Shown: piece after piece, positions 1 through 64,000 of the stretch
Layout of the letters: each line of letters starts with the position of its first letter
Numbering within the stretch: the stretch's first letter is position 1
From: Acidobacteriaceae bacterium
Lineage (GTDB): Bacteria > Acidobacteriota > Terriglobia > Terriglobales > Acidobacteriaceae
NCBI GenBank assembly: GCA_003151335.1
Contig: PLXE01000088.1
Span: forward strand, 1-64,000
Direction of reading: 5' to 3'
DNA: 64,000 nucleotides
Position numbers and translations under genes: made by a program
Notes under the pieces: model-generated
Databases searched by the model: none
What the model was told of the DNA's origin: nothing
Seen by the model: the letters and a program-made list of their open reading frames with translations, nothing else

Positions 1-41
1 CTATTGAAACATCACATTTAGCCCTTGCAAGAAGTTTCTTC

Positions 42-112
42 CAGGGGCTGAAGCCCAGGTCATTGTTGGCTCGTTGCGGCACGTCTGAAGACGTGCCCTG
101 ATACAAACCGAT
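42..112 (-). repeat. Palindromic intergenic repeat (family E)
   Basis: Two hairpins in a row: GGGCTGAAGCCC near 45-56 and GGCACGTCTGAAGACGTGCC near 79-98. The reverse complement matches the layout of 57546-57596 (a CGTGCCGCAA block followed by GGGCTTCAGCCCCTG), so this is a dispersed repeat and not a gene. Positions 114-160 continue with a degenerate 'AGTTGCTA' heptamer-type repeat, which is also found at 57636-57676. Confidence 0.6.
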
Positions 113-196
113 TTAGTTGCTAGCGCTAAGTGCTAACCGCTAGTTGCTAATTGCTTCTTCTGATATCTTTTCCATTCATTACCCGAGGCCGCTCGA

Positions 197-1558
197 ATGT
201 CTGTATCCCAAACCCTGGTCGATACCCGCCCGCAGCCGAGCAAGTCGTATCGCTGGTTAGTGCTGATCTTCGTCAGCCTGGCCATGTTCGGCAATTACTA
301 CATTTACGACAGCATCAACCCGCTGGAGCGCATCTTTCTCCAGCAGTTGAATTACTCCGCCTCCATGTTCGGCTGGCTGAATGCCAGCTACAGCGTGGCG
401 GCGGTGGCGACGCTGTTGATCGGCGGCATCCTCATCGATCGCTTCGGAATCAAGAAATCTTTAATGCTCTTTTCAGCTCTCATTCTTTTGGGAGCTCTGT
501 TGACGTCGCTCAGCGGAAATTTTTATCTCATGGTCGCTGGCCGTGCAGTCGTCGGACTCGGCGCTGAATCCCAGATCGTGGCGGTTACGACTGCCCTGGC
601 ACGCTGGTTCAAGGGCAAGGAACTCAGTTTCGCGTTCGGCATCAACCTCACCATCGCCCGAATCGCCTCCATCGCAGCCGACAATTCGCCGACATGGGCC
701 AAGTTCGCCTTCTTCCCCAACGGGGTCAATGCCCAGCCCAGTTGGCATCGTCCCCTGGTACTCGCCGTAGTTGTTGGATCGACGTGCGTGATCGGCGCCC
801 TGGTGTACTGGGCGCAGGAAACTTACGCCGAGACGCGCTATCACCTTGGCAAGTCGAGCGAGCCGGACAAGCTGAGTTTTCGCGAAGGACTGAAATTCAA
901 TCCTTCCTATTGGTACGTGGTCGCGCTGTGTTTCACGTTCTACTCCGGAATCTTTCCCTTCCGTACGTTTGCCATCGATCTGTTCACCAGCAAATTCCTC
1001 TCGCAGATGGGTGCGGCCGCAACCTCGACCGCGGCCTTCGCTTCGGCCCAGCAACAGGCGGGCTGGCTGAACAGTCTGCTTCCGTTTTCTGCCATGATCG
1101 CCACACCCCTCTTTGGCCTGCTCGCCGACCGCATCGGCAAGCGCGCCGGCCTCATGGTCATCGGTTCGTTCCTGATGATGCCGGTGTACCTGATGATCGC
1201 TTACAGCAGCATTTCCCTGCTGGTCCCGGTGTCGCTGATGGGGATTGCCTTCTCGCTGATTCCGGCGGTAATGTGGCCCTCCGTCGCCTACATCGTGGAT
1301 GAGCGGCGGCTGGGCACTGCCTACGCACTGATGAGCTTGTTGCAGCAGATCGGTTTCTTTATCTTCAACCTCGCGATCGGGAAGGCCAACGACATAAGCC
1401 ACGCCGGGCCCACCAATTTCGGCGGCTACGCGTTGGGAATGTGGATCTTCTCGATTCTGGGCTTCTTGGCGTTGCTCTTTGCCCTGTTGTTGCGTCAGCG
1501 TGAGACCGGCCCCAACGCCCACGGACTGGAGACCATCACCACGCATTCGCAGGCGTGA
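197..1558 (+). CDS. MFS family transporter
   Basis: Integral inner-membrane permease of 453 residues with about 12 hydrophobic segments, typical for a major facilitator. Two motif-A-like loops are visible, 'GGILIDRFGIKKS' after the second segment (about residues 76-88) and 'GLLADRIGKRAG' in the second half (about 308-319). These mark the two six-helix bundles. The substrate cannot be told from sequence. The start is the ATG at 197 because the protein then begins with a short polar stretch just before the first membrane helix; a GAGG lies about 10 bases upstream. It stands alone and is convergent with the peptidase gene that ends at 1901; a repeat-rich spacer separates them. Confidence 0.9.
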   Translation: MSVSQTLVDTRPQPSKSYRWLVLIFVSLAMFGNYYIYDSINPLERIFLQQLNYSASMFGWLNASYSVAAVATLLIGGILIDRFGIKKSLMLFSALILLGALLTSLSGNFYLMVAGRAVVGLGAESQIVAVTTALARWFKGKELSFAFGINLTIARIASIAADNSPTWAKFAFFPNGVNAQPSWHRPLVLAVVVGSTCVIGALVYWAQETYAETRYHLGKSSEPDKLSFREGLKFNPSYWYVVALCFTFYSGIFPFRTFAIDLFTSKFLSQMGAAATSTAAFASAQQQAGWLNSLLPFSAMIATPLFGLLADRIGKRAGLMVIGSFLMMPVYLMIAYSSISLLVPVSLMGIAFSLIPAVMWPSVAYIVDERRLGTAYALMSLLQQIGFFIFNLAIGKANDISHAGPTNFGGYALGMWIFSILGFLALLFALLLRQRETGPNAHGLETITTHSQA

Positions 1559-1655
1559 CAGCCGCCGTGGGCAGGGTCAATTCCAGAGTTCCTGTACCCG
1601 CTGTTGGGTGGAGCACGCCTTTCAGGGGCTGCTTATAAAGTCGGTCGGAGGCCAC

Positions 1656-1763
1656 TTTGAAGGGGCGCACCTTTAGGTGCGCCGTTGCAAGTCCCTTATT
1701 CTTGTCATCCCGAACCGACTCTAGTCGGTGAGGGATCTGCTTTTCCGATTTTTTCCGCAGTCT
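1656..1763 (+). repeat. Palindromic repeat, family A copy 1
   Basis: A two-hairpin element: GGGGCGCACCTTTAGGTGCGCC, a linker ending CTTGTCATCC, a second hairpin CCGACTCTAGTCGG, then GAGGGATCTGCTTTTCCGA and a TTTTTCCGCAGTCT tail. Clear relatives are at 57440-57545 and, reversed and inside a gene, at 61712-61799. The hairpin arms vary with compensating changes while the linker and 3' part stay constant. Confidence 0.75.
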
Positions 1764-1800
1764 GTTTCAGGCGTGCATACCAAAGCTGCAAAAAGGGCGA

Positions 1801-1849
1801 GGCTTTAGCCGCTGAGGTAAGGGGTCTGGTCACCTCAGCAGCTAAAGCC
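1801..1849. terminator. Long perfect-type hairpin between convergent genes
   Basis: An 18-bp stem (1801-1818 pairs with 1832-1849, one mismatch) closes a 13-base loop. A second hairpin, GCACCGCTGAAGCGGTGC, follows at about 1872-1889. Together with the family A repeat they fill the 342-bp gap between the MFS gene and the M3 peptidase. No T-run follows, so termination is plausible but not proven; it may simply be another repeat element. Confidence 0.45.
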
Positions 1850-1900
1850 GAATTCAGACACAACTCTCAAATGCACCGCTGAAGCGGTGCTCCACCCGGT

Positions 1901-4030
1901 CTACTTCGAAGCGCCTTGCGTAAGACCGTGATACTTCAGCATCGGTTCAATGCTGGGCTGTGCCCCGCGCCACGTGACGTACATTTTCTCCAAGTCCTCG
2001 GTGTTGCCCCGCGATAACACCATCTTGCGGAAGCGGTCGCCGTTTGCGCGCGTCAGGCCGCCGTGGTCTTCGAACCATTGATAAGCATCGTCATCCAGCA
2101 TCTGGGTCCATAGGTAAGCGTAGTAACCGGCGGCATATCCGCTGCCCCAGATGTGGGCGAAGTAGCTGGAACGGTAACGCGGCGGCGTGTAGCTGATCGC
2201 CAAGTGGGTTTGTTGCAACGCCTCGGTTTCGAATGCATCCGGCTTCTCGATTGGCGCACTTGCCGGAAGCGCGTGCCACATCATGTCCAGCTCGGCCGCC
2301 GCCAGCAACTCAGTGGTGTCGTAGCCCTTGTTGAAGGTGTCCGACTTTTTGATCTTCGCCAACAATTCCGCCGGCATCGCGGCGCCCGTCTTGTAGTGCT
2401 TCGCGTAATGCTGAAAAACCGCAGGGTAGGTGGCCCAGTGCTCGTTGAACTGCGATGGAAACTCGACGAAGTCGCGCGCCGTTTCGGTCCCGGACAGACT
2501 GGGGAATTCGGTATTGGCGAACATGCCGTGCAACGCGTGACCGAATTCGTGGAACATGGTCCTGACATCGTCCGAGGTGAGCAGAGCAGGCTCGCCCGCT
2601 GCGGGCATGGAGAAATTGCCAACGTTACTGACTACCGGCCGCGTACCGAGCAATTTTGACTGGCCGACAAGGTTGTTCATCCAAGCGCCACCTTGCTTGT
2701 TGTCGCGCTTGAAGTAGTCGCAGTAAAACAGCGCCAGCGAACTGCCGTCGGCGTCAAAAACTTCGAACACGCGCACCCCCGGCGTATAGACCGGAAGATC
2801 TTTACGCTCCTTGAAGGTCAGTCCGTAGAGCTGGTTCGCCGCATAGAAAACCCCGTTCTCGAGCACATTGTTGAGCTCGAAATACGGCTTGACCTGCTCC
2901 TCGTCGAGATCGTACTTGGCTTTGCGCACCTGCTCGGCGTAGAAGTCCCAGTCCCACGGCTGGAGTTTAAATCCGCCCTTCTGCTGGTCAATCACGGCCT
3001 GGATGTCCTGGGCTTCGCTGGCTGCCTTGGCCGTTGCCGGGGGTACCAGCGCGTTCATAAACTTCAGCGCCGCTTCCGGGGTTTTGGCCATCTGGTCTTC
3101 CAGCTTCCAGGCAGCGAAGTTGGAAAACCCGAGCAGCTTGGCTTTGTGGGCGCGAAGCTGTGCGATGCGGGCGATGGTGTCACGCGTATCGTTGGCATCG
3201 CCGCGTTCCGCGCGATTCCAGGATTCCGAGAAGAGCGCCTCACGCGTGGCGCGATTTGTCAAAGTGGCCAGATCGGGCTGCTGCGTCGTGTTCTGCAAAG
3301 GCAGGACGAAGCCCTCCGCCTTGCGGCTCTTCGCCGCCTCGGCCGCAGCGCTGATCTGCGCATCGCTAAGGCCCGCCAGCGCCGCTTTGTCCGTCGTCAC
3401 GTATGCGGCCGCCTTCGTCGCAGCCAGCAGCTTTGTCGTGAAGTCGTTGGAAAGGGTCGCCAATTCCGCGTTCAGCTTCTTAAGCTCGGTCTTGTCGGTG
3501 TCGCTGAGCTTGGCCCCGGCATGTACGAACTCTTCGTAGGAATGCTCCACCAGGCGCAACGATTCAGGATCGAGCTTGAGCGCCTGACGCTCTTTGTAGA
3601 TCGTTGCCACCCGCTGAAACAGCTTGGGGTCGAGAAAGATTGCGTCGCGGTGAGCGGCGAGTTTGGGCGCCTCGGCGGCCCTCACCTTCTGCAGCTCTGG
3701 ATTGGTATTCGCGGCGGTCACGGCGAAGAACGCAGCCAGGACCCGCTGCAATAACTGGCCGCTCTTCTCCAATGCGACGAAGGTGTTCTCAAAGGTCGGC
3801 GGCGCGGGATTGTCCGCAATCGCCTGCACCTCCTTGCGTTGCTCGGCCATGCCCGCCTCCATCGCCGGTTGATAATCTCCGTCCTTGATCTTGTCGAAAG
3901 GAGGCGCCTGGAACGGCAGCGAACTGGGCGCGAAGAAAGGGTTGTCGGGACCAAACTTTTCACTGGAAGCCTGAGCAGGAAGAGTGCTTAAGCCAATGAC
4001 GACGGCAGCAGCAAGAATCAGAGCATTCAT
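1901..4030 (-). CDS. Secreted M3 family zinc metallopeptidase (Dcp/oligopeptidase type)
   Basis: Peptidase of the thimet oligopeptidase/peptidyl-dipeptidase Dcp family, which cleaves short peptides. The zinc motif HEFGH lies at about residues 494-498, and the third zinc ligand is probably the Glu of 'DFVEFPSQ' shortly after. Length (709 residues) fits the family. The N-terminus from the ATG at 4030 is a short hydrophobic segment ending in 'PAQAS', a plausible signal peptide, so the enzyme probably works in the periplasm rather than the cytosol as E. coli OpdA does. Monocistronic as far as visible. Confidence 0.93.
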   Translation of the reverse strand: MNALILAAAVVIGLSTLPAQASSEKFGPDNPFFAPSSLPFQAPPFDKIKDGDYQPAMEAGMAEQRKEVQAIADNPAPPTFENTFVALEKSGQLLQRVLAAFFAVTAANTNPELQKVRAAEAPKLAAHRDAIFLDPKLFQRVATIYKERQALKLDPESLRLVEHSYEEFVHAGAKLSDTDKTELKKLNAELATLSNDFTTKLLAATKAAAYVTTDKAALAGLSDAQISAAAEAAKSRKAEGFVLPLQNTTQQPDLATLTNRATREALFSESWNRAERGDANDTRDTIARIAQLRAHKAKLLGFSNFAAWKLEDQMAKTPEAALKFMNALVPPATAKAASEAQDIQAVIDQQKGGFKLQPWDWDFYAEQVRKAKYDLDEEQVKPYFELNNVLENGVFYAANQLYGLTFKERKDLPVYTPGVRVFEVFDADGSSLALFYCDYFKRDNKQGGAWMNNLVGQSKLLGTRPVVSNVGNFSMPAAGEPALLTSDDVRTMFHEFGHALHGMFANTEFPSLSGTETARDFVEFPSQFNEHWATYPAVFQHYAKHYKTGAAMPAELLAKIKKSDTFNKGYDTTELLAAAELDMMWHALPASAPIEKPDAFETEALQQTHLAISYTPPRYRSSYFAHIWGSGYAAGYYAYLWTQMLDDDAYQWFEDHGGLTRANGDRFRKMVLSRGNTEDLEKMYVTWRGAQPSIEPMLKYHGLTQGASK

Positions 4031-4121
4031 GGTTAATAGTGTAATCGCTGGAAGGACAAACGTATTTCCACTTTTGTAGCCGAGACCTCAGCCCGGCCAT
4101 CGTGGGACTGACGACCGACCG

Positions 4122-4874
4122 TTACGCCGAAGTCAGCGCGTCGCGCGTGGCTTTCAGCGTGTGGATCAGCGATTCCTTGGGCAGCTTGCGGATAATCGGC
4201 TCGATCACCCATCCCAGCCCCATGGGGATGTCGCGCGTCAGCGAAATAGCCCGGCACTCGACGTACACGCCGTCGTCCCGCTCCTGGAAACGCCAATAGG
4301 AATACAGGCGCCACAAGAATCCGTAGCCGGTGTCGGGCGGCAGCACCTTCTCTTTTTCCGTGCCGGCATCGTCCACCTCGGCGATTCGCGTGGTATAGGA
4401 GCGGCAGCACCAGCGAGCAGGGTCCACGGACGAATAATGCACGTCGTGGTCGGTGTCGAGCACCACGGTAATGATTTTCTTTTTCAGCAGCCGCAGGAAG
4501 ATCTGGAAATCGTCGCCGTGGTGAGAGATCAGCTTCGAGTCCATCACGTCGGGCTGGTAAACATTCTTGTGGTTGTCGTAATCCTGAATTAGGGCAAGAG
4601 TGGCAGCGACGGTTGCGCGCGGAATGAATGCGGCCCCGATCCAATCGTGAATCAGGCCATTCGGTATCTTGACGGCCGCGTCTCCCGACCATAGTTGCGC
4701 GGCGATGTCTCCATGCCGCACTTGCTGAGCTATTTTAGGATCGGTATCAGACCACAGGAATGCGCCGTGCCCATGCAACGACGGCACCATGGCGGCTTCG
4801 GCCTCGCGGATGTAGGCTTCGAAAGCCGCCATCGTACGAGGCTTCAGCTGCACAATGTTGGCAGTGTGCGCCAT
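4122..4874 (-). CDS. Conserved-looking hypothetical protein
   Basis: A 250-residue soluble protein without signal peptide or membrane segment. I do not recognise a family. Visible features are a His/Asp-rich stretch 'DTDHDVHYSSVDP' in the middle followed by a Cys-Cys pair, and a C-terminal part that could fold as a beta-rich barrel ('DDGVYVECRAISLTRDIPMG'). Coding is supported by a long open frame with typical codon use and a start (ATG at 4874) that leaves a normal 90-bp gap to the PhaR-type regulator upstream on the same strand. It might be a lipid- or ligand-binding protein, but that is a guess. Confidence 0.7.
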   Translation of the reverse strand: MAHTANIVQLKPRTMAAFEAYIREAEAAMVPSLHGHGAFLWSDTDPKIAQQVRHGDIAAQLWSGDAAVKIPNGLIHDWIGAAFIPRATVAATLALIQDYDNHKNVYQPDVMDSKLISHHGDDFQIFLRLLKKKIITVVLDTDHDVHYSSVDPARWCCRSYTTRIAEVDDAGTEKEKVLPPDTGYGFLWRLYSYWRFQERDDGVYVECRAISLTRDIPMGLGWVIEPIIRKLPKESLIHTLKATRDALTSA

Positions 4875-4964
4875 AAGGGTCTGGCCTATTGCGAATCGTG
4901 GGCCGCCAGGATGCGATTGTCAAGGAACGGGCGTCAACATTGAAACAATTCCGCTCGCAACCGT

Positions 4965-5507
4965 CTAAGCCGAAGCGCGGCGGCGCTTTTTCGGCCGCTT
5001 CGGTTTCTCGGGTTTCTGGTGACGAGCTTCCATCTCCGCGATGCGCTTCCGCAGTTCTTGCAGCTCTTGTAGTTCGGTACCGGCCTCGCTTGCGTTTTCC
5101 GTCGCCGACCCTGGCACGAACCTCTTCATCATTTGCAGCGGGGAGAGGGCCACGGATTGCACATCGGTCAAACGGCTTTCCAGCGTGTTCTGCACTTTCT
5201 TGTAAGCATCGAACGCCGACTTCAGATACCACATGATGAATTCCTGGCCGACGCGGTCCGACGCTACGATGAGCTGCCGCAGCAGTTCCAGCGGCAATCC
5301 GGTGGGCTGCTCCTTCGCGTCTTCCACGATGATCTGGGTCAAAGTCACGCGGGTCAGGTCCTCACCGGTCTTGGCATCGACAACTTGCAAGTCTTTCCCG
5401 TTTCGGACTAGGGCGGCGATATCTTCCAGGTTGATGTAGCGGCTCCCAGAAGTGTCGTAGAGTCTGCGGTTTGCGTACTTCTTGATGACCACCTTGCCAG
5501 GGCCCAC
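4965..5507 (-). CDS. phaR: Polyhydroxyalkanoate synthesis regulator (PhaR-type)
   Basis: DNA-binding regulator of the PHB/PHA accumulation family. Residues 4-65 are the N-terminal DNA-binding domain, recognised by 'IKKYANRRLYDT' and 'YINLEDIAALV'; residues 70-115 are the PHB accumulation domain ('LPLELLRQLI..SD'). The C-terminus is Lys/Arg-rich. In characterised bacteria PhaR represses phasin and its own gene and is released by binding PHA granules. I chose the GTG at 5507 because AAGGAGG lies 7 bases upstream; a longer reading frame upstream would start with unrelated hydrophobic residues inside the promoter. It is divergent from the phasin gene, and palindromes in the shared promoter are described separately. 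Confidence 0.92.
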   Translation of the reverse strand: MGPGKVVIKKYANRRLYDTSGSRYINLEDIAALVRNGKDLQVVDAKTGEDLTRVTLTQIIVEDAKEQPTGLPLELLRQLIVASDRVGQEFIMWYLKSAFDAYKKVQNTLESRLTDVQSVALSPLQMMKRFVPGSATENASEAGTELQELQELRKRIAEMEARHQKPEKPKRPKKRRRASA

Positions 5508-5521
5508 GGGCCGCCTCCTTG

Positions 5522-5532
5522 TTGCATTGCAA
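5522..5532. promoter_or_regulatory. Candidate PhaR operator (phaR side)
   Basis: TTGC-ATT-GCAA inverted repeat lying just downstream of a TACAAT box read on the minus strand (5537-5542), i.e. near the expected phaR transcription start. It shares the TGC-N3-GCA core with the palindrome on the phasin side. TGC-rich inverted repeats are the reported targets of PhaR in other bacteria; assignment here is by analogy. Confidence 0.6.
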
Positions 5533-5550
5533 AATAATTGTACTTTTAGA

Positions 5551-5579
5551 TTGACAAGGAGCGCAAGGAATACTAGGTT
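5551..5579 (+). promoter_or_regulatory. Candidate phasin promoter
   Basis: TTGACA at 5551-5556 and TAGGTT at 5574-5579 with a 17-bp spacer. The -35 box is perfect, the -10 box weak. Transcription would start close to 5586, directly at the palindromic operator. Confidence 0.45.
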
Positions 5580-5587
5580 TAACTTAA

Positions 5588-5602
5588 TGCTGCAATGCAG
5601 CA
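5588..5602. promoter_or_regulatory. Candidate PhaR operator (phasin side)
   Basis: TGCTGC-AAT-GCAGCA, a perfect 6-bp inverted repeat with a 3-bp spacer, placed between the candidate -10 box and the phasin ribosome-binding site (GGAGG, 5608-5612). Its core CTGC-N3-GCAG matches the form reported for PhaR sites in Paracoccus. Bound repressor would block the phasin promoter. Confidence 0.68.
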
Positions 5603-5617
5603 AATACGGAGGTCATT

Positions 5618-6532
5618 ATGCCTAGAGCAATTAAGTCCGAGTTCAACACGGCCATCTCCCGGGAGTCATCTTTTGTTTCCTTGCTGTCGGGATGGGTGCA
5701 GCAGGGTGTGGAGAATTTCTTTGCCACGCAACGAATCCTGGTTGATCTGATCACGCGTCAGAATGCGGATGTCATGCACATGCTGCGGGAGCGGTTGAAC
5801 GATCCCGCCTATTGTCCGGCCGAGATTTTGACCGACCTTACCGGCGAGGGAGTGACCAACTTCATTGAAGGACAGAAGTTGCTCCTCAGCTTGGCCCAGC
5901 AGGAATACGAACTGGTCACCAACGGCATGAAAGAGCGGGTTGGCGGTTCACCAACCGCTGTAGCCGCGACCGACTTCATGCGTCGCGGTTTCGATACCTT
6001 TGTCGAGATGCAGCAGGACATCCTTAAGATCGCCAACAAACAGATGCACAACTGGCTGACCGCGGTAAAGGCCGGTAAGCCTTATGACAGCGAGGCTCTA
6101 GTCGAGGCCGCTCGCGAAAGCTTCGACACTTTCGTCCACGCGCAGAAGAAGTTCCTGGACGTCATCAAGGACGAGGCCTCCAAGGCCACCGAAGGCAAGA
6201 ACGGCTCGGCCAAAAAGGCAACCGAGATGACCGAGTTGGCGCGTCACGCCACCGCTGCTTTTATCGAGGCGCAAAAGAAACTGATGGATGTAGCCGGCCG
6301 TCAGGTCAATGCCAGCCTCAAAGCCACCAACCGCTCGCTGAACATGATCTCACCAAAAGCGTTTACGCAACTGCCGGATTTCACCCGTGAAAACGTGAAG
6401 CATTTTGTGAACGCGGAGAAGGCCTTGATCGACACCGTTACCAAACGTACCCCCGAGCACAAACCCGCTCGCAAAACAGCGCACCGGAGACCGCGGACGA
6501 TCAAGGTAAAAACAGCTCACGTTGCAGCCTGA
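5618..6532 (+). CDS. Phasin-family protein with six internal repeats
   Basis: Likely granule-associated phasin, a helical amphipathic protein that coats polyhydroxyalkanoate granules. The 304-residue protein contains six copies of a motif of the form F-x-x-x-Q-K-x-x-x-D (anchoring Phe at residues 35, 82, 128, 172, 215 and 263), spaced 43-48 residues apart, so the whole chain looks like a repeated helical hairpin. The tail is rich in Lys, Arg and His. The start ATG at 5618 has GGAGG 5 bases upstream. Divergent from phaR and probably repressed by it. No PHA synthase is in the window, so the granule role rests on family and context. Confidence 0.85.
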   Translation: MPRAIKSEFNTAISRESSFVSLLSGWVQQGVENFFATQRILVDLITRQNADVMHMLRERLNDPAYCPAEILTDLTGEGVTNFIEGQKLLLSLAQQEYELVTNGMKERVGGSPTAVAATDFMRRGFDTFVEMQQDILKIANKQMHNWLTAVKAGKPYDSEALVEAARESFDTFVHAQKKFLDVIKDEASKATEGKNGSAKKATEMTELARHATAAFIEAQKKLMDVAGRQVNASLKATNRSLNMISPKAFTQLPDFTRENVKHFVNAEKALIDTVTKRTPEHKPARKTAHRRPRTIKVKTAHVAA

Positions 6533-6595
6533 AACTGAGCTGATGCTGTACGGATGTACCTCTTAGCGTGTGAGTTGTAGAAAGCTGTTCGGCGT

Positions 6596-6617
6596 GCCGC
6601 AGCCTATGGGCTGCGGC
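6596..6617. terminator. Hairpin downstream of the phasin gene
   Basis: GCCGCAGCC-TATG-GGCTGCGGC, a perfect 9-bp stem 63 bases after the phasin stop. No T-run follows, so it may be a weak terminator or a repeat. The remaining 6533-6844 spacer holds nothing else I recognise. Confidence 0.4.
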
Positions 6618-6844
6618 GCGCCGGTTCGCTCTCCGCACCTGCCTGAATGGGAAATCATTCCAGCCCTGGCATTCCCCGTTTGCAAAAAATCTACAAATTT
6701 CTGGTAACTCTTGACAGCCCCAGCTACACTAAGTCTCCGGAGATAGCGCGCAATCGTCTGCCAAGGCTGTTGGGCGTCGGCTCTTCGCTGGTCTTGGGCC
6801 CGGCAAGTGGAGGCTCAAGCACAACGGACCGCTCCCGATCAACC

Positions 6845-7615
6845 ATGGCCTCGCCCAACTACGGCTATCGACAAGACTATATAGAGGCTGACGTTGCCAT
6901 TTGGAAGGAAGCGTTGTTTGGGGCAGAGGTGCTCTTACTGCACGGCTCCCCAATCTACTACGGTCTGGGCATACCGCACGGCGACGGTTCCGGAGTTGTC
7001 CTGGTTCCGGGGTTCCTGGGTACCGACACCTATTTGAAGCAACTGCATTCCTGGCTCGGGCGGATTGGCTACCATGCTTATTTTTCCGGTATTGGCCTCA
7101 ATGCCGAATGTCCCAATCTGCTCATCGAGCATCGTCTCAATGAGAACATCGCAAAGGCACTCCTCGCAACCGAGCGCAAGATCCATCTCATCGGCCATAG
7201 CCTGGGCGGCATCATCGCCCGCTCGGTGGCCAATCAGCGGCCGGACGACATCGCATCCGTAATCACCTTAGGCTCCCCCTTCCGTGGGACCGTAGCACAT
7301 CGCACCGTTCTGAAGGCTGCCAACGCCGTCCGTAAGCGAATTTTGCAAGAGCACGGCCCGGCAGTGCTGCCCGCCTGCTACACCGGACGCTGCACCTGCA
7401 ACTTTCTGGCTTCCCTGCGCCGCAAGATGCCCCGCTCCATGGTCGAAACCGCAATCTACACGCGACAGGATGGCGTGGTGGACTGGCGGTATTGCATCAC
7501 CGGCAATGCCAACAGCGATTTTGAAGTTTCAGGCACGCACATTGGGTTGGCCTTTAACGCAGCCGCTTACACCATCATCGCCAATCGCCTGGCGGAAGCG
7601 ACAACCGTCGACTAG
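6845..7615 (+). CDS. Alpha/beta hydrolase (lipase/esterase-like)
   Basis: Serine hydrolase of the alpha/beta fold. The nucleophile elbow is 'GHSLGG' with Ser119; the likely remaining triad members are Asp209 ('RQDGVVD') and His232 ('SGTHIG'). An oxyanion-side loop 'VPGFLGT' is at 54-60. It also has four Cys within 'CYTGRCTC' (about 178-185), a possible disulfide or metal loop not typical for the fold. I place the start at ATG 6845 because the open frame upstream encodes low-complexity sequence without homology character; no strong ribosome-binding site is visible for either. Lying next to phasin and phaR, it could act on PHA or a lipid, but the substrate is unknown. Confidence 0.8.
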   Translation: MASPNYGYRQDYIEADVAIWKEALFGAEVLLLHGSPIYYGLGIPHGDGSGVVLVPGFLGTDTYLKQLHSWLGRIGYHAYFSGIGLNAECPNLLIEHRLNENIAKALLATERKIHLIGHSLGGIIARSVANQRPDDIASVITLGSPFRGTVAHRTVLKAANAVRKRILQEHGPAVLPACYTGRCTCNFLASLRRKMPRSMVETAIYTRQDGVVDWRYCITGNANSDFEVSGTHIGLAFNAAAYTIIANRLAEATTVD

Positions 7616-8046
7616 CAGAAGCTGCCGAACCGCGCATCTGCGCTGCGGCTGGCGATCGCGGACGTTCACCCAGCGATCGTTGCAAACCATCTACCGTGAC
7701 CTCGGCGCTCAACCTTGCATTAGTTATTCTGGCTCTGTCGATTCGTGCGGCCAGCATCTCCACAGCACATTTCGCAGAATTTTCCAACGAGCGCCATCAC
7801 ACAACGGTTGTGATAAGAGCAGAATCCTTGCCCGGCCCGCCAGAGTTCCAATTTGGGAATGAAACCACAAACATTTCATTTTGTTAATGATCCCGACGCT
7901 CCCATGGGGCAAACTGGATGCAGGCACAGTTGGGACGGAGCCAGTGAGAGCAAGGAAGGTTCACGATTCACGGTTTACGGCCCGCTGAAAACTTGTAATT
8001 GGCCGCCCTGCTCCAACTTGAGGGCGAGCAAAAAAGGAGATTTAGC
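7616..8046. other. Intergenic stretch without recognised gene
   Basis: 430 bp. I see short low-complexity runs such as 'TTCACGATTCACGG' near 7960-7975 and the AAGGAG ribosome-binding site of the next gene (8034-8040). No hairpin with a T-run and no coding frame I trust. Confidence 0.5.
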
Positions 8047-8739
8047 ATGCGGCCTCGGACTCTCTCCGTCGTGCTCCTATTCGTTCTTCTAACCACTCTC
8101 ACCTGTTTCTCACAACAAACCGACATCCGGCAGTTCAGCGCTTTTGGCGGCTATTCCTACCTCAGCACGCCGTCGTTGAATCTGACCCAGCGCGGGTTCG
8201 ATGGTGACTTTGGCGTCAACGTGCGCAGTTGGCTGACGCTGGGTGGCGATTTCAGCTATGCCGCTGGCCACAGTTCGCTGGTGCCGAAAGATCTTAATGC
8301 GGCCACACAGGCAAAATTAGCGCCGTTTCTGCCGTTTCTCCCGCCCGGGTACGTAATATCGGTCCCTTACAACTCTGCGACCTATACGTATGAGGCCGGT
8401 CCGCAATTCAACTACCGCGGAATGAAGAAGGTGACCCTCTTCGTGCGTCCGGCGCTGGGGGCGCTGCACGCGAACGTCACGGTCAAGCCGGGCGACCCAA
8501 TCGCCAAACTGCTTGTCGGCGGCCTGCTGGGCACGAATCCGACGAGATCGGACACGGTCGTGTTTTACGGCTTCGGAGGTGGGGCCACCTGGGAGATCAC
8601 GCCGAACTTTGGTCTTCGTGCAGCCGCCGACGTTGTTCACTATAACTTTTTCTCGAATTTATTGAATGGCGGTCGCAACAGCGTGCGTCTCACGGTGGGA
8701 ACGAAGTTCTCGTTTGGCAAGAACATCCTGGGCAAGTAG
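8047..8739 (+). CDS. Predicted outer-membrane beta-barrel protein
   Basis: 230 residues. The first 22 are a signal peptide (hydrophobic core 'VVLLFVLLTTLTCFS'). The mature part alternates short Gly/aromatic-rich strands, for example 'FSAFGGYSYL', 'FVRPALGALHANV' and a final 'RLTVGTKFSFGKN', as in small OmpA/OmpW-like eight-strand barrels; the last strand ends close to the C-terminus as barrel proteins do. ATG at 8047 is chosen because AAAAAAGGAG lies just upstream and it begins the signal peptide exactly. Function unknown; structural or adhesion roles are usual for such proteins. Confidence 0.8.
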   Translation: MRPRTLSVVLLFVLLTTLTCFSQQTDIRQFSAFGGYSYLSTPSLNLTQRGFDGDFGVNVRSWLTLGGDFSYAAGHSSLVPKDLNAATQAKLAPFLPFLPPGYVISVPYNSATYTYEAGPQFNYRGMKKVTLFVRPALGALHANVTVKPGDPIAKLLVGGLLGTNPTRSDTVVFYGFGGGATWEITPNFGLRAAADVVHYNFFSNLLNGGRNSVRLTVGTKFSFGKNILGK

Positions 8740-9087
8740 CGTAAGCATGGTGGCCGGCTGCCGCGTTTGGTTCGAGCCGTAGATTGCTGCGCTTTCGGAA
8801 GCTCAGCCGAACCGCCAGTCCTAAATCTAAGAAAACCATTGCTCCGCGTAGCCGACGAGGCTGCGCGGGCAAGCGCGGGCCTTTGTCGTGGAGGGACCCT
8901 GCTGCCGAGTCAGTCCGATCGATCTTCGCTCAGATAGCGAGGAGTAGATGGGGACGGACAAAGCCGCCCCTCTTCAATTTCGTTCTTGCGCTACGTGAAG
9001 TTGCAGTAAGAGGATGTTCTGCCGATTGGCTCTACGTGAACTCTCGTCACTTAGTTCACCAAGTATTCTTTACTTGCGAGGTTGGCC
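8740..9087. other. Intergenic stretch without recognised gene
   Basis: 348 bp between the barrel protein and the small helical protein. A GC-rich inverted sequence is visible near 8860-8882 (GCGCGGGCAAGCGCGGGC). No reliable reading frame or strong terminator. Confidence 0.45.
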
Positions 9088-9567
9088 ATGCGAAAACTTC
9101 CCGCTGTCGAAGATGCCAGGGCAATCATGACGGAGGGCATGGAGTGGGGAGTCTGGACGTGGCTGCTGGAAAAGAAGCGAGTGCGGGAGATCGCTGATAA
9201 GGCCAAGGCCGCCCTCGATGAACTTGAGGCGAAGGTCAAGGCCGCCTGGAGCGACGACCTGAAGATTGCTTACAATCAGCTAGTGTCGGAAAGCGGCGAC
9301 GTTAAACAAGCGCGGCAGCAAGCGAAGCTCGCGAAAAAGCAAGAAGCGCCCAAGGTCGATTCCGAACTCATGGCCGCACTCAAGCGGGTGAAGGAAGCGG
9401 ATGACGACGCGTACAACGCCCATGAGGATGCGGAAGATGTTTTCGCCGAAGCCGAGAAGCGAATGAGTACCAGCGGGGCCCGCGAAGGGGCCCGCAAGGC
9501 CCTCATCGCCTACGATTTGCATGAGGCTGCCATTCGCAAGGCAGAAGCGCTCGCCCGCGCCAGGTAA
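9088..9567 (+). CDS. Hypothetical coiled-coil protein
   Basis: 159 residues, almost entirely charged helix with Ala/Lys/Glu heptad character ('ADKAKAALDELEAKVKAAW', 'KQARQQAKLAKKQE'), so a coiled coil or helical bundle is expected. The segment near residues 12-25 ('MTEGMEWGVWTWLLEKK') is amphipathic and could be a docking helix. No signal peptide and no family I recognise. Start at ATG 9088; a TTG two codons earlier is less likely. Monocistronic. Confidence 0.65.
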   Translation: MRKLPAVEDARAIMTEGMEWGVWTWLLEKKRVREIADKAKAALDELEAKVKAAWSDDLKIAYNQLVSESGDVKQARQQAKLAKKQEAPKVDSELMAALKRVKEADDDAYNAHEDAEDVFAEAEKRMSTSGAREGARKALIAYDLHEAAIRKAEALARAR

Positions 9568-9821
9568 TCGTCCGCTAGTTCCCCCCGGCTCCTCCAAACC
9601 TTTTGCTCCCTCCGGATCAAGGTTCGCCTTCACCGCCGCGTATGCGCACTGTACACATGGCGCCGGGATCGACAGGTTGGTGACCGCAGGCCTTTTCTAC
9701 CGTCTCAGCGGTGATTGGGCATTTCCAGCCGCTGATTAACGAGCCATCCGCGACGCGGATGCAGCATGGTCGCAGGCGGCCGAATTGACTGTTAGTTCCC
9801 GACTCAATAGGATGCGGGCTA

Positions 9822-12080
9822 ATGCTCGGCGAAACTATCTCGCATTATCGCATTCTCAACAAACTGGGCAGCGGCGGCATGGGGATTGTCTACGAAGCCG
9901 AAGACACCACCCTTGGGCGCAAGGTCGCGCTCAAGTTCTTGCCTGAGGAAATGGCGAAAGACGCGGGCATGCTGGCCCGGCTCCAGCGTGAAGCGCGCGC
10001 GGCATCAGCTTTGAATCATCCCAATATCTGCACCATCTACGCCATTGAAGAGAATCGGGGGCAGTTCTTCATCGCCATGGAGCTGCTGGAGGGCAAAACC
10101 CTCGACCAGATCCTCGCAGAAAAGCCGCTGACGAATGAGCAGATCATCGAGGTGGCGCTGCAAATATGCGATGCGCTGGAAGCGGCGCACAGCAAAGGCA
10201 TTGTCCACCGCGACATCAAGCCGGCAAATATTTTTGTGACCAATCGCAACCAGGTCAAAGTTCTGGATTTCGGTTTGGCCAAGCTCGAAGCGTCGAAGCC
10301 GGCCGCGACCGGCGCCAGCGGTTCGCTGCTGACTGCACATACTTCGGATTTTGGGCTCACCCGTCCGGGGACAACGGTGGGAACCATTGCCTATATGTCT
10401 CCGGAACAGGCGCGCGGCGAGCCCCTCGATGCCCGCACAGACATCTTTTCCTTCGGGGCGGTGCTGTACCAGATGGCGACTCGCAAGATGCCATTTGACG
10501 GGAATACATCCGCCGTGGTGTTTTCCAAGATCCTCGAGCATCCGCCGATCTCGCCAGTACATCTCAATCCCGCCCTGCCCTCGCAACTGGAAGTGATCAT
10601 TGACAAGGCGCTGGAAAAGGACCGTGACCTCCGTTACCAGACGGCTACCGGAATGGCCGCAGACTTGAGACGGCTAAAGCGCGACACCGGTTCCCGCCAA
10701 ACCACAGCGATCGCCAGTAAACCTAACCCGAAGACGAAAAGCACCGGGAAAATGTGGGCGGCGATTGCAGCGGGACTTTTGATTGCCATAGTGGGCGGAA
10801 GCCTGTACTGGGCCAGGACGAAGCGCGCACCCGCAACTTCTGCCACCCCACAGACCCTGGCAATCCTTCCGCTTGCCAATGTTGGCGATGCCAATAACAC
10901 GTACTTGAGCGATGGAGTCACCAAAGACATCGCCGCGAAACTGGCGCAGCTTCCAAATTTGCACATCGAGTGGTTGACCCAGGCGTCGGACGCGAAAGGC
11001 AGCGCTGCGCAGTTGGGGGCCCGCAGTGTGCTCTCGGGAAGCGTGGTGCGCAGCGGCGACGCGGTGGTGGTGAACACGGAACTGGTGGAAGCTGCGACTC
11101 ACCAATCGCTATGGAACCATCAATACACGGCGAACACTTCGGAGTTACAGGCGTTGGAAGGGCAGATCGCTACCGACATCGCCGAACACGCCGGGATCAA
11201 GCTGGGATGGGAGGAGCGCAAGGCTCTGCAGGCGGTGAAGACGACAAGTTCAGAGGCCTACTTGCTGTATCTGCAAGCGCGCTATGATCTCAACCGGCAC
11301 ACCCCGGAAGCAACCAAGCAGGCCCGCGATCTGCTCAACCAAGCAGTGGAGAAAGACGCCAACTTCGCAACGGCTGCGCAGGCGCTGGCGGAAGTGCAGA
11401 AACAGCTAGCCCAAGAAGCTGCGCCTCCGGAAAAAGCAGTCGAACCGGGCACGCGGTCAGCACAGGCTGCGCCGTTGCCGGAGAAAAGCGCCGACAAGCA
11501 ATCGAAACATTCTGCCGGCAAGAGTGCGACAGTATCTTCAACGCCGGCCCCCTCGGCTCCGGTGCCGGCCGCTCCGACAGCGCCAATCCTGGGAACGATT
11601 TCCGTGCAAAGCCAGCCCGCGGGTGCAAGCATCATTCTCGATGGAAAAGACACCGGCCAAAAGACGCCTGCACAGGTTGCCGCAGCTCGGGGCGCACACA
11701 GCATAGTGCTCAAGCAAGCGGGATACGCCGATTCGACTGCCAGCGCGAGTTTGAACGCCGGTGGCCAGACAGTGACGGTATCCGAGACGCTCGCCAAATT
11801 GGGCGAGACCAAAGCGATCAAGCCCATCGGCGGCTTCAAAAAGATCTTCGGCAGCGAATCGGAGAATATGGGCCGCATCCACATAGATAGCAAACCGAGA
11901 GGCGCCAAGGTCACGGTGGGAACACAGGTCGTTGCCAAGCCGACCCCGGTGGAATTCGCCTTGAATCCGGGGAGCTACCAGATCAAGCTGGAGTTGGAGG
12001 GCTACGCGACGCTGCAGAAGACGGTAGAGATCACCGCCGGCAAGAGAATCCAGGTAGAGGAGACTCTGACCAAGAAGTAA
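9822..12080 (+). CDS. Membrane serine/threonine protein kinase with TolB-like and PEGA sensor domains
   Basis: Eukaryote-like kinase, 752 residues. Kinase domain about 8-280: glycine loop '[13 protein letters not shown]', 'VALKF' lysine, catalytic loop 'HRDIKPANI', 'LDFGLAK' and '[10 protein letters not shown]' are all intact, so it should be active. A single membrane helix lies at about 309-327 ('[19 protein letters not shown]'). Outside the membrane are a TolB-N/FlgO-like domain ('[20 protein letters not shown]'), a Pro/Ala-rich linker (about 525-590) and two PEGA domains (about 590-660 and 685-752). This layout is common in Acidobacteria. The outer part probably senses or binds a cell-wall or protein ligand. 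Start ATG 9822. Confidence 0.92.
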
Positions 12081-12190
12081 GATCGCGGCGGCCGGCCCTT
12101 ACATCGCATTGCTGTTTAAACCTTCCGCAAGCCTGACAGGGTTCAGTTCCCCCGTCTGTGACGCGCGACACTGGGTCCGGTCGCCGCGGA

Positions 12191-12210
12191 CCGGATAAAA
12201 CTCGTGAACC
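12191..12210 (+). repeat. Short duplicated motif, copy 1
   Basis: CCGGATAAAACTCGTGAACC here recurs, with one A fewer, at 13616-13634; both copies are followed by a pyrimidine-rich 'CTTTCGC'-like sequence. It is outside genes in both places. Confidence 0.5.
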
Positions 12211-12251
12211 TACCCTTCGCCCGCCGGCAAGCTGAACGTACCCAACCAAGG

Positions 12252-12285
12252 CGGGACCCGGCAGAGCTAGCCGGATCCCGTTTTT
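12252..12285 (+). terminator. Rho-independent terminator
   Basis: CGGGACCCGGC (12252-12262) pairs with GCCGGATCCCG (12270-12280) with one mismatch, followed directly by TTTTT. It lies about 170 bases after the kinase stop and also just beyond the end of the convergent TetR gene. Confidence 0.7.
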
Positions 12286-12370
12286 ACCAGGTGCTCACCA
12301 TCCCTTCTAAGGCTCATCCAGAATCACACCAACTAGGCTGTTGCGGTTCACGGCATTGCCTCGCGTACCG

Positions 12371-12949
12371 TCATTTGGTCGACGGCATGCGCGCTTCGAG
12401 AAGCTGAGCCAGTAGCTCCATTGCACGTCCCACCCGCGCACGCTCGCCGGTCGCACAAAGATCCAGGAGCAGACCGCGCGTGGCAGCAAGTAGCAGCGTC
12501 GCCTCGACGGCGTCAGGCTTTGAGGGAATGCCAGCCTGTTTCGCGAGCTTCTGCCAATAAGCGAGCGGATCTTCGAGCACGCCTGGGTATTCCTGCGGAT
12601 TTCGCAGCGCCAGCGCGTACAGTTCGAAGATGAGCCGTATCGCCGGCCTCGCCCGGGGTGAGCTCTCCCTCGGCCAGTACCAACGCAGAAAGTCAGGCAG
12701 GGTGCGCGGCTTCTTCCCGGTCCGGAACCAAGCCTGGATGCGAGCGTCCTCCCGTTCACGCAGGCTGGTCAGGATCTGGCGCATCAGTCCTTTCCGCGAG
12801 CCGAAATGGTAGACCAGCATTCGAGCATTGGTCTTCAAGGCCTTCGCCAAAGGGCGAAGGGCCAAGTCTTGCAGTCCATGCAAGAGGACATAGTCGACAG
12901 CCTGCTCGCGGAGCCCCGCGCGGATGCCAGGATTGGGCGGTCTTGCCAT
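12371..12949 (-). CDS. TetR/AcrR family transcriptional regulator
   Basis: 192-residue repressor. The N-terminal helix-turn-helix is at about 10-55 ('AVDYVLLHGLQDLALRPLAKAL...MLVYHFGSRKGLMRQIL'), with the YHF..K signature of TetR proteins; the rest is a helical ligand pocket. Start ATG 12949, preceded on this strand by AAAAGGAG. The gene is divergent from a SnoaL-like protein and an RND pump, and a perfect palindrome lies 22-37 bases upstream of its start, so it likely represses itself and the efflux genes and is released by a pump substrate. Confidence 0.9.
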   Translation of the reverse strand: MARPPNPGIRAGLREQAVDYVLLHGLQDLALRPLAKALKTNARMLVYHFGSRKGLMRQILTSLREREDARIQAWFRTGKKPRTLPDFLRWYWPRESSPRARPAIRLIFELYALALRNPQEYPGVLEDPLAYWQKLAKQAGIPSKPDAVEATLLLAATRGLLLDLCATGERARVGRAMELLAQLLEARMPSTK

Positions 12950-12970
12950 GGGAAACTCCTTTTCTATTAA

Positions 12971-12986
12971 TGTAACATGTGTTACA
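12971..12986. promoter_or_regulatory. Candidate TetR operator
   Basis: TGTAACA-TG-TGTTACA: perfect 7-bp arms with a 2-bp spacer in the 125-bp divergent promoter between the TetR gene and the SnoaL-like gene. Position and symmetry are those of a TetR-family operator serving both directions. Confidence 0.75.
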
Positions 12987-13074
12987 GTATCTGCGGCAAA
13001 GAAAACTTGGGGAGCCTCCTGCCCGCTTGATTCGCGGACCAAGCCCGGAGCGTTTCCCTAACCAAGGAGACCGT

Positions 13075-13581
13075 ATGCGCAAGGGTTTGCTTTTGCTGTT
13101 GTTGTTTGTGATCGGCTTGCCCGTAATGGCCCGGCAGGCCGGTGAACAGGAGAGAAACAAGCAGATTGCTCGCAGCTTTTTCGAAGAGGTGCTCGATCAG
13201 GGACGCTTCGACCAGTACGCGGCGTCGCATGCCACGGACTTCGTGGCGCACGGTGGCGATCACGAGGCGACGTTGGCGGAGGACATCGCCGCCGCTAAGG
13301 AGGAGCGCAAGGCCTTGCCTGACATGAAAGTCAGCGTCAACCAGATTCTCGCAGAGCGAGATCTCGTGGCGGTGTATTGGACTGTGTCCGGCACAAATAC
13401 CGGAGCAGGAATGGGATTTCCGGCCACGGGCAGAAAGATCAAGATTGGCGGCATGACCTTGTTTCGCTTCAAGGCAGGAAAAATCTGCGAAGAGTGGAGC
13501 GCTTGGAACATGCTTTCAGTCATGCAGCAGGCGGGGTTATACCCTCCGCCGCAGCAACCGGCACCCAGGCCGAACCAATAA
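13075..13581 (+). CDS. Secreted SnoaL-like (ester cyclase family) protein
   Basis: 168 residues. Residues 1-20 form a signal peptide ('LLLLLLFVIGLPVMARQ'). The mature part is a SnoaL/NTF2-like cone: 'NKQIARSFFEEVLDQGRFDQY' opening helix, 'FVAHGGDHEAT', then the typical 'FPATGRKIKIGGMTLFRFKAGKI' and 'EEWSAWN' strands. SnoaL-like proteins include ring cyclases and many non-enzymatic binders, so no reaction can be given. The ATG at 13075 follows AAGGAGACCGT. It is the first gene after the TetR operator and precedes the RND pump, which suggests a role linked to the exported compound. Confidence 0.85.
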   Translation: MRKGLLLLLLFVIGLPVMARQAGEQERNKQIARSFFEEVLDQGRFDQYAASHATDFVAHGGDHEATLAEDIAAAKEERKALPDMKVSVNQILAERDLVAVYWTVSGTNTGAGMGFPATGRKIKIGGMTLFRFKAGKICEEWSAWNMLSVMQQAGLYPPPQQPAPRPNQ

Positions 13582-13615
13582 TATTCTCCACTCTACATGG
13601 CTATGTCGTCGAGTT

Positions 13616-13634
13616 CCGGATAAACTCGTGAACC
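13616..13634 (+). repeat. Short duplicated motif, copy 2
   Basis: CCGGATAAACTCGTGAACC, nearly identical to 12191-12210. It lies 52 bases upstream of the adaptor gene, where it could be a regulatory site, although copy 1 has no gene immediately downstream on that strand. Confidence 0.5.
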
Positions 13635-13686
13635 TTTCGCGCGTCGGCTAGCATCCTTTTGTTCATGTGTTAGCCGAGGAGAGACC

Positions 13687-14772
13687 GTGAAATACCTTGC
13701 AATTATGGCGCAATCGGCGCTGGTTCTGTTCGCGATATTGGCAAACTCCGGGTGTAGCCGTACGGAGGCGAAACAACCTGCGCCGCAACCCATGCCGGTA
13801 AAGACGCAGACGGTCAGCCTTGAACCTGTGCCCAGAGCGGACGAATACGTGGCTACGGTCAAGTCGCGGCGTTCCGCCAGTATTCAGCCCCAGGTGACGG
13901 GCACGCTCACCCGCATCCTGGTCAAGTCGGGCGATCACGTGCGCGCGGGACAGGTGTTAATGACCATCGATCCGCTAAAGCAACAGGCGACTGTGGATGA
14001 GCAGCGCAGCACCGAGGCGCAGAAAAAAGCCCTCTACGACTACAACCAGATCGAGTTGGAGCGGCAGCGCGTGCTCTACGAATCCGGGGTCACCAGCAAA
14101 CAAAGCTATGACCAGGCGGTGCAGGCGTTCGCCAATTCGAAGGCCGACTGGGAAGCCGCCACCGCGGCCAAGATCACGCAGCAGCGCGAGCTTGCCTACT
14201 ACAACTTGCAGGCCCCGTTTGCCGGCATCGTCGGCGACATCCCGGTGCACTTGGGGGACTACGTTTCGTCGCAAACCTTATTGACCACGGTTGACGAGAA
14301 CCAGGAGTTGGAGGCGTACGTTTACATCCCGACGGAACGGGCTGGCGACATCCGCATGGATCTCCCCGTGCAAATCGTCAGCAGCACTGGGGAACTCATC
14401 GAAAGTTCAAAGATTTATTTCGTCTCGCAGCAGGTGGACAACGCTCTTCAGGGTGTTCTGGTGAAGGCGCCCATCCACACGTCGCTCGACCGGTTCCGCA
14501 ACGAACAACTGGTGAAGGCGCGGGTGATTTGGAGCACGGCTCCTACGCCAACCGTTCCGGTACTGGCGGTGACGCGTATTGGCGGGCAGCCATTCGTTTA
14601 CGTAGCTGCCCAGCAGGGGAACGGACACGTCGCCAGGCAGCGCGCAGTAACTCTCGGCGACACCATCGGCAATAACTATGCCGTGACCGGCGGCCTGACG
14701 CCCGGTGACCGGGTCATCGTCTCCGGCACGCAGTTCCTGATCGACGGTACACCCGTCCAACCAACCAGCTAG
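13687..14772 (+). CDS. RND efflux periplasmic adaptor (MFP) lipoprotein
   Basis: 361-residue membrane fusion protein that links an inner-membrane RND pump to an outer-membrane channel. The N-terminus has a hydrophobic signal ending 'LANSGC', a lipobox, so it is probably a lipoprotein. The lipoyl/barrel-sandwich half ('SIQPQVTGTLTRILVKSGDHVRAGQVLM' region, about 60-90) and its second half ('YYNLQAPFAGIVGDIPVHLGDYV', about 178-200) flank a helical hairpin with 'ESGVTSKQSYDQA'. Start is GTG 13687 with GAGGAGAG upstream. It is 65 bp before the pump gene, in one operon. Confidence 0.92.
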   Translation: MKYLAIMAQSALVLFAILANSGCSRTEAKQPAPQPMPVKTQTVSLEPVPRADEYVATVKSRRSASIQPQVTGTLTRILVKSGDHVRAGQVLMTIDPLKQQATVDEQRSTEAQKKALYDYNQIELERQRVLYESGVTSKQSYDQAVQAFANSKADWEAATAAKITQQRELAYYNLQAPFAGIVGDIPVHLGDYVSSQTLLTTVDENQELEAYVYIPTERAGDIRMDLPVQIVSSTGELIESSKIYFVSQQVDNALQGVLVKAPIHTSLDRFRNEQLVKARVIWSTAPTPTVPVLAVTRIGGQPFVYVAAQQGNGHVARQRAVTLGDTIGNNYAVTGGLTPGDRVIVSGTQFLIDGTPVQPTS

Positions 14773-14837
14773 CCAAGACCATCGGATAGGTAGCGAACTT
14801 TGCGCGTGGTGGGTGGTGCAAGAGAGGAACTTCTCGT

Positions 14838-17800
14838 TTGGTTGACTTTTTCATTCAAAGGCCTATTTTTGCTACGGTCTGCGCACTCCTCATAATTCTT
14901 GCGGGAGCAGTGTGCATTCCTACGCTGCCCATTTCTCTTTATCCCAACCTGGCGCCGCCGCAAGTCAACGTCAGCAGCAATTACGTCGGGGCAAATGCAC
15001 AGGTGGTGGAGTCCGCGGTCACCATTCCGCTGGAGCAGCAGATCAATGGCGTCGAGGGCATGCACTATATGACCTCGACCAGCTCCAACGACGGCACCAG
15101 CAGCATCGATGTAATCTTCCGCACCGGCTACGACCTGAACATTGCCGCGGTTGACGTACAGAACCGCGTGGCCACCGCGCAAGGCCGCCTTCCCCAGGAA
15201 ATTAAGAACACCGGTGTCACCATCACCAAGGCAAACCCGAACTTCGTGTTTGCCGCGGGGTTCTATTCGCCCGACAACAGCCTGTCCAACCAGTACATCT
15301 CCAACTACCTCGACGTTTACGTCAAGGATGCATTGAAGCGCGTGCCCGGCGTGGGCGACGTGATCATCTTTGGTGAGCGCAAGTACGCCATGCGGATCTG
15401 GCTTGACCCGAGCAAGCTCGCCGCGCGCCAGTTGACTGCCGTCGACGTGGTCGCCGCCTTGCAGGAGCAAAACGTCGAGATCCCTGCCGGACAGTTGGGG
15501 CGCCCGCCCTCCAATCCCAAGCAGGATTTCCAGGTGACCCTGCGGGTCATAGGACGCCTGTCGGATCCCCGGGAATTCGAGAACATCATCCTGAAGAACA
15601 CCCGTAACGGCATCGTTCAGCTGAAAGACGTTGGACGGGCCGAGATCGGCTCCGAGAGTTACGACTCGAACCTGATGTACAGCGGCCACGAAGCCATTGG
15701 TATCGGTGTTCAGCAGCTCTCGAATGCCAACGCCTTGGACGTGGACAAGAAGGCCAAAGCGGCGTTGGCGGAGCTGGCGAAGTCCTTCCCGCCCGGTATC
15801 AAGTACGTAATCGCCTTCGACACCACCACCGTGGTTGGCGACTCGGTGCGGGAAGTCGTGACCACCCTGGAGGAAGCGATCCTTATCGTGATCGCGGTGA
15901 TCTTCCTCTTCTTGCTTGACTGGCGCGCCACCATCATCCCGGCGGTTACGATCCCGGTTTCGTTGGTCGGGACCTTCGCCTTCATCAAGATCTTCGGGTT
16001 CTCCATCAATTCGCTGACCCTGTTTGGCATCACTCTGGCCACGGGATTGGTGGTGGATGACGCCATCGTGGTCATCGAAAATGCGCAGCGCCACATCGAT
16101 ACCGACAAGACCGATCCGCGCGCGGCAACCTCGGCGGCCATGAAGGAAGTGTCGGGGGCGGTGGTGGCGACGTCCCTGGTGCTGATCTCGGTATTCGTGC
16201 CGGTATCGTTCTTCCCCGGCACCACCGGCATTCTCTATAAACAATTCTCCTTGACCATCGCGTTCGCGATCGCGATCTCGCTGTTCAATGCGCTGACCCT
16301 GTCGCCCGCGCTGGCGGCCATCCTATTGCGCGGCGAGGAATACAAGTATTCAGCGTTTGACTGGACGCGTATCGGTTGGCTCTCCAGCGCGTATCGCAAG
16401 TTTGCCCACGGCGTCGATCGCGTTATCCGCGGCCTGGCTTCCGGCTACGGGAAAGCCATTACCACAACCTTGAAATTCCGCTACGTGATGGTGGCGCTAT
16501 TCTTTGCCGGACTCGCCGCCACCGCCTACATGTATCTTCACGTTCCTACCGGCTTCGTGCCGCAGGAAGATCAGAACTACTTCATCGTGGTGGTGCAGGC
16601 GCCGCCGGGAGCGTCGCTCTCCTATACGACGAACGTCTCGCGGGAGGCGGAAAAGGTCCTGCTCACCGATCCCGATATATTTGGTACCTTCGCTGTCCCA
16701 GGCTTCTCCTTCAGTGGCAGTGCGTCAAACTACGGGCTCATCTTCGCTCCGCTGAAGTCCATCGACCAACGCAAAGCCAAAGGGCACGCGGCCAGCGACA
16801 TCGTGGCCCGGGTCGCACCCAAGCTCTTCGCCATACCCGGAGCCATTGTGGCGGCCTTCGAGCCGCCCGCGGTTCAAGGCATCGGCAGCTTCGGTGGCTT
16901 CCAGTTCCAACTCCAGGACCTGGGCCGCAATACCTTGCAGGACCTCGATGAGGTGGCGCACAAAATCGTTGCCGGCAGCCGCCAGCGCAAGGACCTCACC
17001 GGGCTCTTCACCAGCTTCACCGCCAACGACCCGCAGCAACTGGTGCAAATCGATCGCGAGAAAGCCAAGGCCATGGGAGTGCCGCTCAGCCAGGTCACGC
17101 AGGCGCTTGGCGTTTACATGGGATCGCAGTACGTGAATGATTTCGATTTCAACAATCGCTCCTACCGCGTGTACGTGCAGGCCGACCAGCCCTTCCGCAT
17201 GACCGCGGCGGACCTGCGGCAGTACTACGTTCGTTCCGACGCCAACGGCATGCTGCCGCTGGGCAACATCGTTTCGCTGAAAGACGCCGCCGGGCCGCAG
17301 GTGATCAACCACTTCAACCTGTTCCGCTCCGCCGAAATTGACGGGGCTGCCGCTTCCGGATTTAGCTCTGGGCAGGGCCTGACGGCCATGGCAGATCTGG
17401 CCGGGAAGAACATGCTGCAAGGCATGGCGTTCAGTTGGTCAGGCCTGGCGCTGGAAGAGATCGAGGCCGCCGGCAAAGCCATCCTCATCTTCGGCCTCGG
17501 CATTCTGGTGGTCTATCTCACCCTCTCGGCGCAGTATGAAAGCTTCGCGCTTCCCTTCATCATTCTGCTGGCGGTGCCGATGGCGGTGCTGGGTGCGCTG
17601 TCCTTCATCTCGATGCGCGGGCTGGTTGACGACGTTTACGTGCAGATCGGACTGGTGATGCTGATCGGCCTTTCGGCGAAGAACTCCATTCTGATCGTAG
17701 AATTCGCCGAGCAACTGATCGAGCGCGGCCGCTCCGTCATCGAGGCCGCCATCGAAGCCGCCGAGCTGCGCTTGCGCCCCATCCTGATGACCTCCTTCGC

Positions 17801-18014
17801 TTTCCTGTTGGGCGTGCTGCCCTTGTACTTTGCCACCGGCGCAGGCAAGCTGGGCAGGCATTCGGTGGGAACGGCGATTGTTGGTGGCATGTTGTTCTCC
17901 ACCGTTCTCAACCTGTTCTTCATCCCAGTGCTGTACGTGATTCTCAAGACCTTGCTGGTTTCAGTCGCAGCCAAGAAAACGGAGCCCTTGAACCCGCCAT
18001 CGGTGGCGTCGTAG
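14838..18014 (+). CDS. RND multidrug efflux permease (HAE1/AcrB type)
   Basis: Proton-driven trimeric pump subunit of 1058 residues, the normal AcrB length. The N-terminus is the family hallmark 'FFIQRPIFATV'; porter-domain text 'PNLAPPQVNVSSNYVGANA' and 'QQINGVEGMHYMTSTSSNDG' follow, and the central helices hold 'GLVVDDAIVVIENAQRH' with the Asp pair needed for proton transfer. The start is read as TTG 14838 since no ATG or GTG in frame lies near the first residues; GAGAGGAA precedes it. No outer-membrane channel (TolC-type) gene follows, so the pump must share one encoded elsewhere. Probably controlled by the TetR regulator. Confidence 0.93.
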   Translation: MVDFFIQRPIFATVCALLIILAGAVCIPTLPISLYPNLAPPQVNVSSNYVGANAQVVESAVTIPLEQQINGVEGMHYMTSTSSNDGTSSIDVIFRTGYDLNIAAVDVQNRVATAQGRLPQEIKNTGVTITKANPNFVFAAGFYSPDNSLSNQYISNYLDVYVKDALKRVPGVGDVIIFGERKYAMRIWLDPSKLAARQLTAVDVVAALQEQNVEIPAGQLGRPPSNPKQDFQVTLRVIGRLSDPREFENIILKNTRNGIVQLKDVGRAEIGSESYDSNLMYSGHEAIGIGVQQLSNANALDVDKKAKAALAELAKSFPPGIKYVIAFDTTTVVGDSVREVVTTLEEAILIVIAVIFLFLLDWRATIIPAVTIPVSLVGTFAFIKIFGFSINSLTLFGITLATGLVVDDAIVVIENAQRHIDTDKTDPRAATSAAMKEVSGAVVATSLVLISVFVPVSFFPGTTGILYKQFSLTIAFAIAISLFNALTLSPALAAILLRGEEYKYSAFDWTRIGWLSSAYRKFAHGVDRVIRGLASGYGKAITTTLKFRYVMVALFFAGLAATAYMYLHVPTGFVPQEDQNYFIVVVQAPPGASLSYTTNVSREAEKVLLTDPDIFGTFAVPGFSFSGSASNYGLIFAPLKSIDQRKAKGHAASDIVARVAPKLFAIPGAIVAAFEPPAVQGIGSFGGFQFQLQDLGRNTLQDLDEVAHKIVAGSRQRKDLTGLFTSFTANDPQQLVQIDREKAKAMGVPLSQVTQALGVYMGSQYVNDFDFNNRSYRVYVQADQPFRMTAADLRQYYVRSDANGMLPLGNIVSLKDAAGPQVINHFNLFRSAEIDGAAASGFSSGQGLTAMADLAGKNMLQGMAFSWSGLALEEIEAAGKAILIFGLGILVVYLTLSAQYESFALPFIILLAVPMAVLGALSFISMRGLVDDVYVQIGLVMLIGLSAKNSILIVEFAEQLIERGRSVIEAAIEAAELRLRPILMTSFAFLLGVLPLYFATGAGKLGRHSVGTAIVGGMLFSTVLNLFFIPVLYVILKTLLVSVAAKKTEPLNPPSVAS

Positions 18015-18151
18015 CGCAGTGCGACAGGAACCCCAGGTCAGTGCAACAGAGGGGGACACCATTGCGTGGGCGTGATTGCCAGCGGGGCTCATCGTCCGCT
18101 CCCATCCTGTCCGCAAAAGCAGCGGACAAGGATGGGGCACCCGGCACCCGC

Positions 18152-18245
18152 TTTGTCATCCCGACCGAGGGCTTCAGTCCGAGCGGAGGGACCTGCTTTT
18201 GATTTGTCATCCCGACCGCAGCGGAGCGGAGGGACCTGCTGTTTT
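18152..18245 (+). repeat. Two tandem family A-type short repeats
   Basis: Two head-to-tail copies of 'TTTGTCATCCCGACCG ... GCGGAGGGACCTGCTTTT' at 18152-18200 and 18203-18245. They share the TGTCATC and GAGGGA(C/T)CTGCTTTT parts with the longer elements at 1656-1763 and 57440-57545. They fill most of the gap between the convergent RND and TIR genes. Confidence 0.7.
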
Positions 18246-18264
18246 CTTTCCTGACAACTAACCC

Positions 18265-19467
18265 CTAGCCGCCAGCCCCTGCCTTCAAGTCCTTCACCAG
18301 CCGCTGAAACGCCGCCTGATACGAATCGTGGTCTTTCCAGTCGCTGAAGTCGGGGATGAAGTATTCGCGTATCTCGCGGGCCGAGTCAATGCCGATGTCG
18401 GCGTCGAAGCACTCCCAATCGCGCAGCACATCAAACTCCACCAACCGGACAGGAAACAGCACCCGCCTGCCTTCCTTCACCTCCCGTTTGCGGGCCTTGG
18501 CAATCTCGGTCCTCACCCACTCGCTGCTCATGCTGTGCTCGGAGAGGATCAGCAGCAGTTTGTCATGGAGGCGAATGGCCTCGTCGATTTGCTCATGCAG
18601 CTTGCGGCCTCCCTTCATTTCCTCAGGCGCGAACCAGCAGCGCACGCCTTTGGCTTGCAGGTCAGCATGGAGCCGCTCGGCAAACTTCTGGTCTTTAGTC
18701 GAGTAGCTGATGAAGCAGGAGTAGAACTCGATGGGCCGTCCCACCATCGAGCCGATGTAGGCAATGAATTCGTCGGGAACACCGCAGCCTCGCAGGAATG
18801 CCTCAGGAATTTTGCCACGTGATTTATAGATGGTGTCAATGCCGATGGTGGACGGCCCCCCGTGGTTAACGAATTCGAGCCCCTTGGCAGCGCTGAGATC
18901 AACATCAGCGAAGTTTGTTGCGTATGTCCGAGCCGCAGTAAAGTCCGCCCCGCGGAGGTTCGCCCTACCTAGGTCTGCCCGGTTGAGGTCCACTGCGGTG
19001 AGGTCTGCCCGGCTGAGGTTCGCGGAGAACAGGTCCGCCCAGCTAAGATCCGCTCCGTGAAGACCGGCCCCGCTGAAATCAGCGTTGCCAAGTTTGGCTC
19101 CACGGAGCGTCGCGGCGGCGAGGTCTGCCCGGCTGAGGTTCGTCGAGAAGAGGTTCGCTGCACTCAGGTTCGCACTGTGGAGATCTGCCCCCCGGAAGTC
19201 AGCTATGCGGAGGTCCGCGCCTGAGAGGTTCCCTCCGACTAGGTCCGCGCCGCTGAAGTTCGCCGCGCCGAGGTTTGCCTCGCTGAGGTCCGCACCGTTG
19301 AGGACCGCCTCGCTGAAATTTGCGCCGAGGAGGTCCGCCCCTCTGAGAGATGCCTTCCCGAGTACGGCCTCGCTGAGGTCAAACGCCTCATCGGGATGTT
19401 CCTCCCTCCACTTGTTCCATTGCTCGACCCCTTGCTTGAGCATTTTAAGATGTTCAGGGTTTGCCAT
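18265..19467 (-). CDS. Pentapeptide-repeat + TIR domain protein
   Basis: 400 residues. Residues 29-195 are about 33 consecutive pentapeptide repeats of the A(D/N)LxX type ('LRGADLLGANFSEAVLNGAD'), which fold as a right-handed four-sided beta helix. After a linker (196-247) comes a TIR domain at about 249-395 ('YSCFISYSTKDQKFAERLH', 'CWFAPEEM'), with the likely catalytic Glu321 in 'SSEWVRTEI'. Bacterial TIR domains often hydrolyse NAD+ or make cyclic-ADP-ribose signals in anti-phage defence, while others only mediate protein contact. The beta helix may sense or scaffold. It lies 171 bp downstream of an HEPN-type gene on the same strand, and the pair could be a defence module (inference). Start ATG 19467. 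Confidence 0.9.
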   Translation of the reverse strand: MANPEHLKMLKQGVEQWNKWREEHPDEAFDLSEAVLGKASLRGADLLGANFSEAVLNGADLSEANLGAANFSGADLVGGNLSGADLRIADFRGADLHSANLSAANLFSTNLSRADLAAATLRGAKLGNADFSGAGLHGADLSWADLFSANLSRADLTAVDLNRADLGRANLRGADFTAARTYATNFADVDLSAAKGLEFVNHGGPSTIGIDTIYKSRGKIPEAFLRGCGVPDEFIAYIGSMVGRPIEFYSCFISYSTKDQKFAERLHADLQAKGVRCWFAPEEMKGGRKLHEQIDEAIRLHDKLLLILSEHSMSSEWVRTEIAKARKREVKEGRRVLFPVRLVEFDVLRDWECFDADIGIDSAREIREYFIPDFSDWKDHDSYQAAFQRLVKDLKAGAGG

Positions 19468-19638
19468 TGCCGTGTGACCTCGCTTTGCTTCCGGGATGCA
19501 ACGGATGACCTTGGAAGGTCACACTCTATGCGACGGTTCGCGGCGAGTCAACGCGGATAACTCCGAAGGTCCAGCGGCTTGTCCAGTACGGGCAACCCGG
19601 TCACGAAAGGAGGTTCGGGGACGCCTTCACAAAGAAGT

Positions 19639-21003
19639 TCACGATCGTGTTTGACCCAAAGATTCACCCCACTTAAGGCTCTCGTACATTTGGTTGTACT
19701 CTTTTTCAGTTGATATTCCGAGGCGTTGAGACAGATCTAGGATTTGTCGAAAGACCCAACGGGCCTCCTGAGCCATCGCTCGAACCAACTCCGCAGCAAC
19801 GGAACTCCCCCTTGCTCCGTGAGCGATTGCGCTCCTAGCTGCGTAATACTCCCCCTGAAACTTGCGGTAACGGCGCCGCCTCTGATCGGGATCTGGGTCG
19901 AGCAAAGCGAATCTCTCAGAGATCACCCGACCGGGGCTCGGTCCCTCCTCAGTTAACATCGAATCAAAACTAATTCCCAGGGCCAGAACAGCATCTGACA
20001 AGTCAGAAGCCCAGTGAGCCTTGCCGTGCCAACGAGCAGCGACCCGCAGACGTTGGAGGATAGCAGTACGTCCAAGGAGAATCTTCTCGGCGGCCGCTCG
20101 CGTGTCCGACCGGGTTAGGAGTTCTTCTAGTGGAAACGGATTCTCACTATACCATCCCCAATGTAAGTTTGGACCCAATACTCCATCGACATATACCGGC
20201 GAAGTGAGTTCGCGTTTTAGTTGCGGAGCGCTTGTTGACATCTCGAACAAGGACTGCCTATCGATTACCAAGCCTCGTGTCCCGGGTCTATTTACATCGC
20301 CACGCAAGCTGAACAAGGAAAGTGCATTGAGGTCCGGCTGCAACATCAATGCGATACTCACCAAATCTTCCAGCGCTTGTTCCGCATCGTCTGTCGCGCG
20401 GCCGAGTTGGCCACACCCTGTGTAAGCGAGAAGGACCGGTTCATTTGCTGCCGTTCTGGGCTCAGCGTCTGGCGCTGGCATCCACCAGGGTTTGTTGCCC
20501 TCCATTGTCAAGGGGCGTCGCCCTGTCTTTGTGCGTATACGTTTTTCGAGGCGCGCGAAAGGTCCGATGATCAATGGACCAACTTCGATTATGTCCAACG
20601 GCTGCGCGATATTCGCGACGGGTAGTACCACTAGAGAGTCTGGAGGATTAAGAATGCGTTTGAGTCCGCTCTCAATCGCAGTGGCCAAGTCAGCTGGAGA
20701 AGCCTGCATGGAAAGAGTACCGACGAGCGAGGCCACTAAACTCCAGAGCTCATCTTCCTCGTAACTTCGCCTAATCAGTTGGAACTGCAGCAAGACGCGC
20801 ATTGCTTCCTCAAAGCCTTGGACAGCCTCGGGTTGTAAGGTCACACTGTTGTCCTCATCATGGACGATAGCAGCCGTTGGACACCGGCGATAGTCCGGCT
20901 GGGACCAACCGTAGTTCCAAGGTTTGAGGCTCGCGAACGTACGTCCATTCGCGGCGCAAACCAGCGCTTTGACTATTTGCGATAGGTCTGGTGTCTTAGT
21001 CAC
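19639..21003 (-). CDS. Apea-like HEPN domain protein
   Basis: 454 residues. The C-terminal third resembles the Apea-like HEPN family: 'DAVLALGISFDSML' followed by 'YYAARSAIAHGARG', with the R-x4-H motif at Arg390-His395. This motif is the usual RNase active site of HEPN toxins and defence proteins. The N-terminal 300 residues are not recognised; they are mixed alpha/beta with no membrane helix. Such proteins act in abortive infection or RNA decay in other systems. Direct neighbour of the pentapeptide-TIR gene downstream. The ATG at 21003 is chosen; no clear ribosome-binding site. The role is inferred. Confidence 0.75.
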   Translation of the reverse strand: MTKTPDLSQIVKALVCAANGRTFASLKPWNYGWSQPDYRRCPTAAIVHDEDNSVTLQPEAVQGFEEAMRVLLQFQLIRRSYEEDELWSLVASLVGTLSMQASPADLATAIESGLKRILNPPDSLVVLPVANIAQPLDIIEVGPLIIGPFARLEKRIRTKTGRRPLTMEGNKPWWMPAPDAEPRTAANEPVLLAYTGCGQLGRATDDAEQALEDLVSIALMLQPDLNALSLFSLRGDVNRPGTRGLVIDRQSLFEMSTSAPQLKRELTSPVYVDGVLGPNLHWGWYSENPFPLEELLTRSDTRAAAEKILLGRTAILQRLRVAARWHGKAHWASDLSDAVLALGISFDSMLTEEGPSPGRVISERFALLDPDPDQRRRRYRKFQGEYYAARSAIAHGARGSSVAAELVRAMAQEARWVFRQILDLSQRLGISTEKEYNQMYESLKWGESLGQTRS

Positions 21004-21069
21004 GAAATTTCCAATTCATCGCCGGGTGCCCCGGCCAAGCGCAGTAGATACACACGACACCATAAACCT

Positions 21070-21109
21070 GGGTGCCCCGTTCTAGCCCGATTTTGGCTAG
21101 GGCGGGGCA
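21070..21109. repeat. Intergenic palindrome, family B copy 1
   Basis: GGGTGCCCCGTTCTAGCC and its near-complement GGCTAGGGCGGGGCA form an 18-bp-type hairpin. Same element at 26000-26039, 33481-33520 and 40293-40331. It lies upstream of the HEPN gene, so it is not acting as that gene's terminator. Confidence 0.7.
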
Positions 21110-21643
21110 AATTCCAATACAGAATCCTGTGTCGTCCCCGGGGGACTCGACTCTCTTTTTCATTCTACCCACCGTTGAAACGGTGGGCTATCATCTCTCG
21201 CGCCCGAGGCGCTGGCGTATGCGTCCAGATGCCGCCATTCCCGTTCCGGGAGGATGCGCAAAATAGGAGCGGCAATTGCTACTTTCGTAACTTGACCGCA
21301 TTGCCGACCCGACCCATACTTTGCTTGTAGGGCAGGATCCGCCGCGCCCGGCGCTCCTGCCCATTTGTGTCTATGGAGGAGCAGTTGTCAGCAGTTAGTA
21401 GCCAGTTGCCAATCGTCGCGTTCTCGCCGGAGGATAGTCGGCGCCGACTACCGGAAATCGATTACAAGTCCTTATTTCGCAATACTTTGCCTGCAAGTTA
21501 CCGGAAATCAATACTTTACATGGGTCCGCTCAAGGTATTCAAAACAGGGAACTTACGGATTGTAGTAACTCTAATGCAATCAAAACTTTGCAGGCAAAGT
21601 ACTCATACTAAATACTTTACTGGAGGGGGAGGGGGTAGCACTT
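21110..21643. promoter_or_regulatory. AT-rich leader with inverted and direct repeats before the Cys/His protein
   Basis: TACTTTGCCTGCAA at 21483-21496 is exactly complementary to 21588-21601 (14-bp arms, 91 bases apart). TACCGGAAATC occurs twice, at 21449-21459 and 21499-21509, exactly 50 bp apart. 'AATACTTTAC' also recurs (21510-21519 and 21611-21620). The stretch is AT-rich compared with its surroundings and ends in a GGAGGGGGAGGGGG run (21622-21635) just before the start codon. It looks like a structured leader or multi-site operator. Confidence 0.55.
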
Positions 21644-22153
21644 ATGGGTCTCACAGCTATTGAGGATGTCACGCCGGAGAGTCCGGCCGACGGTCGAGAG
21701 AATACGCCAAGTCTGCCACTGGGCGACGAGGCTGAATTCTCGCTGGCAATCTGCGAGCACATCAGGCCAAGCGGGACGCGCTGCGGCATGCTCGCCTTAC
21801 GCGATCAGAAGTTTTGCTATTACCACGCGAAGGTGCGCAAGACCGTACCCAAGAACAACCTGTTCGTCTTTCTGGCCAATCCAGGCCGTAAAGAGAATGA
21901 CCCTTGCTACGCGTTCGAGTTTCCGTATCTGGAGGACGCGGCCGCGGTGCAGATCGCTTTCATGCAGTTCATCTACGGCGTCTCGCAACAGCGGATTGAG
22001 GAGTGGCGAGCGAGGATGATTTTGTCGGCTTTGCACGGCGCCGCGGCCAACCTGAGGCAGATGGATGCGGCGACGGCATCGTGCGAGAAGGTTGCGAAGA
22101 AAACTCCGAAGAGCGTGAGTGTTAGTGAGAACAAAAATGAGGAGAGTGCATGA
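21644..22153 (+). CDS. Small Cys/His-motif protein of unknown function
   Basis: 169 residues. The N-terminal third carries 'CEHIRPSGTRCGM' and, about 12 residues on, 'FCYYHAK' (Cys36, His38, Cys46, Cys57 and His60 region), a plausible zinc-binding knuckle. Then a predicted helical segment ('YLEDAAAVQIAFMQFIYGVSQQRIEEWRARMIL') and a Lys/Ser/Glu-rich tail. No known family comes to mind, but the arrangement 'Cys-x-His...Cys...Cys...His then helix' suggests a nucleic-acid or protein-binding adaptor. Start ATG 21644 after a G-rich ribosome-binding run. The long structured leader suggests tight control. Confidence 0.65.
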   Translation: MGLTAIEDVTPESPADGRENTPSLPLGDEAEFSLAICEHIRPSGTRCGMLALRDQKFCYYHAKVRKTVPKNNLFVFLANPGRKENDPCYAFEFPYLEDAAAVQIAFMQFIYGVSQQRIEEWRARMILSALHGAAANLRQMDAATASCEKVAKKTPKSVSVSENKNEESA

Positions 22154-22171
22154 GGGTCCGGATGCCCCAGA

Positions 22172-22244
22172 GAAAAGCAGGTCCCTCAGTCGCGCTCAGT
22201 CGGTCGCCGCGGCGACCTCCCTCGCGCTCCTTCGGGATGACAAG
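22172..22244 (-). repeat. Palindromic repeat, family A-type, reverse orientation
   Basis: Read on the minus strand it begins CCTTGTCATCCCGAAGGAGCG, contains a GTCGCCGCGGCGAC palindrome and ends TGAGGGACCTGCTTTTC, i.e. the family A ends around a different middle. A purine-rich simple repeat, GCGAAGAGCGAA, follows at 22261-22313, up to the end of the convergent TonB receptor gene. Confidence 0.65.
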
Positions 22245-22318
22245 GCAGCTAGGGGTCAGTGCGAAGAGCGAAAGACGAGAAGCGAAGAGCGAACAAGCGC
22301 AGAGCGAAGAGCGTTTCC

Positions 22319-24622
22319 CTACCTCCTGCTCTGCCAGCGCAGCCCGATGCGAGCCAGAATCGGCTGGCCCAAAGTCGCCACCGGAGTGCGGCCAACATCG
22401 TACTGATCGTTGGTCAGGTTCTCGCCCTGGAAAAACACGTCGAATCCCTTCGGCAGCGGACGCGACACGGTTGCGCTCAGCACGAAGTAGCTGCCCAGCG
22501 GCAACAGGTTCTGATCGTCATCGAATTCGTTGCTGGCGGTGCGGCCTTGTAGGGCGACGAAGATCTTCTGCGGCGCGGCCCACGTCCCCTGGAAGACGAA
22601 CTCGTTCTTCGGCACCAGCGGAACCTGGTTCCCTACCAGGGCCGGGTTCGCAGAAAACGAAGCGACGGTGGAATCGATGAACTGATAAGCGCAGCTCAGC
22701 CAAATGCGGTTGGTGATTGTGTAGTGAACGCCGGCCTGCATTCCGGGCGTCTGAATGCGGCCCAGGTTCTCGCGCATGCGCACGATGAGTTGCGGCGTGG
22801 TGCTGAGGGTCACGTTGGAAACTGGATCGGTGACAAAGCCCCAGAAGCCGGCCCCGTAAAGCGTCATGCGGTCGTGCAACATGGTGACGCGCACTCCACC
22901 TTCGCCGCCGGTAAAGTGTTCGGCGCGCAAAAACGGATTGGCGAGCGTCTGCACGTTGCCCACGCGAAAGCTGCGATAGAGTTCGTTCAGCGTGGGCGCG
23001 CGAAACGAACGATAGGCCGAAGCGTAAAGCACGGCATGTTCGCCGGCGTGATAAGACGTTGTCAGCCGCGGGCTAAAAGCATTCTGGCCGCGGTCGGGGT
23101 AAACAATCAGTGTCGGTTTGCCCTGAGTTGGAATGCGCGTCGAGCTGGCGTCGAAGTTGCTCCACAAGTCTTCCCTGCCCGCCAGCGTCAACGACCAGCG
23201 CGACGTGATCTGCACGATGCCTTCGGCGAATGCGCCCAACGATTGCTGCGTGCCCCCATTCGACAGTCGCGCCGTCTGTTGGCCGCGCGAAAATGTAGTC
23301 TCGTTGCTGAATCCCTGCACATAGAGGCCGTCGAGTCCCGCCAGCAAAGTCAGGCGGCTCGCGACCTGCTTCGACCATTGCGCCAGCAATCCCATTTGGT
23401 GCGAAGGAACGTGCTGAATGTTGGTCAGCGATTCGCTGTTGCGGTCGGCCGCAATCGAAGAGAACGTCTGATGATAGTTTTCCGTTCCGCCGTACAGACG
23501 GAGGGTGAACAATCCGGCCGCGGGACTGTCGTAGTCCGTGCCAAACGCCAATTGCCGGATGGTGGTGTCGTTGACTTGCAGCGGCGTGCCATTCAACCGG
23601 TCCTCGCCGTAAAGCGAGCCGCTGAGGAAAACGCGCCCGCGATTGCCGAACGTGCGTTCCACGCGCAAGGTCCCGCTGCCATACTGCGATGCGACCGGCG
23701 TGTCTACCGGGCCCCGCACAGCCTTCGGCACGGCGGTGTAACCGTCAGTGCGGAAACCTTCTCCGCTGGCCACCACTGCCCATTGCCCAAAGCGCATCGC
23801 GCCCCAGCCCGAGCCGAACGGCGAGCGTTCATTTCCGTACGACCCTTCAACAAGAGCATCGGTCTGCACCGCATGACGCGTCTCCAGGTTGACCACCCCG
23901 CCCAGCGCATCGTTTCCGTAAAGCGCCGAGACGCCTCCCGGTATGAGCTGCACCTGGTCCAGCGACGCTTGCGGCACGCGCGCCCAATAGATCCAGCCAC
24001 CAAAGGGATCGTTGAGCGGGATGCCATCCGCCAGGACCAACGCCCGGCTCGCGCCACTGGCGCCCAGTCCGCGCAACGACACGCCTTGCGATGTGGGATT
24101 GGCCGTCTGGCTGCCCGATCGGCGCAACAGCGAAAAGCCGGCGACGTTTCGCAATTTATCGTCGGTGGCGAGTGCACCCCATTGCTGCAATTGTCGAGAA
24201 GTGACGCTCACAGCGTCGGGTTGCGCCTCCACGTCATCCACGTCGGTTGGCAGGATGGCGGTGCGGGTCGCGGTCACGTCGAGACTTTGTTGCACCGCGG
24301 CCGGAGCCAGCGTGATCGTGAGTTGGTTCGCTCCCGCTTGCCACGCGATTGTGCTGGTCGCGAAACCGGATGCGCTCACCACGAGGGTCCCGCTGGTGGC
24401 CGTTACTCCAGGGAATACGAAACTGCCATCGGCTTGCGTCGTCCGGCAGACTTCCGGCCCATCAGTGCGCAGCAGGACCTGCGCCTTGGCAATCACCGCC
24501 CCACTGCGGTCCTTGACCACGCCGCGCAACTCCTGCGGCGGCACAGCCCAAAGACGTCCGTGCGTCGCCAGGAATATGAGCGCCAGAACCGCGGCAATCG
24601 GAAGGCGGGGCGAGCGCAACAT
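22319..24622 (-). CDS. TonB-dependent outer-membrane receptor with carboxypeptidase regulatory-like domain
   Basis: 767 residues from the ATG at 24622, which begins a signal peptide ('LPIAAVLALIFLATHGRLWA'). Residues about 27-105 are a carboxypeptidase-regulatory-like beta sandwich ('LRGVVKDRSGAVIAKAQVLLR'). The plug domain follows ('DDKLRNVAGFSLLRRSGSQTANPTSQGVSLRGLG'), then the long barrel ending '...LARIGLRWQSRR'. The plug text ('VSLRGLGASGASRALVLADGIPLNDPFGG') is like vitamin B12 or siderophore receptors, so a small metal-chelate or sugar ligand is likely. An earlier in-frame start at 24670 would add 16 charged residues before the signal. Monocistronic. Confidence 0.9.
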   Translation of the reverse strand: MLRSPRLPIAAVLALIFLATHGRLWAVPPQELRGVVKDRSGAVIAKAQVLLRTDGPEVCRTTQADGSFVFPGVTATSGTLVVSASGFATSTIAWQAGANQLTITLAPAAVQQSLDVTATRTAILPTDVDDVEAQPDAVSVTSRQLQQWGALATDDKLRNVAGFSLLRRSGSQTANPTSQGVSLRGLGASGASRALVLADGIPLNDPFGGWIYWARVPQASLDQVQLIPGGVSALYGNDALGGVVNLETRHAVQTDALVEGSYGNERSPFGSGWGAMRFGQWAVVASGEGFRTDGYTAVPKAVRGPVDTPVASQYGSGTLRVERTFGNRGRVFLSGSLYGEDRLNGTPLQVNDTTIRQLAFGTDYDSPAAGLFTLRLYGGTENYHQTFSSIAADRNSESLTNIQHVPSHQMGLLAQWSKQVASRLTLLAGLDGLYVQGFSNETTFSRGQQTARLSNGGTQQSLGAFAEGIVQITSRWSLTLAGREDLWSNFDASSTRIPTQGKPTLIVYPDRGQNAFSPRLTTSYHAGEHAVLYASAYRSFRAPTLNELYRSFRVGNVQTLANPFLRAEHFTGGEGGVRVTMLHDRMTLYGAGFWGFVTDPVSNVTLSTTPQLIVRMRENLGRIQTPGMQAGVHYTITNRIWLSCAYQFIDSTVASFSANPALVGNQVPLVPKNEFVFQGTWAAPQKIFVALQGRTASNEFDDDQNLLPLGSYFVLSATVSRPLPKGFDVFFQGENLTNDQYDVGRTPVATLGQPILARIGLRWQSRR

Positions 24623-24819
24623 CCGTATATCTTCGCACACCGCACATCGGAGCCGCAGTTTTTGAGACACAGCCCATGTAACAACAACGAATGCCCTGTC
24701 TCGGATTGCCCCGTGATTCCCCCACCAACGTTCTGGAACGCGTACCCAATAATTACGTCAGCCGCTACAAACGCGATCGTCTTATACTGGTAGGTTGTTA
24801 AGTTAATAGGAGAAGCGCA

Positions 24820-25977
24820 ATGATTAGCTCCGATGAAAGAACTGCCCTTCTAGAAGAAATTTCCATCCATCCACCCATGCGACTGTTGTTTGGTCCGGGT
24901 CCAAGTCAAGTGCATCCGCGCGTGTATCAGGCGCTGGCTCAACCCGTCGTCGGCCATCTCGACGCCTATTTCTTCGAGATCTCCTCCAACATTCAACGGC
25001 TGCTTCGCACCGTATTCGGGACCAAGAATGAGTTGACCTTCGTCATCTCGGCCACCGGCAGCGGCGGCATGGAAGCTGCGATCTCCAACTTTGTTTTGCC
25101 GGGGATGAAGGTAGTGTCGTTCGCCAACGGGTTCTTCTGCGACCGCATGTCGGAAATGGCGCGCCGCCAGGGCGCCGAACTGGTGCGCTTCGAGAAACCC
25201 TGGGGAGAAGTCTTCGGCGACCAGGAAGCGGCTGAGTTTATCCGCCGCGAGAAGCCCAAGGTCGTGATGTACGTGCAGGCCGAGACTTCCGCCGGGGCCT
25301 TCCAGCGTGGCGACGCCATCTGCAAGGCCGCGCATGAAGTGGGTGCGCTGGTGATTGCCGACTGCGTAACTTCGCTCGGCGCCATGCCCGTCGAAGTGGA
25401 CAAGACTGGCATCGACATCGCCTACAGTTGCACCCAGAAAGGTTTGAGTTGTCCTCCCGGGCTGTCGCCCATCACGGTTTCACCGCGCGCCGCCGAGTGG
25501 CTACAGGCGCGCCCGACGCCCAATCGCTCCTGGTATTTCGACCTGAAGCTGATCGCCGATTATCTGACGGTCTCGCATCGTTATCATCACACCGCATCGG
25601 CGACCATGTTCTATGCCCTGCACGAAGGCCTCACGCTCATCGAAGAGGAAGGCTTGCAGAATCGCTGGGAGCGCCATCACCGGGCGCACCTGGAGTTCGT
25701 CAAGACGCTGGAAGCCATGGGACTGGAAATGCTTGTGGCCCCCGAGCATCGCATCTGGAACTTGCACACGCCGAAAGTCCCGCAAGGTGTAGACGACGCC
25801 AAGGTGCGGACCACGCTGCTCAAAGAGCACGGCATCGAGATCGCCGGCGGCTTCGGTCCGCTCGCCGGAAAGATCTTCCGTATTGGCGTAATGGGCCCGC
25901 TGGCGACGACGGAGCACGTTCACGATTTTGCCGATTGCTTTGCAGCGGCGTTACGTGGCGCTGGCTACAAACGCTGA
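24820..25977 (+). CDS. Class V PLP aminotransferase (alanine-glyoxylate/serine-pyruvate type)
   Basis: 385-residue fold-type I PLP enzyme. 'LLFGPGPSQVHPRVYQA' opening, 'TGSGGMEAAISN' cofactor loop, 'VIADCVTSLGAMP' with the cofactor Asp, and the Schiff-base Lys207 in 'CTQKGLSCPPG' all match alanine-glyoxylate or serine-glyoxylate aminotransferases. In bacteria these serve glyoxylate detoxification or serine metabolism, or purine-degradation branches. ATG 24820 has AGGAG 8 bases upstream; a TATACT box at 24784-24789 is a possible -10. Stands alone and divergent from the TonB receptor. Confidence 0.93.
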   Translation: MISSDERTALLEEISIHPPMRLLFGPGPSQVHPRVYQALAQPVVGHLDAYFFEISSNIQRLLRTVFGTKNELTFVISATGSGGMEAAISNFVLPGMKVVSFANGFFCDRMSEMARRQGAELVRFEKPWGEVFGDQEAAEFIRREKPKVVMYVQAETSAGAFQRGDAICKAAHEVGALVIADCVTSLGAMPVEVDKTGIDIAYSCTQKGLSCPPGLSPITVSPRAAEWLQARPTPNRSWYFDLKLIADYLTVSHRYHHTASATMFYALHEGLTLIEEEGLQNRWERHHRAHLEFVKTLEAMGLEMLVAPEHRIWNLHTPKVPQGVDDAKVRTTLLKEHGIEIAGGFGPLAGKIFRIGVMGPLATTEHVHDFADCFAAALRGAGYKR

Positions 25978-25999
25978 CGCGGGCGCTCATCGATTAACG

Positions 26000-26039
26000 G
26001 CCCCGCCCTAGCCAAATGAAGGCTAGAACGGGGCACCCA
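26000..26039. repeat. Intergenic palindrome, family B copy 2
   Basis: GCCCCGCCCTAGCC pairs with GGCTAGAACGGGGC across a short spacer, 22 bases after the aminotransferase stop. It could terminate transcription but no T-run follows. Confidence 0.65.
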
Positions 26040-26046
26040 GCTCCAA

Positions 26047-26094
26047 CGAAAATCCCCACCCAAGCGAAATCAGCTTGGGTGGGGCACCCTCAGG
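26047..26094. repeat. Intergenic palindrome, family C copy 1
   Basis: CCCCACCCAAGC and GCTTGGGTGGGG form a perfect 12-bp stem, followed by CACCCTCAGG. Same element at 27656-27702, 31985-32030 and, more diverged, 30470-30516 and 43928-43972. The rest of 26095-26313 shows no gene. Confidence 0.7.
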
Positions 26095-26313
26095 GCTCTA
26101 GGCTGGGCCACCGGGCCCTTATCTATTACAAGCTAGGCAAGGGATTGTCTTACCCTGCTTAGTATTCGTAAAACTTCACTGCTGTCCGGGGAAACTTGCG
26201 TGAGGTTGACGTAAGCGGTTGTTTGCTCGCGAGATAAGCGGCCTTGACGCAGGGAATGATTTGAAGGCGGATCATCCAGGTGTCAGGCCGCTGGAGATTT
26301 CAGGGAATTTCAG

Positions 26314-27609
26314 TTAGGGCGTGATCTTCCAAACCACGCCGTCAGTATTCGTGCCACCTCTGCTCGCGGTGCCGTAAAAGTTGCCGTTTGCGTCCATCGT
26401 CAGATCGCCGGAGGGCAGCGCCCCGTCCGAGCAGGGCCAGCCATCGCTGCAAAAATCATACAACGATGTGTAGGTCCATTGTCCGCTGGCAGGTGTCAGC
26501 TTGAAAACCGATCCGTAGCCATAAGCTCCATCGCTATAGGTAATGCCGTAGAGGTCTCCCGCGGCGTCCATGACAAGATTGCCGTATGGCCCGCAGTAAT
26601 AACCTCCGCCGCCGGGGAAGGGAAAACTGTACAAAACCTTGAGAGTCCAATTGCCGCCTGAAGGCATCAACTCAAACACGGTTCCGCCGCCACCATATCC
26701 AAATGGCGGTCCTCCGCTCGATGCACGTGCAGATGTTGCCCCATAGAGATTACCCGACTGATCGATCAATAAGCCGGCGAACGGAACGCCTCCCGCACTC
26801 CCGCTCAGGGAAAAACTTACTAGAATATTCTCGGTCCAACCAGAGCCCGACGGCACCAGTTGAAAAACTACGCCGTAACCATTAGCGCCGCCATACGAAG
26901 TGGTGCCGTATAGGTTACCGCTGGTGTCAAGGATCACGTTATGCAGAGGCTGGGCGCCGTCGCCGGGGGCCCCAAAAGTGTGAATAACGCTCTCTGTCCA
27001 GCCGCCGCCTGAACGCGTGAGTTTATAGACCGTACCCTGTCCATAAGCGCCACCGCTTACGGTCGTACCATAGATATTGCCCATTTGATCGAAGATCACG
27101 TTCGTGCCTTGGGTTGGCTCGGATCCGTCACTGCCTCCCATGAAGTCGTAAAGCACGGTCTCCATCCAAGGACAGAGTACGCTCCTACAGAATGTGGCTG
27201 GAGGTCTCAGGGTGAAGACCGTGCCGCAGCCGCTGCCTCCGCAGCCGCTGCCTCCGCGCGAATAGGTGCTGCCGTAAAGGATGCCATACGAACCAACGAT
27301 TACTCCATTGTAGGGATAGGCCCCATCTCCGCCTCCGGTGAAGCTATACAAGAGGCCAAGGGTGTAGCCTGCCGGGGAATACTTGAGTTTAAAAACGGTC
27401 CCATAGCCTCGCCCACCACCGGACGCAGTGCCCAGTAGATTTCCCGCTCTGTCGATGGTTATTCCGGCGTAGGGATAGGCTCCGTCAGCTCCACCCGAGA
27501 AGTTGTGGAGCACGGTGTAAGTCTGGGTCTGAGAGTATGGGGAAAAACCACACACCAGCGTTAACAAGAACGCGAAGTACACTTCCCGAGTGACGGCACC
27601 TATGTTCAT
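26314..27609 (-). CDS. Secreted GloVer-repeat (choice-of-anchor) protein
   Basis: 431 residues with an N-terminal signal segment ('VYFAFLLTLVCGFS'). The rest is seven or eight tandem repeats of about 50-60 residues, each with 'D..GNLYGTTSYGGANGYG.VF.L.P...WT...LYSF'-like text, which fits the GloVer tandem repeat family, expected to fold as a beta propeller. Such proteins are exported and abundant in soil Acidobacteria; function is unknown, with surface binding likely. I use the ATG at 27609 because it starts the signal peptide and has GGAGGGGGAG upstream. Confidence 0.85.
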   Translation of the reverse strand: MNIGAVTREVYFAFLLTLVCGFSPYSQTQTYTVLHNFSGGADGAYPYAGITIDRAGNLLGTASGGGRGYGTVFKLKYSPAGYTLGLLYSFTGGGDGAYPYNGVIVGSYGILYGSTYSRGGSGCGGSGCGTVFTLRPPATFCRSVLCPWMETVLYDFMGGSDGSEPTQGTNVIFDQMGNIYGTTVSGGAYGQGTVYKLTRSGGGWTESVIHTFGAPGDGAQPLHNVILDTSGNLYGTTSYGGANGYGVVFQLVPSGSGWTENILVSFSLSGSAGGVPFAGLLIDQSGNLYGATSARASSGGPPFGYGGGGTVFELMPSGGNWTLKVLYSFPFPGGGGYYCGPYGNLVMDAAGDLYGITYSDGAYGYGSVFKLTPASGQWTYTSLYDFCSDGWPCSDGALPSGDLTMDANGNFYGTASRGGTNTDGVVWKITP

Positions 27610-27655
27610 GATCGCTCCCCCTCCTCGAATTCCGGCCAAGCATGGCATGTGATGG

Positions 27656-27702
27656 CGAAAATCCCCACCCAGGCAAAAGAGCCTTGGGTGGGCACCCTCA
27701 GG
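27656..27702. repeat. Intergenic palindrome, family C copy 2
   Basis: CCCCACCCAGGC ... GCCTTGGGTGGG stem with CGAAAAT before and CACCCTCAGG after, like 26047-26094. It occupies the 118-bp gap between the two secreted-protein genes. Confidence 0.65.
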
Positions 27703-27727
27703 ACGGTAGCTTTGGGCCGCAGCCTTA

Positions 27728-29596
27728 TCAATTATCACAAGCTAGACAACGAACTTGCTTACCACCTCTCTGAGTGTTCGTAAAACTCACCACGGTAATG
27801 CCAGCTCCGATGGTGGTTGTCATACTGGATTGGGGCAGATTTATGCTATACGTACAAGCATTACATTCATCCGTGACGTTCGTCAGTGGATAGGTAGGAT
27901 TGGGCGTTTCCGCAATCGTCACCGGCGTGTTAACCGGGAATGTGCCAGCCACCAACTGACAGAAGCCACCCTGGCTCGGCGGCCCCGCTTCTACCTGAAA
28001 TGGGGGCATACCGGTTACCGTAAAGGTGAACTCCGTACCGACTGGAGTACCCAGACCCGCAATCTTACAGACCTTCAACTGACTAGGCGAAGCTGCATAG
28101 TTGGTAAAGGTTGCGAGGGTTTCGAGCGAGACGTCGCCTGCCGCGACCGGTACGTCGGTGGCGTATAGGTCAGGCAGCGTCCATGAAATCAGGTCAGGAA
28201 CGCACTGTCCAAATTGGTTATACGAGCATGCGGTAACGTTTGAGACCAAGGCGCCGATCGTCGGCGCTTCGGTAAGAGCGACCACACCGGAGGGAACTTG
28301 GACAGCTCCTGAGCACTCGCCAACCGGAACCTGAATCGTACCGCTGCTAAAGAGTGGAGCGGTCACCGTGAAATCGAATATCCCACTGACCGGGTACTCG
28401 GGGTTTGACTGCTTGCAAATCTCAATGTAGCCGTTATTGTCAGGGTTCGAACAGTTCTGGTTGTAGATGACATATTTCGGACGGCTGAGTCCCGAGGTAA
28501 TGAAATGTGACTCATTACAGGTTCCAGGAGTCCAGGGACTCCCCGATGGGTGCAGGCCGGTACAAGTGATCGGGTCGATGATGTCGATTGTCCCCGCAAG
28601 GTAATTAGCAAGCAGGATCTTGCCGGGGTTGAGGGGGTCGGTGGCGGGAGCGACGGTCAGGCCTATGGGCAGGACACCCGCCCCACTGAGGTCGGGTATA
28701 AAGTTCAAGGGGCAGAAGGGAGAGCCGCAACTTCCGCCGGGGGCAAACTCAAAGGTGCCGGTGTCAAGAGTGGGTGAAGTGTATGGGCTGTTGGCCCAGA
28801 GATTGCCGTTGTTATCGAAGGCGAGCCCCGACAAGTGCTCCCAGCAATGGGTTCCGGCGACGCCAAAGTTGGCGCAATTATTCTGCGGGGGCGGCGGCGC
28901 GTGCGGCAGGATCTCCCCCAGCGGCGGCAGCGGTAGATTGAGATTGGGGTTAGCGGCAAACTCGTTCACGCCCAAACCGCCAAAAATGAAGTGGGTGGTG
29001 AAGATGTTGCCGCCATAGGCGCAGGCAACACCCGGGGCACAAATCCCCAGCCCAAGGTCGTGGGTGGTATCAAGGGTGGTCTGCCCCGGATTCAGCATGA
29101 GCCAGGGAGAGGCTGACAGGGGAGTCAGGGAAAAAATATCACTACCCCCAGAAGCGTAGAGCAGCGAGCCCGTTCCATTGACAGCCAGACCGGCGACACC
29201 TCCGCCAGCGGTCACAGCGTTTAGAAACGGTGCTTGCTGGTTCACCAGGTTCATGCTGTAGACTTGGATAGCGCTCGAATTATTTGCGACGTACAGCACA
29301 TTCTTGCTGCCTGAGAGACAGGCGACTCCTTCGCCCCCGCCTCCTCCGCCGCTACCAAGAAGGGCCGGATTTAGTTCCGACGTGCCGCTATCGGAATACA
29401 CCTTGATCTGACTGCCATCACTCACCAAAATACAAGGAAATTGCCCTGGGGGGCAGGGTCCGCTTTGAGCATGGGCGGCTCCAACGAAGAGAACCAGACC
29501 TACGGCAATGACGAACATCTGGGGAAGAGTCTTCCTACTCGCCGCAGCCATTTTCATCGTCAGCGATTTCAACTTGAGTGTGCATTGATTGGTCAT
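27728..29596 (-). CDS. Large secreted protein with propeller-like half and repeated beta-sandwich domains
   Basis: 622 residues. The signal segment is 'MFVIAVGLVLFVGAAHAQ'. Residues about 30-390 have the look of a beta-propeller with NHL/SMP-like text ('GLAVNGTGSLLYAS', 'GLAFDNNGNLWANS', 'GLTVAPATDPLNPGKILLAN'). The C-terminal part contains two copies of a beta-sandwich ('EICKQSNPEYPVSGIFDFTV...' and 'KVCKIAGLGTPVGTEFTFTV...') resembling prealbumin-like or SdrD-B-like repeats of surface proteins. No anchor motif is visible. Start ATG 29596, GGAGAACAG upstream. Just upstream of the GloVer gene on the same strand, so the two may be co-expressed. Confidence 0.75.
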   Translation of the reverse strand: MTNQCTLKLKSLTMKMAAASRKTLPQMFVIAVGLVLFVGAAHAQSGPCPPGQFPCILVSDGSQIKVYSDSGTSELNPALLGSGGGGGGEGVACLSGSKNVLYVANNSSAIQVYSMNLVNQQAPFLNAVTAGGGVAGLAVNGTGSLLYASGGSDIFSLTPLSASPWLMLNPGQTTLDTTHDLGLGICAPGVACAYGGNIFTTHFIFGGLGVNEFAANPNLNLPLPPLGEILPHAPPPPQNNCANFGVAGTHCWEHLSGLAFDNNGNLWANSPYTSPTLDTGTFEFAPGGSCGSPFCPLNFIPDLSGAGVLPIGLTVAPATDPLNPGKILLANYLAGTIDIIDPITCTGLHPSGSPWTPGTCNESHFITSGLSRPKYVIYNQNCSNPDNNGYIEICKQSNPEYPVSGIFDFTVTAPLFSSGTIQVPVGECSGAVQVPSGVVALTEAPTIGALVSNVTACSYNQFGQCVPDLISWTLPDLYATDVPVAAGDVSLETLATFTNYAASPSQLKVCKIAGLGTPVGTEFTFTVTGMPPFQVEAGPPSQGGFCQLVAGTFPVNTPVTIAETPNPTYPLTNVTDECNACTYSINLPQSSMTTTIGAGITVVSFTNTQRGGKQVRCLACDN

Positions 29597-30825
29597 GTCT
29601 GTTCTCCAAGGCGCCAAACTCGGGCGCAGATTTAAGGGGCAACGTACCGTCGCCGAGTTAACCCAGGTTGCCGTGAAGGTCGGGTCGTCAGTCCGACGCA
29701 GCAAACCTGCGGTCGATGCTTTCGTCTCACCGTCTGTGCGAGTGGCGTACAACGAAATCATGCCCGCACGAGGGCGCACGCGATTCTTCAGTGTCGATGG
29801 GGCCCGACGCCTTGGCTCACAAAGAGAAAAGTGGCGACATGGCGCCGCGGAGAGCCAAGGACGGCGAGAGCGGCGCCAACTTCAGTAGGGCCCCAGGGGA
29901 AAGGCTTCTTTACTCCTGCCGCTCCGCGAAGGAATCGGCGGATACCATGCGGGAGTTCCCTGCCTGAGTTCCTAAACAACTAAATGCTTGCTCACCCACG
30001 CCTCGAACGGGGTCACGAGGTGTCGTACGTAAATGGGGCCGACTAGAGGAAGGTCTCGGCCAAGAGTGGAGACATAATGTTCCCGATTTGTCAAGATGTC
30101 AAGCACTTTGTTGACAAAATTTTAATAAATCATCGGTGGGGGGTGGAGTCTCCAAGCCTCGCCTCAAAGAAAACCAGGATGGGGCACCCTCTATAACCGT
30201 GTCGGCGTTGTCAAGAGACACGACCAGCGGCCGAAGGTTTTGTTTTTTTCCTTCGTGGAAAGGTTTTGTTTTTCCCTTGCATTGCTCATACCCCAAGGCT
30301 CGCGATTGAGAATCAGACGGTGGAACTGATTCCACCAGCCATCTATTCGGTCACTGACTCCCGACCATGATTCGTTGTTCGAACTTCCCGGCTTTGCGGG
30401 AAGGCAAGGTGCCCAATCAGGCGAACGATGACTTACGACTCCACCAGGGTGCCCCGCGGGCTGCCGGGTTCCCCATCCTAGCCTTCCTTTGGCCAGGGTG
30501 GGGATTTCGTTTGCCCTGAGCTTGTCGATTTGCTCAGCGTCCGGCTGACCCATGCGCCAGTCCCGCCTTGCGGGACGAAACAGCTTAGCCCAGGGCGGAA
30601 GCCCTGGGTCAAGTGGGAAATAAAACCGAGTCCCGTAGGGACGGCACATGCTCTGGTACCTTCACCAACACGGCAGTGACCCAGGTTAGCCCAACAAAGG
30701 GGCGAATCCTGGGGCACCGGGCGCCAGCCTCGTACTGCTTCCGGCGCAGCGAGACAAATCCGGCTTTCCTTTTTTGCCGGAAATAACCCCACGGCCCGCA
30801 GCAGAAGACGCCAGAATCAACCGCG
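29597..30825. other. Gene-poor, repeat-rich stretch
   Basis: About 1.2 kb without a convincing gene. The open frames that exist change character abruptly and read through repeats. It holds a family C-like element at 30470-30516 and a family D element at 30586-30647 (AGCCCAGGGC-GGAA-GCCCTGGGT followed by GAGTCCCGTAGGGACGGCACA), also found at 51269-51343. An AT-rich patch lies at 30070-30130. Confidence 0.6.
30586..30647 (+). repeat. Intergenic repeat, family D copy 1
   Basis: A hairpin AGCCCAGGGC/GCCCTGGGT, then AAGTGGGAAATAAAACCGAG and a second hairpin around GTCCC-GTA-GGGAC ending GGCACA. The layout matches 51269-51343, where the first hairpin arms differ (AGCCCAGCAC/GTGCTGGGT). Confidence 0.7.
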
Positions 30826-31728
30826 TCACTTGAAGGCAGGTCCTTGGAAGGCTGGTACTCGGAAGGCAGGTCCATGGAAGGCAGATACTGGGAAGGCAGG
30901 TCCCTGGAAGGCGGGTACTGGGAAGGCAGGTCCTTGGAGGGCGGGTACCCGGACGGTAGGTCCTTGGAAGGCAGGTCGTTGGAAGGCAGGTACGCTCAGG
31001 TCGCTCAGGTCGCTCAGGTCGGCACCGCTCGCGTCGGCAAGGGTTAGGTCGGCATCAGGTGGCGAGATAGCCTTTGGCGACGCCTCTCTCACTCTCGGTG
31101 GAGCGGCTTGGCTCTGGGTCGCTTCCTTCTTTGCCTTGGTGATCTCGCCAGCCCTCTTTCCTTCTTCTACTATTCCTTTGAAGCCTGGAGTCGCGTAGCT
31201 ATCCAGTGTTGCGAGGGGCGGGGATGTTCCGTCCAAAGCATAGCTAGTTCCGCATGGAACTGCCTTGCATTGAACTGCCGGCTGCTCTATGTTCGCGGAT
31301 TCTGGAGTCACGTAGCTATCCAGTGTTGAGAAGCGGGGCGGTGTTCCGTCCAATGCATGACTAGTTCTGGGGTGAACAGCCGGGTGCTCTGTGTACGATG
31401 GAGGCCCGTCGAACCCAATACCGGGACCCGTGCAGTAGGCGACAAAGGATGCAATTGCGTCCCAAAAATGGTTAGTGCCGCCGTGGTCTGCCGGGTGCTC
31501 TATGTTCGCGGATTCTGAAGTCGCGTAGGGATCCACTGTCGAGCGGGATTCCGAGGGGAAGGCTCGGCCCCCACGCGCATCGAATTCCTCGGTTCTTGAG
31601 GGCCGAAGCCTTTGCTCGTATGCAGAGATACCCATCCAGTAGACGACAAAGGATGCAACGAAGAGCGCAGCACAGGATAGAATCTTGATCGGTGCTTGCG
31701 CCCTTCTGCTTCGCTTCGATGCTGCCAT
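30826..31728 (-). CDS. Membrane-anchored repeat protein of unknown function
   Basis: 300 residues from the ATG at 31728. One membrane helix is at about 13-32 ('KILSCAALFVASFVVYWMGI'), with the remainder outside or inside unknown. Residues 60-185 hold diverged copies of a unit like 'ALDGTPPRFSTLDSYVTPESANIEQPAV'. Residues about 218-240 look like the start of pentapeptide repeats ('DADLTLADASGADLSDLSDL'), but from about 243 the frame runs into a 15-bp minisatellite read as 'VPAFQGPAF'. This C-terminus may be a frame-shifted continuation: another minus-strand frame over the minisatellite reads pentads 'YLPSNDLPSK'. I would treat the gene as real but possibly decaying. Confidence 0.55.
   Translation of the reverse strand: MAASKRSRRAQAPIKILSCAALFVASFVVYWMGISAYEQRLRPSRTEEFDARGGRAFPSESRSTVDPYATSESANIEHPADHGGTNHFWDAIASFVAYCTGPGIGFDGPPSYTEHPAVHPRTSHALDGTPPRFSTLDSYVTPESANIEQPAVQCKAVPCGTSYALDGTSPPLATLDSYATPGFKGIVEEGKRAGEITKAKKEATQSQAAPPRVREASPKAISPPDADLTLADASGADLSDLSDLSVPAFQRPAFQGPTVRVPALQGPAFPVPAFQGPAFPVSAFHGPAFRVPAFQGPAFK
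30841..30990. repeat. 15-bp minisatellite, ten units
   Basis: Ten in-register copies of a 15-bp unit, alternating TCCTTGGAAGGCAGG and TACTGGGAAGGCAGG types, so a 30-bp higher-order unit. Every unit keeps GGAAGGC or a one-base variant (GGAGGGC, GGACGGT). It is followed by three copies of a 9-bp unit, TCGCTCAGG (30993-31019). In any frame it gives five-residue periodic peptides. Confidence 0.85.
31186..31530. repeat. Diverged direct repeats of about 120 bp
   Basis: 'GTAGCTATCCAGTGTTG' occurs at about 31193-31209 and again at about 31312-31328, followed each time by 'TTCCGTCCAA(A/T)GCATG/AGCTAG'. 'GTGCTCTATGTTCGCGGATTCTG' type text occurs at about 31286-31306 and 31495-31518. They encode the internal repeats of the 30826-31728 protein, so the coding repeats arose by recent DNA duplication. 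Confidence 0.6.
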
Positions 31729-32085
31729 ATAGCTTATTCTTACGTTGGAATGTCCGTTTTGGCTCCCAACAGCCCCAATATATACCCGTCGAGCGATTCC
31801 AGCGCACTTTTTTCTTTGGCTGGGCCCGTGTTGCGCCAGATGGATCCATCGCTGTGCAGTTGAAACAAGTCTTTGCTGCCGGGTGCCCCACCCAAGCTTC
31901 TTTTGCTTGGGTGGGTGTGTTGACTTTCGTCGGCACGCGAACACACGGCGTGATACAAAATTCCAGGTCTCTCTCCAAGCAAGACAAAATCCCCGCCCAA
32001 GCAAAACCAGCTTGGACGGGGCACCCTCATCTGAGTAGTATCACCGGCATCCTTGGCTGGGCCACCCGTCCATCCGGCCCACTAG
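31729..32085. repeat. Intergenic stretch with two family C palindromes
   Basis: GCCCCACCCAAGC/GCTTGGGTGGG at 31882-31917 and CCCCGCCCAAGC/GCTTGGACGGGG at 31985-32030, separated by about 70 bases. They sit in the gap between the repeat-protein gene and the small zinc-ribbon-like gene upstream. No coding frame is supported. Confidence 0.6.
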
Positions 32086-32325
32086 TCAAATCTTGTCAAC
32101 CCAGGTCGGTGGTGGTGGATCAGACACCTTCACCGTCGCCAGATCGTGACGTTTGTATCTGTGAGTTGTGCCGCACTCACCACACTGAATATCAAACCAT
32201 CCCGGCATCGGATCAGGGAGTGGATAAATTGGCTGACCAGAGTACGGACCAGCGTACTTGACGGCTATACTCGCGGTACAGTTCGGAGTCTTGCACTGTA
32301 GAATCCAGTAAACGTATTCTTGCAT
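32086..32325 (-). CDS. Small zinc-ribbon-like protein
   Basis: 79 residues with two Cys pairs: 'LQCKTPNC' at about 9-16 and 'IQCGECGTTHRYKRHDL' at about 46-62. Four cysteines in CxxxxC...CxxC spacing suggest a zinc ribbon, followed by a basic His/Arg/Lys stretch. Unknown family. It is separated from the next upstream small membrane protein by 11 bp, so the two probably share a transcript. Start ATG 32325. Confidence 0.65.
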   Translation of the reverse strand: MQEYVYWILQCKTPNCTASIAVKYAGPYSGQPIYPLPDPMPGWFDIQCGECGTTHRYKRHDLATVKVSDPPPPTWVDKI

Positions 32326-32336
32326 AGCGGCCTAGT

Positions 32337-32555
32337 TTAACTCGCCCAAGCCCATTTTACGAGACGAACAACTCCAATCACGGCACAAATGACTCCGACA
32401 AGTCCGGTAAGAATTACCGCTGGAATAGCCAATGGGCCGGGGAGCCATTCTTCGTCCGCTGCTATTGTCTCGCCAGCTACTAGAATCCAGCATCCGATGG
32501 CACAAAGTATCCATCCCCACCACGGAAGGTCTGAGGCGCTTATTGGGAAGTCCAT
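32337..32555 (-). CDS. Small two-helix membrane protein
   Basis: 72 residues with two hydrophobic segments: about 11-29 ('PWWGWILCAIGCWILVAGE') and about 42-66 ('LAIPAVILTGLVGVICAVIGVVRLV'), joined by an acidic loop 'ADEEWLPG'. A helical hairpin in the membrane is expected. Function unknown. It sits 10 bp after the DUF3800 gene end and before the zinc-ribbon gene, possibly one operon. Start ATG 32555. Confidence 0.6.
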   Translation of the reverse strand: MDFPISASDLPWWGWILCAIGCWILVAGETIAADEEWLPGPLAIPAVILTGLVGVICAVIGVVRLVKWAWAS

Positions 32556-32565
32556 AGCGCCGCGA

Positions 32566-33404
32566 TTATACGCCTTGTTTTGAGTATGAACTCCTTAAAT
32601 ACGCCGGCACTTCCTCTAATAGCGGTTCTATTCCTGCTTCATCAAAAAAGGGGAAATCGTGAACACTGCGCGCATGTTTCAGTAAGGCTCTTAGTCTTGG
32701 ATGAATAGGCTGTTGTGCGACCGCTTCCACCCCTCTAACCTTTCCGAACTGATACATCTCGTAAGCAAGTAAATCAGCCGCTTGCAAACCAGCGGCATCC
32801 TCGCTGGGCAACAGAGATAACGCGCCTAGTCGGTCGCGGAAACCGTATGTTTCGTCTTTTTTCATCAGCTTGAAAATATCGCTCGCATGATTCTTGAACT
32901 GCTTGTTTAGATCGAAAGCGTAATGAACTTTAAGATGTTGTTTGCAAGTCCGAGCAGGGTACAGTATGCAGGCTTGAAATGGTAAGTAATACGTTTGGTT
33001 AGGCGCGCTGGGGGATATCCACTTGCTTGAAGATTCATCGTATCTCCCCCCAGTCAGAAGCATCCTCTCGTGCTTGTTTAGTTTCTTCCAAGCAGACACT
33101 TTCAGAGTCGCTACCACTGGATAGAGGCGGAAAGCGCGTATGCACTCCACGAGATCAGCTAGGAACTTATCCGCCTTTGCGTCCGTCCAGTTAGCATACA
33201 AGCCTTTACGTTTCCCATCCTTTGTGCGCGCCCAAAACTTACAAGAGTGAAATTCCTTCAAACCTGGGGTCTGTGCGTCTTTTAGTATTTGCCCCCAGCG
33301 TCGTTCAAATCCCCTCCATTGTTTTCGCTGCCCCAATAGCCGCCCACAACGCAAATATGCGCTCCATCTTGAATTCCGCTTTCGTCCATGTCGGCTTCAA
33401 GCAT
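32566..33404 (-). pseudogene. DUF3800-type protein gene with an apparent frameshift
   Basis: The body reading from 33354 to 32566 (262 residues) has DUF3800 character: 'WRGFERRWGQIL' near the start, 'HYAFDLNKQF', 'DAAGLQAADLLAYE' near the end. It lacks the family's N-terminal 'DESG' strand. That strand is present just upstream in another frame: from ATG 33404 the sequence reads 'MLEADMDESGIQDG' then 'ICVVGGYWGSE', and it joins the body perfectly if one A is added to the run of four A at 33322-33325 (minus strand). So either a sequencing error in a homopolymer or a real frameshift. DUF3800 proteins are linked to mobile and defence regions and resemble RNase H-fold nucleases. Confidence 0.75.
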
Positions 33405-33480
33405 ACAAAACAGTTTCCTTCCATCTCTCGGATGAACATGACACGGGCGGGTGGCACGCCCTAGCGCCTCTCAATAACAT

Positions 33481-33520
33481 GGGTGCCCCGCTCTAGCCTG
33501 GTTTTGGCTAGGGCGGGGCA
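33481..33520. repeat. Intergenic palindrome, family B copy 3
   Basis: GGGTGCCCCGCTCTAGCC ... GGCTAGGGCGGGGCA hairpin, 42 bases beyond the end of the ArsA-type operon, where it could terminate that operon. Confidence 0.65.
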
Positions 33521-33562
33521 GTTATGGCTCAACTCCTTCACTGCAGCCGTGTAGCAGCGCGG

Positions 33563-34579
33563 CTAGCGGAGCGCGTCCATGGGAGAACTAATCTCCTGCT
33601 TGGCAGGAAACACATAGCGCGCGACTCCCTGCAACGATTCCGTCCCGCGCACTTCGTTATCGAGCAGAGGCACAACCGCCCGCACATTGTCGAAGTCGCG
33701 CCAGATTTCCTGCATGTAGCCGTCTTGCATGGCCACCCGGTTGCGGACGAACTCGGGCGAGTCGGGCCGGACCTGGTCTTTCTGAATCACCATGTTCACG
33801 ATGACCCCGCCGACGGGGATACCGAAATCGTGGAACCAGTTGATGAATCGCTTGATCACGGCGATGGGTAACGCCTCCGGCAGGGTGACAAAGAAGAAGG
33901 CGGTTTGCTCGACGTCGGTCAGCAATTCTCGCGCCTTCAAGATCCGTTCGCGAAAACCGACCAGGTACTCCATCAGCGGGTCGGTTTGCTTCTTCTTGGT
34001 GAAAGACAGAAGTTCGCGCAGGGTCTGCGCCTCGGCGCGCGATTTCACCATCTTGTTGACCCAGAGCGAATACACCTTGCTCATGCCCAGCAGACGGCGG
34101 GCATTGGCGGTGGGCGCGGTGTCGAAGACGTAGGCGTCATATTCGTTCTTGAGCATCAGGTCAACCATGTTCTCGAACATCGCCGATTCTTCGAACGCCG
34201 GATTCATGGTGGCGCTCTCGACAAAGGCGTCGGCCTGGGTGGAAATTTCGGCGAACTTGAGGAACCAGCGGATCTTGGTCTTGATGTCCTGCTTGGAGCG
34301 TTCGATGGTCTCCTTGGTGTCGATCTCGTACGCCCACAGGTTGGGGACGCCGGTGACCTGGGTCGGCGCTCCATAGACGTTCTGGTCCAGCAACCCGCTC
34401 AAGCTGTGCACGGGGTTGGTGGAGGCCAGCATGGTGCGCTTGCCCTCGCGCGCCAGGTGCAGGGCGGTGACGCCCGCCATGGTTGTCTTGCCTACGCCGC
34501 CCTTGCCGCCAAAGAACATGAACTTCATTTTGGGATGCGCGGTCACAAATTCGGTAAAGCTCTCTTTTATCTCAGACAT
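33563..34579 (-). CDS. ArsA/Get3-family ATPase, degenerate type II subunit
   Basis: 338 residues. Walker A 'GGKGGVGKTT' at about 24-33 with both family lysines. The switch I motif, normally 'DPAHSLSD', reads 'STNPVHSLSG': the first Asp is Asn55, matching the Get3 D57N change known to stop hydrolysis, and the second Asp is Gly. Switch II is 'FDTAPTANARRLL' (from about 152) instead of DTAPTGHTLR. It should bind but perhaps not hydrolyse ATP and may pair with the upstream ATPase. The ATG at 34579 leaves 7 bp after that gene; ATG 34606 would overlap it by 20 bp and is the alternative. Last gene of the four-gene operon. Confidence 0.85.
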   Translation of the reverse strand: MSEIKESFTEFVTAHPKMKFMFFGGKGGVGKTTMAGVTALHLAREGKRTMLASTNPVHSLSGLLDQNVYGAPTQVTGVPNLWAYEIDTKETIERSKQDIKTKIRWFLKFAEISTQADAFVESATMNPAFEESAMFENMVDLMLKNEYDAYVFDTAPTANARRLLGMSKVYSLWVNKMVKSRAEAQTLRELLSFTKKKQTDPLMEYLVGFRERILKARELLTDVEQTAFFFVTLPEALPIAVIKRFINWFHDFGIPVGGVIVNMVIQKDQVRPDSPEFVRNRVAMQDGYMQEIWRDFDNVRAVVPLLDNEVRGTESLQGVARYVFPAKQEISSPMDALR

Positions 34580-34586
34580 ATTCCGC

Positions 34587-35570
34587 TCACATTTTTCCGT
34601 TGCCATACATGATGTCGGCCAGTCTCTCGATCATCACCAGCCCGGTAATGTCACGCTCAAGTTCTGGAACGCGCCCCACGACCTGCTTGCCGAAAATCTT
34701 GTCAATCTTCCGCAAGTAGTCTCCCTGCATGGTGAGACGCTTCTGGAGATAGGGTGGTATTACCTGTCCGGCCAGGTCCGCCGGAAGCACACGGTTCACC
34801 ACATACCCGACAATGGGAACATCGAATTTGGCGAACAGTCCGGCCGCCTTTTCGGTGTCGAGAATGATCATCTCCTCCGGCACTATCACGAAAAAGAACG
34901 CTGTCTTGTCTTTGTCCGTCAAAATACGCGAGGACTGGTTGATGCGGTCCTTGATGTATTGCAGCTCGGTCAGGATATGGTCTTCTTCGGTGGTCTTCTG
35001 GCGTTTTATGCGCGCCACCATCTCTTCCTGCTCGCGCATCTCCTGGCGAAGCTTGGTGATGCGATTAATCCACTCGTCGTACACCTTCGCCATGGAAAGG
35101 TAGTAGAGCGCGTGCCCCAGCGGCACCAGATCGTAGATGTAATAGTCGTACTCGCCTCCGACCACGATATCGACCACCGCATCGAAGATGGCGGACTCCT
35201 CCATGGCCGGTTCCGCCGACGCCGCCTGAATGTACTGCTCGATTTCCTCGGGCACGGCATCCAGGCCATACATGTCGCGGATCTTTTTGCGGATCTGCTC
35301 CTGGTAATCGTGGATGTGGCGGTCGGCATCGACCTCTTGCGCGTAGAGGTTGGGCATGATCTCGACCGCGCCCTTGCCAAAAATGTCGCGCTGAAAGATG
35401 TCGCTGAGCGACGCCTGGGGATCGACGGAGAAGACCAGCACCTTGTGCCCTTGCTTCGCCAGCCAGTACGCCGTGGCCGCGGAGAAGGTGGTCTTGCCGA
35501 GTCCACCCTTGCCGCCGAACATGATGTAGCGGCGGTCCTTGTGGGTTTCGAATGCTTCTCGCAATGACAT
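34587..35570 (-). CDS. ArsA/Get3-family ATPase, type I subunit
   Basis: 327 residues. Walker A 'GGKGGLGKTT' at 19-28; switch I keeps its aspartates ('VDPQASLSD', Asp50) but has Gln-Ala in place of Ala-His; switch II reads 'YDLVPLGHALYYL' (Asp147) instead of DTAPTGHTLR. So it keeps what the downstream partner lost in switch I, and differs in switch II. ArsA-type enzymes drive arsenite efflux; Get3 targets tail-anchored membrane proteins. No arsenic gene is nearby, and it lacks the ArsA double length. Start ATG 35570. Operon with two small proteins upstream. Confidence 0.88.
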   Translation of the reverse strand: MSLREAFETHKDRRYIMFGGKGGLGKTTFSAATAYWLAKQGHKVLVFSVDPQASLSDIFQRDIFGKGAVEIMPNLYAQEVDADRHIHDYQEQIRKKIRDMYGLDAVPEEIEQYIQAASAEPAMEESAIFDAVVDIVVGGEYDYYIYDLVPLGHALYYLSMAKVYDEWINRITKLRQEMREQEEMVARIKRQKTTEEDHILTELQYIKDRINQSSRILTDKDKTAFFFVIVPEEMIILDTEKAAGLFAKFDVPIVGYVVNRVLPADLAGQVIPPYLQKRLTMQGDYLRKIDKIFGKQVVGRVPELERDITGLVMIERLADIMYGNGKM

Positions 35571-35618
35571 GAAAAGTCCTCGTATGAATTGCTGCTATTG
35601 GTTGGCAGTGCTGCCGGC

Positions 35619-35924
35619 TCAGAACATCGCGTCCGATACGTCCTTTTCCCGCAACATGCGGCGCTTCCACGTCGAGATGTTGGGAACGACGTAGGGCAAA
35701 AGCCGCAGTGAGTAATAGGGCGGAAGTATGGGGACTCCGATAAGGTCCCCCATGGTAATCAGGATGAACAGGTGTTCCATGCTGGCGCGGGTGCGCAAGG
35801 CGTAGCGCGACATATCATGCGCGCTCATGCCGTAGGCAATTTCCTTCAGCTTGCTGAACAGTCCCTGTTTCTCTTCTTTCGCTTCGGTTTCTTCCTTTTT
35901 GGTTGGATCGTCTGGCATAGTCAT
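35619..35924 (-). CDS. Small ArsA-operon protein B (paralogue of its upstream neighbour)
   Basis: 101 residues. After a charged Lys/Glu-rich N-terminus ('KKEETEAKEEKQGLFSKLK') comes a conserved core with 'GDLIGVPILPPYY' and 'LRLLPYVVP', then 'STWKRRMLREKDVSD'. The core aligns with the neighbouring 98-residue protein: GDxxGVPxxPPxYxLRxLPYxxPxISTWKRR. The central proline-rich hydrophobic segment may sit in or at the membrane, and the basic WKRR end may face the cytosol. Unknown family; its pairing with ArsA-type ATPases suggests client or anchor. Start ATG 35924; 48-bp gap to the ATPase gene. Confidence 0.72.
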   Translation of the reverse strand: MTMPDDPTKKEETEAKEEKQGLFSKLKEIAYGMSAHDMSRYALRTRASMEHLFILITMGDLIGVPILPPYYSLRLLPYVVPNISTWKRRMLREKDVSDAMF

Positions 35925-35958
35925 AACTCCATTCCGTGTCCGTTATTGGCTCGGGGCG

Positions 35959-36252
35959 TCACACCCCGTGCAGATGAAACTCTTCCCGCTCGGAGAGGTC
36001 ACGCTCGCGCCCGACCCGCCGTTTCCAGGTACTGATCATAGGTACCGCATAGGGCAAGATGCGAAGCGCGTACAGCGGCGGCATCACGGGGACGCCAAGC
36101 ATGTCACCCAGGGTCAGGAGCATGAACGCGGACTCCAGTTCTCCGCGCTGTTCCCGGGCCTGCTGCTCGAACTCGAAAGAGATCATGCCGTAAAAAAACT
36201 CGCGGACGTTGTCAAGCCAACTCCGCGCGGCCGGCATGGTGATTACGCGCAT
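35959..36252 (-). CDS. Small ArsA-operon protein A
   Basis: 98 residues, first gene of the operon. It begins 'MRVITMPAARSWLDNVREFFYGM' and continues to 'GDMLGVPVMPPLYALRILPY' and 'MISTWKRRVGRERDLSE', the same core as the next gene. The two probably form a heteromer or a related pair made by duplication. I choose ATG 36252 (GGAAGAG upstream); the open frame runs further upstream but crosses the divergent gene and its sequence there is unlike a protein. ATG 36237 is an alternative. 34-bp gap to the second small gene. Confidence 0.7.
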   Translation of the reverse strand: MRVITMPAARSWLDNVREFFYGMISFEFEQQAREQRGELESAFMLLTLGDMLGVPVMPPLYALRILPYAVPMISTWKRRVGRERDLSEREEFHLHGV

Positions 36253-36322
36253 GTCAGCGCTCTTCCGGGGCGAGAGTGTATGCCATAATGGTCGTCGGTC
36301 CTTTGACTCAGCCACAAAACCA

Positions 36323-36955
36323 ATGTCACCCGAGCTAGCCATCTTCGTGGTGGTTGTCATCGCCATCGTCGGATGGTTTGCGCTCGGTACGCACCTGAAT
36401 GTCCGCAAGGGCCATCGCTTCCTGGAATGGCTGCAGAGCGGCTTGCCGCTGGTCGGAGAAAAAACCACTCTGCGCTGGCTGGGCTCTTCTGTCGTCCACC
36501 TCCAGATCGAAAACGCCCGCGAGCCTTTCCGCCGAGTCGAAGTCCTGGTCGTTTTGGAACCCCGGGACGTTCCGCCATGGTGGCTGCTCTCGCGCCTGCG
36601 CGGCCGACGCGATCTGCTGATTGTTCGTACCGAGTTGCGTTCTGTCCCCAAGATACAGGTCGAAATCCTCGATCCGCAAGCCTGGTCGGTCCGCGCTATC
36701 GAGAAAGAAGTTCGACAGCAGCAGTGGCATCCGGTTCCCTTCGAAAACCCAGGGCTCCAGGTTTACGCTCTCGCTCCGGTTGCCAACATCGCTGAGCTGG
36801 TGGCCGAAGCCGAACGCCCAGGTCTCTCGCTGGTCCGCATCGGAGTGCGCCGGGCCAAGAACAGCTTCGAGATGCAGTGGCGACTACCTTCGCGGCCAGC
36901 ATCGGCGGCGCGCGCCGTCTTCGAAACCGTCCAGCGCCTCGCCCGCCAAGTTTGA
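36323..36955 (+). CDS. Single-pass membrane protein, unknown function
   Basis: 210 residues from the ATG at 36323. The first about 20 residues are a membrane anchor ('ELAIFVVVVIAIVGWFALG'). The rest is a soluble domain with no recognised motif ('SVVHLQIENAREPFRRVEVLVVLEPRDVPPWWLLSRLRGRRDLLIVRTELR'), of mixed alpha/beta character. Divergent from the ArsA-type operon with a 70-bp shared promoter, which suggests a functional tie. Its end is only 11 bp from the convergent cstA end. A further upstream start would run into the divergent gene and adds no structure. Confidence 0.65.
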   Translation: MSPELAIFVVVVIAIVGWFALGTHLNVRKGHRFLEWLQSGLPLVGEKTTLRWLGSSVVHLQIENAREPFRRVEVLVVLEPRDVPPWWLLSRLRGRRDLLIVRTELRSVPKIQVEILDPQAWSVRAIEKEVRQQQWHPVPFENPGLQVYALAPVANIAELVAEAERPGLSLVRIGVRRAKNSFEMQWRLPSRPASAARAVFETVQRLARQV

Positions 36956-36966
36956 GGCGAAGCTTC

Positions 36967-39018
36967 TCAGTCCGCCGCCATCGGCTGCACCTGCGCCGGC
37001 CCTTTTAACCGGCCCCAGGCATGCCAGGCGTCGTAGGCGATGATCAGCGCCGCCACAAACAGCAAGACCGCAACCACTATCATCGCCACTGCGCCGAACA
37101 AGTTGATGGTCTGCGAGGCGATCTGCTGGTTCGACAATATGCTGGCGTACAGGTTGTAGGCGGTCACAATGATGGCCGCCATGGTCGTGATGTACATGAA
37201 CAGCATGGGCCAGAACGCATATCGCGGACTGCGTCCCACCGACTTTAGCCAGAGGCTGACGATCAGCAGACTCAGCGCCGCCATCAACTGGTTGGAAGCC
37301 CCAAAGAGCTGCCACAGGTAGATCCACGTTCCACTCAGAACCAGGAGCATGGTCAAGCCCATGGAAATGATGGCAGAAATGTGCGGATTCTTGAAGCCCA
37401 GCCACACATCGCCCAGCCATTCACCCAAGGTGACGCGCATGACGCGAAAGACCAGTTGCACCATGGTCAAGACGATCACCACGAACACGCCGAAGCCCAG
37501 CGCGGTCCCGTAAGCTTGCTGGATCCCGCCGAATGTAACCAGTCCCAGCAGCTTGCCGACGCCGCCGGCGAACGCGCCTGCGCCCGCTCCGCCCGCGATG
37601 GAAACCGCCACCAGCGCGAGCAAGGCCAGCGCATTTTCCGTGAACATGCCACCGCCGCCCACCGGCAACGCATCGGTCTCATATTCCAGTTGCCGCGCGG
37701 TGCCGATGGAACCGACCAGCGAGTGCCAGCCCGAGATAGCGCCGCACGCGATGGTCACAAACAGCATCGGCCAGATCGGTTGGATGGCCGGCAGGTTCTG
37801 CAGAACGTGGCCGGCGGCATCCTTCGCTTGGGTCATGGGAATCCAGGTGCCAAATACCTTGGTCTGGAAGGTCACGGCCTGGGTCATCACCGTATTCCCC
37901 AACAGTCCGCGGAGTCCAGCGACGACTGCACCCAAGGCCGAGAAGCCGATGGTGAGGAAGGTGATCCAGAAGCCTATATAGTTGGTGGGCTGGGCGAAGC
38001 GCCAGATGGGCAAGACCGTCCCCAGATACGAGAAGGCGAAGATGAACAGGCACCAGAAGATGAACGAGGGCAGCATCTTGATGGCGCCGCCGCCCGCCAT
38101 GTACTTCGGCACAATCTGGCCTTGGGCATCGACGGTCATCGCCGCCAGACGCGGATCCGATTTCGTAGGATCGACTACGGTGTACAAAGCCTTCCCGCCC
38201 GAGAGCTGGTTGATCGCGCCATTCAGCTTCTCCACCAGAGAATTGATGGGGCCGCCGAATACGACGGCTGCGCCAGGCTGACCGGCCGGAGTTTTCCCCT
38301 TCACGATGGACATGCCACGCGCACCCCACGCCATCGCACCCATGGTCAAGCCAACCGCGAGGACGGTGACAACGATCAGGTCCATCTTCCAGCGATAGAG
38401 CATCTGCCCCATTACCAGACCCATGATGGCCAGAATGAAGATGCCAAACGGGACATCGGCCCGCGGGTCGAAGATACCGGCCATGATTCCCACGAAGGCC
38501 CCAGCCAGCAACAGCAGATAAAAGAAGATGAACACAAAGAGGATGACGCGAGCTCGCGGCGCAATCAGCCGGTGTGCAATCGCCGACAGCGAGTTGCCGT
38601 CGTTGCGCACCGCCACCATGATGGCGGAGTAGTCGCTGGCCCAGCCCAGGAAGGTAACGCCCAGGGTAAGCCAGAGTAGCGAGGGCAGCCATCCCCAGAG
38701 TGCGACCGCGGCAATCGGGCCCACGATGGGACCGGCGGCAGCAATGGACTTGAAGTGGTAGCCGTAGAGCACGTTGCGGCTCGTAGGCATGAAGTCAACC
38801 CCGTCCATGTACATGCGCGCGGGAGTAGCCTTCTTGGCATCAGGTTGGATGACGTCTTTGTCGATTCGGCGAGCGTACCCTGTGTAGCCTAGCCAGATCA
38901 TGACCGCCCCGAGGATCGCAATCACGGGAGCGTTCATGGGCCGTTTGGCGAGGGCAAAACCGCCGCCTACCAGGATGGGGAGGAGAATCAGAACCAGGAT
39001 CGTGGCCCGATATTTCAT
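36967..39018 (-). CDS. cstA: Carbon starvation protein CstA family
   Basis: 683-residue inner-membrane transporter with about 16 helices, normal for CstA. 'ARMYMDGVDFMPTSRNVLYGYHFKSIAAAGPIVGP' (about 62-96) is the family's diagnostic block. In E. coli CstA and its relative BtsT take up peptides or pyruvate, under cAMP-CRP control and stringent conditions. ATG 39018 follows GAAGGAGGCTGGAT; the longer frame upstream is not used. Monocistronic, in its own stretch with the candidate regulator site at 39159-39174. No two-component partner gene (BtsSR/YpdAB type) nearby. Confidence 0.95.
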   Translation of the reverse strand: MKYRATILVLILLPILVGGGFALAKRPMNAPVIAILGAVMIWLGYTGYARRIDKDVIQPDAKKATPARMYMDGVDFMPTSRNVLYGYHFKSIAAAGPIVGPIAAVALWGWLPSLLWLTLGVTFLGWASDYSAIMVAVRNDGNSLSAIAHRLIAPRARVILFVFIFFYLLLLAGAFVGIMAGIFDPRADVPFGIFILAIMGLVMGQMLYRWKMDLIVVTVLAVGLTMGAMAWGARGMSIVKGKTPAGQPGAAVVFGGPINSLVEKLNGAINQLSGGKALYTVVDPTKSDPRLAAMTVDAQGQIVPKYMAGGGAIKMLPSFIFWCLFIFAFSYLGTVLPIWRFAQPTNYIGFWITFLTIGFSALGAVVAGLRGLLGNTVMTQAVTFQTKVFGTWIPMTQAKDAAGHVLQNLPAIQPIWPMLFVTIACGAISGWHSLVGSIGTARQLEYETDALPVGGGGMFTENALALLALVAVSIAGGAGAGAFAGGVGKLLGLVTFGGIQQAYGTALGFGVFVVIVLTMVQLVFRVMRVTLGEWLGDVWLGFKNPHISAIISMGLTMLLVLSGTWIYLWQLFGASNQLMAALSLLIVSLWLKSVGRSPRYAFWPMLFMYITTMAAIIVTAYNLYASILSNQQIASQTINLFGAVAMIVVAVLLFVAALIIAYDAWHAWGRLKGPAQVQPMAAD

Positions 39019-39158
39019 ATCCAGCCTCCTTCGGCGAGAGGGCCTGAACGTAGAAGATTGACGGACGAAGTAGAAGGCCTTCTTAAGCCTTGTTTCGAAT
39101 CCGGCCCGGACGAACGCCAAAAGCATTATAGACTCTCATGTCTACCCATGTACCATTC

Positions 39159-39174
39159 CGTGATCCGTGTCACC
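39159..39174. promoter_or_regulatory. Weak CRP-like site upstream of cstA
   Basis: CGTGATCCGTGTCACC: GTGA-N6-TCAC core intact, outer bases differ from the full TGTGA-N6-TCACA. It is 141 bases upstream of the cstA start. An 8-bp core of this kind is expected about once by chance in a window this size, so the position is the main support. The rest of 39019-39434 holds no gene. Confidence 0.4.
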
Positions 39175-39434
39175 GCTTAAAGTGACGGACTTTGGCTAGA
39201 GCAGACGTGGTGTCGATACAAACGGTAAACGTTGCTAGGGAAGGTCTGATTGAGTCCGTTGGACATCCCTCAGGGGGTAATCGTGGCGTACGTCGCAGAC
39301 GATCAAACAATTCGACAGTTCAGCCTGGTTAATTCTTCCGTTGCCAGAACTTTCGAGCCATCGGTGAGACGTTCGCGCCGGAATCGGTATAATCGTGGTT
39401 TGCGCACTTCATTCCCATCACCACAGGAACCCAC

Positions 39435-40286
39435 GTGAGTCATCAGCATTCGCACATGCCCGGCCAGCCGCAGGCTGGGCCGCAGCCGCTTCCGGGAGTC
39501 AACAGCATCATCGCCGTAGGCTCAGGCAAGGGTGGTGTTGGCAAAACCACTCTGGCGGTGAACCTGGCCATCGCGCTGGCGCGCCTGGGCCACAAAGTCG
39601 GGCTACTCGACGCCGACGTGTACGGCCCTAACGTCCCAATGATGCTGGGCACCACCATGGCCCCCAGCGTCGTCGGCGAAGACCGCATTCTGCCGCCGGA
39701 GCGTTACGGCCTGAAGGTGATGTCGGTCGGCTTTCTCAGTCCAGGCGACAAGCCGCTGGTGTGGCGCGGCCCCATGCTGCACTCCATCGTCAAGCAGTTT
39801 CTCGGCCAGGTGGATTGGGGACAGCTCGACTACCTTATCGTCGATCTGCCGCCGGGCACGGGCGATGTCGTGATCTCGCTGACGCAAACTGTGCCGCTGA
39901 CGGGCGCGGTCGTGGTCACTACGCCAAGTGACGTTGCCTTGCAGGACGCGCGCAAAGCCCTCGAGATGTTCCGGCAGGTGAAGGTGGACATCATCGGCAT
40001 CGTGGAGAACATGAGTTTCTTCATCTGCCCGCATTGCCAGCACGAGATTGACATCTTCTCCAAGGGCGGCGGGGCGCGCACCGCGCAGCAGTTCGGGGTG
40101 CCGTTTCTCGGCAGCATCGAACTCGATCCCGACATTCGCAAGGGCGGCGACAGTGGCCAGCCCGTCGTGCTCGAGGGCGACCAGTCCCCACATGCCAAGT
40201 CGCTGTTCGCGTTCACCCAGCGCGTGATCGAACGCACCAAGGAATTGCAAGAAGCGGACAGCGGCAGCGTGATTGAGATTCAGTAG
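39435..40286 (+). CDS. Mrp/NBP35 family iron-sulfur carrier ATPase
   Basis: 283-residue P-loop ATPase of the MinD/Mrp group. Walker A 'GSGKGGVGKTTL' (about 29-40), 'LLDADVYGPNVPMML' (switch/Walker A'), 'DYLIVDLPPGTGD' and the C-terminal 'FFICPHC' Cys-x-x-Cys pair that binds a bridging Fe-S cluster. It likely acts as a scaffold or carrier in Fe-S protein maturation. The N-terminus has a His-rich tail ('SHQHSHMPGQPQAGPQ'), which may bind metal. The GTG at 39435 is the start read for the frame; an ATG at codon 8 exists. Followed by a family B palindrome (40293-40331). Confidence 0.92.
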   Translation: MSHQHSHMPGQPQAGPQPLPGVNSIIAVGSGKGGVGKTTLAVNLAIALARLGHKVGLLDADVYGPNVPMMLGTTMAPSVVGEDRILPPERYGLKVMSVGFLSPGDKPLVWRGPMLHSIVKQFLGQVDWGQLDYLIVDLPPGTGDVVISLTQTVPLTGAVVVTTPSDVALQDARKALEMFRQVKVDIIGIVENMSFFICPHCQHEIDIFSKGGGARTAQQFGVPFLGSIELDPDIRKGGDSGQPVVLEGDQSPHAKSLFAFTQRVIERTKELQEADSGSVIEIQ

Positions 40287-40292
40287 AAAGCC

Positions 40293-40331
40293 GCCCCGCC
40301 CTAGCCAACATCAGGCTCGAACGGGGCACCC
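40293..40331. repeat. Intergenic palindrome, family B copy 4
   Basis: GCCCCGCCCTAGCC and GGCTCGAACGGGGC pair with a short loop, then CACCC. It lies between the Mrp gene and the small papain-like gene. Confidence 0.6.
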
Positions 40332-40372
40332 ACACACAATTTTCCAGACGCACTCGGGACTTAGAGGCAAGG

Positions 40373-40795
40373 ATGGCTGATCCTACTCCGCAGCAAAAGA
40401 TCATCGACACTTGCGAAGCACACTTTGACGCGTACAGCCACGACTGTAGCGGCTTTTTGAAGGCCGTGGCAAGCGATCTGGGAATCGCGATGACTGGAAT
40501 GGCAAACGACATCGTAGATGAGATCCAGACGGCGCCGTGGACCACGCTGCCCGATGGCGTCGCGGCAAAGGCCCAGGCCGATCAAGGCTTTTTCGTTGTG
40601 GGAGGACTGAAAGATAATCCGCATGGCCACGTCGTCGTGGTAGTGCAGGGACCACTGGCGCACGGAAAATATCCCACGGGATACTGGGGCCGCTTCGGCG
40701 CGACGGGAATGAAGAACACCACCATCAACTGGGCGTGGAACGCAGCTGACCGCGATCGGGTGACTTACGCCTACCTGGCGCTTCCTCAGCAATAA
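40373..40795 (+). CDS. Small predicted papain-like (NlpC/P60- or Tae-like) protein
   Basis: 140 residues without signal peptide. 'SHDCSGFLKAVASDLGI' puts a Cys25 at a helix start as in NlpC/P60 cell-wall peptidases and type VI amidases, and 'NPHGHVVVVVQ' has His84/His86 in the following strand; 'YPTGYWGRFG' is also seen in such folds. So a cysteine-type peptidoglycan amidase/endopeptidase or an amidase effector is likely, but the match is structural, not certain. No obvious immunity gene downstream. Start ATG 40373. Confidence 0.6.
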   Translation: MADPTPQQKIIDTCEAHFDAYSHDCSGFLKAVASDLGIAMTGMANDIVDEIQTAPWTTLPDGVAAKAQADQGFFVVGGLKDNPHGHVVVVVQGPLAHGKYPTGYWGRFGATGMKNTTINWAWNAADRDRVTYAYLALPQQ

Positions 40796-40849
40796 GATTG
40801 GCCGCCCTGATGCAGAGCACCTTACAGAAACTGGCCCATCTCCGCCCTT

Positions 40850-43714
40850 CTACCGCGTCGCTTTCTCCAGAAGGTACATATACGAACGGTAGATCTGTCC
40901 GGTGGCGCGGCTCATGCCAATCTCGCAGGTACGGCTGCTGGAATAGCACTCATCCGGCTGCTTGGCTTTCACTTCAGCGGCCTCATGCTTGGTGGCCGCC
41001 TGGGTCAGCTCAGGAAATAGAAATCCGCGATCGCCCGCAAAGCCGCAACAACCGGCATCCGCCGGAATCGTCACCTGCTCGCTGCAGGCGCGCGCAATGG
41101 CTTCCAGCTTCGCCCCGATGCCCATTTTGGTGACCGAGCACACGGGATGCAGGGCCACGGAGCGCGACTTGGTTTTGACCGGCAACTTCGGCAGCAACTC
41201 GTCGTGAACGAACTCGATGGCATCCACAAATGTCATCTGATCAAAGCGTTCCTGGTTCTCTGGCGTTAGATACGAACGCGCAGTCTTGAATCCGTAGGTG
41301 CAGGGACTGGTGTCAATCACGATGGGCAGACTTCCCTGCTCCGACCACATCCAGAAGTGCTCCACGGCTGCATTGATGGTAATGGCGTGAGCGCTGCTGA
41401 ATCCTTTCGACGAGAAGGGCGTACCGCAGCACGTTCCAGCCACGTCCCGCGGGATATGGAGCGGAACTCCGGCGCGACGTCCCAACTCGACGGTCAACTC
41501 CATCAGGGAACGCTCTTCGGGTTCGCCGGGCAAGCGTCCCATCACACGCGAGATGCAGGCGGGAAAGTAAATGGCCTGCGCACCGGCGCGCTGCGTCTTC
41601 GGCACCGGACCAGCCGCATGAGGAGTGTCGGGCATCCATTCCGCCAAGCTGTCTCCGGCGAAGCGTTGCAGTGTCCGGGTCAGGCGGCGCATTCCACCCA
41701 ATCCAATGACCGCCTCGGCGGCATGGCCCAGCCGCAGGGCCCAGCGCAGTGTCCATTCCGTCAGCTTGAAATGCTGGCTGATGCGCACCGCCCACTGCTT
41801 CGCGGCGGCCGAGGAACGAATCCCACGAAAGCGCTTGACCAGTTGTCCGGTGTCGATGCTCACCGGACATGCGGTGGCGCAAAGTCCGTCGGTGGCGCAG
41901 GTGTCGAGCGCCATGTAGGGAAATTCTGCGTCGAGAGCGGCATACAGAGGGGAGTGGCCTCCGCCCTCCTGCAGGCGCACCATCTCGCGACGCACTACGA
42001 TGCGCTGCCGGGGCGTCAGCGTGAGTTCGCGGCTGGGACACTTGGGCTCGCAGTAGCCGCACTCGATGCACTTGTCGACCTCGGGCTCTACCGACGGCAA
42101 CTGTTTCAGATTGGCCAGGTGGGCTTGCCGGTCGGGGTTGATAATCACTCCCGGGTTTAGCAGGTTGCCGGGATCGACCAGCTCCTTCAGCCGGCACATG
42201 ATGGCGTAGCCGTCACTTCCCCACTCGGTCTTGACGAATGGGGCCATGTTTCGCCCGGTGCCGTGTTCCGCCTTGAGCGCGCCGTCATAACGCTCGACCA
42301 CCAATTCGACAACGTCGTCCATGAAGCGTGCGTACTGGTCAATCACAGCCTGGTTGTTGAAACTCTGGGTGATGACGAAGTGCAGATTTCCGTCCTTGGC
42401 ATGACCGAAGATGATGGCGTTCCCGTACTCATGTTTGCGGAAGAGCCGGGTGAGATCGTGGGCCGCGTCAGCCAGGGCCTCGATGGGGAACGCAACGTCC
42501 TCGATTATGACCGTGGTGCCGCTCTTGCGTACCGAGCCCACCGAAGGGAACAGGCCGGCACGTATTTTCCACAGCAGCGCCTGCTCCGTCGCCAGGTGCG
42601 TGAATTGGGCCGGCGCGCACAGTTTCAGGCCGCCTACGGAGGCCGCAGCAATCTTCTCTAATTCTGCGCGCTCCTTCTCGTCCGCCGATTGAAACTCAAC
42701 CAGCAGGCCGGCAGCCGCGTCGGGCAAGGTGCGAAGCGCGGGCGGTACACCGGCCTGATTTTCCACCGAGCGCAGCGAGGCGCGGTCCATGATCTCCAAT
42801 GTCTTGGCGCCCGCTTGCCGCAAGGGCACGATGGAATCTGCGGCCGCGTACAAATCCGGGTAGAGCAGCAGGCCGGTGTACTTCACGGGAAGATCGGGAA
42901 CGGTGTTGAGCACGGCCTCGGCGATGAAGGCGAGCGTGCCTTCGGAGCCAATCAGCACGTGCTGAAAAATATCCACGGCCCGGTCGAAGTCGAGAAACGC
43001 ATTCAGCGAGTAGCCGGTGGTGTTCTTCATCCGGTACTTGTTGCGCACTCGCTCGCGCAAGCCGGGGTTGTCTTGCAACTGCGCTTTCAGGGCGAGGATG
43101 CCGCGCGCCAGTTCCGGTTCGCGCGCATGAAACTGCTCATCGGCGCCGGGCAACGCCGTATCGATAACGGTCCCCGAAGGCAACATGAACTTCATCGAGT
43201 GCAGCGTGTGGTAGGCGTTCTGCTCGACGCCGCAACACATGCCGCTGGAGTTGTTGGAGAGTATCCCGCCTAACGTGCACGTTGCGATGGATGCGGGATC
43301 GGGGCCGATCTTGGCGCCATACGGAATCAACGCCTGGTTGGCACGCGCGCCGATGACGCCGGGCTGCACGCGAATTTTTCTGCCGCTCTCCTCGACTCGC
43401 AGTTCGCGCCAATGGCGCGCCACCTCCACCAGCAATCCATCGGAAATCGATTGCCCCGACAGGCTGGTGCCGGCAGCTCGAAAGGTCATCGGCACCTGCG
43501 TCTGTTGGCTGAAGGCAAATAACCCGCGGACCTCATCCAGGCTCTGCGCCTGTACCACGGCTTTGGGGATCAGCCGGTAGAAGCTGGCATCCGAGGCACA
43601 GGCGATCAAGTCGATGGGACGAATGAGAATGCGGTCGGCGGCAATCATTCCGGCAAGCGAAGACTTGATCTCTTCCGATGAAAGTTGGGCGGGAGCGAGG
43701 ACGGATGCAGCCAT
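40850..43714 (-). CDS. FAD-linked oxidase / Fe-S oxidoreductase fusion (D-lactate or 2-hydroxyacid dehydrogenase type)
   Basis: 954 residues in one chain. The first part is an FAD-binding type 4 domain ('VPMTFRAAGTSLSGQSISDGLLVE' and 'IGPDPASIATCTLGGILSNNSSGMC'), then an FAD-linked oxidase C domain. Next are two Fe4S4 motifs 'KCIECGYCEPKCPS' and 'CATDGLCATACPV', then two CCG-type motifs 'CCGTPFSSKGF' and 'CCGFAGDRGF' as in GlpC/LldE proteins. Such fused enzymes oxidise D-lactate or related 2-hydroxyacids and feed electrons to quinone at the membrane. ATG 43714 follows AAAGGAGAAAA. It is monocistronic with no neighbour telling the substrate. Confidence 0.9.
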   Translation of the reverse strand: MAASVLAPAQLSSEEIKSSLAGMIAADRILIRPIDLIACASDASFYRLIPKAVVQAQSLDEVRGLFAFSQQTQVPMTFRAAGTSLSGQSISDGLLVEVARHWRELRVEESGRKIRVQPGVIGARANQALIPYGAKIGPDPASIATCTLGGILSNNSSGMCCGVEQNAYHTLHSMKFMLPSGTVIDTALPGADEQFHAREPELARGILALKAQLQDNPGLRERVRNKYRMKNTTGYSLNAFLDFDRAVDIFQHVLIGSEGTLAFIAEAVLNTVPDLPVKYTGLLLYPDLYAAADSIVPLRQAGAKTLEIMDRASLRSVENQAGVPPALRTLPDAAAGLLVEFQSADEKERAELEKIAAASVGGLKLCAPAQFTHLATEQALLWKIRAGLFPSVGSVRKSGTTVIIEDVAFPIEALADAAHDLTRLFRKHEYGNAIIFGHAKDGNLHFVITQSFNNQAVIDQYARFMDDVVELVVERYDGALKAEHGTGRNMAPFVKTEWGSDGYAIMCRLKELVDPGNLLNPGVIINPDRQAHLANLKQLPSVEPEVDKCIECGYCEPKCPSRELTLTPRQRIVVRREMVRLQEGGGHSPLYAALDAEFPYMALDTCATDGLCATACPVSIDTGQLVKRFRGIRSSAAAKQWAVRISQHFKLTEWTLRWALRLGHAAEAVIGLGGMRRLTRTLQRFAGDSLAEWMPDTPHAAGPVPKTQRAGAQAIYFPACISRVMGRLPGEPEERSLMELTVELGRRAGVPLHIPRDVAGTCCGTPFSSKGFSSAHAITINAAVEHFWMWSEQGSLPIVIDTSPCTYGFKTARSYLTPENQERFDQMTFVDAIEFVHDELLPKLPVKTKSRSVALHPVCSVTKMGIGAKLEAIARACSEQVTIPADAGCCGFAGDRGFLFPELTQAATKHEAAEVKAKQPDECYSSSRTCEIGMSRATGQIYRSYMYLLEKATR

Positions 43715-43980
43715 TTTTCTCCTTTCTATTGTTGGCTGAGCCATTGGGTTGAACGCCAAGCGGATGCAGCGGACAGAATTCCTCCGCGGAGTTACGCTTG
43801 GCCAAAATGTAAAGCAAGCCGGCAAAGTGGGACGCGGAAGTGGGTCACAAGCAGTTGTGACATATGACCCACCGGGCTGCTTCGGGCACTGGACACCTGC
43901 TCGTCGGGAGCGCTTCCTGGGAAGGCAAAATCCTACCCAACAAGCAAAAGCGGCTTGGCTGGGGCACCCGCCGCGGGCGC
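43715..43980. other. Intergenic stretch between oxidoreductase and porin terminator
   Basis: No gene seen. A diverged family C palindrome at about 43928-43972 (CCTACCCAACAAGC ... GCTTGGCTGGGGCACCC) precedes the porin terminator. Confidence 0.55.
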
Positions 43981-44016
43981 AAAAAAAAGGGGTGGCACGC
44001 TGCTGCGGCCACCCCC
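43981..44016 (-). terminator. Rho-independent terminator of the porin gene
   Basis: On the minus strand GGGGTGGC and GCCACCCC form a perfect 8-bp GC-rich stem with an 11-base loop, followed by eight T. It begins about 23 bases after the porin stop. Confidence 0.9.
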
Positions 44017-44038
44017 GTGTTGGTTATACAAGTGGTTC

Positions 44039-46084
44039 TTAGAAGGTAAACACCGGTCCGAACTCGGTGCGCCAATCGATCGACGTGCAGCTTGGCAAGC
44101 CGGCGATCTTGGTGGTGCAAGCACCTTTGGTGTCCGGAACAGCGTAGCTGGCGTAATGGCTCTCTTCAAAGCCGAACTGGACCCAAGGATTCATCTTATA
44201 GAAGATGGTCACGGCGTTGAGGTTGCTCTTGATCGGCCCGCCACCGGCCTCCGCGCTAATGCTCTTGGCGAATCTGAAGTCATTGGCAACAGCCGCATCC
44301 AGGCCGTATTCGTAGTACGCTTGCCAGCCCGCATTCCGGCCCTTCGGGTTGGCATTGAACCAGCGCGAGAGCGGGAAACCAGCCTGGATGAAGCCGCCAT
44401 AACCGCGCACTGGCTTTTGTGGGGCGATGACAGCATTGCCGGCCGAGTTGGTTCCAAAGACTACGGTGGACGAGCCATCCACCGAGAGGCCGTTCGCCTT
44501 GTTGGTCAGGCCCGCCGCCTGGTTGTAGTTGGATAAGAGCTGGCTCCCGAAGAAGAATCGCAGGTCAGCTCCCATGTAAGCGCTGGCCACGACAGTTGCC
44601 CAGCGGGTGGGCAGTGAGACTGCTATCTGATTGCCGTACGAATTGCTGTTATTGTCAACGCCTCTGGGAAAAGCATCTTTATAAAAGGCGGATGCTAGGG
44701 GGCTGGGCGCGTTCGGTACGTTAGAGAACGGCACCGTGGCCTGTCGTCCGCCATAGAAGCCGCTCCAGAGGATCTGCGCAGGAACTACGCCCGGAGCTTT
44801 GTCGAGCTGGAACTGGAGCACGACTCTGCCTTCAAACTCGGGCTTCCCGTTGTCGGCGCCCTGGCGCTCGCCGTAGCCCAACTGGTTGCTGGTTCCGTCG
44901 AGCACGACGTTGCTGCAGGTCGTGGTTGCGGCAAAGGTTGTATGGTTGACGGTTGTGGTGCAGGTCGAGGTTACGGCATCGGCGGGGACATTGCCTTCGG
45001 ATGGCATCATAATGGCAAATTCGGGCGAGAGCTTCCAGTTACGTGAGCCGCCCAGTTTTTCCACGAAGCCGAGACGCATCTGCGGAGAGCGTTCGTAGGT
45101 GTTGCCCCAATAAGCGCCGAAGAACGTGGTCTCGAACAGGTTCATCAGTGCGCTCGAGCCGTAAATCGTCCAGTCCTGTCCGGCTTCGAAGAAGATGTCT
45201 GTGTTCGGACTCACGGCCCAGTCAAGTCTCCCGAAAGCCAAACGCAGTGAGAACATACTGCTGCGAATGCTGGAGACGTTGCGGTTGTCGGCGCGGCTAA
45301 AGTTACCCTCGTAATCGCCTTCGATTTGGCCGGTGACGGTCACATTTTTCGAGATATCAGGCCATTCGAACTTGAAGCCCATACGGGTTTGCCGTGCCTT
45401 CATATGGAATTCGGGGTTGTTAGTTGGGCCGGTGTCGGCGCTCACGAAACCAGGAACCGGAAAATCGTCTCCACGGGGAGAACTGGTGTCATAATCCGCG
45501 GTGGCCTTGACGAAGCCATAGGGCGTCATTCTGACCGCACCCAACTTCAGGGCGCCCGCCAGACCTTCCTTAACTGGCGCGTCAAGCGGAAGTACCCGCA
45601 CCGGCGCGATGGCAGGAATTACGTCCGGAGCTTTGGCCTCTTTCGGTGCAGCAGCTTGCCCCGCGCCCGGAGTGGCGAGACTGGCATACTGCGTGGGACC
45701 GGATTCGGTATCAACCAGTGAGTGCAATGTATCTGCATCCGCGGCACTCTTCAGCTCTGCCGCTTCCGAGTCATTGACAACGCCTTTGGCCTTCAGCAGC
45801 AGCAGCAACTGCTGCATCCCTGCGGAGCCTGACATGCTTCGCAGACTGTTGGCTTCCGCTGTGGTCAGGATTCCCTTTTTTACCAGGAGATCGACCAAGG
45901 TTGGATTGATAACGGCTGCCGCTCCTACATTGGCGCCGCTGTTCGTGGTGGCGGCGCTGGTAGCCGCGTTGGTGGGATCCGCCGTGGTCGTGGCACTTGA
46001 GTCAGCAGCACAGACCGCCACTGGGAACAAGAGACACGCGATCGCGAGCAGGCACACTACCGATGACCGGAAACAATCTCGCAT
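44039..46084 (-). CDS. Large outer-membrane porin-like protein
   Basis: 681 residues. Signal peptide about 1-27 ('VVCLLAIACLLFPVAVCAAD'). After a Ser/Thr/Ala-rich linker, 'LVDLLVKKGILTTAEANSL' is a SHOCT-like N-terminal helix common in periplasmic ends of porins, and a second such segment ('LLLLLKAKGVVNDSEAAEL') follows. The rest is beta barrel: 'YGFVKATADYDTSSPRGDDFP', 'RMGFKFEWPDI', 'TVTGQIEGDYEGNFSRAD', ending in 'VFTF', a typical C-terminal aromatic. Matches the DcaP-like/putative porin type. ATG 46084 with GGAGGCGAAG upstream. A perfect CRP-like site lies 157 bases upstream. Probably an uptake channel for the same nutrients as the neighbouring liv operon (inference). Confidence 0.85.
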   Translation of the reverse strand: MRDCFRSSVVCLLAIACLLFPVAVCAADSSATTTADPTNAATSAATTNSGANVGAAAVINPTLVDLLVKKGILTTAEANSLRSMSGSAGMQQLLLLLKAKGVVNDSEAAELKSAADADTLHSLVDTESGPTQYASLATPGAGQAAAPKEAKAPDVIPAIAPVRVLPLDAPVKEGLAGALKLGAVRMTPYGFVKATADYDTSSPRGDDFPVPGFVSADTGPTNNPEFHMKARQTRMGFKFEWPDISKNVTVTGQIEGDYEGNFSRADNRNVSSIRSSMFSLRLAFGRLDWAVSPNTDIFFEAGQDWTIYGSSALMNLFETTFFGAYWGNTYERSPQMRLGFVEKLGGSRNWKLSPEFAIMMPSEGNVPADAVTSTCTTTVNHTTFAATTTCSNVVLDGTSNQLGYGERQGADNGKPEFEGRVVLQFQLDKAPGVVPAQILWSGFYGGRQATVPFSNVPNAPSPLASAFYKDAFPRGVDNNSNSYGNQIAVSLPTRWATVVASAYMGADLRFFFGSQLLSNYNQAAGLTNKANGLSVDGSSTVVFGTNSAGNAVIAPQKPVRGYGGFIQAGFPLSRWFNANPKGRNAGWQAYYEYGLDAAVANDFRFAKSISAEAGGGPIKSNLNAVTIFYKMNPWVQFGFEESHYASYAVPDTKGACTTKIAGLPSCTSIDWRTEFGPVFTF

Positions 46085-46240
46085 CTTCGCCTCCAAGCAA
46101 GTTAGCGCAATTCAATACCAGACGGGAAAGCCTGGCGTCATCGGGATTCCTGATCGGTAAATCCCATCTGTGAACTGGCCTTGGAGGGGAACTGTAAGGG
46201 ACAGTATGGGGAAGGCAAGCGGACATAGCTCACGCCTGAA

Positions 46241-46256
46241 TGTGACGTTGATCACA
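46241..46256. promoter_or_regulatory. CRP/FNR-family type site upstream of the porin gene
   Basis: TGTGACGTTGATCACA: TGTGA-N6-TCACA, the exact consensus half-sites of cAMP-CRP. It lies 157 bases upstream of the porin start. Another perfect site is upstream of livK. No promoter boxes are clear. The rest of 46085-46491 contains no gene. Confidence 0.6.
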
Positions 46257-46491
46257 TCGCGGCTGTGAGCAATGAGCCACTCCCCTTGGTTTTTGACTAG
46301 TAAGTTTAAGATTCTGCGCTAGTTAGTGGAACAGGAAGTGGCCCACGCAGGCAACGTGCACCCGGTTGCAACTTTTGTGGGAGAACTCGCCTCACCAGCC
46401 GCGGTAGCCAAGGCCCAAATTATGGGTCTCAAGTCTAAAAGCGCGAGCGCGCGGGCTTGTCTCTTTGCAGGAATGAGCTATAGACGAATTC

Positions 46492-47205
46492 CTAAAGTCC
46501 CAGATAGGCTCGCCGCACTTCGTCCATGTTGGCGACCTCGCGCGAATCGCCTTCAATCTCCACCCGGCCTTCGGCCAGCACATAGGTATAGTCGCTCAGC
46601 GCCAGGGCGAGGTGCACGTTCTGTTCGACCAGCACAATGGTCAGTCCTTGCTTTCTCAACTTTTTCAGAGTGAGAAACAACTGCTGCGCCAGCACCGGCG
46701 CCAGACCCAGCGAAAGCTCGTCGATCATGAGAACGACCGGCTCCTGCATCAACCCGCGGCCCATGGCCAACATCTGCTGTTCGCCGCCGGAGAGAGTGGA
46801 CGACCTCTGCTTGCGGCGCTCCTGCAAGCGCGGAAACGTATCGTACACGCGCTCCAGATTGTCCTTCTGCCGCTTGCGCGCGCGATGCGAATACGCGCCC
46901 ATCTCCAGGTTTTCTTCCACCGACATATCGGGGAAAAGCTGCCGGCCTTCAGGCACCAGGACCAGGCCGCGGCGGGCTTTGGCGTGCGGCGACATCCGGG
47001 TCACATCTTCTCCGTTCATCAGGACGCGGCCGCCCCAGCAAGGTATGCTGCCCATGAGGGTGCGCAGCGTGGTGGTCTTGCCCGCGCCATTGGCGCCTAT
47101 GACCGTGGTCATCTTGCCGGCCTGCACCTGCAGCGATATGCCCCATAGCACCTGCACCTCGCCGTAGCCAGACTCGAGTTTTTCGATCTGCAGAACGGCG
47201 TCCAT
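46492..47205 (-). CDS. livF: Branched-chain amino acid ABC transporter ATPase LivF
   Basis: 237-residue ATP-binding subunit. Walker A 'GANGAGKTTTLRTL' (about 36-49), signature 'LSGGEQQMLAMGRGL' (about 137-151), Walker B 'VLMIDELSLGL' (about 158-168), as in LivF; the short 'L-A-P-V' after Walker B is family-typical. It joins LivG and energises uptake of branched-chain amino acids or related amides/urea. Its start overlaps the last base of livG, so translation is coupled. Last gene of a five-gene operon. Confidence 0.95.
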   Translation of the reverse strand: MDAVLQIEKLESGYGEVQVLWGISLQVQAGKMTTVIGANGAGKTTTLRTLMGSIPCWGGRVLMNGEDVTRMSPHAKARRGLVLVPEGRQLFPDMSVEENLEMGAYSHRARKRQKDNLERVYDTFPRLQERRKQRSSTLSGGEQQMLAMGRGLMQEPVVLMIDELSLGLAPVLAQQLFLTLKKLRKQGLTIVLVEQNVHLALALSDYTYVLAEGRVEIEGDSREVANMDEVRRAYLGL

Positions 47206-47957
47206 CAGTTGTTCTCCTTGAGTTTTTCCGCGATGTCCGGGTCGCCCAGGTAAGCTTCAATCACCTGGGGATCGCGCGCCACCTCCTCAGGCCGCCCTTC
47301 GGCGAGCTTCTGGCCGAAGCTCAACACCACGATGCGATCAGAAAGGCTCATGATGGCCTGCATGACATGTTCGATCATGAACACCGAGATGCCGCTGTCG
47401 CGGATGTCTCGCACAATGCCGATCATGTGAGTGATTTCGGTGGGATTTAACCCGGCCAGCACTTCGTCCAGCAGAAGCAGCTTGGGACGTGCGGCCAGTG
47501 CGCGGGCAACCTCCAAGCGCTTCTTGCCGGCGATGGTCAGGGAACGGGCCGACATCTCGGCGCTCTTGGCAAGTCCGACGCGTTCCAGCACTTCCAGCGC
47601 CACTTTCCGCGCCGGCTTCAGGGCCAGATATTCGCGGCCGAAGCAGGCGCCAACGGTCACGTTTTCCAACACCGTCATGTCCTGCAGCGGCTTCACAATC
47701 TGGTGGGTGCGTGCCAACCCAAGGTGGACCACTTGGTTGGGAGAACACTTGGTGATGTCCTCACCGGCAAACTTTACCGTTCCTTTGTCCCCCTTGTACA
47801 CGCCGTTCACAACGTTAAACAGCGTGGTTTTACCAGCGCCGTTGGGGCCTATCAACCCCAGGATCTCGCGTTCCCCGAGGCTGAAGCTTACATCGGAGAC
47901 CGCCAGCAGTCCGCCAAACCGTTTGCTGACGCCGCTCACTTCCAGTAAGGGAGTCAT
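47205..47957 (-). CDS. livG: Branched-chain amino acid ABC transporter ATPase LivG
   Basis: 250-residue ATP-binding subunit: Walker A 'GPNGAGKTTLFNVVNG', LivG-type 'LARTHQIVKPLQDMTVLENV', signature region 'SLTIAGKKRLEVARAL' (in place of LSGGQ, as is usual for LivG) and 'LLLLDEVLAGLNPTE'. C-terminal 'YLG' motif conserved in the group. ATG 47957 overlaps the livM end by 4 bases (ATGA type), so the genes are translated in a coupled way. Confidence 0.95.
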   Translation of the reverse strand: MTPLLEVSGVSKRFGGLLAVSDVSFSLGEREILGLIGPNGAGKTTLFNVVNGVYKGDKGTVKFAGEDITKCSPNQVVHLGLARTHQIVKPLQDMTVLENVTVGACFGREYLALKPARKVALEVLERVGLAKSAEMSARSLTIAGKKRLEVARALAARPKLLLLDEVLAGLNPTEITHMIGIVRDIRDSGISVFMIEHVMQAIMSLSDRIVVLSFGQKLAEGRPEEVARDPQVIEAYLGDPDIAEKLKENN

Positions 47958-48919
47958 TCGATCACCTTGCGGGCGCGCGGCACCAGGCGATAGAGCCAGC
48001 CGATCAGGCCGCCGGGCGCAAACAGCACCACCAGCAGTAAGAGTCCGCCGGCAATCACCAGTTGAAAATTAGAGAGCTTGGGAGACGTCAACAGATACGA
48101 GCGCAGTTTCTCGTACAACCCTCCGCCTAACGCCGCACCAACCACCGTACCTTTGCCGCCGAGCATCAGCATCACGATTCCCTCCAGCGAGAGCATGAAT
48201 TCAAATGCAATCGAGGGATCGATCATGCCGTTCTTGTAGAACATCAGCGCGCCCGCTACCGCCGGAAGAAATGCGGACACGCTGTAAATGATGGCCTTGA
48301 ACACGGTGGTGTTAACGCCCAGGACCACGGCCGCATCTTCATCTTCGCGGATGGCAAACAGACCCAGGCCGAATTTCGAGATCTTGATGCCCAGACTCAG
48401 AATCATCGACAGCGCCATCACGCCGATCACCAGGAAGTAGGTCATCCAAAGAGCATGACGCGCTCCGCCCAGCCTCTCGTATGCGGAGAAGTCCACGTAC
48501 AGGCCCGTGGATCTGCCCCAGGGATCGAAGTTGGCGACAAAGGATTGCACAGCGAGCAGCACCCCGATCGTGGCCAGCGCGAAATAGGCGCCCCGCAATC
48601 GAAGAATGCCCATCCCTAACATCAGCGCGAACAGGCTGACCACCACACCGGCAGCCAGCGAGGCTGGCACCAGGTTCCAATTTCGCACCGTGGCGAGATA
48701 GAGTCCGACGTAGCCGCCCAGTCCGTAAAACACAATGTGGCCGAAGTTCACATACCCGGTATAGCCGATCATCAGGTTCAGGTTGCTGGCCAGAATGACG
48801 GCAATTGCAACCAGGATGAGGTCTTCGCGCATGGACACATCGTTGGCATGGAACGGAATGAACGCCATCAGCGCAGCAAAAATCAGGATCAGCCAGAAGA
48901 CCGGGCGCCGCAAGATCAT
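47954..48919 (-). CDS. livM: Branched-chain amino acid ABC transporter permease LivM
   Basis: 321-residue inner-membrane permease with about 9-10 helices. 'ASNLNLMIGYTGYVNFGHIVFYGLGGYVG' (about 44-72) is the LivM hallmark, and 'FAIREDEDAAVVLGVN' (about 190-205) is the EAA-like coupling loop contacting the ATPases. It forms the channel with LivH. Overlaps livH by 4 bases and livG by 4 bases. Confidence 0.95.
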   Translation of the reverse strand: MILRRPVFWLILIFAALMAFIPFHANDVSMREDLILVAIAVILASNLNLMIGYTGYVNFGHIVFYGLGGYVGLYLATVRNWNLVPASLAAGVVVSLFALMLGMGILRLRGAYFALATIGVLLAVQSFVANFDPWGRSTGLYVDFSAYERLGGARHALWMTYFLVIGVMALSMILSLGIKISKFGLGLFAIREDEDAAVVLGVNTTVFKAIIYSVSAFLPAVAGALMFYKNGMIDPSIAFEFMLSLEGIVMLMLGGKGTVVGAALGGGLYEKLRSYLLTSPKLSNFQLVIAGGLLLLVVLFAPGGLIGWLYRLVPRARKVIE

Positions 48920-49776
48920 GCCGTGGCCCTCGTGAAAATGCCTTTGGGAAAGGCAACCAGCACCACCACAAACAGTCCGAACTCAATCAGCGGGATCCAA
49001 CTGACGGCGATGAAGGGGGTCACCGCTCCCTCCAACAAGCCCAGTAATACGCCGGCGGCGAGGGCCCCGAGCGGCTTTCCCAGCCCAGCCAGCACGGTCA
49101 CCACGAAACTCTTCATCTGGTAACCGGCGCCGGAAAGAATGGTGAAGGGAAACAGGGTCGACACCAATGCGCCCGAAGACGCCGCCAGGGCGATGCCGAT
49201 GGCAAACGCTAAGGCCAGCACCATGGTCGAGGAGATGCCCATCAACTCAGCCGCTTCGCGGTTGTCGGCCACGGCCCGGATGGCCTTGCCGGGCCGAGTG
49301 CGATACAGAAATAGCTCCAGCGCCAACGCAATGATGACGGCAGCGGTGGCTGCGGCAATGTGGTTCCCGGTGAAAGTGTAGGCGCCCACGGTAAAGCCGC
49401 GCAGGGTGAAGTTCACGTTGTAGGGACTGGTACTCCAAATCGCGGTGCCGATCCCAATGATCATCATGTTCACGGCGAAGGTGGACAGCAGGCTCGACAA
49501 CTGGGAGCGCCCGATCACCCAATGCACGGAGATCCAATAAATAACCAGACCGAGCAGCAAACCCGCCACGAGGATGGGCAGCAGGAGGAAGTAGGCATTC
49601 ACCGGGAAGGCGGCAAACAAAATGTACATGCCAAACATACCCAGCGCGATGACCGAGCCATGGGTGAGATTGATGACATCCATCACTCCCCAGATCAGAC
49701 TGAGGCCCATAGCAGCCAGCCCATAGACCGAACCAATAAGCAGGCCATCAATCATGGAAGCGAGAATGCCAGACAT
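48916..49776 (-). CDS. livH: Branched-chain amino acid ABC transporter permease LivH
   Basis: 286-residue inner-membrane permease: 'IDGLLIGSVYGLAAMGLSLIWGVMDVINLTHGSVIALG' opening is typical of LivH, and the coupling loop 'IRAVADNREAAELMGI' lies at about 165-180. Partner of LivM in the pore. It starts 69 bases after the binding-protein gene, the only real gap of the operon, and overlaps livM by 4 bases. Confidence 0.95.
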   Translation of the reverse strand: MSGILASMIDGLLIGSVYGLAAMGLSLIWGVMDVINLTHGSVIALGMFGMYILFAAFPVNAYFLLLPILVAGLLLGLVIYWISVHWVIGRSQLSSLLSTFAVNMMIIGIGTAIWSTSPYNVNFTLRGFTVGAYTFTGNHIAAATAAVIIALALELFLYRTRPGKAIRAVADNREAAELMGISSTMVLALAFAIGIALAASSGALVSTLFPFTILSGAGYQMKSFVVTVLAGLGKPLGALAAGVLLGLLEGAVTPFIAVSWIPLIEFGLFVVVLVAFPKGIFTRATA

Positions 49777-49845
49777 TTCTCACCCTTTGCGCCGCATCGT
49801 TCGCCGGTGTGGCGCGCAACATTCGTCAATCAATGTACTGCAAAA

Positions 49846-51048
49846 TTAGTGGATCGGATACACCAGATTGGCGCTCTTGGCAGCCAGCGGCCAGACCACC
49901 TGCTTCACCAGCTTGCCGGACTTGTCCTTCTGCCATTGCGCCAAGACCATGGCATGGCCCACCTGCAAACCATGCTGATTGGCCTCGGTCGCAAACTTGC
50001 TGCGGCCATAGAACGTTGTGATGTCGGTGGCATTCAGCGCCGCCGCCACTTTCGCCGAGTCGGTGCTGCCTGCCTGTTCAATGGCGCGTTGCAGGATCAG
50101 GCCGGAGGCGTAGCCGCCCGCCGATTCGTAGCTGGGCGGAGCATTGAATTTCGCTGTGTAGGCTTTAGCGAAGTCAGCGCCGCTGGGCCCGTATTGTGGC
50201 TTGAACGCCGACTGGGGCTCCCACTGCGAGGGCACGATCACGCCCACGGCGGCATCACCCAGTTCGGTCCACTTGTCGCTATCGGGCGCCACCAGCAACG
50301 TGATCATCTTCAACTGGACCTTATGTTCGTAGAGTTGCTTGGCCAAGGTCGAGCCATCGGCATAATGGCCGCCGCCCAGCAGGATGGTGGACTTCGACGC
50401 AATCACCTTGTCGATAATGGCGCTGAAGTCGGTGGTGTTGGGGGCGTAGGCTTCGCTGAAGGCCACGTTGAAGCCAAGCTTTTGGGCATACTCCTTAGCG
50501 GGATTGACCACCGACACGGAGAACGAGGCGTCTTCATACACGAACGCAATCGCCGCCTTCGGGTCCTTCGTCTTCAGCATGTCCAGCACCCCCTTCAGGT
50601 ATTCCGCTCCTGGGGTGAACATCTGGAAAAGGTAGTGATTGCCCAGCGTATAGGTCTTGCCTTCGGCAGCGCCGGTAGTCAGCATGATCTTTTCATACTG
50701 CTCCGTCACGATGGCGGCAGTGGCCGTCAGACTGGAAGAGTACGGGCTGAACAGAAAATCGGCTTTGTCCTGCAGGATCAGGCGCGAGTAAAGCTGCTGC
50801 ACGCGCTTGGGGTTGGATTCGTCATCGTAGCTGACGAACTGGACCTTGTAGCTCTTGCCGCCCGCCTTGATGCCTCCGGCAGCGTTCACCTGATCGCGCC
50901 ACAGTTCGAAACCGCGCTTCTGCTCCAAGGAATCCACATTCATGGCCCCAGTGTTGGAGGCGGTGAAGCCAAGGGTAAGGTTTTGCGCAAATCCTGTGGT
51001 GACGAAGAGGGCAACAACCAGAAAGATGGGGAGTACAAGTCGTTTCAC
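49846..51048 (-). CDS. livK: ABC transporter substrate-binding protein (LivK/amide-urea type)
   Basis: 400-residue periplasmic binding protein with a signal peptide ('LVLPIFLVVALFVTTGFAQN'). The Leu/Ile/Val-binding fold is recognised by 'LGFTASNTGAMNVDSLEQKRGFELWRDQVNAAGGIKAGGKSYKVQFVSYDDES' at the start. The binding-site text is not close enough to name the ligand; branched-chain amino acids, amides or aromatic compounds are possible. The start is GTG 51048 after GAGAAGGTG. First gene of the liv operon, 91 bases after a perfect CRP-like site. Confidence 0.93.
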   Translation of the reverse strand: MKRLVLPIFLVVALFVTTGFAQNLTLGFTASNTGAMNVDSLEQKRGFELWRDQVNAAGGIKAGGKSYKVQFVSYDDESNPKRVQQLYSRLILQDKADFLFSPYSSSLTATAAIVTEQYEKIMLTTGAAEGKTYTLGNHYLFQMFTPGAEYLKGVLDMLKTKDPKAAIAFVYEDASFSVSVVNPAKEYAQKLGFNVAFSEAYAPNTTDFSAIIDKVIASKSTILLGGGHYADGSTLAKQLYEHKVQLKMITLLVAPDSDKWTELGDAAVGVIVPSQWEPQSAFKPQYGPSGADFAKAYTAKFNAPPSYESAGGYASGLILQRAIEQAGSTDSAKVAAALNATDITTFYGRSKFATEANQHGLQVGHAMVLAQWQKDKSGKLVKQVVWPLAAKSANLVYPIH

Positions 51049-51138
51049 GGTTCACCTTCTCGGATAGTCTAGTCTTAGGGTGGTTGAAAGCGTACGGCGA
51101 AGATTGCCCAACCCCCTATGACAACAGTCACTTGCAAA

Positions 51139-51154
51139 TGTGATTCTCCTCACA
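51139..51154. promoter_or_regulatory. CRP/FNR-family type site upstream of livK
   Basis: TGTGATTCTCCTCACA: exact TGTGA-N6-TCACA, 91 bases before the livK start. The same arrangement lies upstream of the porin gene at 46241-46256. Confidence 0.65.
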
Positions 51155-51463
51155 ATAGGGCCGGACAACGGCAGACGGCGGCTGGTAGAGCTTGGGCGGA
51201 AACCAAGCGTGGTATTTACCAGCGGCGTCCGCGGGGCGAAAATCCAGCGCCGTAGGCGCGAAATAGTCTAGCCCAGCACGTAGCCGCGGGCGGAGTGCTG
51301 GGTAAAGTGGGGAATGGATCTGAGTCCCATCAGGGACGGCACAACTCGCACACACCTCTGCTGCCAAGAAATTTGGGAACTCTGGGTTCTCGGTCCGGCA
51401 ATAGTCTGTAGACCGGTGGTTTTGGGTAAGTCAGGTTGTGGCGATGCACCGCAGCACAAAACT
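51155..51463. repeat. Family D repeat and spacer between the liv operon and spy-like gene
   Basis: 51269-51343 is a second copy of the family D element of 30586-30647: AGCCCAGCAC/GTGCTGGGT hairpin, a GTGGGGAATGGATCTGAG linker, then GTCCCATCAGGGACGGCACA. Before it, GCGCCGTAGGCGC (51247-51259) is another small palindrome. No gene in the stretch. Confidence 0.65.
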
Positions 51464-51477
51464 TAACACTTGTGTTA
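51464..51477. promoter_or_regulatory. Palindrome in the spy-like gene promoter region
   Basis: TAACAC-TT-GTGTTA, perfect 6-bp arms, 80 bases upstream of the start codon of the next gene. A candidate operator. It resembles but does not equal the TetR operator at 12971-12986 (spacing differs). Confidence 0.45.
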
Positions 51478-51556
51478 CCAGACTTTACCGTCGAAATCGA
51501 ATTGCCGGGGTTCCAATACATGACAGCCGAACTGTCAAGGAGGAAGTGAGAAGATT

Positions 51557-52063
51557 ATGAAAACCAAGTTTTGGAGCGTTGCTGTGGCGTTGTTAGCGCT
51601 GGTGCTGTGTGGCGCGGCGGTGCTCTCGTACGCGCAGCAGAATGAGGCGGCAGGTGCTTCGGGATGGAGTGGGCACCGGCACGGCCACATGGGCTTTATG
51701 GCCCGCGAGCTTAACCTGACCGATGCTCAGAAGCAACAGATCAAGACCATGATGCAGTCGCAGCACGCGACCATGCATCCGCTGATGCAGCAACTTGCGG
51801 AAAACCGCAAGGCCATGCTGGCCGTCACGGCGAACGGAGCCTTCGACCAGGCCAAGGTGCAGGCGATTGCCAATCAACAGTCGCAAGCGATGGCGCAATT
51901 GATGGTCCAGAAAGCGTCCATCCAACACCAGATCTACACCCAGGTGCTGACGGCCGATCAGCGCACCAAGGCCGACCAGATGCGCGAGAAGCAGATGGCC
52001 CGCATTGACCAGCGTCTGCAGAAGTTCGCGCAGCCCGCAACGGAAGCGACACAGCCGCAGTAA
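51557..52063 (+). CDS. Spy/CpxP family periplasmic chaperone-like protein
   Basis: 168 residues with a signal peptide ('VAVALLALVLCGAAVLSYAQQ'). The mature chain has two LTxxQ-type motifs, 'LNLTDAQKQQIKTMM' and 'VLTADQRTKADQM', and is all-helical, the mark of Spy/CpxP-like envelope stress chaperones, which act without ATP as dimers. It also has a His/Gly-rich stretch 'SGHRHGHMGFM', a possible metal-binding site as in CpxP/ZraP relatives. ATG 51557; AAGGAGGAAG lies upstream. Monocistronic. Confidence 0.85.
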   Translation: MKTKFWSVAVALLALVLCGAAVLSYAQQNEAAGASGWSGHRHGHMGFMARELNLTDAQKQQIKTMMQSQHATMHPLMQQLAENRKAMLAVTANGAFDQAKVQAIANQQSQAMAQLMVQKASIQHQIYTQVLTADQRTKADQMREKQMARIDQRLQKFAQPATEATQPQ

Positions 52064-52103
52064 CGTCAACAACGTTTGTGGCGCCCCATAGCAAAGAAAG
52101 TTA

Positions 52104-52162
52104 ACCACGGAGGCACGGAGATCACTGAGATGAAACTCCGTGCCCTCCGTGTCTCGGTGGTG
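52104..52162. repeat. Long imperfect palindrome between convergent genes
   Basis: ACCACGGAGGCACGGAG (52104-52120) is nearly complementary to CTCCGTGCCCTCCGTGTC and GGTGGT (about 52135-52162). This 'cacggaggcacggag' type element is widespread in bacterial intergenic DNA. It separates the convergent spy-like and DHA2 genes and may terminate both. Confidence 0.65.
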
Positions 52163-52205
52163 AATGATTTTCGACGGACGAAGCCGCAGGCCCGCTGTCC
52201 GAAAT

Positions 52206-53774
52206 TCAGTGCACCACCGCCGCTCCTGCTTTGCCAGCCTTCGGCTTCCTCAGCAGGAACAGGAACGGAATCATGGCAACGAACATCATGGACATGAAGA
52301 GAAACGTGTCGTTGTAGGACAGCATTGCCGCCTGCCGTTGCACCATACCCCACATCGACTGATAGGCCTGCTGGGTCGCCGTGGCGGCACTCGAACCCTG
52401 GCCCATGAATAATGCTTTCAGACTTTCGAACATCTTCTGGGCTGCGCTATTTTGCGGATACACATGCGCGCTCAGTGTGTTGATGTGCTTCTGCTCGTTG
52501 CGGAACTGCAGGGTCTCGACCGTGGCGATCCCGATGCTGGCGCCAATGTTTCGCATCAGGTTGAACAAGCTGGTGGCATTGCCCATGCGCTCATTCGGGA
52601 TACCGCCATTGGTGATGGTGGTGAGCGGCACGAAGACAAAACCCAGCGCCGCACCTTGAATCAGGAGCGGCCACCAGAAATCCACAGAAGCTACGTCCAG
52701 GCTGAAGCGGGAGAGCGACCACATGGCATAGGCGGAGGCTACCAGACCGACCCCAAGCAACTTCCGCTGATCGAATTTGCCGATCAAGCGGCCCACGATC
52801 GGCATGATCAGGAACGACGCCAGGCCGCGCGGCAGGTTGGTGATGCCGGCGTGCGTCGCCGTGTAGCCCAGCAGCACTTGCATCAGCAGCGGCAATAACA
52901 CCGTGCTGCCGTACAGCACGAAGCCGATCAGCGTCATCAGGAAGGTGCCGATGGCAAACGAGCGATACTTGAACACCGTGAGATCCAGCACCGGATGCTC
53001 CGCTTTTAGTTCGCGAATGATCAGCGCAGTCAGTCCTCCCACCGCCAGGATGCAGAGCGTGACGATAAAGCGCGAACCAAACCAATCGGCTTCCTGCCCC
53101 TTGTCGAGCATGATCTGAAGGCTTCCGATGCCCACCGCCAGCAGGCCAATTCCCCAATAGTCGATGCCGGTTTTTTGGCGCCGCAGATAAGGCGGATCGA
53201 AGATGAACAGTTGCGTCAGCACCAGGGAGGCGACACCGATCGGCACGTTGATGTAGAAGACCCAGCGCCAACTGTAGTTATCGGTGAGCCAGCCTCCCGC
53301 CACGGGACCGAGCATGGGCGCCACCACGATGCCGAGGGCCCAGAACGCCATTGCCTGGCCGCGCTTCTCCGGCGGAAACGATTCCAACAAGATGGCTTGC
53401 GAGAGCGGTTGCAGTCCGCCGCCGCATGCGCCTTGAATTACGCGACACAAAATGAGGAACGGCAGCGAGGGCGCCAGCCCGCACAGAAATGACGCCACCG
53501 TGAATCCGGTCACCGAGAGCATCAGCAGCCGTTTTCTGCCGAAGCGGCCCGCCAGCCAGCCGGTCATAGGAAGGATGATGGCGTTGGCGACCAGGTACGA
53601 GGTGAGCGTCCAGGTGGCTTCGTCATTGCTGGCCGACAAGCTGCCCGCGATGTGCGGCAGCGAAACGTTCACCACGGTGGTGTCCAGCACTTCCATAAAT
53701 GTGCTGGACATGACCGCGATGGCAATCAGCCACGGATTGATGTCCCGATGTTCCCTGCTTCCGATCAGCCCCAT
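52206..53774 (-). CDS. DHA2 family drug efflux MFS permease (EmrB type)
   Basis: 522 residues with 14 hydrophobic segments. The opening 'VMSSTFMEVLDTTVVNVSLPHIAGSL' is the DHA2 hallmark; 'GWLAGRFGRKRLLML' is motif A and 'PMLGPVAGGWLTDNYSWRWVFYINVPIG' is motif C with the following loop. EmrB pumps use proton force and normally pair with an EmrA adaptor and TolC; no adaptor gene is adjacent. Divergent from the radical SAM gene with 117 bp between starts. ATG 53774. Confidence 0.93.
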   Translation of the reverse strand: MGLIGSREHRDINPWLIAIAVMSSTFMEVLDTTVVNVSLPHIAGSLSASNDEATWTLTSYLVANAIILPMTGWLAGRFGRKRLLMLSVTGFTVASFLCGLAPSLPFLILCRVIQGACGGGLQPLSQAILLESFPPEKRGQAMAFWALGIVVAPMLGPVAGGWLTDNYSWRWVFYINVPIGVASLVLTQLFIFDPPYLRRQKTGIDYWGIGLLAVGIGSLQIMLDKGQEADWFGSRFIVTLCILAVGGLTALIIRELKAEHPVLDLTVFKYRSFAIGTFLMTLIGFVLYGSTVLLPLLMQVLLGYTATHAGITNLPRGLASFLIMPIVGRLIGKFDQRKLLGVGLVASAYAMWSLSRFSLDVASVDFWWPLLIQGAALGFVFVPLTTITNGGIPNERMGNATSLFNLMRNIGASIGIATVETLQFRNEQKHINTLSAHVYPQNSAAQKMFESLKALFMGQGSSAATATQQAYQSMWGMVQRQAAMLSYNDTFLFMSMMFVAMIPFLFLLRKPKAGKAGAAVVH

Positions 53775-53891
53775 TGCCGTATGTCAGTCTCGTTTTCCCA
53801 AGATGATCAGCCAATGTAATAGTTCTGTCATATCAACCAGAACGTGGCATAGATCACAGAAACGATATCAGAGCTTCCTTAGCATAAACTC

Positions 53892-55685
53892 ATGGCTTCG
53901 ACCTCAAACTCTGTTTGGATTACCCCACATCCCAAAGGGACTCAGGCGCGGGTGCTGCTGAGCTCGGTGTTTGGCCCGTATGCGCAGGATGACGAATTCG
54001 GCAGCCGCTCCATCAATCCCATGGAGCTGTATCACAACCAGGTCACGCGCGCGCAAGGCAGCTTCTCTTTGCGCATGTTTCACCGCTCCTGGGGACTGAT
54101 GATGATCCAGAAGAACATCTCCGCGCCCAGTACGCTGCTCGACTTCCCTACTCTCGACGACTTCCAGCACGAACTGACCTCCTCCGAATACGACATTGTT
54201 GGGATTTCTGGAATCATTCCGAACTTCGGCAAGGTGCGCGAAATGTGCCGCCAGGTCCGCCGCCTGTCGCCCAACTCCATCATCGTCGTGGGCGGACACG
54301 TGGCTGCCATCCCCGGACTGGATACGTTAATTGATGCCGATTACATCGTTCGCGGCGAGGGCATCTCCTGGATGCGCCGTTATCTAGGCGAAGATCCCGA
54401 AGCGCCGATCGCTCACCCGGAAATCGTCTCCGGCTTTGGTTTCCGCATCCTGGGAATGAGCGTGCCCGACAGTAAATGCGATACCGCCGCCACCATCATC
54501 CCTTCGGTGGGATGCCCCCTGGGATGCAACTTCTGCACGACGTCTTCCTTCTTCGGAGGCAAAGGCAAGAGCGTTCACTTCTACGAAACCGGAGACCAGC
54601 TCTTTGACGTCATGCAGCAGATGGAGACTGCCCTGGGCGTGAGTTCGTTCTTCATGATGGACGAAAACTTCCTGTTGAATCGTCCGCGCGCCATGCAACT
54701 TCTAGCGCGCATGAAGGAAGCCGGCAAGAGTTGGGCGCTCTATGTTTTCTCGTCGGTGAATGCCATCCGCAAGTACAGCATAGAAGAACTGGTGCAACTG
54801 GGCGTTTCGTGGATCTGGGTGGGACTCGAATCGCCCAATTCCCGCTATGCCAAATTGAAGAATTCCGATACGCGAGCTCTGGCGGCGGAGCTGCGCCAGC
54901 ACGGCATCAAGATCCTTGGTTCGACGATCGTGGGCCTCGAGCACCACACGCCCGAGAACATTCATCAGGAAATCGAATACGCGGTCTCGCACGGCACCGA
55001 CTTCCACCAGTTCATGCTGTACACGCCGGTGCCGGGCACTCCGCTGTTCGCGCAAATGCAGCAAGAAGGCCGCATGCTCGACGACGTGGACCTGGCTGAC
55101 ATTCACGGGCAGTTCAAGTTCAACTACAAGCACGCCGCCATCTCGCGTGACGAGTCGAAGGTGTTCCTCGACTGGGCCTTTCGGCATGACTTCGAGCGCA
55201 ACGGTCCCAGCTTGTTTCGCATTTGCGAAACTACCTTCCAGGGATGGAAGCGCTATCACAACGATCCCGACCTGCGAGTGCGGCGTCGCTTCGCGCAAGA
55301 GGCTAGGAAGTTGCGCACCACCTACAATGCGGCGCTCTGGGCCATGGAGAAGCGGCTTCGCACGACGAATCCGCCGATATCGAAGCGGATTCGCGAACTG
55401 CGGTGCGAAATCGAGAGCGCCTTCGGGACGTTCACCCGCGTGGTGCGCCGCGTGGTCGGCCCGGTTTTGCTGTGGACTTCGAAGCGCGAAGATAAGCGCC
55501 TGGCGAACGGCGTGACCTACGAGCCGCAGACATTCGTCGAGCGGCGCAACTGGATAGCCGACAAACTACGCCACACCGCGGATGTCATCACCATGCATCC
55601 GCGCCATAGCGAGCAGCCGCTGACCAACATCGCAGCCGCACGCGTTGCGGTCGATAGCCTCAGCCAGGTGACCAGCGGCGATTAG
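53892..55685 (+). CDS. B12-binding domain radical SAM protein
   Basis: 597 residues. N-terminal cobalamin-binding Rossmann-type domain (about 60-165; 'ISGIIPNFGKVREMCRQVRRLSPNSIIVVGGHVAAIPG', 'DYIVRGEGISWMRRYLG'), then a radical SAM core with the cluster motif 'CPLGCNFC' (about 211-218) and 'FFMMDENFLLNR', 'GLESPNSRYAKL'. The C-terminal third is helical and basic. Such proteins carry out methylations, ring contractions or hopanoid/lipid modifications; the substrate is not clear here. No biosynthetic cluster around it. ATG 53892; divergent from the DHA2 gene, and only 6 bp before the convergent aldehyde dehydrogenase end. Confidence 0.9.
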   Translation: MASTSNSVWITPHPKGTQARVLLSSVFGPYAQDDEFGSRSINPMELYHNQVTRAQGSFSLRMFHRSWGLMMIQKNISAPSTLLDFPTLDDFQHELTSSEYDIVGISGIIPNFGKVREMCRQVRRLSPNSIIVVGGHVAAIPGLDTLIDADYIVRGEGISWMRRYLGEDPEAPIAHPEIVSGFGFRILGMSVPDSKCDTAATIIPSVGCPLGCNFCTTSSFFGGKGKSVHFYETGDQLFDVMQQMETALGVSSFFMMDENFLLNRPRAMQLLARMKEAGKSWALYVFSSVNAIRKYSIEELVQLGVSWIWVGLESPNSRYAKLKNSDTRALAAELRQHGIKILGSTIVGLEHHTPENIHQEIEYAVSHGTDFHQFMLYTPVPGTPLFAQMQQEGRMLDDVDLADIHGQFKFNYKHAAISRDESKVFLDWAFRHDFERNGPSLFRICETTFQGWKRYHNDPDLRVRRRFAQEARKLRTTYNAALWAMEKRLRTTNPPISKRIRELRCEIESAFGTFTRVVRRVVGPVLLWTSKREDKRLANGVTYEPQTFVERRNWIADKLRHTADVITMHPRHSEQPLTNIAAARVAVDSLSQVTSGD

Positions 55686-55691
55686 GGCACC

Positions 55692-57194
55692 CTAGATCGC
55701 GGCGCAAACCGCTTTCACTTCGGTGTAAAGCTCCAACGCTTCGTGGCCCATCTCGCGGCCCCAGCCCGACTGTTTGTAGCCGCCGAAGGGCAGGGCTGCG
55801 TCGAACACGTTGTAGCAGTTGATCCACACCGTGCCGGCGCGCAGCTTCTCGGCAATCCGGTGGGCCTTGCTGATGTCGCGGGTCCACACTGCCGCCGCCA
55901 GGCCATATTCGCTCTGGTTGGCCTCGGCAATCAGCTTGTCCACATCGCGGAACGGCATGGCGCAAACCACCGGCCCAAAGATCTCCTCACGGACCACTTT
56001 CATGTCGGGCTTGGTCTTGACCATCACCGTGGGCTCCACAAAATATCCCGACCCCGGCCGTTTGTGTCCGCCCACAATGGCTTCTGCGCCTTCGTGCAGC
56101 CCGCTCTCCAGATAGCTGCAGACGCGATTCATCTGCTCTTCAGACACCAGCGGCCCCATCGAGGTTTCAGGATCGAAGCCGGGTCCTAGTTTGATCTTCT
56201 TTGCCTGCTCGGCCACGCCATGCACCACGTGGTCGAAAATGCTCTGCTCGATGTACAGCCGCGATCCCGCGCAGCAGCACTGACCGTGGTTGAAGAAGAT
56301 GGCGCCCGCCGCTCCGGGGATGGTCGCCTTCATGTCGGCGTCCGCGAAGACCAGGTTGGGCGACTTGCCACCCAGTTCCAGGGAAACCTTCTTCAAGTTG
56401 CCGGCCGCCGCCTGCAAGATTAGCCTGCCGACCTCGGTGGAACCGGTGAAGGCGATTTTGTCCACGTCAGGATGCGCCGCCAGCGCCGCGCCAGCGGTTT
56501 CGCCATAGCCGGGCACCACGTTCACCACGCCGTCTGGAAAACCCGCCTCCGCCATCAATTCCGCCAGCAACAGCGCGCTCAGCGGAGTCTGCTCCGCCGG
56601 CTTCAACACCACGGTGCAGCCGGTCGCCAGCGCCGGACCCAGCTTCCACGCCGCCATCAGTAGCGGAAAATTCCACGGGATGATCTGGCCCACCACTCCG
56701 ACGGGCTCGCGCAGGGTGTAGGCAAAGTACTTCACGCGCCTCGACGCGGCCGAAATCGGAATAGTGTTGCCCTCGATCTTGGTGGCCCAACCTGCCATGT
56801 AGTGGAACAGATCGGCCGCCAACGGCACGTCGGCGACACGCGCCACCGATAGCGGCTTGCCATTATCGAGACTTTCGAGCTGAGCGAATTCTTCCAGGTG
56901 CTCTTCAATCAAGTCGCCCAGTTTCCATATGATGCGGCCACGCTGCGAGGCCGTCATCTCATGCCAGGGGCCGCTCTCGAAGGCCCGGCGCGCCGCTTTC
57001 ACCGCGCGATCAATGTCCTCGCGGTCGCCTTCGGCAATCTGCGCCAAAACTTCGCCGGTCGCGGGGTTATAGGTCGGGAAGGTCTTCCCCGAGGCCGCCT
57101 CCACCCACTTTCCGTCGATGAACATTTTGCGGGGTGTGCTGACAAATTCCTGAACATGATTGTGCATTTGCACCGTGCTTACTGCGGTTGACAT
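55692..57194 (-). CDS. NAD(P)+ aldehyde dehydrogenase
   Basis: 500-residue ALDH superfamily enzyme, oxidising an aldehyde to the acid in the cytosol. Active site is complete: Asn175 ('PWNFP'), Glu273 ('LELGGKSP') and the catalytic Cys307 within 'GQCCCAGSR', flanked by two further cysteines. 'GSTEVGRLI' is the cofactor loop. It is close to ALDH1/betaine-aldehyde-type enzymes with broad substrates. ATG 57194 with CTGAGGAGG upstream. Monocistronic. Confidence 0.95.
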   Translation of the reverse strand: MSTAVSTVQMHNHVQEFVSTPRKMFIDGKWVEAASGKTFPTYNPATGEVLAQIAEGDREDIDRAVKAARRAFESGPWHEMTASQRGRIIWKLGDLIEEHLEEFAQLESLDNGKPLSVARVADVPLAADLFHYMAGWATKIEGNTIPISAASRRVKYFAYTLREPVGVVGQIIPWNFPLLMAAWKLGPALATGCTVVLKPAEQTPLSALLLAELMAEAGFPDGVVNVVPGYGETAGAALAAHPDVDKIAFTGSTEVGRLILQAAAGNLKKVSLELGGKSPNLVFADADMKATIPGAAGAIFFNHGQCCCAGSRLYIEQSIFDHVVHGVAEQAKKIKLGPGFDPETSMGPLVSEEQMNRVCSYLESGLHEGAEAIVGGHKRPGSGYFVEPTVMVKTKPDMKVVREEIFGPVVCAMPFRDVDKLIAEANQSEYGLAAAVWTRDISKAHRIAEKLRAGTVWINCYNVFDAALPFGGYKQSGWGREMGHEALELYTEVKAVCAAI

Positions 57195-57439
57195 AAAGAA
57201 CCTCCTCAGGCCCAGCGTCGCCGCCGTAGATCCGCGCTATCCATCGGTATTGGAGTATTCGCGAGGGAGCGGCAGACGTCGATCCTACATGCCGCAAAAG
57301 TTTATCAGAGGTTGGACCTGGGCGCTCCAAATGCGGAATTTACGTGGCGAATCGCGGGAGATGGGAAGCGATCCCACAGATCGTTTTGTATCAGGGCACG
57401 GCTTCAGAGGCTGCTGAAAAACTCCGTGTGCGGATGCGA
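57195..57439. other. Intergenic stretch upstream of the aldehyde dehydrogenase
   Basis: Holds the ALDH ribosome-binding site and probably its promoter; no gene. A degenerate repeat piece, TATCAGGGCACGGCTTCAG, lies at about 57390-57410. Confidence 0.5.
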
Positions 57440-57545
57440 TTTGAAAGGGCACGGCTTCAGCCGTGCCGCTAAGGCTTTTATTTTTGTCATCACGAGCGGG
57501 CTTCAGCCCGCGAGGGATCTGCTTTTCCGACTTTTTCAGCAGTCT
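57440..57545 (+). repeat. Palindromic repeat, family A copy 2
   Basis: Two hairpins (GGGCACGGCTTCAGCCGTGCC and GCGGGCTTCAGCCCGC) joined by 'TTTTTGTCATCACGA', followed by GAGGGATCTGCTTTTCCGA and TTTTTCAGCAGTCT. It is the closest relative of the copy inside the ABC ATPase gene at 61712-61799. Confidence 0.8.
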
Positions 57546-57596
57546 CTTCAGTCGTGCCGCAATTGGCCCGTTACGGACTGGGCTTCAGCCCCTGAG
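57546..57596 (+). repeat. Palindromic intergenic repeat, family E copy 2
   Basis: CAGTCGTGCCGCAATTGGCCC ... GGGCTTCAGCCCCTGAGG. The same arrangement, on the other strand, is at 42-112. It abuts the family A element directly. Confidence 0.55.
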
Positions 57597-57635
57597 GTAC
57601 TTCGCTTTGGGCCGAACGGCATTTATGAGATGGCT

Positions 57636-57676
57636 TCTAGTTGCTAATTTGCTAGTTGCTAGTTGCTGGTTGCTTC
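57636..57676. repeat. AGTTGCT heptamer repeat running into rpmA
   Basis: CTAGTTGCTAATTTGCTAGTTGCTAGTTGCTGGTTGC: 7-bp units AGTTGCT, four or five copies. The rpmA stop codon (57659-57661, minus strand) lies within it, so the last residues of L27 are written by the repeat. A similar run is at 114-160. Confidence 0.7.
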
Positions 57677-57928
57677 CTGCGGCGTGACCGACACGAACTT
57701 GCCCATCTGCCCGCGGTCCTTGAACTGGACCACGCCCGTCACCTTGGCGAACAAAGTGTCGTCTTTGCCGCGGCCAACGTTGACTCCCGGCTTGATGCGG
57801 GTGCCGCGTTGCCGCACGATGATGGAGCCGCCCGAAACCATCTGGCCTCCGAACGATTTCACGCCCAGCCGCTGTGCATTCGAGTCGCGGCCGTTCCGGG
57901 AACTACCTAAACCTTTTTTGTGCGCCAT
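57659..57928 (-). CDS. rpmA: 50S ribosomal protein L27
   Basis: 89 residues, starting '[15 protein letters not shown]' and containing '[27 protein letters not shown]', unmistakable L27. It sits at the peptidyl transferase centre of the large subunit with its N-terminus near the tRNA ends; the N-terminus here needs no protease cleavage. The C-terminus 'QEATSN' ends in the heptamer repeat. Second gene of the rplU-rpmA pair, with a 199-bp gap, longer than is common. Confidence 0.98.
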
Positions 57929-58127
57929 TGCAATGTCCTCAAAAAATTGGAGCCGCGACTCCCACGGAGTGGGACAGCCGCGTTTGTCGTCTAAGTTTCC
58001 TGCAAATCAGATCCGCCCTCGCGAGCCCGCGAGACCACCCGCCGTATTCGCGCGGGAAGCCCCAGCAACACCGAATCGAAGCGCTTGGCCAAATTAACCA
58101 GGGCCGGGATCAACTGGTGTAGCAGCA

Positions 58128-58457
58128 TCAGCCGTTAGCCTTCAGGTCCTTCCCGTCCACGTTGATGCCGGTGATCTTCACGGCAGTGTACGGTTGGCGG
58201 TGTCCGTTCAGCTTCTTGTATTGCTTCTTGCGTTTGAAGTGGAAGACCAGGATCTTATCGGCGCGGCCCTGCTCGACCACCTGGCCGCTGACGAACGCCT
58301 TAGACGGCTTGCCGAGTTCACCCTCGGAGCCGCTGACGGCCAGCACTTCATCGAACTGAATGTTTTCGCCGCTGGTTTGCGGCACCTTCTCGATCTTGAT
58401 TACGTCGCCGGGTGCGACGCGATATTGCTTTCCCCCGGCGCGGATCACCGCGTACAT
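58128..58457 (-). CDS. rplU: 50S ribosomal protein L21
   Basis: 109 residues, 'MYAVIRAGGKQYRVAPGDVIKIEKV' is the typical L21 start and 'GKDLKANG' the end; the body has the L21 beta-barrel with 'HFKRKKQYKKLNGHRQPYT'. It binds 23S rRNA in the large subunit. Start ATG 58457. Its upstream region up to about 58700 is GC-rich with hairpins, as would suit a ribosomal-protein leader, but I cannot assign a known leader motif. Confidence 0.98.
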   Translation of the reverse strand: MYAVIRAGGKQYRVAPGDVIKIEKVPQTSGENIQFDEVLAVSGSEGELGKPSKAFVSGQVVEQGRADKILVFHFKRKKQYKKLNGHRQPYTAVKITGINVDGKDLKANG

Positions 58458-59050
58458 GGCAATGCCTCCAATGAACTTTTCCGGTCAGGGCGCTTGGCTG
58501 CTTCGCCCTCACCTCGACGGCTCGCAATGTAGCGAGTGTCCTTGGCTTCGCCGGCCGCGCATAGCTGTGGCGCGGGCGGCGTTAACCTCTTTGTGCGCTT
58601 GCACTTCCCCGAGCCAGGAAGGAGACCTTCACAGAAAGGCGGGGTGCCCCTGACGGGGCCTGCTAGTACAGGCAAACCATAGAAGTGTAACGTGTTTGGG
58701 CAGTGCAGGTCAAACGGGATAATAATCCGGGATGATAATCCGTGGTGATAATCCGAGCCACAGGTTCCTGTCAGCCGTCGGCATTCAGCATTCAGCCGTC
58801 AGCATTCAGCCAAGAAGCGAACGTCGACTTGCGGTGCCCCCATCCCTTCTGGCCCGCCTTTGGCGAGAGGGTGGGCACAGGTCTGTAACGCCCGTCACAG
58901 CGCAACCCCGGAATGTCAGATATCCTCGTTCTGTGCTGCGAGGACTCAAACCGAAAGGTAGGCCCCGCGCCAACGAGTTCTAAAAGAGGTAGAAGTTCGG
59001 AGTCGGTCATACGACCCCCTCTAGAAGGGGTTCGTAATCGGGAGAGCAAA
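58458..59050. other. Divergent intergenic stretch upstream of rplU
   Basis: 593 bp. Contains the rplU leader/promoter (58458-58710), several palindromes such as GGGGTGCCCC and CAGGCCCCGTC at 58640-58665, a run of 'CCGTGGTGATAATCCG'-like tandem text (58725-58757) and 'CATTCAGCATTCAGCCGTCAG' simple repeats (58790-58811). No gene is supported. Confidence 0.55.
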
Positions 59051-59476
59051 ATGAACTCATCTATCGTTCGGCTCTCAGATGCGGACCTCGCCAACTCCTT
59101 ACATCGACGCAGGCCCGAGGCTCGTCTCGTGAGCCCTGAACCTTCATCAAGCGCAGACTTCAACCTATGCCACCCGAATGCTGAAGCCTATGTGCGGGAG
59201 AATCCTGATTGCACTGTGATCCGAGGTTGGCTTTTCGAGGACTCTGACGGGTTCACATACATCAATGCTCACTCGGTTGTTCGCCGGAAAGACGGTTCGC
59301 TTTTTGATCCCACGCCCCTGAGACTACAGTGCCCATTCATCGAGCACGAAGGAACGGAGAAGGACTTCGCGATTCAAACGCATAATCGTTCACGAGTACA
59401 ATTTCCCCCAATCGACCCAAAGGACTTCGACTTCGGCGCTCCGATTGAAGAAGGGGGTAATGAGTTTAACCTGTAG
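59051..59476 (+). CDS. Hypothetical protein
   Basis: 141 residues from the ATG at 59051 (GGAGAGCAAA upstream). No signal peptide. A central 'CTVIRGWLFEDSDG' strand and 'AHSVVRRKDGSLFDPTPL' suggest a small beta-rich fold; the His ... 'DPTP' order recalls transglutaminase- or peptidase-like proteins that handle a substrate protein, but no catalytic Cys is placed convincingly (Cys near the start of the strand only). The GC content is lower than in neighbouring housekeeping genes, as for the next gene, so both may have come in together. Confidence 0.6.
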   Translation: MNSSIVRLSDADLANSLHRRRPEARLVSPEPSSSADFNLCHPNAEAYVRENPDCTVIRGWLFEDSDGFTYINAHSVVRRKDGSLFDPTPLRLQCPFIEHEGTEKDFAIQTHNRSRVQFPPIDPKDFDFGAPIEEGGNEFNL

Positions 59477-59603
59477 CGAAGCGAAAGAGACACGCAGTCC
59501 CCGCGTCCTGCGTATATATTCGCTGGCAGGCGGGTGAGGTCCCGATTAGCGGCCCGGCGCAGGTGGCTATCGGGTTGCTCATCAGGGCGCAGGAGAACGC
59601 CCA

Positions 59604-61289
59604 ATGACACGCACGAATTCTACGGGCCAAGCCGTGAGGCTCATTCGGACAAATACAAGCGGGTATCAAGGGGTAGGTTGGCACAAAGCCGCTCAAAAAT
59701 GGGTGGCTCGAATTGCTGTAGGGGGTGTGCAGCACCATCTTGGACTGTTTTCGACAGTGGAAGACGCACACGCTGCATATACCCGTGCTGCCAGAGAGTT
59801 TCTTGGGGAGAGTATTCCGCTTGATCCTAATAAGGTCAAAAGCGCTCTTCTTGATACCGTCCGGGCCCTATATGTTGCTCAAGGCATTAGCGCTCTTTCG
59901 ACGCCATTCTTGGAGAAGCAAAAGGGCCGACTTTATCACTGTCTCCTTGCGGCTGGTCTGAGGCAGCCAGTACTTTTAGAGGAGCTTGGGCTTACTGAGG
60001 AGTATGCAACTTGGAGAGCGTCGCATCGTAACTACAGGGGCGTGACCAAGCCGAAATGGTCATGGCAATCCGCTATTGCAACAGCAAAGGAAATCAAAGA
60101 ACGTGACGGCGACTTGCCGACCGTAGAGTGGTGTCGTCGCAACGGGCATAGTTCATTAGCATCCGCTGTATTCAATTCTGGTCGTACTTGGGACGACTTG
60201 AGGGAGGCAGTGGGAAGTCTTACCAGCAGCACCTTCTATCCATCCAGGAATGGAATGCGCTGGCGTAGCCGTCCAGAGGCGTGCTTGTCCAATTTCCTTT
60301 ATGCCCGAGGCATTGAACATAAGCGCGGGGAACGTTACCCCCAAGGTTACTCGGAGCAATCGGGGCGGCGCTATGGCTGCTTCGATCTACATTTTGTTTC
60401 CGCGACCGGCACTTGGATCGACGTAGAAGTATGGGGCGATCCGCAAAATTCATTGTCCGGTGGAAGGTACCAAGCAACACGATCATCCAAGGAGAAGTGG
60501 CTCAAGGGCAACGCAAATTTCCTCGGCATTCCTTACCGTCATTGTCTATCGGACGCGACGTTGACGGAAATATTGAGGCCATACATAGGCATCGTCGAGG
60601 CCTTTCGGTTCGACAAACCAGTTGACCACATCATCCAAACGTCGCATTGGTCAAATGCCGACGAATTGCTCATAACCTGCAAGGAATTTGCGACCCACAT
60701 GCCTGACGGTATTTTCCCTGCCGAGGATTGGCTCCGGAAGCGTGGCAAGTATAAGGGGCGTCCAGGACCGACATACAACACTTTGGCAATCCGCGTGAAT
60801 CAATGGCTCGGAGGCACCCGCAACGTGCGCGAAATCTTGGGCCACGGCTTTGCCAGTACAACCGCATGGACGCCAGAGAAAGTGATGACAGCGTGGCAGG
60901 ATTTCCAGCAGAAGCATGGACTAACCCCGTCACAGTGCAAAGGAGGCAAACGGCGAAAATCGGTGTCTGGCGAAGTACAAACTGAGGCCAGCCGCATTTA
61001 TGAAGTGGCGCGAAGACTCGGCGTATTAACAGAGGCCCGGAAAGGGCGATCTGAGAGAAAGATCAGGTGGACTCCGGAAGGAACAATTCAGGCATGGCGA
61101 GAGTTCACGAAGAAGCATGGGCGAACTCCGTCTCAATGTATGAGTTCAGCGCAACGGCGATCTCTACCGCGTACCGTGACCGACGAAGCAACTAACATCT
61201 ATGGGGCGGCGCGGCGACTTGGTGTGCTCGCAATCGCGCGCAGTGAAGAGCAGCTTCCCTTCGACTACGCTGTTCTCCGCTCGGACTGA
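59604..61289 (+). CDS. AP2 + PD-(D/E)XK + helical repeats: homing-endonuclease-like protein
   Basis: 561 residues. N-terminus: AP2/ERF DNA-binding domain at about 18-68 ('GYQGVGWHKAAQKWVARI...HHLGLFSTVEDAHAAY'), which in bacteria is mostly found on homing endonucleases. Residues 142-205 are a helical module. Residues 224-325 look like a PD-(D/E)XK nuclease: Glu225, Asp261, Glu275 in 'DVEVWGD' and Lys296. Then three further helical modules; the last two (about 421-480 and 489-547) are near-identical copies ('WTPE...AW..F..KHG.TPSQC...ARRLGVL'), as in homing-endonuclease-associated repeats. It is freestanding, not inside an intron or intein. Start ATG 59604, AGGAG upstream. Confidence 0.8.
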   Translation: MTRTNSTGQAVRLIRTNTSGYQGVGWHKAAQKWVARIAVGGVQHHLGLFSTVEDAHAAYTRAAREFLGESIPLDPNKVKSALLDTVRALYVAQGISALSTPFLEKQKGRLYHCLLAAGLRQPVLLEELGLTEEYATWRASHRNYRGVTKPKWSWQSAIATAKEIKERDGDLPTVEWCRRNGHSSLASAVFNSGRTWDDLREAVGSLTSSTFYPSRNGMRWRSRPEACLSNFLYARGIEHKRGERYPQGYSEQSGRRYGCFDLHFVSATGTWIDVEVWGDPQNSLSGGRYQATRSSKEKWLKGNANFLGIPYRHCLSDATLTEILRPYIGIVEAFRFDKPVDHIIQTSHWSNADELLITCKEFATHMPDGIFPAEDWLRKRGKYKGRPGPTYNTLAIRVNQWLGGTRNVREILGHGFASTTAWTPEKVMTAWQDFQQKHGLTPSQCKGGKRRKSVSGEVQTEASRIYEVARRLGVLTEARKGRSERKIRWTPEGTIQAWREFTKKHGRTPSQCMSSAQRRSLPRTVTDEATNIYGAARRLGVLAIARSEEQLPFDYAVLRSD

Positions 61290-61320
61290 CGGCATCGGCC
61301 GGGCTGCTACGATAGGACTT

Positions 61321-62472
61321 GTGTCCCCGCTGCTTGAGGTCCGCAATCTTACCGTCGAATTCGTCACTACTCAGGGAAACGTGACCGCCGTCCGCGATGT
61401 GAGCTTTCAGATTGCGCCGGGCGAGGTGCTGGGACTGGTGGGGGAGTCGGGCTCAGGGAAGTCGGTCAGCGCGCTGGCCATCTTGCGCCTGCTGCCGCCA
61501 CAAGCGCGAATTCACGGCAACATTCAATTTCGCGGAGAAGACCTGCTCACCAGGCCGGAGCCGGAGATGCGACACATCCGCGGCGCCGGCATCAGCATGA
61601 TTTTCCAGGAACCGATGACCGCGCTCAATCCGGTGATGCGCGTGGGCGATCAGATTGCCGAGGCCGTGCTGGCACACGCGGGATCCGCAGCGGGAAGCAA
61701 AGAGCTCAAACAAAAGCAGATCCCTCGCGGACTGAAGTCCGCTCGTGATGACAAAAATATAGGGCTTAACGGCGCGCCTGAAGGCGCGCCCCTTCAAAAC
61801 GAGCTTGACGCGGGCCTGAAGGCCCGCTTTACCCGAACGCCGAACTCTCCTCATGAGAAAGTCACCAAGGCCGAGGCCTGGCGGCTGGCAGTCGAGGCCT
61901 TGCGCACTGTCGCCATTGCCGACCCCGACCGGCGCGCGCGCGACTATCCCCATCAACTTTCCGGCGGCCAGCGCCAGCGCGTGATGATTGCCATGGCCGT
62001 GGTGAACCGGCCGTCGCTGCTGATTGCCGACGAGCCGACGACCGCGCTCGATGTCACCATCCAGGCGCAAGTGCTCGACCTGCTCAGCGAGCTGCGCGTG
62101 AAATTCTCCCTGGCCATGCTGTTCATCTCCCACGATCTTGCCGTCGTTTCGCAAGTGTCGCACCGCATCGGAGTGATGTACGCTGGCAGCCTGGTCGAAA
62201 TGGGAACGGCGCAGGAAGTTTTCTGTCGTCCGGCGCATCCCTACACCCGCGGGCTGTTACACTCTGTGCCGACGCTGCGCACCGAGCGCGGCCAACCACT
62301 CCAGACTATCGAGGGAACTGTGCCTGCCATAACGGGCCTGCCACCGGGCTGTGCCTTCGAGCCACGCTGCTCCTGGCGCATTGCCAGCTGCTCGATCGAA
62401 TTGCCGCCGCTGGTCGAAGTTGCGCCCGGCCATCTGGCCCGCTGTCCGGTTGTCTCCGCGGAGGTCCGCTGA
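61321..62472 (+). CDS. Oligopeptide/dipeptide ABC transporter ATPase with in-frame repeat insertion
   Basis: 383 residues. Walker A '[15 protein letters not shown]' at about 43-57, signature '[14 protein letters not shown]', Walker B '[12 protein letters not shown]' and the C-terminal oligopeptide-transporter Cys region '[15 protein letters not shown]' identify a DppD/OppD-type subunit. The family normally has about 325 residues; here about 57 extra residues (121-178) sit between '[11 protein letters not shown]' and '[13 protein letters not shown]'. They are encoded by a family A palindromic repeat (61712-61799) plus a second hairpin (61810-61827). The frame is kept. The start is GTG 61321 with AGGA upstream; this overlaps no other gene. 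Partner permeases are not in the window. Confidence 0.88.
61712..61799 (-). repeat. Palindromic repeat, family A copy 3, inside an ABC ATPase gene
   Basis: Reversed copy of 57440-57530: on the minus strand it runs TTTTGAAGGGGCGCGCC hairpin, TTTTTGTCATCACGAGCGG hairpin and GAGGGATCTGCTTTTG. It is followed (plus strand) by another palindrome, GCGGGCCTGAAGGCCCGC, at 61810-61827. It is in frame and contains no stop codon on the gene's strand. Confidence 0.85.
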
Positions 62473-62475
62473 CCG

Positions 62476-63243
62476 ATGCGCCTTCTCGTGCTCAGCGACG
62501 TTCATGCCAACCTCGAAGCCATGGAAGCTTGCCTCGCCGCCGCTCCTGCGCACGATCGGGTCGTGAACCTGGGGGACGTGGTCGGCTACAACGCGTCGCC
62601 GAATGAAGTGTGCGAGCTGGTGCGCGCCATGGGCGGTCCGGTGGTGCGGGGCAATCATGATCGCGCCTGCACCGGGCTGACCGACCTGTCCGAGTTCAAC
62701 CTGGTGGCGGCCCTGTCGGCGCAGTGGACCCAAATCGCGCTGGTGCGCGGACATCAGAACTGGCTGCGGAGCTTGCCGCAGGGGCCGGTCCGCCTCGACG
62801 AATTACCCGAACTCGAGTTCGTGCACGGCTCCCCGCGCGATGAAGATGAGTACCTGTTAAACGCTTCCACCGCTAGCGCCAATTTCCGGGAGCCCGACCA
62901 TGCCGATGTCATGATGTTTGGGCACACCCATGTGCAGGGTGGCTTCGTATACCAGGAGGGCAAGACGCATTACTTCGCGCCTGGTTACGACACCATGGAG
63001 GGCGTTGCGGAGTTTACCCTCACGCTTACGCCGGGTGAGCGTTACCTCATTAATCCCGGCTCGGTCGGCCAGCCTCGCGATGGTGACTGGCGGGCGGCCT
63101 TCGCTCTCTATGAGAAGAACGGGAAGGCACCCGCGCGGGTTACCTTCTACCGCGTTCCTTACAACGTAAAGAAGGCGCAGGATAGGATTTTTGCGGCGTC
63201 ACTGCCTGAGCGACTGGCGCTGCGGTTAGCGACCGGACGATAG
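62476..63243 (+). CDS. Calcineurin-like metallophosphoesterase (YfcE/MJ0936-type)
   Basis: 255 residues. All metal-binding motifs are in place: 'LSDVHANLEAMEA' (start), 'NLGDVVGYNASP', 'RGNHDRA' and 'MFGHTHVQG', ending with 'INPGSVGQPRDG'. The family covers phosphodiesterases and protein phosphatases with a two-metal centre; the substrate cannot be told. ATG 62476 begins 3 bp after the ABC ATPase stop, so the two are likely co-transcribed and translated. Cytosolic. Confidence 0.93.
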   Translation: MRLLVLSDVHANLEAMEACLAAAPAHDRVVNLGDVVGYNASPNEVCELVRAMGGPVVRGNHDRACTGLTDLSEFNLVAALSAQWTQIALVRGHQNWLRSLPQGPVRLDELPELEFVHGSPRDEDEYLLNASTASANFREPDHADVMMFGHTHVQGGFVYQEGKTHYFAPGYDTMEGVAEFTLTLTPGERYLINPGSVGQPRDGDWRAAFALYEKNGKAPARVTFYRVPYNVKKAQDRIFAASLPERLALRLATGR

Positions 63244-63328
63244 TATCAAGCAAATCCGCCGCCAGAATGGGCTCCGCGATGGCAGGGCGGCTCACCGCAT
63301 CAAAAAGTTTTGGGATAAACTACAGGTC

Positions 63329-63976
63329 ATGCCCGTTCGCCCATTTCCCACGAAATCCCAGTATCGCTCGCAGGAGTTCGACGGCGGCGCAATTGATAGT
63401 TCGGACGAAGGCTACCTGGTCGCCTACATTGATGGCGGCGCCCGCGGCAATCCCGGCCCCGCGGGATATGGCGTTGTTATCGAGGACGAGATTGGCCGTC
63501 CCGTCGCCGAACTCAGCGAGTTTCTCGGCCGCCAGACCAACAATTACGCCGAATATTCAGGCCTGCTGGCCGTCCTCAACTACACCCGCGGGCACGGTTT
63601 CAAGGCCTTGAAGGTGGTCAGCGATTCCGAGCTGATGGTGAAGCAAATCAATGGCGAGTACAAAGTCAGCAATGCCACGCTGAAGGAGCTGCACGCCCGC
63701 GCGATGAAGATGATCGACCAGCTTGACTACTTCGAGATCAAGCACGTGCTGCGCGAAAAGAACCGCGACGCCGACCGCCTGGCGAACCTGGCCATGGACC
63801 GCGGCATCGCGAAAAGAGCGCCTGCGGTTAGCGCCACGGATGTCGGCGGGGTTGCGTCGGTGATACCCGAACTCAATGGCGTGGTGCGCAATGGCATAGT
63901 CGAATTCCTGGGGAATCCGCTCCCCGACGGGACTCTGGTCAAGGTCCGCGCTGCTTCACCTGCGGCAAGGAAATAG
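63329..63976 (+). CDS. RNase HI-family protein
   Basis: 215 residues. Core at about 30-160: 'AYIDGGARGNPGPAGYG' (first catalytic Asp), 'NYAEYSGLLAVL' (Glu), 'VSDSELMVKQINGEYKV' (Asp) and 'NRDADRLANLAM' (Asp), so all four acidic residues of RNase HI are present. It lies in the bacterial RnhA-like group lacking the basic handle of E. coli RNase HI. The extra N-terminal 30 residues and C-terminal about 55 residues are not recognised. It would cut RNA in RNA:DNA hybrids. Start ATG 63329. Confidence 0.9.
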   Translation: MPVRPFPTKSQYRSQEFDGGAIDSSDEGYLVAYIDGGARGNPGPAGYGVVIEDEIGRPVAELSEFLGRQTNNYAEYSGLLAVLNYTRGHGFKALKVVSDSELMVKQINGEYKVSNATLKELHARAMKMIDQLDYFEIKHVLREKNRDADRLANLAMDRGIAKRAPAVSATDVGGVASVIPELNGVVRNGIVEFLGNPLPDGTLVKVRAASPAARK

Positions 63977-64000
63977 TCATCTAGGCTGAAGCCTTGGCTT

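Follow-up and report, generated by a model that had tools for sequence, protein, structure and literature searches.

The locus and its genes

The window, a stretch of 64,000 nucleotides from an Acidobacteriaceae bacterium, carries a compact minus-strand module of two small proteins (SA and SB) and two Get3/ArsA-type ATPases (type I and type II), next to a divergent membrane protein gene (mp) and a gene for a CstA-family transporter. The features are as follows.

33563..34579, minus strand: type II Get3/ArsA-type ATPase, 338 aa from the ATG at 34579; PF02374, TIGR00345
34415..34417, minus strand: type II switch I (STNPVHS), codon of the Asn that takes the place of the catalytic Asp (D57 of yeast Get3)
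34587..35570, minus strand: type I Get3/ArsA-type ATPase, 327 aa; PF02374, TIGR00345
35112..35132, minus strand: type I switch II DLVPLGH, residues 147-153, replacing DTAPTGH
35619..35924, minus strand: small protein SB, 101 aa, paralogue of SA, C-terminus DAMF
35959..36252, minus strand: small protein SA, 97 aa, cory-CC-star-like without the terminal Cys-Cys, C-terminus HLHGV
36253..36322, no strand: 70-bp gap that separates the divergently oriented mp and SA genes, presumably with a promoter region for both
36323..36955, plus strand: membrane protein mp, 210 aa, divergent and single-pass, with an N-terminal TM helix and an alpha/beta domain
36967..39018, minus strand: CstA-family carbon-starvation transporter, 683 aa, PF02554

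The genes, the strand and the order SA-SB-I-II between 33563 and 36252 had been given correctly in the first-pass annotation, whose wider interval (33563-36955) took in the right genes but overlooked the CstA gene directly beyond it. The ATG at 34579, a few bases past the type I stop, is the likelier start of type II; the longer type II ORF overlaps type I. The promoter role of the mp/SA gap is presumed, and a sigma-70 consensus scan of these 70 bp gave no site. SA-SB-I-II recurs as a block, with both ATPases in all relatives that have enough flanking sequence (66/66), indicating that this is a real conserved operon.

The ATPase pair and the small proteins

Both ATPases belong to the Get3/ArsA family, with 230.2 (type I) and 221 bits (type II) for TIGR00345 (TRC40/GET3/ArsA; cut-off 135) and 243.6 and 230.6 bits for PF02374 (ArsA_ATPase; cut-off 24.3). 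They are 32% identical, form sister clades and differ in their active sites in an invariant manner. In type I, switch I reads SVDPQAS and switch II YDLVPLGHALY in 80/80 orthologues; the catalytic Asp is always present, as in the canonical single-copy ATPases, and the other Asp of switch I is kept, as are D, P, G and H in switch II, where only T/A/T has changed to L/V/L. In type II, switch I reads STNPVHS, with Asn at the catalytic Asp position, and switch II reads FDTAPTANARR, with AN where GH is expected (73/73 for both), while the second switch-I Asp is replaced by G, S, N or T, again in 73/73. Researchers have found a catalytic role for the switch-I Asp D57 of yeast Get3 (PMC10248533). Judged by these motifs, type I is the probable catalytic subunit and type II, though a family member by score, is probably its hydrolysis-deficient partner. 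The first-pass annotation had read the motifs exactly, and their conservation, including that of the type II Asn, supports its view of an asymmetric pair made up of a probably hydrolysing and a probably non-hydrolysing subunit. However, its term "complementary-degenerate" was overstated: type II is indeed degenerate, having lost the switch-I Asps and the Gly-His, but in type I the catalytic Asp and D-P-G-H are intact.

The CxxC motif of Get3 was found in 0/153 type I and type II proteins, and it is also missing in some true Get3 proteins (PMC10248533). Most proteins of both types have no Cys at all, and no metalloid site is present. The GRAVY of the TRC40 insert is -1.03 in type I and -0.74 in type II, and -0.80 in two archaeal Get3 proteins. 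The C-terminal alpha-crystallin domain of Get3d (PF17886) is absent from both types; a third ArsA-family protein of the same genome carries it. Against the ArsA equivalog TIGR04291 the two proteins, which are single-domain and not tandem two-domain, reach 97.6 and 109 bits (cut-off 650), and against the BagA and BagB equivalog models 45-53 and 34-43 bits (cut-offs 400 and 521). Anti-phage defence models returned weak P-loop matches alone.

SA and SB are 45% identical, and the motif that had been reported for both small genes is common to them. For the cory-CC-star model NF041419 they score 38.2 and 33.6 bits, below the cut-off of 80, while single-copy relatives score 88.8 and 128.1 bits; a CC-star profile search of the genome retrieves both SA (8.9e-12) and SB (3.7e-8). 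The CC-star profile matches show SA and SB to be homologous to the cory-CC-star family. The terminal Cys-Cys, present in the relatives at loci L040-L046, is lost in both. Of the two small proteins in the module, SB, which is hydrophobic and about 100 aa long, is the more conserved, and its conservation across phyla is strong. Its structure was predicted with low confidence (pLDDT 65.7), and a fold search with this model gave no match, nor did a PDB sequence search with the small proteins or a plasmid search with SB; viral contigs held no relatives. YbdD (PF04328) was considered as a homologue of the cory proteins because of a by-eye likeness (GxPN, terminal CC), but was rejected at a profile-profile probability of 1-4%. 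ArsA-family neighbours accompanied the small proteins wherever the flank sufficed.

The CstA transporter and the membrane protein

The product of the adjoining CstA gene, the only one in the genome, scores 313.9 bits for PF02554 (cut-off 27) and 119.7 bits for the E. coli-type CstA equivalog (cut-off 1188). Of the 72 module loci whose flanks are long enough, 61 have CstA close by, in most cases upstream and on the same strand; it is not nearby in the other 11, and several cory-ATPase pairs are likewise without a nearby CstA. CstA occurs in 16/16 of the small-protein-bearing Acidobacteriota sampled (132/199 overall). The module CstAs form one clade (support 100/100) and the YbdD-linked CstAs another, and the window genome has no member of the YbdD/Sel_put family (PF04328). 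Pyruvate uptake by E. coli CstA requires the small protein YbdD (PMC5847655), but since YbdD and the cory proteins are not detectably homologous, this parallel is functional only.

Simpler arrangements exist elsewhere. Paracoccus, Pseudochrobactrum and Cytobacillus have annotated triads in which the gene for carbon starvation protein A comes first, that for a cory-CC-star protein second and that for a single, canonical ArsA family ATPase third; in Paracoccus there are overlaps of a few bases. Six Acidobacteriota show this gene order as well. Thus, the module looks like a duplicated, asymmetric form of a CstA-small protein-ATPase unit. At one locus (L041), the cory-ATPase pair sits behind a heavy-metal P-type ATPase, in the company of an ArsR regulator and an RND pump. 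In haloarchaea, different small proteins that end in CC come after ArsA. These loci point to a common theme of a transporter or pump ATPase with a small protein.

CCDC47 is a eukaryotic membrane-protein assembly factor of the PAT complex and the multipass translocon. The predicted model of mp (pLDDT 96.7, pTM 0.91) aligns with CCDC47 (7tm3_4) over 206/210 residues (Z 16.3, rmsd 2.7) and with 9i78_4 at Z 14.8, and it has a common fold with TtfA, a mycobacterial transport factor (Z 9.6). As modelled, mp has the CCDC47 fold, including a transmembrane helix and the cytosolic domain. The match on the CCDC47 chain stops at residue 393, and mp lacks the part beyond this matched core. At the sequence level, mp had no Pfam match, a PF07946 (CCDC47) search of the genome gave no match at E up to 10, and a PDB sequence search gave no convincing match; a viral fold library searched with the mp model gave no significant match. 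The gene adjoins the module in 50/72 loci, all in one branch of the module loci, and no mp is near the annotated minimal units of Paracoccus, Pseudochrobactrum and Cytobacillus. A 2022 paper reported that PAT components are absent from prokaryotes.

Possible functions and comparison with known systems

The cluster looks like an undescribed accessory machine for the CstA transporter. The reading that we prefer, though it falls a little short of an even chance, is that the module is dedicated to CstA and that, by analogy with ArsA/ArsB, its two ATPases drive, gate or stabilise this transporter. A cytosolic type I:type II heterodimer would bind ATP at two unequal sites; type I would hydrolyse ATP, and type II, whose catalytic Asp is replaced by Asn, would serve mainly to bind nucleotide and to set the conformation of the dimer. 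SA and SB, derived from or akin to cory-CC-star proteins, may couple the heterodimer to CstA, while the single-pass mp with its predicted CCDC47 fold may hold the assembly at the membrane, so that ATP turnover would drive, gate or stabilise CstA transport as ArsA does for ArsB. The gene linkage is conserved, small proteins and ATPases are duplicated as pairs, the active-site asymmetry is invariant and the CstA clade is separate; on this base, to which the mp fold belongs as a prediction, we infer heterodimer formation, the identity of the hydrolysing subunit, the contact with CstA and transport as the output. The analogy does not extend to the substrate logic of ArsA, because the ATPases are nearly Cys-free and have no metalloid site. 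Two further points count against the transport reading: the known Get3 proteins, like CCDC47, serve the biogenesis of membrane proteins and not transport, and the linkage to CstA has exceptions.

The main alternative is an assembly machine: a Get3-like heterodimer, the CCDC47-like mp and the small proteins would insert, chaperone or stabilise CstA, or CstA and other clients, as a bacterial counterpart of GET plus PAT. We regard this as a real possibility, though less likely than not. It would explain why one locus unites two folds known from membrane-protein biogenesis at the ER, and CstA is an obvious multipass client, more natural than the small proteins, with the hydrophobic and highly conserved SB also fitting the picture; yet mp is confined to its branch and missing near the annotated minimal units, lacks the CCDC47 part beyond the core and shares its fold with TtfA; the ATPases have no CxxC, and the insert that would bind clients shows no clear hydrophobicity. 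A bolder version is rather unlikely: several bacterial phyla would have a machine dedicated to assembling a multipass transporter, with small membrane-associated proteins and a genuine CCDC47 homologue joined to an asymmetric Get3-type heterodimer, and part of the PAT complex would have bacterial roots. The earlier suggestion of a targeting machine with the small proteins as its client or anchor found no support in that form: the conserved extra partner is CstA and the Get3 CxxC is absent.

Mycobacteria have paired Get3-like ATPases in BagA/BagB (6bs3 contains both chains), for which a connection with glycerol and nitric oxide stress has been described (PMC10597346), and the CstA gene is starvation-linked. 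A signalling or regulatory switch can be imagined in which the asymmetric pair senses nucleotides or energy status and adjusts the use of carbon, CstA being one of several targets. This is improbable, since the kinship to BagA/BagB is limited to the shared fold and the module has no conserved regulator. That the ATPases and small proteins serve metal or metalloid efflux, with the CstA linkage secondary, seems very improbable to us: the heavy-metal efflux cluster at L041 and the haloarchaeal ars operon, which pairs ArsA with CC-ending small proteins, speak for it, but the module ATPases are almost free of Cys, its small proteins have lost the Cys-Cys tail, the ArsA equivalog scores are low and no arsenic or metal gene was prominent in neighbour clustering around the module loci. 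Arsenic resistance itself was ruled out by the ArsA scores and the absence of Cys, in agreement with the first-pass annotation.

We found no published description of the module in the open-access literature, in which no paper names "cory-CC-star" and none contains both "carbon starvation protein" and "ArsA family ATPase". The module bears on three questions: the wide distribution of Get3/ArsA-type ATPases among bacteria without a GET pathway, the dependence of CstA-type transporters on small partners, and the possible occurrence of CCDC47-type factors in prokaryotes. If the accessory reading is true, CstA would be a secondary transporter family that gained an ATPase partner, at first minimal and then duplicated with one site disabled, and the pair would be a naturally asymmetric Get3 usable to test how two ATP sites are used.

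Among known systems, the nearest relatives found are the CstA-cory-CC-star-ArsA triads, which have the same order and the same three protein families, but with one Cys-Cys-ending small protein, one canonical ATPase and no nearby mp. The ArsA/ArsB pump resembles the module in its ArsA-fold ATPase, two non-identical nucleotide sites and adjoining membrane carrier; however, the module encodes its two ATPases separately and not as a fused protein, its carrier is CstA and not ArsB, and relative to ArsA (TIGR04291) it lacks the Cys metalloid site and scores far under the equivalog cut-off. E. coli CstA-YbdD likewise combines CstA with an adjacent small protein, there needed for uptake, but has no ATPase, and YbdD is not detectably homologous to SA/SB. 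With Get3/TRC40 the ATPases share the fold, the Walker A with its signature Lys and the switch motifs, and their best structural templates are the archaeal Get3-type proteins 3ug7 and 3zq6; they differ in that a heterodimer is expected, CxxC is lacking and one subunit invariably has Asn at the catalytic Asp position. BagA/BagB (Rv3679/Rv3680) are also two paired Get3-like paralogues, of another subfamily by score. The predicted fold of mp is like that of CCDC47 and TtfA (Z 16.3 and 9.6, the CCDC47 match including the transmembrane helix), but mp has no family match to CCDC47 in sequence and ends where the matched core ends. Finally, the haloarchaeal halo-CC-star proteins HcsL/HcsS are small CC-ending proteins encoded beside ArsA, but belong to other families (NF041416, NF041415) and to an arsenic context.

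The conserved block and its transporter neighbour

The four closely spaced genes that the first-pass annotation described as an operon are real, and the next gene past them, outside the interval cited there, encodes a CstA-family (carbon-starvation) transporter, which is the sole CstA of this genome.

33563-34579, minus strand: type II Get3/ArsA-type ATPase
34587-35570, minus strand: type I Get3/ArsA-type ATPase
35619-35924, minus strand: small protein SB
35959-36252, minus strand: small protein SA
36323-36955, plus strand: divergent membrane protein (mp), 210 aa
36967-39018, minus strand: CstA-family transporter

The type II start is most likely the ATG at 34579, directly past the type I stop. 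Identity is 45% between SA and SB and 32% between the two ATPases, each of which scores above the cut-offs of Pfam ArsA_ATPase and NCBIfam TRC40/GET3/ArsA. The window also encodes a predicted protein with a C-terminal repeat run (30826-32004; e.g. FQGPAFPVPAFQGPAF) and, beyond CstA, a Mrp/ApbC-type P-loop iron-sulphur carrier (39435-40283, plus strand). The genome's third ArsA-family protein (L047, G000:C69:64693-65616) has a C-terminal ArsA_HSP20 domain and is thus Get3d-type.

In the phylum, which the named relatives show as Acidobacteriota, 16 of the 199 genomes encode the small protein, and an ArsA-family gene adjoins it in all 16; in one of them (G055) the block is divided between two contigs. 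Scanning the GTDB species genomes yielded 371 relatives, and the best 80 loci among them, almost all from MAGs, carry record labels of Acidobacteria, Chloroflexi, Gemmatimonadetes, Actinobacteria, Bacillota, Bacteroidetes, and beta- and deltaproteobacteria. Together with the phylum matches, and with duplicates dropped, they form a set of 84 loci. Both ATPases are present in 66/66 of those with at least 2.6 kb of downstream sequence. Because the loci were selected on SB similarity, proportions within this set describe close relatives. The order is SA-SB-I-II, which bears out a conserved operon, with SA unrecognised in some loci and a third small protein past type II in some. This third paralogue, ending in DAIF or similar, lies 3' of type II in many Chloroflexota loci (L064, L067, L075, L079-L081, L085, L086, L090, L094, L100, L104, L107, L114 and L116). 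At L074 (2795-3196), as at 33 further loci, a thioredoxin-like/DUF1525 protein is encoded some 2.7 kb upstream of the module.

When flanking ORFs were clustered without supervision, CstA ranked top (about 71 loci). Of the module loci, 72 have 3.5 kb or more of sequence on the upstream side; CstA was found at 61 of these, almost always upstream, and it is present in 16/16 small-protein genomes versus 132/199 phylum genomes overall. In the tree, the module CstAs form one clade (20/20, support 100/100).

A simpler unit and an asymmetric ATPase pair

A simpler CstA-small protein-ATPase form explains the module. On plasmids of Pseudochrobactrum, Cytobacillus and Paracoccus, a gene annotated as "cory-CC-star protein" has "carbon starvation protein A" on one side and "ArsA family ATPase" on the other; the Cytobacillus plasmid has an extra small hypothetical gene between CstA and the cory gene, and the three Paracoccus genes show a few bases of overlap. 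Six Acidobacteriota genomes share this order: G004, G020, G047, G078, G077 and G183. The neighbour is usually CstA but not always, since one cory-CC-star/ATPase pair (L041:8267-10606) immediately follows a P-type ATPase for heavy metals and an ArsR-type regulator and precedes an RND pump. The Paracoccus small protein and that of locus L043 exceed the cut-off of the cory-CC-star family (NF041419); SA and SB fall under it and lack the C-terminal Cys-Cys. A CC-star protein profile matches SA at 8.9e-12 and SB at 3.7e-8; both are homologous to the family but fall outside its own definition. Three further CstA-small protein-ATPase operons (L168-L170) have more divergent ATPases, those read having STDLAHS in switch I and DSGPTGQ or DSGATAQ in switch II, and small proteins ending in EGWA.

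The canonical STDPAH and DTAPTGH motifs are present in the three plasmid ATPases and in L040-L046, seven relatives with a single copy; the ATPases of L168-L172 are more divergent and have no exact match to either. Type II orthologues have STNPVHS and FDTAPTANARR (each 73/73), so the switch I Asn noted at first reading is conserved, and type I orthologues have SVDPQAS and YDLVPLGHALY (each 80/80). The ATPases had been described as complementarily degenerate; the motifs are as claimed, but type I keeps its catalytic residues, with a switch II that is altered rather than dead, and is probably active. Type II has Asn at the position of yeast Get3 Asp57, which primes the attacking water (PMC10248533), and is therefore probably hydrolysis-deficient. 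In trees, type I and type II form separate sister clades (support 100/95), and each alone takes the same place beside archaeal Get3 and ArsA, so that the small proteins and the ATPases appear to have undergone a joint duplication.

A membrane protein with a predicted CCDC47-like fold

The predicted model of mp, of very high confidence (pLDDT 96.7), comprises an alpha/beta domain and a single transmembrane helix. Among solved structures it best matches chains of multipass translocons from mammals and fungi: 7tm3_4 at Z 16.3 (206/210 residues, rmsd 2.7), 9i78_4 at Z 14.8 and 6w6l_7 at Z 10.4, followed by the mycobacterial transport factor TtfA (Z 9.6). We infer that these chains are CCDC47, because the match to the 9i78 chain spans residues 76 to 363, within the docked CCDC47 residues 76-370 (PMC12572126), and 6W6L includes the cytosolic domain of CCDC47 (PMC7505659). 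Neither the Pfam CCDC47 model nor a PDB sequence search found mp as CCDC47, so common ancestry is no more than plausible. According to a paper from 2022, PAT components are absent from prokaryotes (PMC9630114). Only 7/199 phylum genomes encode mp, six of them with the module; it is thus an add-on, outside the module's minimal form.

Possible roles and known systems

We consider it probable that the module acts on CstA, by accessory action or assembly. Our preferred reading is an accessory complex whose asymmetric ATPase pair would act on CstA via the small proteins, much as ArsA acts on ArsB. The minimal unit of transporter, small protein and ATPase is one tight operon, a common sign of a single complex. 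Almost equally likely is an assembly machine dedicated to CstA, since eukaryotic Get3 and CCDC47 each serve as biogenesis factors.

Other small proteins ending in Cys-Cys occur in related settings. Downstream of other acidobacterial CstAs (L176-L180) are small proteins with RCC or KCC at the C-terminus, of which three (L176-L178) are missed by the Pfam Sel_put model (PF04328) and look like diverged YbdD proteins. Halobacterium pNRC100 (L192:4390-4937) has arsA followed by two small proteins with a Cys-Cys end, HcsL and HcsS, a separate case beside ArsA. No YbdD-family protein was found in the window genome, and profile comparison did not support YbdD and cory proteins as homologues. Pyruvate uptake by E. 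coli CstA requires YbdD (PMC5847655), whose C-terminus is likewise Cys-Cys, and the likeness of the CstA-YbdD pair to the module is a parallel in function only.
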